From: Sedimentisphaerales bacterium
GTDB lineage: Bacteria > Planctomycetota > Phycisphaerae > Sedimentisphaerales > Anaerohalosphaeraceae
DNA: 37,288 bases
Assembly (NCBI GenBank): GCA_016926155.1
Contig: JAFGPC010000038.1
Coordinates: 1-37,288 of the forward strand
Direction: 5' to 3'
Part shown: positions 1-37,288 of the stretch, in pieces
Layout of the letters: each line of letters starts with the position of its first letter
Position numbering within the stretch: the stretch's first letter is position 1
The notes under the pieces: generated by a model
Databases searched by the model: none
Told to the model about the DNA's origin: nothing
What the model saw: only the letters and a program-made list of their open reading frames with translations
Translations under genes and position numbers: made by a program

Positions 1-85
1 AGAGGGCGGGATTCGAACCCGCGGTAGGGACAAGCCCTACACAGCCTTTCCAAGGCTGCTCGATAAGCCACTCCGACACCTCTCC
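1..85 (-). tRNA. tRNA-Ser (anticodon GGA), 3' end cut by window edge
   Basis: Read on the minus strand, the sequence folds as a class II tRNA. The 5' acceptor strand is GGAGAGG and the 3' strand is present only as CCTCT. The anticodon stem CAGCC/GGCTG encloses the loop TTGGAAA, giving anticodon GGA, which decodes UCC and UCU. A long variable arm (GTAGGG/CCCTAC) is typical of serine tRNAs, and the T arm carries TTCGAAT. The last two acceptor bases and the discriminator lie before position 1. Confidence 0.95.
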
Positions 86-209
86 GGCCGGAAAGCCGGT
101 ATCTTAACAAGAATCCCGGACCGTGCAAGCGTTAATCCAAATGGTTCTTCCTTAATACCATGAGACTGTGAGATAGGTGATTTCAGCGGAAATGCCCGGA
201 TATTCGTGA

Positions 210-1112
210 TTATCGCGAAGATAACTGAGGCAAAAAGAATTCCCCCGGACCCAGACCAGGGGGATATGGCTCAGCAGTATCCACCTTCCAGATCACACGC
301 ATCGTCATCGTATCCTGAGGACTATATTTTTCCACATGCCCATCTGCAAAGGCAGCGTTGAGACACAATTGTAAATCGTCTTTGGTCAGGTCCTCCTCCT
401 CCTGACGTCTGGCCCAGAACGCCGACGACAACGGTGTACCCGGTGCTACGGAGGACCCTTTGATCTTCTCACAACTGGCAAATGACAAGCGGCTTCGGTG
501 GTGATCAAATCCAAAATAATCGGAGATCATCAGGGATCTGCCCGAATCATGCGAACGCGTCGGACCGCGAAACAGCCGTCCGCTCGGTTCAAGATAGCCC
601 ATATATCCCCAAAAGAAGCAATACGTTCCGCTGGCCGGGTCCAGTTGCGGTCCTGTCTCCGGATTGTCCCAGGTATCTCCTGCCTCCCATACATCTTGCA
701 GATATTTATACTTCTGCGGCGCATTGGGGCAATACAACATGGATGCATCTTCGATATACTCTGCCAGATATTCACCCATTGACCGATGCAATCGCGGCGA
801 ACGGGCCCGGTAACCGGTTAACATCATCGGCTCCTGCCAATTCCAATTGCTCGCACTGCCGATGGTCGCCACAGAATCGGGGAACCAGTCATCATGATCG
901 AAAGCAAATACACTCAGGCTACCGGTCGTTTGCCTTTGTCGGGATGCACCGAGAAGAGAGCCCGCCTGACGTTTGATCTTACTAAGGGAAGGGACCAGAA
1001 TGGCCATGAGCATGCTAATAATCGCAATCACAACCAGCAATTCGATGATAGTAAATCCCCGCTGCCGTAGATACGGCCGTTTATCCCCCATCCAAACGCG
1101 ACCGGTTCTCAT
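210..1112 (-). CDS. Prepilin-like protein with N-terminal methylation motif and C-terminal DG motif
   Basis: This 300-residue protein has a type IV prepilin N-terminus: a basic leader ending at Gly19, then FTIIELLVVIAIISML with Glu24 at the +5 position and a hydrophobic helix to about residue 43. The likely fate is export, cleavage by prepilin peptidase and membrane or pseudopilus association. Near the C-terminus (about 255-260) is AAFADGHV, as in the planctomycete 'H-X9-DG' prepilin families. The middle is rich in Trp, Tyr and Asp. The ATG at 1112 was preferred over a TTG at 1148 because GGAAAGG lies about six bases upstream and it leaves a normal leader length. The gene is monocistronic, with a strong promoter at 1157-1184. 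Which substrate or surface structure it serves is unknown. Confidence 0.85.
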   Translation of the reverse strand: MRTGRVWMGDKRPYLRQRGFTIIELLVVIAIISMLMAILVPSLSKIKRQAGSLLGASRQRQTTGSLSVFAFDHDDWFPDSVATIGSASNWNWQEPMMLTGYRARSPRLHRSMGEYLAEYIEDASMLYCPNAPQKYKYLQDVWEAGDTWDNPETGPQLDPASGTYCFFWGYMGYLEPSGRLFRGPTRSHDSGRSLMISDYFGFDHHRSRLSFASCEKIKGSSVAPGTPLSSAFWARRQEEEDLTKDDLQLCLNAAFADGHVEKYSPQDTMTMRVIWKVDTAEPYPPGLGPGEFFLPQLSSR

Positions 1113-1156
1113 CAAACGCCTTTCCTTATCGGCTGATGAATCTCCCAAACAATTAT

Positions 1157-1184
1157 ATTATACAACTTTACAACATATCGTCAA
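1157..1184 (-). promoter_or_regulatory. Sigma-70-type promoter of the 210-1112 prepilin-like gene
   Basis: On the minus strand, TTGACG (1184-1179) and TATAAT (1162-1157) are separated by 16 bases, very close to the vegetative consensus. The expected start is near 1150, giving a leader of roughly 38 bases. A short inverted repeat (AGGAG/CTCCT, 1184-1198) abuts the -35 box and might be a regulatory site. Confidence 0.6.
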
Positions 1185-1241
1185 GGAGGTTGACTCCTAC
1201 GGATACTTTTATTTATTCTTTCCTTTCCGCGCCTGCGCTAA

Positions 1242-4200
1242 TTATTCCCCTTCCACCATTATATTGACAATCGTTGATTCCACCACCGAGTCATCCACAC
1301 AAATAGCCCTTGCCCGGATTCGATGCCGACCCTTGTAATGATAATACCACATCTGTCGCCATCCATCGTCAGGAGTATCATCACTTCCAATGAATTGCCC
1401 GTTTACGAGAAATTCAATCCGTTGGACAACACCATCCGGATCTTCTACCTCTGCTTCTAGTGGAATTGTTTCCTGGGCATATGGCAGAACCTGACCGTTC
1501 TCCGGTACAATGATTCCCACAGTAGGAAAATTTCTAGCCCATGGCAGGACCTTCAACCACTCCTCGGCAAGACTTGCCAGATCAGCAAGGCCAACCCGTC
1601 CATCAAAATTTGTATCATGCCGAAATGGCCATTCACTCATACTCGCAAAGGCAGTTCCCCCATGCGCCCCGGCATTGACCCGGCCGCCATTGGGCATCCG
1701 TTCATGGGCCGGATAGATCCGCGGATCCCCTGTATCCAGAGCTACACTGTTTTGTAAGTCAAGAATCCATTCCCCGGTGGAAGGTTTGTACCTGCCACGT
1801 CGGCTCAGCATATGATAATCCCCATTTCCCTCGTCAACAAACAACGGAGGGGGCAGCGGCCCGGCAAACATCGAGGTAAAGATGCTGAAGCGTGCCGTGG
1901 CGCCTTCCAGATCCCCATCCCGGTTGTTATGAAATACACAGTTACTAATGTCCGGGCGGCAGTCTTCATACGCCGCGATTCCGAACTGATTGGTTACAAT
2001 ACTCAAGTGAGTCAGCGTGGGAGAACTAAAATTGATCGAAACAGCCATAGCGCTTTTGTGAATGATGAAATTACGAAGAATCGATGCTCGCCCTTCTCCG
2101 CTGTGCATTGTCACGGCATCCTGATTCCCCGCCTCGAGGATCGCGGCATCGGCGGCACTTTGCACCGTGATTGCCTTGCCCTCAAAGTCAATTGCCTCTG
2201 GATATACTCCCGGCCAGACCAGAACTACATCTCCATCATGGCTATGATCGATCCCCCTTTGAATGTGCTTAAAAGCAGTTTCCTGGCTCAAGCCATCGTT
2301 TGTATCATCCCCATTCACAACATCCACATGCCAAACGACAATGCCGCGGCCCTTGCTGGCCTGGATCGTATTTCCATAGGCTCCCATATTGATCCGTCCG
2401 CCATTGGGCAGCGGCTCCTTTTCGAAGGAATCGTCTGGATTTCCCGCATCGATACAGGGACTGTGCTGCTGGTCAATCACCCAATCGCCGGTAATCGTGT
2501 CATACCGGCCATAGACACTTTGCAGATGATAATCCGGTAAAGCACGAGGAGCAAATAAAGGTTCAGCACTGATATTGCCCGTACCTGGATATCCATCCTG
2601 AACATCCGTAAACGTCACTGGACTGTTGCTGTAGGGATCCACCAGTAAAATCTGTAATTCATCATTGTAATACACAATGGAATTGCGAACGCGAACATCA
2701 TAGCTACCGGCTTGAATACCACCGCCCCGAGGTGCAAACGCCTGCCCAACCAGAATATTATTCGCTACAGTGCAGTTAATGACATCGACATGGCGTATAC
2801 CCTGTGATGGATCACCTCCAACACCGTTTCCGGGTTCTGCTATCCCGTAGACGATATCATCCCAGGATCGAGCCATTAATCCGCCGCCTTCAATAGCGAC
2901 ATTGTACGCTAGAATGCAGTTTTGAATCACTATATGAGATGCCGGACCGTCTATATAAATACCCCCGCCCAGAACCACATCCGGCAGTTCGGAAGAGTCG
3001 ACCCCCTGCCAGTAATTATTATTAAACCGGATCTCCGAGTTGGTAATCTTCGGACTGCTCTGATGACAGTAAATTCCCCCACCCAGAACGAATCCTATTC
3101 CATAATTGGCCTCGATCCTGCAATTATTGATAGTGGCTTCACTGTTTCGCAACAGAGCGATTCCTCCGCCGCCGGCTGCCAGAATCGGGCCGACATCCAT
3201 CCGGGAATCCACAGAGCAATTCATAACGCGACAGCGAACAATCCGTGGATCACTGTTCACGCAACCGATCCCCCCTCCCAGTTGAGCCGAACAGTCTTCA
3301 ACGACACAATCCACAATGGTTGGAGAGGCGTATTCGCAATAGATTCCTCCGCCGATCGGATACCGTCCATGGCGCACCCAGCCCTGTTCCTCGCCGGGAA
3401 TGTCCCCTCCGGCATTCTGCAGGGGCATGGAACCGTTGCGAATGGTAAATCCTCGCAATACCGAATCGGATCCTTCGTCATTATGGAAATGGAATCCACG
3501 ATGCGGTGTTATTGAGCCGGAGCCGGATCCGGATCCGGCAGCAGCACAATCGATGATCGTTGAATCCGGTCCGTCCGTGGCGACCACGGTGATAGCCTTG
3601 CCCAGGAAATCAATGTCACGGTTTCCTTTTCCACTATATGTTCCCGGAGCCACGGCGATTACATCCCCATCCCCGGTCGCATCAATCGCATCCTGAATCG
3701 TCGAAAAATCCTCCGGCACATAAATCGTCGTCGGTGGTGACTCTAACACAACATGGAGATTATCAAGAAACGCTTCATCCGCTTGAAACGAGATATAACA
3801 GGTGCCTTCTTCTGAAACGACATCCACTGAATGATGCCCCACATCGACAAAAACGGGTAGAGTCCAGTTCTGGCCGTCATATGAAAGGCGGTAGCTCATG
3901 TATCCCCGGGCGGCAGCATCGGACGCCAGTATTCCATGAAAACTGAAGGCGTCAAACTCGATGAAGCCTTTTACTGTCCGCGTTCCCTGTGCAGGCCCAA
4001 GCGGAAAACAATAATTCAAGTGAGCCGGGACACCATCAAAGCCCTGAAACAAAAGGACGGGCAACGGCCATTCCGGCTGATCCATTGCAATACTTGGCTC
4101 ATGGCCTATGTAACTTAGATAAGGTTCTGGTGGAGGAAACGCACCGGCCGGCCAGAATACGGAATGACTATAACTGTCATCCATCGCCTTATGTGTGCTG

Positions 4201-4313
4201 AAATCATCGGTGTATTCATAGGACCACTGTGCCGAAACTATGCCTGATATCGATAACAGGATGATCACTAACAACGTAACTTTCGATATTCTTACCCTCG
4301 CTTCCATCATCAT
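1242..4313 (-). CDS. Secreted protein with two right-handed parallel beta-helix domains, half-dockerin motif and Ig-like C-terminus
   Basis: About 1023 residues. The signal peptide (hydrophobic VTLLVIILLSISGIVSA, cut near residue 28) is followed by an unrecognised N-terminal domain (about 29-190). The first beta-helix starts near 195 with VPEDFSTIQDAID and GDGDVIAVAPGTY, and the second near 665 with HDGDVVLVWPGVYPEAI. Each helix ends in a matching cap (D.GDP/D.GNP...PNGGR.N.GA.G.T). A single dockerin-like motif (DTNFDGRVGLADLASLAEEW) lies near 900-920, and an Ig-like region at about 930-1023 ends the protein. Such proteins often bind or cleave polysaccharides, but no catalytic site was assigned. 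Three consecutive ATGs (4313, 4310, 4307) follow GGAG. An upstream ATG at 4349 lacks a good ribosome site. The gene sits directly behind the sigma factor gene, so co-transcription is likely. Confidence 0.85.
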   Translation of the reverse strand: MMMEARVRISKVTLLVIILLSISGIVSAQWSYEYTDDFSTHKAMDDSYSHSVFWPAGAFPPPEPYLSYIGHEPSIAMDQPEWPLPVLLFQGFDGVPAHLNYCFPLGPAQGTRTVKGFIEFDAFSFHGILASDAAARGYMSYRLSYDGQNWTLPVFVDVGHHSVDVVSEEGTCYISFQADEAFLDNLHVVLESPPTTIYVPEDFSTIQDAIDATGDGDVIAVAPGTYSGKGNRDIDFLGKAITVVATDGPDSTIIDCAAAGSGSGSGSITPHRGFHFHNDEGSDSVLRGFTIRNGSMPLQNAGGDIPGEEQGWVRHGRYPIGGGIYCEYASPTIVDCVVEDCSAQLGGGIGCVNSDPRIVRCRVMNCSVDSRMDVGPILAAGGGGIALLRNSEATINNCRIEANYGIGFVLGGGIYCHQSSPKITNSEIRFNNNYWQGVDSSELPDVVLGGGIYIDGPASHIVIQNCILAYNVAIEGGGLMARSWDDIVYGIAEPGNGVGGDPSQGIRHVDVINCTVANNILVGQAFAPRGGGIQAGSYDVRVRNSIVYYNDELQILLVDPYSNSPVTFTDVQDGYPGTGNISAEPLFAPRALPDYHLQSVYGRYDTITGDWVIDQQHSPCIDAGNPDDSFEKEPLPNGGRINMGAYGNTIQASKGRGIVVWHVDVVNGDDTNDGLSQETAFKHIQRGIDHSHDGDVVLVWPGVYPEAIDFEGKAITVQSAADAAILEAGNQDAVTMHSGEGRASILRNFIIHKSAMAVSINFSSPTLTHLSIVTNQFGIAAYEDCRPDISNCVFHNNRDGDLEGATARFSIFTSMFAGPLPPPLFVDEGNGDYHMLSRRGRYKPSTGEWILDLQNSVALDTGDPRIYPAHERMPNGGRVNAGAHGGTAFASMSEWPFRHDTNFDGRVGLADLASLAEEWLKVLPWARNFPTVGIIVPENGQVLPYAQETIPLEAEVEDPDGVVQRIEFLVNGQFIGSDDTPDDGWRQMWYYHYKGRHRIRARAICVDDSVVESTIVNIMVEGE
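3514..3538 (-). repeat. Short GAGCCG/GATCCG hexamer repeat coding for a Gly-Ser linker
   Basis: Four near-identical hexamers (two GAGCCG, two GATCCG on the plus strand) encode a GSGSGSG stretch inside the first beta-helix domain of the 1242-4313 protein. It reads as a flexible loop inserted between helix rungs. Repeats of this kind can change copy number without breaking the frame. Confidence 0.6.
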
Positions 4314-4353
4314 TTCTCCAAAGATTTTGTTCTCGCTTCCGCTGATCATTACC

Positions 4354-6210
4354 CTATTTTGTCATAGAAGCCTGCAGCACTTCCATAATCCATAACGTGT
4401 GTAATTCTCCTTGCGAGTCTAGCGATTGAGACACATAGGGGATTCGTACGGCATCCGGTCGTGGCTCATCGTGATAATGGAACTCTATTTGCCCTTCGAA
4501 TCCATTGCCTGTGATAGTAATCTCTTCCACAAGATCGCTCTGCAGACCGATTCTATATCCAAGTGAAATATCTTTCTCAGTGAGGATCACTTCCACAATC
4601 GCTTCGTCGATTCTTCTTGTTGAAAAGGGAATTTGATACAATGCCGCATCACGACGAACCATGTCGATTGTATGCAATCCCATCCAGGGACGCGACAGTC
4701 CCCGAAGCAGACTGCCGGGTGATAACGCTAGGCTTGATCCTGTTTCATCACGCAGGTATCCCCATTGCGGTGTATCCACTAGATAGAGATCCCCGATATG
4801 GATCTGCAGCCAGGCAGGATGCCGATTTTTCATAGCATATAGGAATGGAATCTGTCCATAGCCGGATACATCTTTACCAGCCACCTGCCCAGTAATATTG
4901 AAGGTTGTCCAGCCGCGTTGATGCATTTTATCCCGCCGATCTACAACAGGTGTCCCGGCCGGCCAGACAAACTGGAAATATTCCTCTTCCAGGATATTTT
5001 CATGACGGGCCACCTGGGTAATGTCGGACTCCCGTGCGTCATGGGAAGCAATAACCAGCAGACCGTCACGACGCATCGGCAGGAATTGGGCGGGTTTGGG
5101 TTGCCCGGTCAATCCTTGAGCCTGGTTTAAAAATGTCTGGAAGGTAGGTGGGTCGGTCGGCAACTGCATCACCGAGAGATCTTCATTATACCATCTCCAG
5201 TTGTCCTGATAGAGTATTTCTCTTCGAACATCATAATGGTAATTCACCAACTCATTCTGCAATGCGACACAAGCTTCCCGACCGGCTGAGTCTTGTACGG
5301 TCTGACGCAACATGACCGCCCCACCCGGTCCATCCGGAAAAAAGTACCAGGACTGATCCGGCTCCGCCTTTATCGTTTTGATAGGGGCTGTCGTTCTAAT
5401 CGGGATATTCGGTTCTATCACAGTTGCACCATTTGAAATATCCGACGAGGGATGATTCATTACCACCCCAGTACCGATGACCCCGGCAGTCATGACAGTC
5501 ACAGCGGCTCCTTTGCTTAGAACTGTTGCGGCCACAGCCGCCCCCAGACCTACCTGCGTTGCGGCTGCCGAGATGGTTAACTGTGCGGCCGCCACCTCCG
5601 ATGAGGCTGTCATTTTCCCGAACATGACCAGCACCATCATCAGGGCCCCCTTGCCCAGGCCCTCTTTGGACAATTGTTTTCGCAGGGCCCGCTTGGCCCG
5701 CAAAAACAACATCTGCGCTGCGAACTGATTACAGTTCAATACCTCGGCGATCTCCGCGTAACTCATCTCTTCATAACATCGCATACTCAAAATGGCCCGG
5801 TGCCGTGGCTTGAGCCCCTGCATCGCACGGGAAATGATTTGCCGCAGTTCCTGGCTCAGCAGGTTTTCCAGGCCCTGCTGCTGTTCTTGAGACACCCCTC
5901 CGAAGCCAATTTCCTCGATCCGCGGACCGTTGTGTTTTCGCTCGTTGCGGTGATGACGATGAAGCTTGTTAGTGGCGATGCCGTAGAGCCACGGCCAGAA
6001 CTTGTCTGCCTGCTTGAGCTTGCCGATGATCCGCAGCATCTCCAGGATGCTCTCCTGTACGATATCGGCCGTCAGGTCCTCCTGGAGGGTCATACGGTAA
6101 ACGTGGCTTCTCAGCCGAGGTGTAGCGATCTCAGCAAGCCTGTGCAGGGATTCGGTGTTGCCCGATTGGGCTTGGCGAATCAACAGGATGGTATCGGTCG
6201 TTTTCGACAT
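4354..6210 (-). CDS. ECF-type sigma factor fused to a hydrophobic region and a large extracytoplasmic domain
   Basis: The 618-residue protein begins with sigma-70 region 2 (about 15-95, with DLTADIVQESILEMLR and FWPWLYGIATNKLHRHHR). Region 4 follows at about 120-180 (LKPRHRAILSMRCYEEMSYA plus a helix-turn-helix). It should direct RNA polymerase to a small regulon. An Ala/Gly-rich hydrophobic stretch (about 187-251) could cross the membrane once or twice. The last 365 residues, rich in Trp and Pro, match no domain I recognise and would lie outside the membrane. Ordinary ECF factors are about 200 residues and rely on a separate anti-sigma factor. None is seen here, so the fused part may do the sensing. 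The ATG at 6210 was chosen over a GTG at 6231 because it gives the usual region 2 N-terminus; neither has a strong ribosome site. The beta-helix gene follows at once. Confidence 0.85.
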   Translation of the reverse strand: MSKTTDTILLIRQAQSGNTESLHRLAEIATPRLRSHVYRMTLQEDLTADIVQESILEMLRIIGKLKQADKFWPWLYGIATNKLHRHHRNERKHNGPRIEEIGFGGVSQEQQQGLENLLSQELRQIISRAMQGLKPRHRAILSMRCYEEMSYAEIAEVLNCNQFAAQMLFLRAKRALRKQLSKEGLGKGALMMVLVMFGKMTASSEVAAAQLTISAAATQVGLGAAVAATVLSKGAAVTVMTAGVIGTGVVMNHPSSDISNGATVIEPNIPIRTTAPIKTIKAEPDQSWYFFPDGPGGAVMLRQTVQDSAGREACVALQNELVNYHYDVRREILYQDNWRWYNEDLSVMQLPTDPPTFQTFLNQAQGLTGQPKPAQFLPMRRDGLLVIASHDARESDITQVARHENILEEEYFQFVWPAGTPVVDRRDKMHQRGWTTFNITGQVAGKDVSGYGQIPFLYAMKNRHPAWLQIHIGDLYLVDTPQWGYLRDETGSSLALSPGSLLRGLSRPWMGLHTIDMVRRDAALYQIPFSTRRIDEAIVEVILTEKDISLGYRIGLQSDLVEEITITGNGFEGQIEFHYHDEPRPDAVRIPYVSQSLDSQGELHTLWIMEVLQASMTK

Positions 6211-6298
6211 AAGTCTATACTCTAGTGCCACTCGGAAAGATCAATACCACGGTTTTTCTGCGTTAAATATAATTATATCGTAAAATTACCACATTTTT

Positions 6299-6312
6299 CA
6301 GGCAAAAACCTG
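6299..6312. repeat. Copy 1 of a 14-base hairpin-forming repeat
   Basis: CAGGCAAAAACCTG (stem CAGG/CCTG, loop CAAAAA) occurs here in the 291-base AT-rich gap upstream of the sigma factor gene, and identically at 36422-36435 at the end of the hydrolase gene. The gap otherwise holds a minus-strand TATAAT without a clear -35 box. The repeat may be chance. Confidence 0.4.
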
Positions 6313-6501
6313 TCATAGGACTGTTTCTAGCCATTCAACATCCCTACTAGATTTATATAGAATCGAATATGGGGATTATGGGGATCAAAAGGACAATCCC
6401 TCTCGCCTGGGACATCGCTTTTGAATAACAGAATAATGGATTGACTTTTTCCCAATACAGGCAAAGTAGGAAGCCGGCGTTTCCTGATGCCTATTGTATT
6501 C

Positions 6502-7302
6502 CTACTGTTGAATATGGAAAAGGAGGCGGCAAAGACTGGAAACCATGAAGATCAAAGCGCTTACAATGACCGTACAAGCTCCTGTGGGAAGGTTGAGGTA
6601 GTAGGAAACTAAAAAACCAAGCAGGGTAGACAAAATGCCAAAACCAATCGCCGCAATAACGACCGCTTTATAGCCACGGCAAACCTGATAAGCCGCCGCG
6701 GCCGGACAAACCAGCAAACTGAACAGCAACAATCCCCCCACTGCTTTCAGGTTGATTGCCAGAATCAATCCACAAAAACAGAGGAACAGACAATAGACGA
6801 AATTGGTATACAGGCTTGTGGCTGCCGCAAGAGAACGACTGAATAAAATCGCCTGTAATTCCTTGTTGAATAATAACACAAAAAGCCCCAGAAAAAAAGT
6901 AACAACACCGGTAACCAGAACGGTATTCCAGTCGGCAAAAAGAATATTTCCCCAAAGTAAGGATAATATCTCAGCCCGACTGTCTTGCTCCAGCCCCACT
7001 GCGAGAAAGACAAGTCCCATCATAAGCGACAGAAGAATGGCCTGGCCGCTGTTGGCATCCAGGTTTTTCCGGTTTGACGGAACAAACGCTACTCCCGCGG
7101 AACCAACCATAGACAGTAACAGAGCGCCCAAGGTCGGACTTACGTTCATCAGCGAAGCGTAGACAGCTCCAACCATTGCCGAGTGAGAGATACATACCCC
7201 AATAAACGGCATACGCATCCCTACAATAAATACGCCCAATAGACCGATGCCAATCCCCGCAAAAGCCGCTGTGATCATAATTGGAACAAAGAAGGTATCC
7301 AT
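6502..7302 (-). CDS. Zinc/manganese-type ABC transporter permease (ABC-3 family)
   Basis: This 266-residue, strongly hydrophobic protein has about seven to eight predicted membrane spans. It shows the family pattern of ZnuB/MntB/TroC permeases, including PFIGVCISHSAMVGAVYA near the N-terminus and KAVGGLLLFSLLVCPAAAAY in the second half. It would form the membrane channel of a high-affinity metal importer with the ATPase and binding protein encoded just upstream. It starts four bases after the ATPase stop, consistent with translational coupling. Sequence alone does not separate zinc from manganese or iron. Zinc is favoured by the general ZnuABC resemblance, so I give no gene symbol. Confidence 0.9.
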   Translation of the reverse strand: MDTFFVPIMITAAFAGIGIGLLGVFIVGMRMPFIGVCISHSAMVGAVYASLMNVSPTLGALLLSMVGSAGVAFVPSNRKNLDANSGQAILLSLMMGLVFLAVGLEQDSRAEILSLLWGNILFADWNTVLVTGVVTFFLGLFVLLFNKELQAILFSRSLAAATSLYTNFVYCLFLCFCGLILAINLKAVGGLLLFSLLVCPAAAAYQVCRGYKAVVIAAIGFGILSTLLGFLVSYYLNLPTGACTVIVSALIFMVSSLCRLLFHIQQ

Positions 7303-7306
7303 AAAT

Positions 7307-8065
7307 TCAAACCGGCTCCTCTAAGTCGGATGGAAACCAAATCCGGCGGGCAATCGTGGAATTAATAATCTGCTCTCGAAGGCCATCGGCAACGATTCGT
7401 CCCCTGTCAAGAAGGACCAGCCGTTGACAGGAAGTTGGAATCAGGTCCACCTCGTGGGATATCAATATAATGGTGATCGAATTCTCTTCAAAAAGGCAGT
7501 CTATGATCTCCCGAAGTTGTCGTTTCCATTTTGGATCCAGGTTGGCTCCGGGTTCATCCATAAAAATGAAATGAGGTTCGGCCGTCATGGCACGGGCGAT
7601 CAAGGTTTTCTGCTGCTGACCGCCGGATAGCGAGCGAAAGGTCTGGTGTCGACGCTCATACAGCCCCATCCGTTCGATCCAAAAATCCACCCGTTCATAA
7701 TCCGTTTGATTCAGTGGGTGAAGAAACGGCTTCAATCCGTTTCGCCCCATGGCCACAACTTCCCGCACTGTAAACGGCAAATGAGCGTTGTATTCATTCT
7801 GCTGAGGGATATAGCCAATGTGTCTGCGATACCGAGCTAAACCCAATAGATCATATCTGGATATTCGCTGATTGTTAAGGTGCACTACCCCCTGATTGGG
7901 TCGGATTAAACCGCAACTCAGTTTTAAAAATGTGGTTTTACCGGCACCATTAGGTCCGATCAGACCAACGAATTGACCTGCAGGTATGGCCAAATGTTCG
8001 ATTTGCAGGATCTTACACTGACCACGCTTGATACATATATTCGACAATGTAATGGCGTTTTCCAT
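7307..8065 (-). CDS. Zinc/manganese-type ABC transporter ATP-binding protein
   Basis: This is a complete ABC ATPase of 252 residues. Walker A is GPNGAGKTT (37-45), the Q-loop is near 88-89 (IPQQN), the signature is LSGGQ (146-150), Walker B is FIFMDE (166-171) and the H-loop histidine is 204 (LISHEVD). Length and pattern fit the ZnuC/MntA group, which energises metal import through the membrane-embedded permease. It lies three bases after the binding-protein gene and four before the permease gene, so the three cistrons almost certainly form one transporter. Confidence 0.92.
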   Translation of the reverse strand: MENAITLSNICIKRGQCKILQIEHLAIPAGQFVGLIGPNGAGKTTFLKLSCGLIRPNQGVVHLNNQRISRYDLLGLARYRRHIGYIPQQNEYNAHLPFTVREVVAMGRNGLKPFLHPLNQTDYERVDFWIERMGLYERRHQTFRSLSGGQQQKTLIARAMTAEPHFIFMDEPGANLDPKWKRQLREIIDCLFEENSITIILISHEVDLIPTSCQRLVLLDRGRIVADGLREQIINSTIARRIWFPSDLEEPV

Positions 8066-8068
8066 ACC

Positions 8069-8899
8069 TCACATATGCTGTGCCAACAACTGATCCAGAT
8101 TAAACTCCAACAGTTGTTCAAATGCATTTTCATGATACTCTATCGTATCCGGGAAATTGCTGAACACCACCAGTCTGCCGTTGAGATGTTGGGCGATGTT
8201 TCGAGGTAGTTCCGTACCCTCCTGAGCATTGGCAATTACAATCTGTACCTCCTTTTCACGAGCCAAACGAAGGCATGATTCAATTTCCGAGGGTGTCATG
8301 ACCTCAGCGCTGCGAAAGGTGGCCACAACTTCCAGACCAAGCCATCGGACAAAATCGGCCTGATGGTGCGATGCGATTACACTGACACCAAGCATATCCG
8401 ATTCTTTAACACGTATATGTATCCGATCCGAGATTTCGGCAAGTCGGCGTTCCAAATGGCGATAGTTCTCCTGGCAATCTTGCGATCGGCCCGGTACATG
8501 TTTCTCTAAAAATGGAACAATTTCTCGACAAGCTTCCAGATAAGTCTGGGGAATACACATTCCCGAACGGCCTGTAATCGATATAATCGGGCCGTTGATG
8601 CGATTTAATTTTTCATCCAATCCCGCCTGAAAATCAAAACGAAACAGGATTTTACTATCGAGTAATGAACGGATCTGCTCCGGTGACAAATCAAAATGTC
8701 CGGGACACATTCCGGGTGGAGCCAGACAAAAAACTTCTGTCGCTCCACACAAATCTCTTATGGCCGACTGTAAATAGGTATTGGTTACCGAAATCTCAGC
8801 GGCTGGATACGAATCCTGTTTTGTACGACAACCAATAACCAATACAAGATAAACAAAAATAAAACTCCAAAGGATTCTTCGGATCATTCTGTAACTCAT
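8069..8899 (-). CDS. Metal-binding lipoprotein of the ABC importer (ZnuA/TroA family)
   Basis: The protein has 276 residues. A short basic N-terminus and hydrophobic segment end in the lipobox VIGC (Cys24), so it should be a lipid-anchored extracytoplasmic receptor. CPGHFD places the likely first metal ligand at His68. SHHQADFVRWLGLE gives His178/His179 in the family's second-lobe motif, and Glu227 (NAQEG) is a candidate fourth ligand. The usual 'PHxW' histidine in between is not evident; that region reads SGMCIP with Cys115. The acidic/His-rich loop of classical ZnuA is absent. The ATG overlaps the stop of the preceding pseudopilin gene by four bases (ATGA), which indicates coupled translation. 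Confidence 0.88.
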   Translation of the reverse strand: MSYRMIRRILWSFIFVYLVLVIGCRTKQDSYPAAEISVTNTYLQSAIRDLCGATEVFCLAPPGMCPGHFDLSPEQIRSLLDSKILFRFDFQAGLDEKLNRINGPIISITGRSGMCIPQTYLEACREIVPFLEKHVPGRSQDCQENYRHLERRLAEISDRIHIRVKESDMLGVSVIASHHQADFVRWLGLEVVATFRSAEVMTPSEIESCLRLAREKEVQIVIANAQEGTELPRNIAQHLNGRLVVFSNFPDTIEYHENAFEQLLEFNLDQLLAQHM

Positions 8900-9549
8900 G
8901 GCGCACCTTCAAAGGTGCCTATATGTCTACCCTGTCGTAATCGCATTCTTACAATCAGCCCCTTTTGTTTTTCTGCCGAATACCAGGTCCGCTTAGGAAC
9001 CGGCCCGTGGAGTTCCTTTAATGTCTCCCATTCATCATAAGCAGGGCCCTGGCTGTATATAATCCACGTTACAGGCGAGACTGCAGGATCATCGAATAAC
9101 CGGTCCTCTTCCGGTGGACCCTCTCCCGCTGGAAATCCCGGCGGGATATAGAGAGAGGCTTTGATATACGGCATATATCGGTTGTTCTGGTACAACTGCC
9201 CCACGGACCAGTACTTATAGGTATTCTTCGGATGGAATCGATCCTCCATTCGGGCTGACATCCCGCTTTCCTGCGATGGGGCGGGCAGATAACCGCATTC
9301 CACCAGTTCAGGGGGTAATTGATGGTCTTCCCATCCCATGGAGCAATCCTTTCTGGTGGGAGGGTGCTTGCCGTCGTGTTCATTCATATACATTTCCAGG
9401 CTCAGACCGATTTGATACAAATCCGAGTTAACGGCTACGATTTTGGTTTGCTGTTTTGCCCGCGATAAAGAAGGCGCCAATATGGCAAGCAGCAACACAA
9501 GAACCGCAATCACAATCAAAAACTCAATTAATGTAAATGCTTTCTTCAT
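8896..9549 (-). CDS. Pseudopilin-like protein within the metal transporter operon
   Basis: This 217-residue protein opens with MKKAFTLIEFLIVIAVLVLL, a prepilin leader with Ala rather than Gly at the cleavage position, Glu at +5, and one hydrophobic helix. The rest is soluble and rich in Pro, Tyr and charged residues. It looks like the small 'type II secretion system protein' pseudopilins abundant in Planctomycetota. It starts six bases after the stop of the half-dockerin protein and overlaps the binding-lipoprotein gene by four bases, so it is an integral part of the operon. A role in surface display or trafficking of the neighbouring secreted protein is possible but unproven. Confidence 0.82.
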   Translation of the reverse strand: MKKAFTLIEFLIVIAVLVLLLAILAPSLSRAKQQTKIVAVNSDLYQIGLSLEMYMNEHDGKHPPTRKDCSMGWEDHQLPPELVECGYLPAPSQESGMSARMEDRFHPKNTYKYWSVGQLYQNNRYMPYIKASLYIPPGFPAGEGPPEEDRLFDDPAVSPVTWIIYSQGPAYDEWETLKELHGPVPKRTWYSAEKQKGLIVRMRLRQGRHIGTFEGAP

Positions 9550-9555
9550 TGTCTA

Positions 9556-10587
9556 TTAAAAGCAGTCGCACAATCTGGCCCTGGAGATCATCCAGTGTTC
9601 AGCCAATTCCGCCAAATCGACAAGATTTACAACAAAATCATGGTTGATATCACCGGGCAGATTTCCCCGAACCGATCCGCTTTCTCCCAAAACCAGACCA
9701 TTGCCGTCATAATCCAAAACCAATAGACGGTATCCTTTGGTAAGATCGGCAGGATATCCCGGGGCTTTTTGATCCATGATCCCTATCACGTCAATGGTGC
9801 CGGTTGGGCATTCGTATCGAGCGATTCCCTCGCCCAGGGCAAGGACAACCGGGAATGTACGCCCCTGTCCGTCAGTTACCGTAATGGTTGTATTGGGAGC
9901 CCAGTTTTCAGGATCAACAATAGAAACCCGGTTGATTCGCACTCGACGAGACTGGTAATACTCACCTCCCGTCAGCCGGGCCGGATCGAAAATTTCGGTA
10001 TCGTCGGCGTGTTTCAAATCGGCCAGAGTAATTTCCTCCGGTTGAGGCAGTCCAACAGACGGTTTGATCAATTCCAACTTAAAATCAAACATGGAATCAG
10101 TCTGGTGATTTTCATTAACATTCAGCTTGCCTCCGTAAAAAAGATAGGTTCCGGTGACGCGAACGCGATCTCCGGCTCGGAAGATATAAGCCGTATTCGG
10201 ATCACGGTTCAACCGACAGATCTCCGCCAACCACTCTTCATTGGAATAGCTATCGCTTCCCGGTCCATTACCATAGTTTTGTCCCATCCAACAGAATGTA
10301 CCGGCATGATCATCACCTTCCCCTTGAATCACGATTTCCCACTCCCCTCCCATGAACCAGGGAGAAACTGTAGGATCAGGAGTGGGATCGAGCCATTGTT
10401 CGGGATTGTTCAGGAGAATCCCCTCCAATATCACCTGCCATGGTCCGTTGTCATCAAAGGAGCTTGTGCCATCGGTATGGACGGCCTGAAACTGCCAATG
10501 AGTAACTTCAACAGGTTGATCCGCAAACACCATTTGATAGAAGCTAAAAATTACAAGAAATAGAACAATAAGTCCCCTTTTCATCAT
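9556..10587 (-). CDS. Secreted protein with OB-fold-like regions and a C-terminal half-dockerin motif
   Basis: About 343 residues with a signal peptide (cut near Ala22). A middle region has RVRVTGTYLFYGGKLNVNE. A second region has ITLADLKHADD, then RVRINRVSI, TVTDGQGRTFPVVL and GTIDVIGIMDQ, resembling OB-fold domains of secreted proteins. A lone dockerin-like calcium-loop motif (GDINHD...LVDLAELAEHW, 312-332) is followed by a Cys-rich tail (LCDCF). No enzyme active site was recognised. It is the first gene of the transporter operon. ATGs at 10587 and 10584 follow GGAGG closely; the ATG at 10596 contains that site and is less likely. Its position suggests that it acts at the cell surface under metal limitation, which is inference. 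Confidence 0.78.
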   Translation of the reverse strand: MMKRGLIVLFLVIFSFYQMVFADQPVEVTHWQFQAVHTDGTSSFDDNGPWQVILEGILLNNPEQWLDPTPDPTVSPWFMGGEWEIVIQGEGDDHAGTFCWMGQNYGNGPGSDSYSNEEWLAEICRLNRDPNTAYIFRAGDRVRVTGTYLFYGGKLNVNENHQTDSMFDFKLELIKPSVGLPQPEEITLADLKHADDTEIFDPARLTGGEYYQSRRVRINRVSIVDPENWAPNTTITVTDGQGRTFPVVLALGEGIARYECPTGTIDVIGIMDQKAPGYPADLTKGYRLLVLDYDGNGLVLGESGSVRGNLPGDINHDFVVNLVDLAELAEHWMISRARLCDCF

Positions 10588-10640
10588 TGCCTCCATAAAT
10601 CATTTTTTTATTTTGACATCGGACATGAACAATGCTAATA

Positions 10641-10660
10641 AATATTATGCGCATAAAATT
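10641..10660. promoter_or_regulatory. Near-perfect palindrome over the metal transporter promoter (operator candidate)
   Basis: AATATTATGC/GCATAAAATT is a 20-base inverted repeat with 9 of 10 positions paired and a perfect 12-base core (TTATGCGCATAA). It overlaps the predicted -10 box and start point of the 9556-10587 operon, where a repressor would block transcription. A smaller palindrome, CGTATTACG (10669-10677), sits in the promoter spacer. Its sequence differs from the palindromes at 11225-11271, so it need not bind the same regulator. Confidence 0.5.
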
Positions 10661-10684
10661 ATTAAAATCGTATTACGTTGTCAA
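10656..10684 (-). promoter_or_regulatory. Predicted promoter of the metal transporter operon
   Basis: On the minus strand a perfect -35 box TTGACA (10684-10679) is followed after 17 bases by TAATTT (10661-10656). The start is expected near 10649, inside the palindrome at 10641-10660, giving a leader of about 60 bases before the ATG at 10587. Confidence 0.5.
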
Positions 10685-10762
10685 GTACAAAAAGGAAGAT
10701 TTTTCATTCGTTTCAACAAAAGCGTAAAGTGTTAAATAATATGAAGTTAAGAGGACTATGCC

Positions 10763-11107
10763 ATGGAAAACACGCCGTTATTGCTAACATTGAAGGATAA
10801 TGACGAATACCAACCGCTACTGGAAGGAAAACCGGCCACGCAGGGAATGCGGTCCGGGAGGGTGGTTTTGAAAAAGGGAGAAAATTGTGGTGAGCATTCG
10901 ACAGGCGCTCATGAAGAGCAACTGGTTTTTCTGTCCGGAAGCGGGACGGCTTTTTTAGGCAACGAGAAAAAAGAGAGCAAAGTGAATAAAGGAAATATCC
11001 TTTACATTCCTCCCTTTACACTTCACGACATCCATAATACGGCTTCCGAACTACTTACTTATATTTATTGTGTAGCTCCTGTTGCTATTGATGAGCCACA
11101 GAAATGA
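10763..11107 (+). CDS. Small single-domain cupin protein
   Basis: A 114-residue protein with one cupin barrel. Motif 1 reads H45..H50-E51-E52..G59 (CGEHSTGAHEEQLVFLSG) and motif 2 reads G77 NILYIPPFTLHDIHN with His88 and His91. These are likely metal ligands of a Cupin_2-type fold. Such proteins act as small enzymes or sensors, and the substrate cannot be told from sequence. It lies divergently from the metal transporter operon, sharing a 175-base gap, and upstream of the His-rich membrane protein gene. AGAGG stands about eight bases before the ATG. A link to metal homeostasis is suggested only by position. Confidence 0.82.
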   Translation: MENTPLLLTLKDNDEYQPLLEGKPATQGMRSGRVVLKKGENCGEHSTGAHEEQLVFLSGSGTAFLGNEKKESKVNKGNILYIPPFTLHDIHNTASELLTYIYCVAPVAIDEPQK

Positions 11108-11220
11108 AATTTCCTTGGCCACACCTATAATCCAGTCATAAATCATCGCAGCGATCAGACAATGGTTATAAGCAATCCGATACCATGGAATCCACTTATT
11201 CGATAAAAAAATAGGAAATA

Positions 11221-11270
11221 TATTTGCAACTCAGTTGCGACTATAGTAGTATTATTTGCAACTCAGTTGC
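11221..11270 (+). repeat. Two 18-base direct repeats, each carrying a 7-1-7 palindrome (Fur-family-type operators)
   Basis: TATTTGCAACTCAGTTGC occurs at 11221-11238 and again at 11253-11270, exactly 32 bases apart (about three helical turns). The second copy contains a perfect 7-1-7 palindrome, TGCAACT-C-AGTTGCA (11257-11271). The first (11225-11239) has one mismatch. A 7-1-7 layout is typical of Fur-family boxes, and a Fur-family gene is second in the operon downstream. Autoregulation is therefore likely. Confidence 0.7.
11224..11252 (+). promoter_or_regulatory. Predicted promoter of the membrane protein/Fur operon
   Basis: TTGCAA (11224-11229) and TAGTAT (11247-11252) are separated by 17 bases. 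The -35 box lies inside the first palindrome and the expected start (near 11259) inside the second, so occupancy of either would block transcription. The leader of about 95 bases contains a five-codon ORF (MKAEM, starting at 11274). Confidence 0.42.
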
Positions 11271-11352
11271 ATCATGAAGGCTGAAATGTAAATCTTCCTG
11301 GCAGAAGTCTGTAACCAGAGACAGAAGTTTCGATTGAGTAGGAGATGCAAAT

Positions 11353-12159
11353 TTGTTGATCACTGACAAGATCCGACAGATCGGACGGGAAATGAGGATC
11401 CATGCGCCGTTTACGGTCCTTGGAGCCGTAACGGGGATCGCCTTCATGTTCGTCTTTGGATATCTGTATCAAGGCCATACGTCAGTTCTATTTGCCGTCT
11501 TTCACCCCGCCCATGTAGTTCTTTCGGCGATGGTAACGGCATCCTTGTTCAAACTGCATCGTAAGGCCAAAGATTTCATTCGTATCCTGCTGATCGGTTA
11601 CTTTGGCTCGATTGGAGTGGCTACGCTGAGCGACTGCGTTATCCCCTTCTTCGGCGAGAGTATTCTTGGAGTTGCGGTTCCCACACACACCGTGCTTCAT
11701 GAAAAAGCGAACGAATCCGAAGAAAACTTGTATACCGAGGAACAAGCGGATCATAATCCGGCACCGACGGGTGCCGATCATGCTCATGAGGACCATACCG
11801 ACAGAAAGCCGCATCTGCACCTGGGTTTCATTGAAGAGTGGTATCTGGTCAATCCGGCTGCCGTTCTGGGCGTGCTAATTGCATATTTTCTTCCACGAAC
11901 GAAATATCCTCACGCATTGCATGTACTGATCAGCACATGGGCCTCCTCGGCACACATCCTCATGAATACGCAGGCCGATATCACTGTGACATTGCTTTCC
12001 GGAATGTTTATTGTTCTGTTTATCTCCGTCTGGCTACCCTGCTGTATCAGCGACATTGTTTTTCCCATGCTGTTTGTCGATGCAACAGCAGATCACAGTC
12101 ATTGCTGGTTGTGTCACGATCCTACAAAGGACACCAAAGAGACAGGAGCCGAGTCATGA
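11353..12159 (+). CDS. Six-helix membrane protein with His-rich loop, probable metal-related transporter (unrecognised family)
   Basis: 268 residues with predicted spans near 19-38, 42-66, 76-98, 164-180, 188-204 and 210-242. Between spans 3 and 4 a hydrophilic loop (112-156) has eight histidines (ADHAHEDHTDRKPHLHLG). The C-terminus ends in an HSHCWLCHD cluster. Buried His51, His54, His187, His190, His201 and Asp94 could line a metal path. I do not recognise the family. Loop and tail resemble those of zinc, nickel or cobalt transporters, but this is analogy. The start is TTG at 11353, supported by AGGAG eight bases upstream. Its stop overlaps the start of the Fur-family gene (ATGA), so the two are translated together. 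Import, export or storage cannot be decided here. Confidence 0.75.
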   Translation: MLITDKIRQIGREMRIHAPFTVLGAVTGIAFMFVFGYLYQGHTSVLFAVFHPAHVVLSAMVTASLFKLHRKAKDFIRILLIGYFGSIGVATLSDCVIPFFGESILGVAVPTHTVLHEKANESEENLYTEEQADHNPAPTGADHAHEDHTDRKPHLHLGFIEEWYLVNPAAVLGVLIAYFLPRTKYPHALHVLISTWASSAHILMNTQADITVTLLSGMFIVLFISVWLPCCISDIVFPMLFVDATADHSHCWLCHDPTKDTKETGAES

Positions 12160-12584
12160 GCCGGTCGGGAGAACAGACAGCCCTTTCACTGCTGGAAGAG
12201 GCCTCCCTTCGGCGTACAAAACCGCGACTGCTGGTGCTTCAAAGCCTTCTTGCGGCTTCACAGCCGGTGACACAGGAGCAGATCGCCGAGCAGCTTGGCG
12301 ACAAGACGCCCAATAAAGTGACAATCTATCGGACATTGGAGGCGCTGTGCGAGGCTGGACTAGTACACAAGGCGTTTCTGCAGGATCGGACGTGGCATTT
12401 CGAACTGGCCCACAATTGCAGCGAGCACCAATGCCATCCACACTTTACCTGTACTGCCTGCGGACAGACCACCTGCCTGATGGATATGCAGGTCCCTGCC
12501 GTGAAATCCTCACACAATGGCTACACTATCCAGCGTCAGCGGATGCAATTGGAGGGTCTGTGCCCGCAATGCGGCCAAAGATAA
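12156..12584 (+). CDS. Fur-family metal-responsive transcriptional repressor (Zur-like)
   Basis: 142 residues. The N-terminal winged helix (about 15-75) includes TPNKVTIYRTLEALCEAGLV, the Fur DNA-recognition helix region. The dimerisation domain has a histidine-rich metal site (His81, His86, His91, His94, His96) and two structural zinc pairs, C99-x2-C102 and C136-x2-C139. The HFTCTACGQTTCL pattern is closer to Zur-like members than to classical iron-sensing Fur, but metal specificity is not proven. AGGAG lies seven bases before the ATG, and the start overlaps the stop of the membrane protein gene. The tandem palindromes at 11225-11271 are the obvious binding sites for autorepression. Confidence 0.9.
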   Translation: MSRSGEQTALSLLEEASLRRTKPRLLVLQSLLAASQPVTQEQIAEQLGDKTPNKVTIYRTLEALCEAGLVHKAFLQDRTWHFELAHNCSEHQCHPHFTCTACGQTTCLMDMQVPAVKSSHNGYTIQRQRMQLEGLCPQCGQR

Positions 12585-12678
12585 ATCCTTTCAAAGTATC
12601 TCTTGCCAATCGGACGAATTGGGCGCAGAATATTAATAGGAATCAAAATAGTTGGCAAGATTTACAGGAGGATCTGCC

Positions 12679-13056
12679 ATGAAAAAGGGTGCCTTTTCTG
12701 TTGCTTTGCTTCTGGCAATCCTGTCTCTGCTGATTCCGTGCAGCGGATGCGGGATACTTGGCGGAGCATTATTGGGCGGCGTCATCGGGTATCAGTCCGG
12801 GGAAGCCTGCGCCGGAGCTCTGATCGGCGCTGCAGTCTGTGGAGCCGGGGAGATCGCTCATGCGGTGGGAGAGTTGGGCAAAGGCGACAAACCGAAGGAG
12901 TGTATCGTGACGGTCCGCGTGTATAATGAAAATGGTTCGTTTATTCCCGTAAGGCTCAAGAAAAAGGGCTGCGAGTACATCGGCCCCAGGGGAGAGCATT
13001 ATGACAGCGTGCCGAGCCAGGAGCAGTTACGTCCGTATTACGGGATGAAGGGATAA
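12679..13056 (+). CDS. Small exported glycine-zipper protein
   Basis: 125 residues. A Lys-rich start and hydrophobic segment lead to LLIPCSGCGILGG, which offers possible lipidation cysteines (Cys21 or Cys24) but not a textbook lipobox. A glycine-zipper stretch (GGALLGGVIGYQSG, then GALIGAAVCGAG) resembles outer-membrane-associated 2TM zipper proteins. The C-terminal 60 residues are soluble. AGGAGG stands seven bases before this ATG, which rules out the upstream in-frame ATG at 12652. The mannose-6-phosphate isomerase gene follows within four bases, so they are probably co-transcribed. Function is unknown. Confidence 0.75.
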   Translation: MKKGAFSVALLLAILSLLIPCSGCGILGGALLGGVIGYQSGEACAGALIGAAVCGAGEIAHAVGELGKGDKPKECIVTVRVYNENGSFIPVRLKKKGCEYIGPRGEHYDSVPSQEQLRPYYGMKG

Positions 13057-13059
13057 TGC

Positions 13060-14007
13060 GTGGAGTTGTATCCCCTGAGGTTTGAACCGATCTTCAAAGA
13101 GCGTATCTGGGGCGGACGTCGGCTGGCCGAGGTATATGGTAAAAAATTGCCTCACAATGTGAAGATTGGAGAAAGCTGGGAACTGGCGGACCTGCCCGAG
13201 GATAAATCCCGTATTGTCAACGGTACTCTGGCCGGACAGACAATCGATCAGGTTATCGCCCGATATGGATCACAGATAACGGGAAAAACGGACTATACTC
13301 CCCCCCTGCCGCTGCTGATTAAAATCCTCGATGCGCAGGACATGCTCAGTGTTCAAGTACATCCCGATGCACAAGCCTGTAAACGCATGGATAAAGGCAA
13401 TCCGAAGACCGAATGCTGGTACATTCTCGATGCCGCACCGGGAGCGATGATTTATAAAGGGCTCAAGCCAGGTACGACAAAAGAACAGTTTACTGAAGCG
13501 ATTAAAGCGGGAACCACCGCAGAACTTTTAAACAAAATCGTGGTGAAGGCAGGCCAATGCCATCTTCTACCCTCCGGCACCTGCCATGCCATCGGAGCGG
13601 GATTACTCATTGCCGAGATCCAGCAGCCCTCCGACACGACGTATCGCGTGTTTGACTGGAATCGTGTCGGTCCGGACGGCAAAGGACGTGAACTACATAT
13701 CGAGGAGGCCTTGGATAGTATTCACTTTAATTCCTCAGGAGATCAACTGACCGTCAACACCGTTGGCAGACTGGTGGATACGGCAGAGTTTATTGTTGAC
13801 AAGGGCCATCAGACACCTGGCTGCGAAGTACTCATGGCGAAGGGGACAATGCGGGCGATTATGATTATAACAGGCGGCGGACAATTGATCGCCGAGGATA
13901 TGGAATCGGAGCCGTTTTCCAAGGGAGATACGTTCCTGGTTCCCGCCGCGTGGGAAGGCGTGATGCAGTTTGCGGCGGATACGGAATATCTTGTCGCGAC
14001 CGTGTAA
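13060..14007 (+). CDS. manA: Mannose-6-phosphate isomerase, class I
   Basis: 315 residues, the length of the short bacterial type I enzymes. It interconverts mannose 6-phosphate and fructose 6-phosphate in the cytoplasm, feeding mannose catabolism or GDP-mannose synthesis. Zinc ligands fit the family: His101 (SVQVHPDA), Glu118 (KTECWY) and His176 (SGTCHAIGAG). FKERIWGG near the N-terminus and IQQPSDTTYRVFDW are also family patterns. The start is GTG at 13060, four bases after the preceding stop, with GAAGGGAT upstream. A small membrane protein gene follows after 29 bases. Confidence 0.92.
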   Translation: MELYPLRFEPIFKERIWGGRRLAEVYGKKLPHNVKIGESWELADLPEDKSRIVNGTLAGQTIDQVIARYGSQITGKTDYTPPLPLLIKILDAQDMLSVQVHPDAQACKRMDKGNPKTECWYILDAAPGAMIYKGLKPGTTKEQFTEAIKAGTTAELLNKIVVKAGQCHLLPSGTCHAIGAGLLIAEIQQPSDTTYRVFDWNRVGPDGKGRELHIEEALDSIHFNSSGDQLTVNTVGRLVDTAEFIVDKGHQTPGCEVLMAKGTMRAIMIITGGGQLIAEDMESEPFSKGDTFLVPAAWEGVMQFAADTEYLVATV

Positions 14008-14036
14008 CCAAAGAGACTTTAAAGAAAGAGACATCA

Positions 14037-14426
14037 ATGCGGACTATAATATTTGTACTGGGATTGGCCGTTCTGGCGTGGGGTATTGTATTCCTGATCA
14101 AGCCCAATATTTCGAAGCGTATGATCCGCTTCTGGGCATTCAGCCGCCTCATTCTGTTCGGTGCGGTTATAAAACTGGGTGTGGGAATTTTGTTTCTCGT
14201 CGCAGCCACACAATGCAATATGCCTTGGCTGATTGTTCTGTTCGGGCTGATCGCATGTTTGCAGGGGATTCTCTTTCTGGCTATGCAACAAAAGAAACGC
14301 AAGGCCGTAATGGAATGGCTGCTTTCCCGTTCACCATTGATGCATCGCATTCTTGGGTTGGTCTCCATTGCGATCGGTGCTGCTATCGCTTATGGCGCTG
14401 GTATTCCTTCCGTCACGGTGCAATAA
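14037..14426 (+). CDS. Small membrane protein, unknown function
   Basis: 129 residues with about four hydrophobic segments: RTIIFVLGLAVLAWGIVFLI, then around 35-57, 60-80 and 100-120. A basic stretch QQKKRKA separates the last two. No catalytic motif was seen and I do not recognise the family. The ATG at 14037 follows GAAAGAG and lies 29 bases after the isomerase stop, so it is probably the last gene of the 12679-14426 unit. The next gene is convergent. Confidence 0.7.
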   Translation: MRTIIFVLGLAVLAWGIVFLIKPNISKRMIRFWAFSRLILFGAVIKLGVGILFLVAATQCNMPWLIVLFGLIACLQGILFLAMQQKKRKAVMEWLLSRSPLMHRILGLVSIAIGAAIAYGAGIPSVTVQ

Positions 14427-14545
14427 GCAAAACTTTTATGATACCCTCGATACATTCATCTGTTAGATCGCTGCAACCGGCTTGGCTGTTGGTATTGTTG
14501 ATGATTCCAGCGAATATTTTAAACCTTATCTCCCAATTCTTTGTG

Positions 14546-15886
14546 TCAATCTGTAATTGCCGCCTTCATGACAGTAAAAACATCGGTGTTGTCCACGTAC
14601 TGTCCGGAGAACTGCCAGACCCTGGCGGCCTGCTCATCCACTCCATCAACTAAGGCATGGAAGTATTCACTGCCCGGTCCGGTGGCAAACAGCGGCACCA
14701 GCGCATTGGTATGGCCGGTTGAATAATGCTTGGCCTCGGGAAGCTTGCCTTTACCGCGACTTTTGGGCAGGTCAAACGGTGTTTTGCTTTTTTCGCCGGC
14801 TTTTGGTCCCCAGATCTGCCCGCATTCGTGATCGGAAGTTACGATTACCAGGGTCTCCTTCGTCAATGCACGTTGTTTAAGCCAGTCCATGATCGAAGCG
14901 ATCGTCTTATTGAAGTCGGCAAACTCCTCCACCATCCGATCCAGATTGTTGCCGTGATTGGCCCAGTCGACGGCGCCGCCTTCGATCATCAGGAAAAAAC
15001 CGTCCTCATCCTTGCCCAGAACGTTCAGGGCTGCCAGGCTCATCGTTTCCAGCGTTGGTACATTTCCATTAAGCCTGCCCCGTCGTTTTCCATCCCGACT
15101 GTACTGGAGCGTGGATGCACATTTTGCCAGACCAAAAACCCGAGTCGGCTCGGGTGTGGGATCCGCAGCGAGGGCCTCCATCGCATTCTTGCTTTCGATA
15201 AACGTCCATCCCCTGCCGGTTATACCCTCGATTAGTGCCTGATATACTTCGTCCGGACAGTAATCCTCGTTCCGTTTCTTCCCGAGTAGCTTCTTGCCGT
15301 TATTGTCGTAGCGAGGGTGACCGGCACCGAAAACAACCGTCAAACCGCTGCGGTATACGATCTCTTCGGCAATCTCGTCAGTATTGCCGCGCCCCTCGTT
15401 ATGCGTAAAGGCGGCCCCCGGAGTTGCATGAGAAAACGGAACACTCGATACAATGCCTGTACTCTTATCCAGTGAATGGGCGATCTCAGCAATTGTAGTC
15501 AATGGATGATTGTCCGGATTGGTGGACATACGCTTATTTTCGGTCTTGACACCGGTATATAAGGCAGTTGCCGCCGCCGCCGAATCTGTCGAATGAGATC
15601 GAATATATTTAAAATTCGACCATGTTTTCTTACAATCATATATAGGTGATCCATAAGGATGTGTCGTACATCCCAGCCGTACAGGAAACACATCATAGGG
15701 CTGCTTGCCCAGTTCGCCATACTCGTAATACGAAGAGCAATGAAACGCGTTAAAACCCGCTCCATCCGCAATCAATAAAATCACATTCTTTGCCGCAGCG
15801 CCCCAGCCACAGACCGCCACAAGCGTCAAAATCATCAGAATAAACAGGGCTCGCCCTATCGTCCATCGAGGATGCCTATTGTTCAT
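14546..15886 (-). CDS. Alkaline phosphatase, secreted
   Basis: 446 residues. The signal peptide (cut near 31) is followed by NVILLIADGAGF with metal ligand Asp41. The phosphorylated serine lies in HSTDSAAAATALYTG (Ser102). Further metal-site motifs are SHATPG, MIEGGAVDWANHGNN, TSDHECG and STGHTNALVP. The enzyme hydrolyses phosphate monoesters outside the cytoplasmic membrane. The ATG at 15886 follows AAGGATCAAT; nine extra codons upstream look non-coding. It has its own extended -10 promoter and no partner gene. I saw no Pho box, so phosphate control is unproven. A phoA symbol is withheld because several related groups exist. Confidence 0.92.
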   Translation of the reverse strand: MNNRHPRWTIGRALFILMILTLVAVCGWGAAAKNVILLIADGAGFNAFHCSSYYEYGELGKQPYDVFPVRLGCTTHPYGSPIYDCKKTWSNFKYIRSHSTDSAAAATALYTGVKTENKRMSTNPDNHPLTTIAEIAHSLDKSTGIVSSVPFSHATPGAAFTHNEGRGNTDEIAEEIVYRSGLTVVFGAGHPRYDNNGKKLLGKKRNEDYCPDEVYQALIEGITGRGWTFIESKNAMEALAADPTPEPTRVFGLAKCASTLQYSRDGKRRGRLNGNVPTLETMSLAALNVLGKDEDGFFLMIEGGAVDWANHGNNLDRMVEEFADFNKTIASIMDWLKQRALTKETLVIVTSDHECGQIWGPKAGEKSKTPFDLPKSRGKGKLPEAKHYSTGHTNALVPLFATGPGSEYFHALVDGVDEQAARVWQFSGQYVDNTDVFTVMKAAITD

Positions 15887-15936
15887 ATTGATCCTTGTTA
15901 TAAAGAACACCAATTCAGTTCGACAAAAGATTCTTT

Positions 15937-15965
15937 ATTATATCAAAAGACGGTTTCCGGGGCAA
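15937..15965 (-). promoter_or_regulatory. Extended -10 promoter of the alkaline phosphatase gene
   Basis: On the minus strand TTGCCC (15965-15960), a 17-base spacer and TATAAT (15942-15937) are preceded by TGA, forming an extended -10 TGATATAAT. The leader would be about 45 bases. Confidence 0.55.
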
Positions 15966-16021
15966 TCTTATTTCTGATATAATACAGGAATAGTCTACAA
16001 TCATAAAGAATGCGATTGAAA

Positions 16022-16945
16022 TCATACGGACCAGGCGGCGATTCGCAGGAACCATCGTCTCGGCCAGGGGTGAGCATAGGAGGAGGTTTTCAGGATATTA
16101 CGAACCAGCATACGATAATCGGCCTTGCTCATTCGTGCCGAGAGCACATCGGCAATCCCGGTGGATTCGTCAATCTCGAATTCGTATCCTCGAACAATCA
16201 CCGCGGGAATCCCTGCATCCAACTGACCGAACAACAAAGCCGCCGCTGCAGTCATTTCATGAGCCACGATATCCATCCCTCCGAACTTGGGTCGGCCGAA
16301 TTTGTCTACCATACCGAACCAGTTCGGACGAGGGTGAATCCCCGAGCTGCCTATGGCCAGATCCATCGTTCCGATGTCAAACAGTTCTGTATCGGCCAGG
16401 ATTACCGCGATGCTTTTACCGCATAGATTTTGAATCTGCTCTCGAAGCGTCCGCGCAGTCTGATCAGGGTCGGGAGGAGGATAACTGTAGGTCCCTTTGG
16501 GATGATTGCTGCCGTCGATCCCGGCATCTTGTGTGTTGATACGGCCTTTTCTGTCGCGTGTGATACACATGGCTCCTTCATGGTCGCAGAGTTCCTGTGC
16601 TTCCGCTTGCGCCTTGGAGCTTTCCATAATCGTAGTTCGAATCAATCCCTTCATCGGGATCATAGCGAGGATCTCATGGCCCCGGTCCCACATCATCTGA
16701 ATGAGACGGGCATCCTTGCCGGTCTTTCTACTCAGGACCAGTGCAGCAGGTGATGGTTCGACCTGTTCTTTATTGATCATCAGGTTCAAGGCTTTAGAGA
16801 CTATTTTGCTGGTGAGCACAATTACATCGTTGTCCTGTAAAGGCACGCCCTCAGCTTTGGCGCACTGCACAATCATCTCGGCCAGATTATCACCGGATTG
16901 AATTTCAGGCAGTGTCTGAAGCCCCAGAACTTCGATTTTTTTCAT
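16022..16945 (-). CDS. Coenzyme F420-0:L-glutamate ligase-like protein (CofE family)
   Basis: 307 residues. The N-terminal part (IQSGDNLAEMIVQCA, DNDVIVLTSKIVSKA) and later ILADTELFDIGTMDLAIGSSG, MVDKFGRPKFGG and GIPAVIVRGYEFE match the fold and order of CofE, which adds glutamate to F420-0 using GTP. It extends about 50 residues past the usual end, with a basic C-terminus. F420 biosynthesis is not expected in most planctomycetes, so either this organism makes F420 or the protein has another ligase role. It lies 19 bases after ribD, whose pathway supplies the FO precursor. AAAGGCG precedes the ATG. Confidence 0.82.
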   Translation of the reverse strand: MKKIEVLGLQTLPEIQSGDNLAEMIVQCAKAEGVPLQDNDVIVLTSKIVSKALNLMINKEQVEPSPAALVLSRKTGKDARLIQMMWDRGHEILAMIPMKGLIRTTIMESSKAQAEAQELCDHEGAMCITRDRKGRINTQDAGIDGSNHPKGTYSYPPPDPDQTARTLREQIQNLCGKSIAVILADTELFDIGTMDLAIGSSGIHPRPNWFGMVDKFGRPKFGGMDIVAHEMTAAAALLFGQLDAGIPAVIVRGYEFEIDESTGIADVLSARMSKADYRMLVRNILKTSSYAHPWPRRWFLRIAAWSV

Positions 16946-16964
16946 ATTCGCCTTTCACGCCATC

Positions 16965-18080
16965 TCAGGATTCCGGGGTGTCGACCTCGCCACTAATGCA
17001 GATATCCCCGCCGAAGGTCTTGATTTCCATATCCCTAAGCGTTTTGCAATGGGTGACTACGGTCATAGCATCACTGATCGGTACATATCCCTGATTACCC
17101 AGGATCACCGGAGCTATATAGATGCGGACGGCATCGACCAGTCCTTCTTCAAGAAGTGAGGAAATCAGGGTCGGGCCTGCCTCGACAAGAACCTGACGAA
17201 CCTCCCGCCTTGCCAGCTCGGTAAGAACCGTTCGCAATCCGCATCGTTCATTGATGGTCGGCACGACGGTCAAATCGACGCCCTTGGCAAGAATCTTGTC
17301 AATCTTCTTTTCTTGTCCGACAACCCCTTCTTCCGTTGAGAAGATCATCGATGGAAACCGGCGGGTATTCATGAACCGCTTTCCCAATTGGATACGCAGC
17401 TTACTGTCCACTACAACGCGTAGAGGAACCTTCCCTTTGGGTGGACGTGGCGTCAGGGCCGGATCGTCCGTTAGTATCGTATTGACACCCGTCATGATTG
17501 CTTGAGAGGCTCGACGAATTTTGTGGGCATCCTTTCGGCTTTGGGCATTGGAGATCCACCGCTTTTTCGTTTCAGGCTTCCAGGCGAGCTTGCCGTCCAG
17601 GCCCTGAGCCCACTTGACAATGACATACGGGCGATGTGTCCGGGCATACTTGATAAAGGCGGCGTTGAGCAGACGCGCGTAATGCTCACAGAGGCCGACT
17701 TCGACATCCAATCCAGTCGCCCGGAGCTGGCGAATCCCCCGGCCGTCATTGTGTTCGGATGGATCGGACATCGCCACAAACAGCTTGCCGATTTTGGCCG
17801 CCAGGATCGCATCCGTACAGGGACCGGTCTTGCCCTGATGACAGCACGGTTCCAGCGTGACGTACATGGTTGCCCCTTCAGGATCATTTCCTTTGTCCCG
17901 GCAATCCTGCAGGGCATTGATCTCGGCATGCGCTTCACCGAACTTTTTGTGATACCCCTTACCGATTACCTTGCCATTCTTGACAATCACGCAACCGACT
18001 GCCGGATTGGGTTCGACCATCCCCACCCCGAACTGGGCCAGCCGGAGCGCCATCTTCATGTGTTTTTTGTCTTCGTTCAA
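16965..18080 (-). CDS. ribD: Bifunctional riboflavin biosynthesis deaminase/reductase RibD
   Basis: 371 residues in two domains. The N-terminal deaminase carries HAE (51-53) and the zinc motif PCCHQGKTGPC (78-88). The C-terminal reductase starts near 150 (RPYVIVKWAQGLDGKLAW, TGVNTILTDDPALTPR). Together they convert the first GTP-derived pyrimidine to 5-amino-6-(5-phosphoribosylamino)uracil. The start is taken as TTG at 18080, which has GAGGTG six bases upstream and gives the usual N-terminus. A TTG at 18092 overlapping the ligA stop is the alternative. It sits between ligA and the CofE-like gene, away from other rib genes. Confidence 0.93.
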   Translation of the reverse strand: MNEDKKHMKMALRLAQFGVGMVEPNPAVGCVIVKNGKVIGKGYHKKFGEAHAEINALQDCRDKGNDPEGATMYVTLEPCCHQGKTGPCTDAILAAKIGKLFVAMSDPSEHNDGRGIRQLRATGLDVEVGLCEHYARLLNAAFIKYARTHRPYVIVKWAQGLDGKLAWKPETKKRWISNAQSRKDAHKIRRASQAIMTGVNTILTDDPALTPRPPKGKVPLRVVVDSKLRIQLGKRFMNTRRFPSMIFSTEEGVVGQEKKIDKILAKGVDLTVVPTINERCGLRTVLTELARREVRQVLVEAGPTLISSLLEEGLVDAVRIYIAPVILGNQGYVPISDAMTVVTHCKTLRDMEIKTFGGDICISGEVDTPES

Positions 18081-18088
18081 ATCACACC

Positions 18089-20146
<2,058 letters not shown>

Positions 20147-20161
20147 CTATGTCGTATCCGG

Positions 20162-20644
20162 TCAGACTTCGGTCAGGATGACCACGTAATTCTTGCCGTA
20201 ATGCTTGGCACATCTCGGGCAGGTGGTATAGAACATGAACCACCGTTTGATCTCCTTGCCTTTGGTTTTGACCCATTCCTGCATCTGCTTGCACCATTTT
20301 CCGGTCTGGTTGTAGGGTCCTTCAAAGACTTTGGAAAGGTAGGTCCCGCTGAGCCGCACATTTTCCGCATCGGGCACTTCCCTGCTGACCTCAATGTACA
20401 AATCCATATTCCACTTGCTGGTGTGCTCGGACAGGCCGACCGGCACGGGGGGAAACGCCTCTGCTTTTTCGATCTTTGGCAGGTTGCGTACGATAACCTT
20501 GCCGAAGTTCAGTGGAATGTTAAAGAAGCACAGCACCCGGTCCTTGATAAACAGCCTATCCTGCCAGACCAATTCCTTTTCGTCCCACGGCTCCGGATCG
20601 AACCTCGGACAGCATCCGGTTTCAGACTCATAAGGCATGCTCAT
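20162..20644 (-). CDS. Conserved protein of unknown function with terminal CC and CxxC motifs
   Basis: 160 residues, soluble, no signal peptide. The N-terminus carries a Cys pair followed by PRFDPEPWDEKELVWQDRLF. The middle has HIPLNFGKV-like text (FNIPLNFGKVIVRN), and the end has YTTCPRCAKHYGKNYVV with C142-x2-C145. From memory, close relatives are widespread in bacteria and often labelled 'hydrolase' without evidence. The four cysteines could bind zinc or act in redox chemistry, which is inference. AGGAGG lies seven bases before the ATG, and a good promoter stands upstream, so it is transcribed on its own or into ligA. Confidence 0.8.
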   Translation of the reverse strand: MSMPYESETGCCPRFDPEPWDEKELVWQDRLFIKDRVLCFFNIPLNFGKVIVRNLPKIEKAEAFPPVPVGLSEHTSKWNMDLYIEVSREVPDAENVRLSGTYLSKVFEGPYNQTGKWCKQMQEWVKTKGKEIKRWFMFYTTCPRCAKHYGKNYVVILTEV

Positions 20645-20678
20645 AATTATACCTCCTTAAAGGATTATTATAAACCGG

Positions 20679-20708
20679 ATTATACGCCAGGTCCGGCCGG
20701 GCATGCAA
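20679..20708 (-). promoter_or_regulatory. Promoter of the 20162-20644 gene
   Basis: On the minus strand TTGCAT (20708-20703) and a perfect TATAAT (20684-20679) are 18 bases apart, followed about 30 bases later by AGGAGG and the ATG at 20644. Confidence 0.55.
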
Positions 20709-20885
20709 GCGGCCGTTTGTTATTTTTTAGTCTTGAAACCTGGCTACAACGGGAAATTTTGCCCTTGAATTGTCCATCGGCCTCACTATATTTTGCTTGT
20801 CCGCTGCTCATGCTCACAGGAAACGGCAATTTTGTATCGTCAGCGGATACGCCTGGTTATAATCAGCCGTAAAGAAAGATCCAGC

Positions 20886-21686
20886 ATGAAACAATTTCTA
20901 CTAAGAGTTTATAGCTTTCTGGTGCTATTCGGAATCGATCCTCTTAAAATGCTTCATACTGTGAAAGGATTGCCATTCTATTTTCGCGACCTTCGGATAC
21001 TAAAACGTCAGAAGGCCTCGGCAGTAAAGCAATTTCCATTAGGAATACCGTACCCATGTCTTGAAGAACGCCTCATGGAAAGCGGTTCGGCGAAAGGCCA
21101 TTACTTCCATCAGGATTTGCTAGTAGCCAGAAGAATTTATCAGAATCAGCCGAATCTTCATGTCGACGTCGGCTCCAGGGTGGATGGTTTCGTGGCCCAC
21201 GTAGCTTCTTTTCGTCCAATTGTCATCCTTGATATTCGTCCTCTATCAAATGAGAAAAGCATCTCCAATTTACGCTTCATACAAGCCGACCTGACAGCAC
21301 CCATCGAAGATAAGTTCGTGGATTACTGTGACTCTTTGTCGTGTCTGCATGCCCTAGAGCACTTCGGCCTGGGACGATACGGCGATTCCGTAAACTACGA
21401 CGGATACATGCTTGGATTAAACAATTTCTGGAAGATCCTGAAACAAGGCGGAAAATTCTATGTTTCCGTTCCCATTGGCCCGCAACGTATCGAATTCAAT
21501 GCACATCGGGTTTTCTCGGTCTCTTTCCTGCTTGAGTGCTTTTCCGATAAATACCATATCGATCAGTTCTCGTTTGTGGATGACCGGGGAGATTTGTATG
21601 AAAACATACCGATCACAGACGCGGATGCAGAGAATAATTTCGGTTGTGTGTACGGATGCGGTATTTTTGAGATGACAAAAAAGTAA
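20886..21686 (+). CDS. DUF268-family protein, methyltransferase-like
   Basis: 266 residues. It has a glycine-rich nucleotide-fold start (LHVDVGSRVDGFVAHVASF, 91-109), a second strand (VILDIRPL), the family motif SCLHALEHFGLGRYGD (152-167) and GGKFYVSVPIGPQRIEFN. These match DUF268, a group related to SAM methyltransferases and usually found in polysaccharide or glycan gene clusters. No transmembrane segment is certain. The ATG at 20886 starts the conserved N-terminus. A TATAAT at 20858-20863 has no good -35 box. The next gene is a second methyltransferase, suggesting joint work on a cell-surface glycan. Confidence 0.82.
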   Translation: MKQFLLRVYSFLVLFGIDPLKMLHTVKGLPFYFRDLRILKRQKASAVKQFPLGIPYPCLEERLMESGSAKGHYFHQDLLVARRIYQNQPNLHVDVGSRVDGFVAHVASFRPIVILDIRPLSNEKSISNLRFIQADLTAPIEDKFVDYCDSLSCLHALEHFGLGRYGDSVNYDGYMLGLNNFWKILKQGGKFYVSVPIGPQRIEFNAHRVFSVSFLLECFSDKYHIDQFSFVDDRGDLYENIPITDADAENNFGCVYGCGIFEMTKK

Positions 21687-21792
21687 CGAGGAAAGACCAA
21701 TCACAGTTCAAATCTCTCATTGCGATACAGTACTATAGCCAGTGACAGAACAGGGGTGTTTGTCTGCCAGACAGGGAAAGCAGGGAGAAACA

Positions 21793-22524
21793 ATGAAGAT
21801 GAAAAAATTTATCCGTTGGATTCGACCTACGGTCGGTATCGCGAATGAAAGTACTCGCGAATGCTGGCTGGAGAAAGCCCTTCGCTCCATTCCCAAAGGG
21901 AGTCGGATACTGGACGCCGGTGCAGGCACTCAGCGCTACAGGAAATTTTGCACTCACTTGAACTATGTCTCCCAGGACTTTGCAGAATACGATGGTAAAG
22001 GCGATTCTGCGGGTTTACAAACGGAAACATTCGACTACGGCAAGTTAGATATTGTCAGTGATATCATCTCGATTCCGGAATCCGATTCCTCTTTTGACGC
22101 TATTCTGTGCGTCGAAGTCTTGGAACATGTGCCCGATCCTATCCTGGCTATCAAGGAATTTGCCCGTCTGCTGCAGCCTGAGGGAGTTTTGATCCTTACC
22201 GCCCCTTTCTGTTCGCTCACGCATTTGGCTCCCTATCACTTCTGTACGGGTTTCAACAAATACTGGTACGAGAAACACCTGAATGACAATTCGTTCAGCA
22301 TTGTTGAGATCGTTCCCAATGGAAACTATTTCGAATACCTTGCCCAGGAAGTATACAGAGTTCCATTTGTTTCTGATCGCTATTCGAAACACAAACCGCA
22401 TTGGTTCGAATATTTCGGTATGTATCTCGTCCAGCGAATGCTTCGGCGTTTCAGCAGGCGAGAGAGCAACTCATCGGAATTCCTGTGTTATGGATATCAC
22501 ATTCTTGCCCGGAAAGTGAAATGA
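21793..22524 (+). CDS. Class I SAM-dependent methyltransferase
   Basis: 243 residues. Motif I is ILDAGAGT (39-46). The post-motif strand is DFDAILCVEVLEHVPDP-like (FDAILCVEVLEHVPDP), and motif III is LLQPEGVLILTAPF. This is the pattern of small-molecule or glycan methyltransferases (Methyltransf_11/25). The C-terminal 80 residues carry the substrate cap, rich in aromatic residues. GGGAG precedes the ATG. It lies 106 bases after the DUF268 gene on the same strand. The substrate is unknown. Confidence 0.88.
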   Translation: MKMKKFIRWIRPTVGIANESTRECWLEKALRSIPKGSRILDAGAGTQRYRKFCTHLNYVSQDFAEYDGKGDSAGLQTETFDYGKLDIVSDIISIPESDSSFDAILCVEVLEHVPDPILAIKEFARLLQPEGVLILTAPFCSLTHLAPYHFCTGFNKYWYEKHLNDNSFSIVEIVPNGNYFEYLAQEVYRVPFVSDRYSKHKPHWFEYFGMYLVQRMLRRFSRRESNSSEFLCYGYHILARKVK

Positions 22525-22651
22525 GATTATCCAATAAGGTAGATTGAAAGAGAAGACTTCGTGATTTTTTCTTGTACTTGATAATTTATATTTGAAAAAA
22601 ATAACGGATTTTTAGTTTTCAACTGACTTAATAATTATCATTTCCCAACAA

Positions 22652-23071
22652 ATGAAACAATGGTATTTAAGACATAAGAAAGTACTCTGGATTGTCATTA
22701 TCGCAGGTGTTCCCATCGGTTATTTGGGGCTCTGGTTGGACTTTTCGTTGTTATTCTGGCTAGGCGTGATCTTGGCCTTTCCTCTTTTCATTATGATCCT
22801 CCCTTTCTGTCTTTTCCTTTTTATCGCCGGCCTGACGCAACCTCTTTGGATCCAGTTTTATAAACTGGCTGCTAAAAGACACGGAGCCCCGTTTCAACCA
22901 GGAGATTTCGTGCGGATATTACGTGGTGCGCATCGAAACAAGGAAGTGCGCGTATACGATGTATGGCCGGAACGTTACCAAATCCGCGTAGAGTTGGGAG
23001 AGAAAGAGAAAGCAGAGGTGACTGACGTATTTTCCTATTTATCTATCTGGAAAATTGGAAGAGGCCGGTAG
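22652..23071 (+). CDS. Membrane protein with a cytoplasmic KOW/SH3-like tail
   Basis: 139 residues. After a basic N-terminus there are two hydrophobic segments (about 12-32 and 33-62). The soluble tail (78-127) reads FQPGDFVRILRGAHRNKEVRVYDVW and resembles the KOW/SH3 barrel of ribosomal or transcription proteins, where such a barrel binds nucleic acid or protein. I do not recognise the whole family. No Shine-Dalgarno sequence is seen before the ATG. The region upstream is AT-rich (22525-22651) with no clear promoter. Confidence 0.68.
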   Translation: MKQWYLRHKKVLWIVIIAGVPIGYLGLWLDFSLLFWLGVILAFPLFIMILPFCLFLFIAGLTQPLWIQFYKLAAKRHGAPFQPGDFVRILRGAHRNKEVRVYDVWPERYQIRVELGEKEKAEVTDVFSYLSIWKIGRGR

Positions 23072-23161
23072 GATGGATTCGTTTTTTTCCGAACCCATGC
23101 GGATAAAATAGAATTAATAGACTTGTGCCATTCTCCACGGACACCGTTCAGAAAAAATCCC

Positions 23162-23190
23162 TTGCCGCCATTGACACTCCCTCATACAAT
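23162..23190 (+). promoter_or_regulatory. Promoter of the ferritin-like gene
   Basis: TTGCCG (23162-23167) and TACAAT (23185-23190) are separated by 17 bases. The start near 23197 would give a 27-base leader containing GGGGAGGA. Confidence 0.5.
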
Positions 23191-23223
23191 AGCGAACAGT
23201 ATTGAATTGGGGAGGACACTATA

Positions 23224-23667
23224 ATGGCTGAGAAACAGTCATTTCAGGATGTACTGAATTACGCCATAGACCGCGAGCGCGAGGCGTATGCCTTCTATGA
23301 CGACCTGGCGCAGAAAGTGGACAACGAAAAATTGCGTAAAGCCCTGGAAGAGTTTGCCCTCGATGAATACCAGCACCGTATCCACCTGGAAGCCGTCCGC
23401 GATGGTCAGGTCGCCATGAAGCCCGAATTTGTCGGCAGCCTCAAGATCGCCGAGCTGCTCAAAGACATTCCCTTGACGGATGTGAAAACGTATGCTGATC
23501 TTCTCCGGCTGGCGATGAACAAGGAAAAAGCCGCCTACCGACTCTACGCTGCCCTGGCCCACCATGCCGACGATTTCGATACCAGGGCCCTCTTTGCCCA
23601 GCTTGCCCAGGAAGAAGCCAAGCACAAGCTCCGTCTGGAAATCGAATACGACCTCGAAACCTTCTGA
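23224..23667 (+). CDS. Ferritin-like (rubrerythrin-type) diiron protein without rubredoxin domain
   Basis: 147 residues forming a four-helix bundle with the duplicated diiron signature: Glu20 with Tyr24, E48-x2-H51 (DEYQH), Glu101 with Tyr105, and E131-x2-H134 (EEAKH). This is the erythrin/rubrerythrin pattern of ferritin-like proteins that reduce peroxide or store iron in anaerobes. The rubredoxin domain (two CxxC) is missing, so an external electron donor would be needed. GGAGG lies upstream of the ATG and a promoter at 23162-23190 makes it a single-gene unit. The exact activity is not settled by sequence. Confidence 0.88.
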   Translation: MAEKQSFQDVLNYAIDREREAYAFYDDLAQKVDNEKLRKALEEFALDEYQHRIHLEAVRDGQVAMKPEFVGSLKIAELLKDIPLTDVKTYADLLRLAMNKEKAAYRLYAALAHHADDFDTRALFAQLAQEEAKHKLRLEIEYDLETF

Positions 23668-23791
23668 ATGATGATTCTTCTTGCCTTTCCCGCCTCGGTC
23701 CGCTACCCTCTTGACGCTGCGTTCCGAACACAGGCCAAAGAATAGTACGGCTTGAAAATTTCGCAGGCTGTCAAGCAAAAGGAGTAGATGC

Positions 23792-24871
23792 ATGATCGGA
23801 CTGGGCGTTTTTCTCCATGCCGTGGGCGGATTTGCCGCAGGCAGTTTCTACATGCCTTTCAAAAAGATCAGGGACTGGGCATGGGAAAGTGCTTGGCTGG
23901 TCAACGGTGTCTTCTCCTGGATCCTCATGCCCTGGCTGATCGCCCTGCTCACCGTGCCGAACCTGCTTTCGGTACTGGGCCAATCCAAGGGCAGTGATAT
24001 CGCTTATTGCTACCTGTTCGGTGTACTCTGGGGTATCGGCGGGCTGACCTTCGGCTTGAGCATGCGGTATCTGGGTATGTCACTCGGTTATGCTATCGCC
24101 CTGGGTTTCTGTGCAGCCTTCGGAACGATACTCCCTCCAATCTACGACGGGACGTTCGGGGATTTGCTGGCCACAACATCCGGCCTGACCACGCTGGCCG
24201 GTGTTGCTGTATGCCTGGCGGGGATCGCCGTATGCGGCTGGGCAGGCGTTGCCAAGGAGAAGGAGCTACCCACTGAGCAGAAACAGCAAACGATTAAAGA
24301 ATTTCATTTCGGCAAAGGCCTGCTCGTTGCCGTATTTGCCGGGATCATGAGCGCCTGCATGGCATTCGCGATCCAGGCGGGAGAACCGATCGCCGAGTTG
24401 GCCCTGAAACAACAAACCCCACCACTCTGGCAGAACAGCCCAATTTTTATTGTGATCCTGGCCGGCGGATTTACCACCAATTTTCTATGGTGCGTCTACC
24501 TGAACTTCAAAAACCGCTCCGGCAGGGATTATATCGACCGCCGCCGATCTTCATTTGCCTCCAATTATCTTTTCTCAGCCCTTGCCGGGATCACCTGGTA
24601 CTTCCAGTTCATGTTCTACGGCATGGGAAAGACCAAAATGGGTGACTATGACTTTGCCAGTTGGAGTATTCACATGGCTTTCATCATCTTCTTCAGCAAT
24701 GTCTGGGGGCTGGTCTTTCACGAGTGGAAAGGATGCAGTCGACGAACGCTTCGTATTATTATCACCGGCATCCTGATTGTACTGCTTTCCATCGCCTTGA
24801 TCGGTTACGGAAGCTATCTGAAAACCGGGGAAAAAGAGGAAACCATTCCCATCGCAAAACAGTCAATTTAA
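23792..24871 (+). CDS. L-rhamnose/proton symporter family membrane protein (RhaT-like)
   Basis: 359 residues with about ten membrane spans. The N-terminal GLGVFLHAVGGFAAGSFYMP and the central GVLWGIGGLTFGLSMRYLG are typical of RhaT, as is the WYFQFMFYGMGKTKMGDYDF region. RhaT imports L-rhamnose with a proton. AGGAG stands seven bases before the ATG. No rhamnose catabolic genes are in the window; the next gene, 13 bases on, is a URO-D-superfamily enzyme. The real substrate may be another deoxysugar, so no symbol is given. Confidence 0.88.
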   Translation: MIGLGVFLHAVGGFAAGSFYMPFKKIRDWAWESAWLVNGVFSWILMPWLIALLTVPNLLSVLGQSKGSDIAYCYLFGVLWGIGGLTFGLSMRYLGMSLGYAIALGFCAAFGTILPPIYDGTFGDLLATTSGLTTLAGVAVCLAGIAVCGWAGVAKEKELPTEQKQQTIKEFHFGKGLLVAVFAGIMSACMAFAIQAGEPIAELALKQQTPPLWQNSPIFIVILAGGFTTNFLWCVYLNFKNRSGRDYIDRRRSSFASNYLFSALAGITWYFQFMFYGMGKTKMGDYDFASWSIHMAFIIFFSNVWGLVFHEWKGCSRRTLRIIITGILIVLLSIALIGYGSYLKTGEKEETIPIAKQSI

Positions 24872-24884
24872 TACAGGAATGACC

Positions 24885-26051
24885 ATGTCCAAAGAACGGT
24901 TGACTTCACGACAACGGGTACAGACAGCTTTAAGCCATCAACAGCCGGACCGGGTTCCGATTGACCTAGGCGGTTTTCAGACGGGCATCCATCGAATCGC
25001 CTATCAATCTCTGCTCGATCATCTGGGATGGACCGAAGAAATTGTTATCCTTGATCCCGTCCAGCAGCTCGCCAAACCCAGCGAAAAAATTCTCCAGCGG
25101 TTTCATATTGACACGCGTTATCTCTGCGCTCGTGGCCCCGACGGCTTTGATGGCTCGATCAAGATACGGCAGCGGGATGGACGCACCTGGCATGATCTAA
25201 CAGACGAATTCGGTGTCGTCTGGTCCATGCCGGAAGACCAGGGTCTGTATATGGATATCTCTCATCATCCGCTCGCCGAAGCCACAATTTCTGATATAGT
25301 CGATTATCCTTTTCCCAAGGGCGGCGATCCGAGTCGTTTTGCGGGGATTCGACAACAGGCCATACAAATGCACAATGAGACTTCGTATGCGATCTGTACC
25401 GGAATAGGCGGGGTTATTTACGAATACTGCTGGTATCTTCGCGGCCTGGAGCGATGGTTCATGGACATGCTCGAAAATCCCTCCTTCTGCGAAGCCCTGC
25501 TCGACCGGATGCTGGCCTACTGGACCGATTTTTATAGCGGTTTTCTCAAGGAGGTAGGCGATCTGGTGGATGTCGTGATGATCGGCGACGATCTTGCCGG
25601 ACAGGCCGGGCCGCTGTTCAATCCCGATTTTTACCGTCGGATCGTTAAACCACGCCAGAAAGCCCTTGTGCAGCATCTCCGTTCCTTAACGCAGGCAAAA
25701 ATCTGGTATCACACCTGTGGAGCCTGTCATTCCCTGATCCCCGACCTGCTCGATAACGGCATTGACATCCTCAATCCTGTTCAAATAAGCTGCTCCGATA
25801 TGAATCCGGCTGATCTCAAGGCTCAATATGGCGACCGGATAACCTTCTGGGGCGGGGGCATCGATGCACAGCATGTTCTTCCCTTCGCCTCCCCGGACGA
25901 AGTACGTAAAGATGTACAACGCAATATCGAGGCTTTCAAGCCGGGCGGCGGGTATGTCTTCAACAACGTCCACAATATCCAGGCCGGCGTTCCTGCGGAA
26001 AATATTATCGCCCTCTTCGATGCCGCCTACGAATTCGGATTTTACGAGTGA
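24885..26051 (+). CDS. Uroporphyrinogen decarboxylase-superfamily protein (not HemE)
   Basis: 388 residues. The start (LTSRQRVQTALSHQQPDRVPIDLGGFQTG) and VMIGDDLAGQAGPLFNPDFYR followed by IWYHTCGACHSLIPDLLDNG belong to the URO-D superfamily branch that includes corrinoid-dependent methyltransferases of the MtaA/CmuA type. True HemE arginine motifs are not seen. His and Cys in YHTCGACHS could bind zinc. The ATG at 24885 has AGGA six bases upstream; an ATG at 24879 overlaps that site. It follows the RhaT-like gene by 13 bases, so it may act on a sugar-derived methyl compound. This is inference. Confidence 0.82.
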   Translation: MSKERLTSRQRVQTALSHQQPDRVPIDLGGFQTGIHRIAYQSLLDHLGWTEEIVILDPVQQLAKPSEKILQRFHIDTRYLCARGPDGFDGSIKIRQRDGRTWHDLTDEFGVVWSMPEDQGLYMDISHHPLAEATISDIVDYPFPKGGDPSRFAGIRQQAIQMHNETSYAICTGIGGVIYEYCWYLRGLERWFMDMLENPSFCEALLDRMLAYWTDFYSGFLKEVGDLVDVVMIGDDLAGQAGPLFNPDFYRRIVKPRQKALVQHLRSLTQAKIWYHTCGACHSLIPDLLDNGIDILNPVQISCSDMNPADLKAQYGDRITFWGGGIDAQHVLPFASPDEVRKDVQRNIEAFKPGGGYVFNNVHNIQAGVPAENIIALFDAAYEFGFYE

Positions 26052-26060
26052 ATCGCAGGC

Positions 26061-27980
26061 TCACTTATAGTATCTGCCGACGTATCCGACGATGGTCTGC
26101 TTGACCTCAAGCGGTTCAATCATGCCGACATAGCTTGCCAGAATCTCGCCGCCGGGCTTGACAAGCAGCGTGAAAGGGATACTCCCCTGCCAGTCGTGTC
26201 CGACTGCTTCGATTAGCTTGTACACATCGGTGGAATCGTACTGGTAATTGGTGCAGGATGCCTCGTTCTTTTCCAGAAATTCGAGTACATTCTTTTCCCG
26301 CTCCGGCGCATCGACGCTAATCGTGATCATCTCAAACTCCCGGTTGCGATACATCCGGTTAATTTCGATCAGTTCGGGAAACTCAGCCACGCACGGACCG
26401 CACCAAGTCGCCCAGAAATTGATCAGGCGAAGTTTGTCCGAATCATTTTTCAAAAGCTTCCGGATTGTCGGGATGTCAATTTTTTCCAGCTTGACCGGCT
26501 CGGCGGCCCATCGCTCGAACGCCCGCGCGACACCGTCGCGTTTCTCGGCCCATTTAATCGAACATCCAAATGTTGGGGTCGTTTCCACGGAGACGGGTTG
26601 ATCGGCCAGCAAGGCATCGAGTGCATTTTGCAGATTATGTTCGGTTGCCTTACCGATCCGTTCGTTGTTATCGATCCGGCCCGTATATCGCAGCTTACGA
26701 TCCCGATCAAAAAGGAACACATGGGGGGTGGTTCTCGGTCCATAGATCCGGCTTACTGCCTGAGTCTGCCCATCATACAGATAGGGGAAGTTAAAGTTTT
26801 TCTGCTTAGCTCGATAGACCATATCCCGAAACGAATCCCCAAGGTCTGTATAACCCAGTTCATCCAACCGTACCGCCTTCGGATCATTCGGACTGATCGC
26901 CACGACCGCCACTCCTTTGGATCCGTAGTCACGCACCAAACCCATAATGCGATCTTCATAGGCTTGCGCGGTCGGGCAATGATTCGCTGTGAAAATGATC
27001 GCCAGAATCTTCGCTTCTGAAAAATCCCTCAGACTCCAAATCCGCCCATCCACCCCCGGCAGGGAAAAGTCCGGCGCCTGGGCTCCGATGGCCAGGGTTT
27101 TAATCTCTTTTTCCGGAATCAAAGATATGGGCTTGGGCTCGGGTGCATCGATTTGTATATCCAGAATCCGTCCCTGATCTTCGGTCCATTTTTTTGTTGT
27201 ATAATCATAAGGAATCGCTATTAGGCGATCTTCTGTGATATAAAAGACTGTCACCTCGCTGGGCGATTTGGGCTCCGGGGAAGGCAACTGCACAAAATGC
27301 ACCCCTCCATAACGGTTTATCGTCGCCTTATGATAATGCCCCCCCAGCACGCAAAGGACATTGGCCCCGTCCATTGCCGCCACAAATTCATCCCGGTTGG
27401 TCATGGCCTCGAAACACAGATGGGTTCCTACAATAACCGGTTTGCCTTGAGGGATCATAGCCAACTGTTCTTTGAGCCAGGCCAATGCCTCCTTTGTAAC
27501 AGGCTGGGCGGGATTGCCAAGAGAATCGTCATACTCCGAATACAGCATCACAAAATGGATTCCATTCTTTTCGAATGTATAACTCAACGCCCCAAATCGC
27601 CTCTTGAACCAGTCAAACATGGTGGCATTCCGTTCCTTGCCGCCGCTGTCATGGTTTCCGGCTACGTCATAACTGGGGAACCGCAAACGCTGTGTGATCA
27701 GTTCGTCATAGGTTTGCATAGCCGCTCGTGTCGGCCATTCCGTAACGTCACCCAAGCCGATTACAAACGCAGGTATATTCACTTTACCGCCAATCGCGTC
27801 CGGCCAGTCTGTCCCGGGCAGGGTATTCATCGCATCAATCGCGATTTCGACATGCTCGGCGGAACCATCTGTCTTTACATGCTGATCCGACCATCCGAAA
27901 AAAGTCAGCTCCGACCAGGCCGATACTGTCAGCAATAAGCATGACAATGTGATAAAGGTAATTCTGTGTAATCTCATCAT
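26061..27980 (-). CDS. Exported three-domain fusion: metallophosphoesterase, redoxin, TlpA-type thioredoxin
   Basis: 639 residues with a signal peptide (cut near 23). Domain 1 (about 25-275) is a calcineurin-like phosphoesterase with D32xH34, Asp78 (GLGD), GNHD (108-111), H187 and GGHYH (213-217). Domain 2 (about 298-460) is a redoxin with NHC335P and cis-Pro419. Domain 3 (about 495-639) is a TlpA/ResA-like thioredoxin with WC527GPC530 and cis-Pro602. The N-terminus suggests periplasmic location. The ATG at 27980 follows GGGAG; 44 upstream codons are rejected. It starts 13 bases after the PQQ propeller gene, so the two are co-transcribed. The substrate of each domain is unknown. Confidence 0.87.
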   Translation of the reverse strand: MMRLHRITFITLSCLLLTVSAWSELTFFGWSDQHVKTDGSAEHVEIAIDAMNTLPGTDWPDAIGGKVNIPAFVIGLGDVTEWPTRAAMQTYDELITQRLRFPSYDVAGNHDSGGKERNATMFDWFKRRFGALSYTFEKNGIHFVMLYSEYDDSLGNPAQPVTKEALAWLKEQLAMIPQGKPVIVGTHLCFEAMTNRDEFVAAMDGANVLCVLGGHYHKATINRYGGVHFVQLPSPEPKSPSEVTVFYITEDRLIAIPYDYTTKKWTEDQGRILDIQIDAPEPKPISLIPEKEIKTLAIGAQAPDFSLPGVDGRIWSLRDFSEAKILAIIFTANHCPTAQAYEDRIMGLVRDYGSKGVAVVAISPNDPKAVRLDELGYTDLGDSFRDMVYRAKQKNFNFPYLYDGQTQAVSRIYGPRTTPHVFLFDRDRKLRYTGRIDNNERIGKATEHNLQNALDALLADQPVSVETTPTFGCSIKWAEKRDGVARAFERWAAEPVKLEKIDIPTIRKLLKNDSDKLRLINFWATWCGPCVAEFPELIEINRMYRNREFEMITISVDAPEREKNVLEFLEKNEASCTNYQYDSTDVYKLIEAVGHDWQGSIPFTLLVKPGGEILASYVGMIEPLEVKQTIVGYVGRYYK

Positions 27981-27993
27981 GGAACTCCCGTCT

Positions 27994-29223
27994 CTATTTT
28001 TCTGAAGCGATACAGAACAAATGTTGATCCCCTCGTAGGTACACTCGCCCATTGCTGATCGCTGGTGAGGCGTTAGTATTCTCTCCAAGCTCATTTTCAG
28101 CCACTTTCTCAAACTCCGTTCCGGGTCGAACTACGGTCATGACGCCCCTGTCCGACAAAAAATACACCAATCCATCTGCCGAAACCAGCGAGGCGCTGTG
28201 TCGGTCTTTAAGACGCCGGCGCCAGACGAGTTGGCCGTCATCAGCCTGTAAACAGGACGCTACACCCGAATCACTGACGACCAGAAAATAGGGACCGAAA
28301 GCGATCGGACTGGGAACATAGGAACAATCCTGATCCCGCCGCCATATTTCATGCGTTTTTGTCACATTCCCATGTCCATCCGGCCGGATCCCCAGCATGT
28401 ACAGATCCGGAAACCCGCACGTTAAAAACAACAGTTTGCCGTTATATACCAGCGAGGCGACAAATTGTTCGGTCGGACCGTCAATAATCCAGTGCTGCCG
28501 GCCTGTGTCCGGATCATAACTGGCAACACATTTGCTGCCTGACAGGATCATCTGGTTCCGTCCGTCGATGCGCTCCAGAATCGGAGTGCAATAACTTCTT
28601 GTGTTGTTCGGCCTGGGTGTTTGCCAGATTGTTTTTCCCGTATTGCGATCCAGAGCCACCAGATACGCCGGTCCATCATGATCACCATTGACAATAACCT
28701 TGTCCTTCCACAGGACCGGGCTGCTGCAATAGCCATGCATGCTGGAAAAGACACCCGGGCGAACCGACCAGATTTCGTTACCGGCAAAGTCATACGCCGC
28801 CACGAACATCTTGTCCCGATCCAGAAAACTCACATAGACATGTTCGCCATCCGTTGCTGGTGTGGAAGAGGCATAACTATTCAGGTTATGGAGCCGCTCT
28901 AACCGCGATGTTAATACCGTACGTTTCCATAGAATCTGTCCGGTCTTTGTATCCAGGCACAGCAAGATCCGATTTTGAGATGATTCATCGGCAGTTACCA
29001 GAAAGATCCGATTCTCCCACACCACGGGGGAAGCATGACCTTTACCCGGGATCGATGTTTTCCAAAGTATATTTTCCGTCGGGCTCCAGCGAACCGGCAC
29101 TTCTTTTTCCAGGCTGGTTCCATCCATCCGAGGCCCCCGCCAAACCGGCCAGTTTTCCCCCCTGGCCCACCCCCAAGCCATGCAAATAATCAATACCAAA
29201 ACAAAGCTTTGATATTTATTCAT
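27994..29223 (-). CDS. Exported PQQ-type beta-propeller protein
   Basis: 409 residues. The signal peptide (cut near 22) leads to NWPVWRGPRMDGTS, the start seen in planctomycete PQQ-binding-like repeat proteins. Repeats with the W-motif ends DTKTGQILWKR, YDFAGNEIWSVR, DRNTGKTIWQT and DDGQLVWRR mark propeller blades. Dehydrogenase residues for PQQ are not seen, so a BamB-like scaffold or binding role is more likely. GGAGGAAAGG precedes the ATG. The fusion phosphoesterase/thioredoxin gene follows. Confidence 0.85.
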   Translation of the reverse strand: MNKYQSFVLVLIICMAWGWARGENWPVWRGPRMDGTSLEKEVPVRWSPTENILWKTSIPGKGHASPVVWENRIFLVTADESSQNRILLCLDTKTGQILWKRTVLTSRLERLHNLNSYASSTPATDGEHVYVSFLDRDKMFVAAYDFAGNEIWSVRPGVFSSMHGYCSSPVLWKDKVIVNGDHDGPAYLVALDRNTGKTIWQTPRPNNTRSYCTPILERIDGRNQMILSGSKCVASYDPDTGRQHWIIDGPTEQFVASLVYNGKLLFLTCGFPDLYMLGIRPDGHGNVTKTHEIWRRDQDCSYVPSPIAFGPYFLVVSDSGVASCLQADDGQLVWRRRLKDRHSASLVSADGLVYFLSDRGVMTVVRPGTEFEKVAENELGENTNASPAISNGRVYLRGDQHLFCIASEK

Positions 29224-29267
29224 CCTGAATCACCTTTCCTCCAACGCCCTGAACAAAAGGATAAAAA

Positions 29268-29711
29268 CTACTTTCCCTTCAATTGATCTGCATCCAGTCT
29301 GTCTTTATCTCGACCGGTAGCGTATTTATTGCGAATCAAATCCTTTTTTGCAATAACAGGGACAGCTATTCCATCCATGTCGATTGTCGTTTTCGACGAA
29401 TACGCCTCATCAAAGGTAAGACCGTCTATGCTTGTCAATATGTCGATTCGACGGGGAGCCAATCCAATCTGAAAAACAACATTGTTTTCACTGAACGTTT
29501 GTTCGTTGATCTGTTCCAGCGAAGCGCCAAACTGGGCAAGCGCTCGATAGACTTTGACAGCATTATCTTGATTGGCTGCAATCCAAAGATCCAGATCTCC
29601 AGTAGCCCTTGGATATCCATACGCCGCCATGGCATAGGCCCCGACAACCAGAAATTCAGAGTTGCTTTCGAATAAGTACTGCAACATCTCTCTGTAGTCT
29701 TTGTTCAGCAT
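29268..29711 (-). CDS. Small nucleotidyltransferase (DUF6036-like)
   Basis: 147 residues. The catalytic signature reads VGAYAMAAYGYPRATGDLDLW with Asp39 and Asp41, and a third acidic residue is Asp90 (RRIDILTS). This is the nucleotidyltransferase fold of DUF6036/AbiEii-like proteins, which attach nucleotides to RNA or protein in some toxin-antitoxin and defence systems. An essential gene or housekeeping role is not indicated. The ATG at 29711 follows AGGAAGGATTTG. It overlaps the 29656-29871 gene by 56 bases in another frame, so expression is coupled. Confidence 0.82.
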   Translation of the reverse strand: MLNKDYREMLQYLFESNSEFLVVGAYAMAAYGYPRATGDLDLWIAANQDNAVKVYRALAQFGASLEQINEQTFSENNVVFQIGLAPRRIDILTSIDGLTFDEAYSSKTTIDMDGIAVPVIAKKDLIRNKYATGRDKDRLDADQLKGK

Positions 29712-29871
29712 CAAATCCTTCCTGCAACGACCACAGTTCTTTTGTTAATTCCCAGACCATTTCCAAACACTCCGCTGGTGATCGTGCGACAAAATTAGCT
29801 CCGTCATCGACACCATGATAGAGGCGAGTCTTTTTTCGATCTAACCGATGGATTGGATTCTCTGATTTCAT
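29656..29871 (-). CDS. Small partner protein of the nucleotidyltransferase
   Basis: 71 residues, basic at the N-terminus, with a predicted helical centre SPAECLEMVWELTKELWSL. I recall small proteins of this form encoded next to DUF6036-like nucleotidyltransferases, but no function is known to me. It has a strong promoter so close that the transcript would begin at or next to its ATG. It overlaps the nucleotidyltransferase start. An antitoxin or cofactor role is possible. Confidence 0.68.
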   Translation of the reverse strand: MKSENPIHRLDRKKTRLYHGVDDGANFVARSPAECLEMVWELTKELWSLQEGFDAEQRLQRDVAVLIRKQL

Positions 29872-29878
29872 AGAGATC

Positions 29879-29907
29879 AGTGTACCCTACGAAAGGAGTT
29901 GGGTCAA
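29879..29907 (-). promoter_or_regulatory. Promoter of the nucleotidyltransferase module, probably giving a leaderless transcript
   Basis: On the minus strand TTGACC (29907-29902) and TACACT (29884-29879) are 17 bases apart. Only seven bases separate the -10 box from the ATG at 29871, so transcription should start at or within a base or two of the codon. Confidence 0.55.
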
Positions 29908-29940
29908 ATCCCATTTCCGTAAGGATCGAGTAGCCATTCT

Positions 29941-31059
29941 TTATCGCCGCTCATCCATCAGGGCAGTGAAATAATCAAACAGATAACGGGAATCGTGAGG
30001 GCCCGGAGAGGCCTCGGGGTGATATTGTACACTAAACGCCCCCAGTTCCCTGCTCCGCAATCCCTCATTGGTCTGGTCATTTAAGTTCAAGTGTGTCAGT
30101 TCGATGCCCTTGCCCTTGATCGAATCCACATCCACACAAAACCCATGATTCTGACTGGTAATTTCAATGATACCCGTCTCCAGATTCTTAACCGGATGAT
30201 TAGCTCCCCGATGGCCGAACTTGAGCTTGTATGTCTTGGCCCCCATCGCCAATCCCAGAAGCTGATGCCCCAGACAAATTCCAAAAACAGGTTTTTTACC
30301 CAGTAGTTTTCGGATTGTCTCAACTGCATACCCCACCGGGGCCGGATCGCCCGGGCCATTGCTCAAAAAGACTCCGTCCGGCTTCAGGGCCAGTATCTCC
30401 TCTGCGCTCGTTTTGCCCGGCACAACCGTCACTTCGCAGCCGTGCGATCGCAGCAATCGCAGAATGTTATGTTTGATTCCGAAATCGAACGCGACCACTT
30501 TATAGGTCGCGGCCGGCTTATCCTCCACACCTGTCAGAACATCCGTATATCCCTTATCCCATGAATACGGTTTTTCGGATGTTACATCCCTGACAATATC
30601 CCTTCCCACCAGTCCCGGGTATTTCTCCAACTCTGCAGCAAGCACTTCTCTATCCAATTCATCGGAGGATATGATTCCCCGCATGGCTCCTTTTTCCCGA
30701 ATGTGCCGGACGAGCTTTCGCGTATCGATTCCCTGCAGGCCAACAATCCTGTTTTCTTTGAGATAGTCATCCAGCGATTTGTCCTGCCGCCAGTTACTCG
30801 GATAGGGGCAATTTTCCTTGACTACAAAACCACTGACAAACACCTTTCTCGATTCCCAGTCAACCGGGCTTGTTCCATAATTGCCAATCAACGGATATGT
30901 CATCGTGATAATCTGCTCATAATAGGATGGATCGGTCAGTACTTCCTGATAGCCGGTCATCGATGTGTTGAACACCACTTCACCCACACGTCTGCCCTGA
31001 GCGCCAAAACCGGCGCCTTCAAAAACCGTTCCATCTTCCAGCAGTAATACAGCCTTCAC
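29941..31059 (-). CDS. carA: Carbamoyl-phosphate synthase small (glutaminase) subunit
   Basis: 372 residues, the normal CarA length. The N-terminal domain (LLLEDGTVFEGAGFGAQG, NTSMTGYQEVLTDPSY) and the class I glutamine amidotransferase domain are complete: nucleophile Cys262 (GICLGHQ), His347 and Glu349 (HPEASPGP). It releases ammonia from glutamine and passes it to CarB for pyrimidine and arginine synthesis. A GTG at 31059, eight bases after AAGGA, fits the family start; an ATG 29 codons upstream lies inside carB and is rejected. The gene begins 10 bases after the carB stop. Confidence 0.95.
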   Translation of the reverse strand: MKAVLLLEDGTVFEGAGFGAQGRRVGEVVFNTSMTGYQEVLTDPSYYEQIITMTYPLIGNYGTSPVDWESRKVFVSGFVVKENCPYPSNWRQDKSLDDYLKENRIVGLQGIDTRKLVRHIREKGAMRGIISSDELDREVLAAELEKYPGLVGRDIVRDVTSEKPYSWDKGYTDVLTGVEDKPAATYKVVAFDFGIKHNILRLLRSHGCEVTVVPGKTSAEEILALKPDGVFLSNGPGDPAPVGYAVETIRKLLGKKPVFGICLGHQLLGLAMGAKTYKLKFGHRGANHPVKNLETGIIEITSQNHGFCVDVDSIKGKGIELTHLNLNDQTNEGLRSRELGAFSVQYHPEASPGPHDSRYLFDYFTALMDERR

Positions 31060-31069
31060 AATCCCATCC

Positions 31070-34279
<3,210 letters not shown>

Positions 34280-34354
34280 TTACCTCTATCCTATTCCGAT
34301 CCCGAACTCTCTGGACAGGGATTCTCCATTCTCTGCATCCATTGCGTTCGCGGG

Positions 34355-34383
34355 ATTATAGTCAACAGGGATTAGACCTGCAA
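34355..34383 (-). promoter_or_regulatory. Promoter of the carBA operon
   Basis: On the minus strand TTGCAG (34383-34378) and a perfect TATAAT (34360-34355) are 17 bases apart, in the gap between ispG and carB. Transcription would start near 34348. Confidence 0.6.
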
Positions 34384-34427
34384 GAGATTTCAAATGATTT
34401 GCTGATATCTTCGTTAATCAAGGTTGT

Positions 34428-35483
34428 CTAAAAAGCATCGAGTTGATTCCGCAGGGCCTGAATAAGTTGTTCTTCCGGAATGACGGCGATTTTCTTGCCA
34501 TTACGATACAGAAAGCCCTTGCCCTTAGCGGCGCACACCGCCACATCCGCATCGGCCGCCTCTCCCGGTCCGTTTACCACACATCCCATGACCGCCACGC
34601 GAACCGGTTTGTGAATCTCTTTGAGTACACGTCGCACCTGACGAGCCAGTTTCACTACATCGATCTGACACCGACCGCAGGTCGGGCAGACAATTAAAGT
34701 CGGAGACCGGCTTTCGTAAAGGCCCACGGACTGAAGGATCTGCTGTGCGATCTGCACCTCTTTGACAGGATCTCCCGCAACACTGACACGGATGGTATCC
34801 CCGATCCCCTCGGCCAGCAGCGTCCCAAGCGCCACCGCCGACGGCACGGTCGCATCGTCCGGCAAACCCGCATGGGTTAAACCGATATGAATCGGATACC
34901 CGAACGCTCCGGCAACCGCCCGATTGGCCTCTATCGTACGAACCGTATCGGCGCTCTTGACGCTCAGAACCAGATTGGTGAAGCTCTTTTGTTCAAACAT
35001 CGCCACATATCCACCCAGTTCCTGCACCATCAGATCGACACGGCGATCCTGCCCCACATCGTCCCTGAGATCCCGTATGCTCGCCTCATTGACCCCGATA
35101 CGAATCGCGATCCCATGCATTTTCGCACAATCGATAATCCGTTCGATATCCTGTTTTTTCTTGATATTGCCCGGATTGAGTCGAATCTTCGCGGCTCCGC
35201 CCTCGATGGCCTCAATTGCCCGTTCCGGGGAAAAATGAATGTCCGCCACCAGTGACAGGCCAGTTCGTTGCACAATGCGGGCAAAAGCCCTCGTATCGGC
35301 TCGGGTTGGTACTGCTATCCGCACCAGATCGCACCCGGCTTTCGTCAATCGCCGAATCTGCCGGATACACAGGTCCACATCGGTGGTCAAGACCTTCGTC
35401 ATCGACTGGATCACTACAGGATGATCAAATCCGATATGGATTGTCCCGGCTACAGCCGTTGTTGTTTTTCTTCTTTCTATCAT
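34428..35483 (-). CDS. ispG: 4-Hydroxy-3-methylbut-2-enyl diphosphate synthase (flavodoxin)
   Basis: 351 residues, the length of the bacterial enzyme. It converts MEcPP to HMBPP in the non-mevalonate isoprenoid pathway. VVIQSMTKVLTTDV, GCDLVRIAVPT and AKIRLNPGNI are family motifs. The [4Fe-4S] ligands are in CPTCGRC and GCVVNGPGE near the C-terminus. The ATG at 35483 was chosen because it gives the standard N-terminus (IERRKTTTAVAGTI); no strong ribosome site is visible, and a TTG 12 codons upstream is possible. It precedes carBA on the same strand, but carB has its own promoter. Confidence 0.95.
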   Translation of the reverse strand: MIERRKTTTAVAGTIHIGFDHPVVIQSMTKVLTTDVDLCIRQIRRLTKAGCDLVRIAVPTRADTRAFARIVQRTGLSLVADIHFSPERAIEAIEGGAAKIRLNPGNIKKKQDIERIIDCAKMHGIAIRIGVNEASIRDLRDDVGQDRRVDLMVQELGGYVAMFEQKSFTNLVLSVKSADTVRTIEANRAVAGAFGYPIHIGLTHAGLPDDATVPSAVALGTLLAEGIGDTIRVSVAGDPVKEVQIAQQILQSVGLYESRSPTLIVCPTCGRCQIDVVKLARQVRRVLKEIHKPVRVAVMGCVVNGPGEAADADVAVCAAKGKGFLYRNGKKIAVIPEEQLIQALRNQLDAF

Positions 35484-35593
35484 CGGGTGGATTCTATCTT
35501 GCAATCCCGACCTTGGCAAACTAAAATACCCGCCAATCTGGTTCCGGAGCTGATCACTCTATAAAAGTAATGTAAATGAGGATAAAAGCATAA

Positions 35594-36445
35594 ATGTCGA
35601 TTCTGATCTCGATTCTTATAGCCGCCGTTTTGATCTATTCCATTTTTGGCTGGACGATGTTTTTTACGCAATCCTCACTTCTCTACAGACCCTTAAAAGA
35701 AGTCCTCTACAGTCCTTCCGATATTGGTCTGACATATGAAAAAGTCGTCCTGACCACCAACGACGGCTTGAAGCTGGCCGCCTGGTATACCCCCTCCCCT
35801 CATGCCCGATACACCATCCTGTTTTGTCATGGAAATGGAGGCAATCTCTCCTATTATCTGGACACGATCAACCTTTTTAATGAGATGAACTTCAACATTC
35901 TAATCTTTGATTATCGAGGATACGGATTAAGCCAGGGAATGCCTACCGAGGAGGGAACTTATCTTGACGCCAGAGCGGCATGGGAATGGCTCGTACAAAA
36001 AAAACACATCATTCCCGAACATATTATTATTCACGGACGCAGTCTCGGATCTTCTATCGCGGCAAAGCTGGCTACTCAAGTAAATCCGGCCGGCCTGATT
36101 ATCGAAAGTGCGTTTACCTCCTACGAAGACGTTGCCAAGGAATTTTACCCTTATCTGCCGGTTCACTGGTTTGCTAAATTCAAATATAACACCCTTCAAT
36201 CAATTCGGGAGGTTTCGTGTCCGATCCTGTTCGTCCACAGCTTACATGATGAGATGATCCCATTTCAATTCGCCCTGCAATTGTATGACACCGCTGCCGC
36301 ACCAAAAGAACTGCTCGAAATCGAAGGCAACCACAACGATGGCTTTCTTTTCTCGGGGAAGCTGTATCGGGAGGGCCTGTTCGATTGGATCTCCGCTTTG
36401 GAGACATCCTCAGGCCTTTCGCAGGCAAAAACCTGCAGAATATAG
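35594..36445 (+). CDS. Membrane-anchored alpha/beta hydrolase (BEM46/ABHD-like)
   Basis: 283 residues. The N-terminal hydrophobic segment (about 2-25) should anchor the protein. HGNGG (79-83) forms the oxyanion hole, the nucleophile is Ser150 in HGRSLG, the acid is Asp219 (HSLHDE) and the base is His247 (EGNHND). This is the serine hydrolase triad of the BEM46/ABHD13 group, often acting on thioesters or lipids. AGGA lies 12 bases before the ATG, farther than usual. The substrate is unknown. It converges on lexA with only eight bases between stops. Confidence 0.88.
   Translation: MSILISILIAAVLIYSIFGWTMFFTQSSLLYRPLKEVLYSPSDIGLTYEKVVLTTNDGLKLAAWYTPSPHARYTILFCHGNGGNLSYYLDTINLFNEMNFNILIFDYRGYGLSQGMPTEEGTYLDARAAWEWLVQKKHIIPEHIIIHGRSLGSSIAAKLATQVNPAGLIIESAFTSYEDVAKEFYPYLPVHWFAKFKYNTLQSIREVSCPILFVHSLHDEMIPFQFALQLYDTAAAPKELLEIEGNHNDGFLFSGKLYREGLFDWISALETSSGLSQAKTCRI
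36422..36435. repeat. Copy 2 of the 14-base hairpin-forming repeat
   Basis: CAGGCAAAAACCTG, identical to 6299-6312, lies in the last codons of the hydrolase gene where it encodes QAKTC. The surrounding bases extend the stem by one pair (GCAGG/CCTGC). There is no T tract after it, so it is not a clear terminator. Confidence 0.4.
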
Positions 36446-36453
36446 TTACCTCT

Positions 36454-37098
36454 TTACAATCTTCGCAGTAATCCGATCACAACGGCCTCGATACGGCAAT
36501 TGTCTGAAAAAATCGGTTTATAACGGGAATTGGCCGGTTGCAGTCGAACGCGTCCCGATTCCCGATAGAACCGTTTCATCGTAGCATTTTCCTCGTCTAC
36601 GATTGCAACAACAAGCTGACCGTTTTCCGCCGTTTCTGCACGTTTACAGATCGCATAATCTCCATCACAGATGCCCTCCTCGATCATGCTGTCCCCGATC
36701 ACCTCCAGAACAAACGTATCATCGTCACCGAACAAACCCGCCAGGGAAATCGGCTCGGCATTCTCGATCGCCTCTATAGGCGCACCCGCGGCCACTCTAC
36801 CGAGAAATGGAAGGGATGTATCCTGGATCTCTTGCGATGCTCCCCGCTCTCTCTCAAGCAGCCGAGACGCCTGGGCCGTTAACTGCAAAGAGCGTGCCCT
36901 GCCGCGAGACTTTGTGACAAGCCCTTTTTCGCGCAGCGCGGCGATATGTTCGAAAACGGTAGGTCGGCTTACGCCCATTTCCTGGGCCAGTTCGCCCATC
37001 GTCGCCGAATAGCATTGCCTGTCCTGGTCTCTTCCGATGCGGCGAAGCACTTCCAGTTGGCGAGGCGTCACCGCCGGTTCCATGGGTTCGGTTAGCAT
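36454..37098 (-). CDS. lexA: LexA repressor
   Basis: 214 residues. The N-terminal winged helix (about 8-68, with MGVSRPTVFEHIAALREKGL) binds SOS operators. The self-cleavage site is Ala104-Gly105 (RVAAGAPIEA). The catalytic dyad is Ser137 (GDSMIEEG) and Lys175 (NATMKRF). RecA-stimulated cleavage would derepress DNA repair genes. The ATG at 37098 has AAGGAG nine bases upstream and gives the usual length. No LexA box could be checked because the sequence upstream of the start looks coding and the window ends there. Confidence 0.94.
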   Translation of the reverse strand: MLTEPMEPAVTPRQLEVLRRIGRDQDRQCYSATMGELAQEMGVSRPTVFEHIAALREKGLVTKSRGRARSLQLTAQASRLLERERGASQEIQDTSLPFLGRVAAGAPIEAIENAEPISLAGLFGDDDTFVLEVIGDSMIEEGICDGDYAICKRAETAENGQLVVAIVDEENATMKRFYRESGRVRLQPANSRYKPIFSDNCRIEAVVIGLLRRL

Positions 37099-37288
37099 CC
37101 TTGCAATCTCCTTTAACGACAATGGTATCCTGACCCTCGACCGAAGCCGCCAATTCCGCCTGTAAATCCGGATCCAGTGTGGCACCGATGATCTCGGCGA
37201 TCTTGGCCAACACCTGCCCCAGTGGATTTTTCCCGGACTGGATGGTCTTGGGAGACCAGGAATGAAGATAATCCCCGCCCGGACCGAA
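36854..37288 (-). other. Open frame entering from the right edge, overlapping lexA
   Basis: A minus-strand frame open from the window edge reads protein-like text up to about 37105 (SPKTIQSGKNPLGQ, AKIAEIIGATLDPDLQAEL, GQDTIVVKGDC). It then runs antiparallel-free through lexA in another frame, to a stop at 36854, with lower-quality composition. It may be the 3' end of an upstream gene whose true stop was lost to a frameshift, or chance. I do not recognise it. Confidence 0.25.

Follow-up and report, generated by a model that had tools for sequence, protein, structure and literature searches.

A probable NikR-repressed nickel-acquisition unit combining a ZnuABC-type importer, a pseudopilin and a tandem OB-fold protein in a Sedimentisphaerales bacterium

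Related systems and organization of the gene array

Metal importers of cluster A-I, among them ZnuABC, TroABC and PsaABC, comprise a TroA-type lipoprotein, an ABC-3 permease and an ATPase. In the anchored-repeat ABC system (TIGR03769–TIGR03773) a cluster A-I importer is tied to a surface protein. In the znu cluster of Corynebacterium diphtheriae, genes for metal proteins of the membrane and cell wall (ZnuE, ZnuF and ZnuG) accompany those of the importer; this cluster concerns zinc, and the abstract names no pilin or OB protein (PMC12445094). Among NikR-regulated nickel uptake systems, the closest are NikABCDE and the NikMNQO/NikKMLQO systems of delta-proteobacteria, where the NikR box has the form GTGTTAC-[N13/14]-GTAACAC (PMC545781).

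The locus described here is situated in a 37,288-nt stretch of DNA from a Sedimentisphaerales bacterium, the whole of which was analyzed and is referred to as the window. Five genes run on the minus strand from position 10587 to 6502 in the order OB protein, pseudopilin, binding protein (SBP), ATPase and permease (Table 1). The coordinates agree with the initial annotation, which had described five genes with gaps of 3–6 bases or an ATGA overlap: 6 bases separate the OB and pseudopilin genes, the pseudopilin and SBP genes overlap by 4 (ATGA, 8896–8899), and gaps of 3 and 4 bases precede the ATPase and permease genes, respectively. Based on this spacing, the five genes are predicted to be co-transcribed as one unit. 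Counting weakly against a single transcription unit, a consensus scan places terminator-like matches on the minus strand within four of the genes (OB, pilin, SBP and permease) and a number of promoter-like ones inside the array. Over the whole region, terminator-like matches number 6, against 4.5 ± 2.0 in shuffles, and promoter-like matches 13, against 8.1 ± 2.9. The length of the OB protein was counted from the ATG behind GGAGG, and the open frame begins 9 bases earlier.

Table 1. Features of the array and its surroundings in the window
Feature	Position	Strand	Basis or remarks
ABC-3 permease gene	6502–7302	−	PF00950, E 4.7e-46, 157.8 bits
ABC ATPase gene	7307–8065	−	PF00005, E 1e-28, 101.1 bits
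SBP gene (TroA/ZnuA-type lipoprotein)	8069–8899	−	PF01297 over cut-off
Pseudopilin gene	8896–9549	−	GspG-like fold; TIGR02532 over cut-off
OB protein gene	9556–10587	−	343 aa; signal sequence, two OB folds (about 25–177 and 183–304), dockerin-like tail
Ribosome-binding site of 343-aa gene	10590–10594	−	GGAGG, read from sequence
Putative NikR-type operator, 28 bp	10649–10676	−	GTAATAC-N14-TATGCGC; exact match, 59-genome scan
Putative −10 hexamer	10656–10661	−	TAATTT, inside operator, 17 bases behind −35; read from sequence
Putative −35 hexamer	10679–10684	−	TTGACA, 6/6; starts 8 bases before operator; read from sequence
Cupin gene, single-domain, divergent	10763–11107	+	PF07883 barely over cut-off (27.3 vs 27.2 bits)
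Fur-family gene	12153–12584		No labelled homologue, 28 relative loci

All three components of a cluster A-I importer are encoded in this one array with family matches above the cut-offs. These matches, together with the folds described below, bear out the view of the initial annotation that a metal ABC importer is accompanied by two exported proteins. The array differs from the described cluster A-I importers in the shifted and different putative ligands of its SBP (CPGHFD, GxC and SxHQ), in its NikR-type operator, and in the inclusion of a pseudopilin and an OB protein in the operon. The link between importer and surface protein is reminiscent of the anchored-repeat system; the models for that system, however, scored well below their cut-offs (64.8 vs 296.8 bits for TIGR03770 and 138.8 vs 268.8 bits for TIGR03771). 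Compared with NikR-regulated nickel uptake, the array shares the proximity of a NikR gene in many relatives and the occurrence of CbiM-type genes behind its promoter element, whereas its importer is of a different ABC family from NikABCDE and the ECF systems and envelope proteins are added.

Of 59 genomes scanned, 25 (own genome included) contained the module, with a full-length OB homologue in each. The pseudopilin gene adjoins the OB gene in all 25 (a contig break separates the two in one) and in 70 of the 72 named loci with >900 bp of downstream sequence. The order OB–pilin–SBP–ATPase was found in 14 of the 25 genomes, among which the permease lies off-contig in one and a 700-aa gene is inserted in another. 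Gene order is conserved across relatives, and the lack of conservation that the initial annotation had named as evidence against its proposal was not observed. ABC genes stand behind the pair in just those 14 genomes. Downstream of the pair, 33 of 63 loci have an SBP gene and 18 have FmdE-type genes (either in 47), and in some loci the FmdE-type genes stand where ABC genes would. A homologue of the cupin gene was present in 16 of 28 loci compared.

NikR linkage and the shared promoter element

A single-copy NikR gene was adjacent to the module in 16 of the 25 genomes and elsewhere in 6; it was not found in the remaining 3, which are 68, 89 and 84% complete. Among the named loci with >1.5 kb of upstream sequence, only 24 of 64 had NikR within 2.5 kb. 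The own genome has one copy, on another contig (C121) than the window. This NikR exceeds the cut-offs of PF08753, NF003381, NF002815, NF001884 and NF002169, is below that of TIGR02793, and carries the nickel-ligand spacing H-x10-H-x1-H-x5-C. A [NiFe]-hydrogenase-type gene is also present in the own genome, and the NiFe-hydrogenase family had no match in three of the 25 module genomes (G037, G042 and G046).

The promoter element, with the consensus GTARYAC-N14-TATGCGC and a fixed spacing, was first read by eye and then tested. At spacing 14, exact copies occurred in 44 of 76 upstream regions and copies with at most one mismatch in 55, compared with no exact copies and three near-matches (spacing 17) for 12 other spacings in the same regions, and none in shuffled regions. 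The spacing-13 control gave no exact match in the own genome, and 20 matches at two mismatches versus 38 for the reversed control. A generic inverted-repeat scan of the promoters revealed nothing shared. The 59 genomes contain 32 exact copies, and 30 of the 31 inspected, the window's included, are located where an OB, pilin, CbiM or OprB gene begins. Within the own genome, a further exact copy is at an OprB gene (C24), and a CbiM–CbiQ–ATPase array (C44) has the element with one mismatch. Exact elements were moderately associated with the regulator, being found in 22 of 44 NikR-positive and 2 of 15 NikR-negative genomes (p 0.012).

In length and in one half-site the element in the window resembles the delta-proteobacterial operators, which are 27–28 bp long with the half-site GTAACAC (PMC545781); the right half, TATGCGC, differs and does not mirror the left half. 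The putative −10 hexamer within it is weak (3/6 consensus bases), and the promoter consensus scan does not list the proposed TTGACA/TAATTT promoter. A broader pattern, allowing one mismatch, detected a NikR-like inverted repeat in 7 of the 21 regions in which the element had not been scored and in none of the other 55, with 0.18 expected over all 76. The other 14 of the 21 also have no NikR-like repeat, and one of them (L284) holds the element further in.

The exported pair and its proposed role

Given that the copies in many relatives adjoin NikR and are located behind NikR-type sites, the five-gene unit looks like a nickel-uptake system, and we consider it likely, on genomic evidence, that it is a nickel-acquisition system repressed by NikR. 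NikR binding, nickel as the substrate and an outer-envelope role of the pilin/OB pair are each inferred. When cytoplasmic nickel is ample, Ni-NikR would occupy the 28-bp element, which overlaps the promoter, and block transcription, whereas under nickel scarcity all five genes would be expressed together. In the periplasm, the lipoprotein would then use its unusual ligand set to bind Ni(II) or its chelate and pass the nickel to the ATPase and permease. Upstream of the lipoprotein, the pseudopilin and the tandem OB protein would work at the cell envelope; the pseudopilin would most likely assemble via the general pilus/secretin machinery, carrying or displaying the OB protein, which would capture nickel or its chelate for delivery at or through the outer membrane. 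The OprB porin with the same element may work beside the OB protein.

The pseudopilin has the prepilin N-terminal motif TIGR02532 (22.6 bits, cut-off 16.3) and is slightly below the cut-off of PF07963 (20.9 vs 21.2 bits). Its model (pLDDT 93.8) has as best structural neighbor GspG of Vibrio vulnificus (Z 7.8, rmsd 2.6, 99 residues aligned), and a Foldseek search returned nothing at E 0.001. The protein thus shares prepilin N-terminus and fold with the GspG/PulG major pseudopilin, from which it differs in its score for the GspG equivalog TIGR01710 (32.3 vs 88.85 bits) and in that its gene adjoins ABC importer genes. Cys69 and Asp103 were invariant in 58 of 58 homologues.

For the 343-aa protein, neither Pfam nor NCBIfam gave a match up to E 0.1, and a sequence search of the PDB gave nothing up to E 1. 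Its AlphaFold model (mean pLDDT 92.9) contains two OB folds, at residues 25–177 (best Z 9.3, rmsd 2.7, 98 aligned) and 183–304 (best Z 8.8, rmsd 2.9, 90 aligned), and the sole Foldseek match under 0.001 was the telomerase factor Teb1 (E 4.2e-4). The OB-fold-like regions of the initial annotation are therefore real. The half dockerin motif fared less well: a tail reading GDxNxDxxVxLxDxxxLAxxW is present, but the PF00404 dockerin profile had no match in the protein at E 0.1, and the protein is not among the 17 PF00404 matches of its own genome. Five distant homologues (L278, L300, L302, L303 and L307) instead have a PEP-CTERM-like C-terminus and others have no tail, as read by eye. The tail is swappable and not a PF00404 domain, and a dockerin/cellulosome reading was rejected on these grounds. 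Two histidines are strongly conserved, H161 in 65 of 65 and H30 in 60 of 65 homologues; the protein does not have a classical metal cluster, and capture of metal at the surface by it is a guess.

We tentatively raise the possibility of TonB-independent nickel scavenging, in which a dedicated pseudopilus would export or display a tandem-OB nickel(ophore) binder outside the outer membrane and return its cargo to a TroA-type importer that is specific for nickel and has a new ligand set, with NikR controlling the whole system. In this view, the pair of pilin and OB protein would be a portable front end to TroA-type ABC or FmdE back ends, and an unrelated pilin/secreted pair would serve a FecCD-type importer in the same way. 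It is rather unlikely, although far from negligible, that only the importer is nickel-specific and that the pair shares its promoter while having another role at low nickel, such as attachment or secretion. Adhesion and secretion are the usual roles of pilins, and 16 of the 63 loci have neither SBP nor FmdE-type genes behind the pair. Arguing against such a separate role, the pair is found behind the element and beside NikR even without ABC genes (e.g. L089 and L092), at L202 a different pilin/secreted-protein pair occurs in an array that is linked to NikR and encodes a FecCD-type importer, and a type IV pilin of Legionella is reported to promote iron assimilation (PMC13170364).

To our knowledge, the pilin-like proteins of these bacteria are mostly without a known role. 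If the nickel reading is true, it would provide a first role for one of these many unexplained proteins, with one pilin family tied to one metal via regulator, operator and partners. Among the titles and abstract openings of freely available papers, we found none that connects nickel uptake with a pseudopilin or OB protein, or an importer of the ZnuABC type with NikR. A table in a 2009 survey lists no members of known Ni/Co transporter families for its three planctomycete genomes (PMC2667541), a gap that the module might partly fill. The cluster A-I importers would also gain a nickel branch.

Candidate metals

The assignment of nickel, or perhaps Ni/Co, is based on the NikR neighbors, the NikR-type operators, the CbiM and OprB genes sharing the element, and the FmdE-type genes. 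Most FmdE genes are described as lying near metal transporters, and one FmdE core structure contained mixed Zn/Ni, in which the nickel may stem from nickel-column purification (PMC2954224). The same lines of evidence point away from the zinc import favored at first, and the metal imported is probably not zinc.

An ordinary ZnuABC/TroABC importer of zinc (or manganese) with two exported helpers is accordingly improbable, even though the SBP (59.7 bits for PF01297; E 4.2e-16 against ZnuA) and the permease belong to PF01297 and the ABC-3 family, the closest solved SBPs, by profile match to the PDB, bind Mn or Zn (best E 2.6e-10), and surface zinc-binding proteins accompany ZnuABC in C. diphtheriae (PMC12445094). 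The ligand positions of the SBP are unlike those of canonical SBPs. Its aligned signature reads PPGMCPGHFD ... GxC ... SxHQ ... ANxQEGT ... SNFP, with CPGHFD in place of the first-His motif PHxY of ZnuA (the His one place later, 15/15) and SNFP where the canonical last ligand region has Asp/Glu, suggesting a binding protein with unusual putative ligands. Cys65, His68, Cys115, His179 and Glu227 are conserved in the SBP. In addition, a second ZnuA match in the own genome, on C195, scores better than the SBP of the array, and this contig has no NikR-type element at ≤1 mismatch. The Fur-family gene in the window would suit zinc or manganese, but has no labelled homologue among 28 relative loci. 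In 294 genomes drawn evenly from the phylum, the SBP profile had a match in 32; E was <1e-50 in only seven, three of them outside the window's order, and the other matches (E 1.5e-11 or worse) are probably ordinary SBPs.

Slightly more improbable still is acquisition of cobalt (or Ni/Co) to supply cobalamin rather than nickel enzymes. CbiM-type genes are under the common element and match cobalt-transporter models, all below the curated cut-offs, but CbiM is not diagnostic of cobalt, these models do not distinguish Ni from Co, and the linked regulator is NikR, with nickel-ligand spacing in the own genome.

Finally, chance neighborhood can be dismissed, for although pilin-like genes range from 2 to at least 51 matches per genome and dockerin matches are plentiful in the own genome, the content and order of the module recur in many species, with the near-invariant pairing of OB and pilin genes maintained while the homologues share just 28–71% identity with the window's proteins.

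The five-gene operon and its products

The five-gene operon described in the initial annotation is real, and its coordinates were confirmed: the genes run leftward, starting at 10587 and ending at 6502, their successive gaps being 6, -4, 3 and 4 bases, and the start of the first gene is supported by the GGAGG that precedes its ATG. The proposal that its metal is zinc was not supported. As NikR (nickel regulator) genes adjoining the module in relatives and a NikR-type element point to nickel, the operon is with good probability a nickel, and not a zinc, system.

Features of the operon and its upstream region
Feature	Position	Strand	Remarks
Secreted 343-aa protein (OB protein)	ATG at 10587	minus	GGAGG at 10590-10594 upstream of ATG
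Prepilin-like protein, 217 aa (pilin)		minus	2nd gene of array
Lipoprotein with ZnuA domain, 276 aa (substrate-binding protein, SBP)		minus	3rd gene of array
ABC ATPase		minus	4th gene of array
ABC-3 permease		minus	5th gene of array
GTARYAC-N14-TATGCGC element	10649-10676	minus	

The high-confidence structure model of the OB protein contains two OB domains, in agreement with the OB-fold-like regions noticed initially. Of the dockerin half motif noticed in the same protein, a dockerin-like C-terminal tail is indeed present but Pfam calls no dockerin. Since five distant homologues have, as judged by eye, a PEP-CTERM-like tail in its place, these sequences suggest that the tail may serve localisation. 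The invariant polar residues of the OB protein (65/65) include D140, K154, H161, E209, Q212 and Q273, with K154 to H161 forming the motif GKxNxNExH. The fold of the pilin is closest to GspG, at a middling Z of 7.8, and the matches listed were all pilins or pseudopilins; its identity as GspG was ruled out by a sequence-model test. Residue C69 of the pilin is present in 58/58. The SBP is TroA-type by sequence, its first ligand motif being CPGHFD in contrast to the DPHEYE of manganese SBPs, and we infer that C65, H68, C115, H179 and E227, all invariant in 15/15, bind metal.

Two neighbouring regions of the window were also noted. At 11353-12584, a histidine-rich membrane protein gene is followed by an overlapping Fur-family gene and adjoins a cupin, and no labelled homologue of the first two was found in 28 relative loci. 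At 4354-6231, a 625-aa frame combines an N-terminal ECF-type sigma factor with a large C-terminal extension that has no Pfam match.

Distribution of the module

The module is found in many Phycisphaerae records. The OB protein has full-length homologues, all at E 1e-68 or below, in 25 of 59 genomes, comprising the genome that holds the window (a draft of 5.0 Mb in 222 contigs, counted among the 25) and others of the same family and order; weaker matches covered chiefly the tail. The best homologue of the window pilin adjoins the OB gene in 25/25 module genomes, a count that includes G047, where the pilin is on another contig and its gene is cut by that contig's end. The SBP and ATPase genes follow the OB-pilin pair in the same order in 14/25. 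The contig of G018 stops short of the permease, G056 has a 700-aa gene inserted between pilin and SBP, and G058 carries its ABC genes on a separate contig.

Named genomes, a set overlapping with the 59, were scanned as well and yielded at least 80 OB protein loci. Most come from Phycisphaerae; a few carry labels such as Planctomycetales or Verrucomicrobia, and binning error may account for some of these. Among the named loci listed, the pilin is next to the OB gene in 70 of the 72 with >900 bp downstream; in the two misses (L300 and L301), a pilin-labelled frame overlaps the OB frame beyond the limit set. Sixty-three of the loci listed had >3 kb downstream, and these contained an SBP (33), an FmdE-type gene (18), either (47), both (4) or neither (16). 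Homologues L299, L300 and L302, whose records bear the labels Verrucomicrobiales, Verrucomicrobiia and Candidatus Nealsonbacteria, would represent either transfer or binning error. Directly behind the OB/pilin pair at L089:9496-10950 is a nucleoside-hydrolase domain fused to FmdE (Pfam), and L103:10999-12474 and others were assigned as like it by similarity.

NikR and the upstream element

A ribbon-helix-helix gene adjoins the OB/pilin pair in many relatives, and NikR_C was matched both at a locus without ABC genes (L089, E 2.3e-27) and at loci with them (L094 and L109, E 6.4e-28 and 2.8e-30). NikR was identified in 44/59 genomes, single-copy wherever found. Among the 25 module genomes it is <1 kb from the OB gene in 15, adjoins the pilin in G047, is elsewhere in the genome in 6, including that of the window, and was not found in 3 (68, 89 and 84% complete). 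It is within 2.5 kb in 24/64 named loci listed with enough sequence. Some loci also have CbiM (the Ni/Co ECF substrate subunit), an OprB porin or a histidine-rich membrane protein nearby. The window genome's NikR passes 4/5 NikR models and retains H105, H116, H118 and C124, at the spacing of the E. coli NikR nickel ligands. At two loci (L092:12552-13031 and L105:7582-8004, family f2), NikR has HVY versus HVH in the other five aligned, a difference that falls on one putative nickel ligand.

The element GTARYAC-N14-TATGCGC is common to most upstream regions, often twice in tandem, its left half commonly behind TTGAC and its right half behind a -10-like hexamer. In 76 upstream regions from the named loci listed, it was exact in 44 and had at most one mismatch in 55; 12 other spacings (8 to 20) gave no exact match and 3 near-matches, and shuffled regions had no element. 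The 59 genomes contained 32 exact copies, of which 31 were inspected (the window's included, that of G043 left out). Thirty lie no more than ~75 bases from where an OB, pilin, CbiM or OprB frame begins, the pilin being only generally pilin-like for four (L202, L206 twice, L208), and the exception, L225, is at a contig end with no labelled gene. The other exact copy in the window genome is 42 bases from the OprB start, in reversed orientation. A one-mismatch copy there precedes CbiM, CbiQ and an ABC ATPase; another, at L226, lies inside a coding frame and looks like chance. A one-mismatch copy in G041, G057, G053, G035 and G045 (L214, L215, L216, L217, L219), with the left half TTARCACG or ATAACACG, stands ahead of a conserved gene, possibly another NikR target, with a product that starts near MEKARKLADILERV.

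A published delta-proteobacterial NikR box (PMC545781) is GTGTTAC-[N13/14]-GTAACAC, which in Desulfotalea takes a reversed form; the element here has the same length and one half-site in common but no mirror symmetry. In a post hoc test, a widened form of that box (GTRYYAC-N13/14-GTARYAC, at most one mismatch) was present in 7 of the 21 regions scored as without the element, exactly in L244, and in 0/55 regions with it; 0.18 were expected from shuffles of all 76. The inverted repeats in these seven regions, which belong to other relatives, would link the element to NikR boxes. The remaining 14 had neither in the stretch scored, beyond which one of them, L284, carries the element further in. 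Across genomes, exact elements occur in 22/44 NikR-positive and 2/15 NikR-negative genomes (p 0.012), a moderate association.

A putative route for nickel

Contig 4 of the window genome encodes a [NiFe]-hydrogenase-type large subunit (best stretch E 1e-42); many weaker matches to this family across the genomes could stem from complex I subunits. No match to the family was obtained in G037, G042 and G046, three of the 25 module genomes, which argues that hydrogenase is not the sole nickel consumer.

Judging from where the operator lies and how NikR is known to act, nickel-loaded NikR would block the promoter and low nickel would free it. By their families, the SBP, ATPase and permease would carry nickel across the inner membrane. 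The pilin and OB protein would work further out, and nickel or a nickel chelate could enter through the OprB porin, whose gene lies behind a copy of the element. The window genome has ten secretin matches, nine over the cut-off, so that machinery for pili or secretion is probably available. The nickel module would extend the known metal ABC importers as a variant; what would be truly new, if true, is the putative collection of nickel by an OB protein carried on a pilin. A precedent for a pilin in metal acquisition is PilA2 of Legionella pneumophila, which promotes iron assimilation, in that case independently of piliation (PMC13170364); for envelope proteins with a metal importer, it is the membrane and wall proteins ZnuEFG beside a zinc importer (PMC12445094).

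A parallel design, unrelated in arrangement and with another importer family, occurs at L202 of G049 (5013-10884), where NikR, the element, a DUF1559 pilin and a secreted protein with a dockerin-like tail are followed by a Peripla_BP_2 SBP, a radical SAM protein, a FecCD permease and an ATPase. This second array supports the proposed design.
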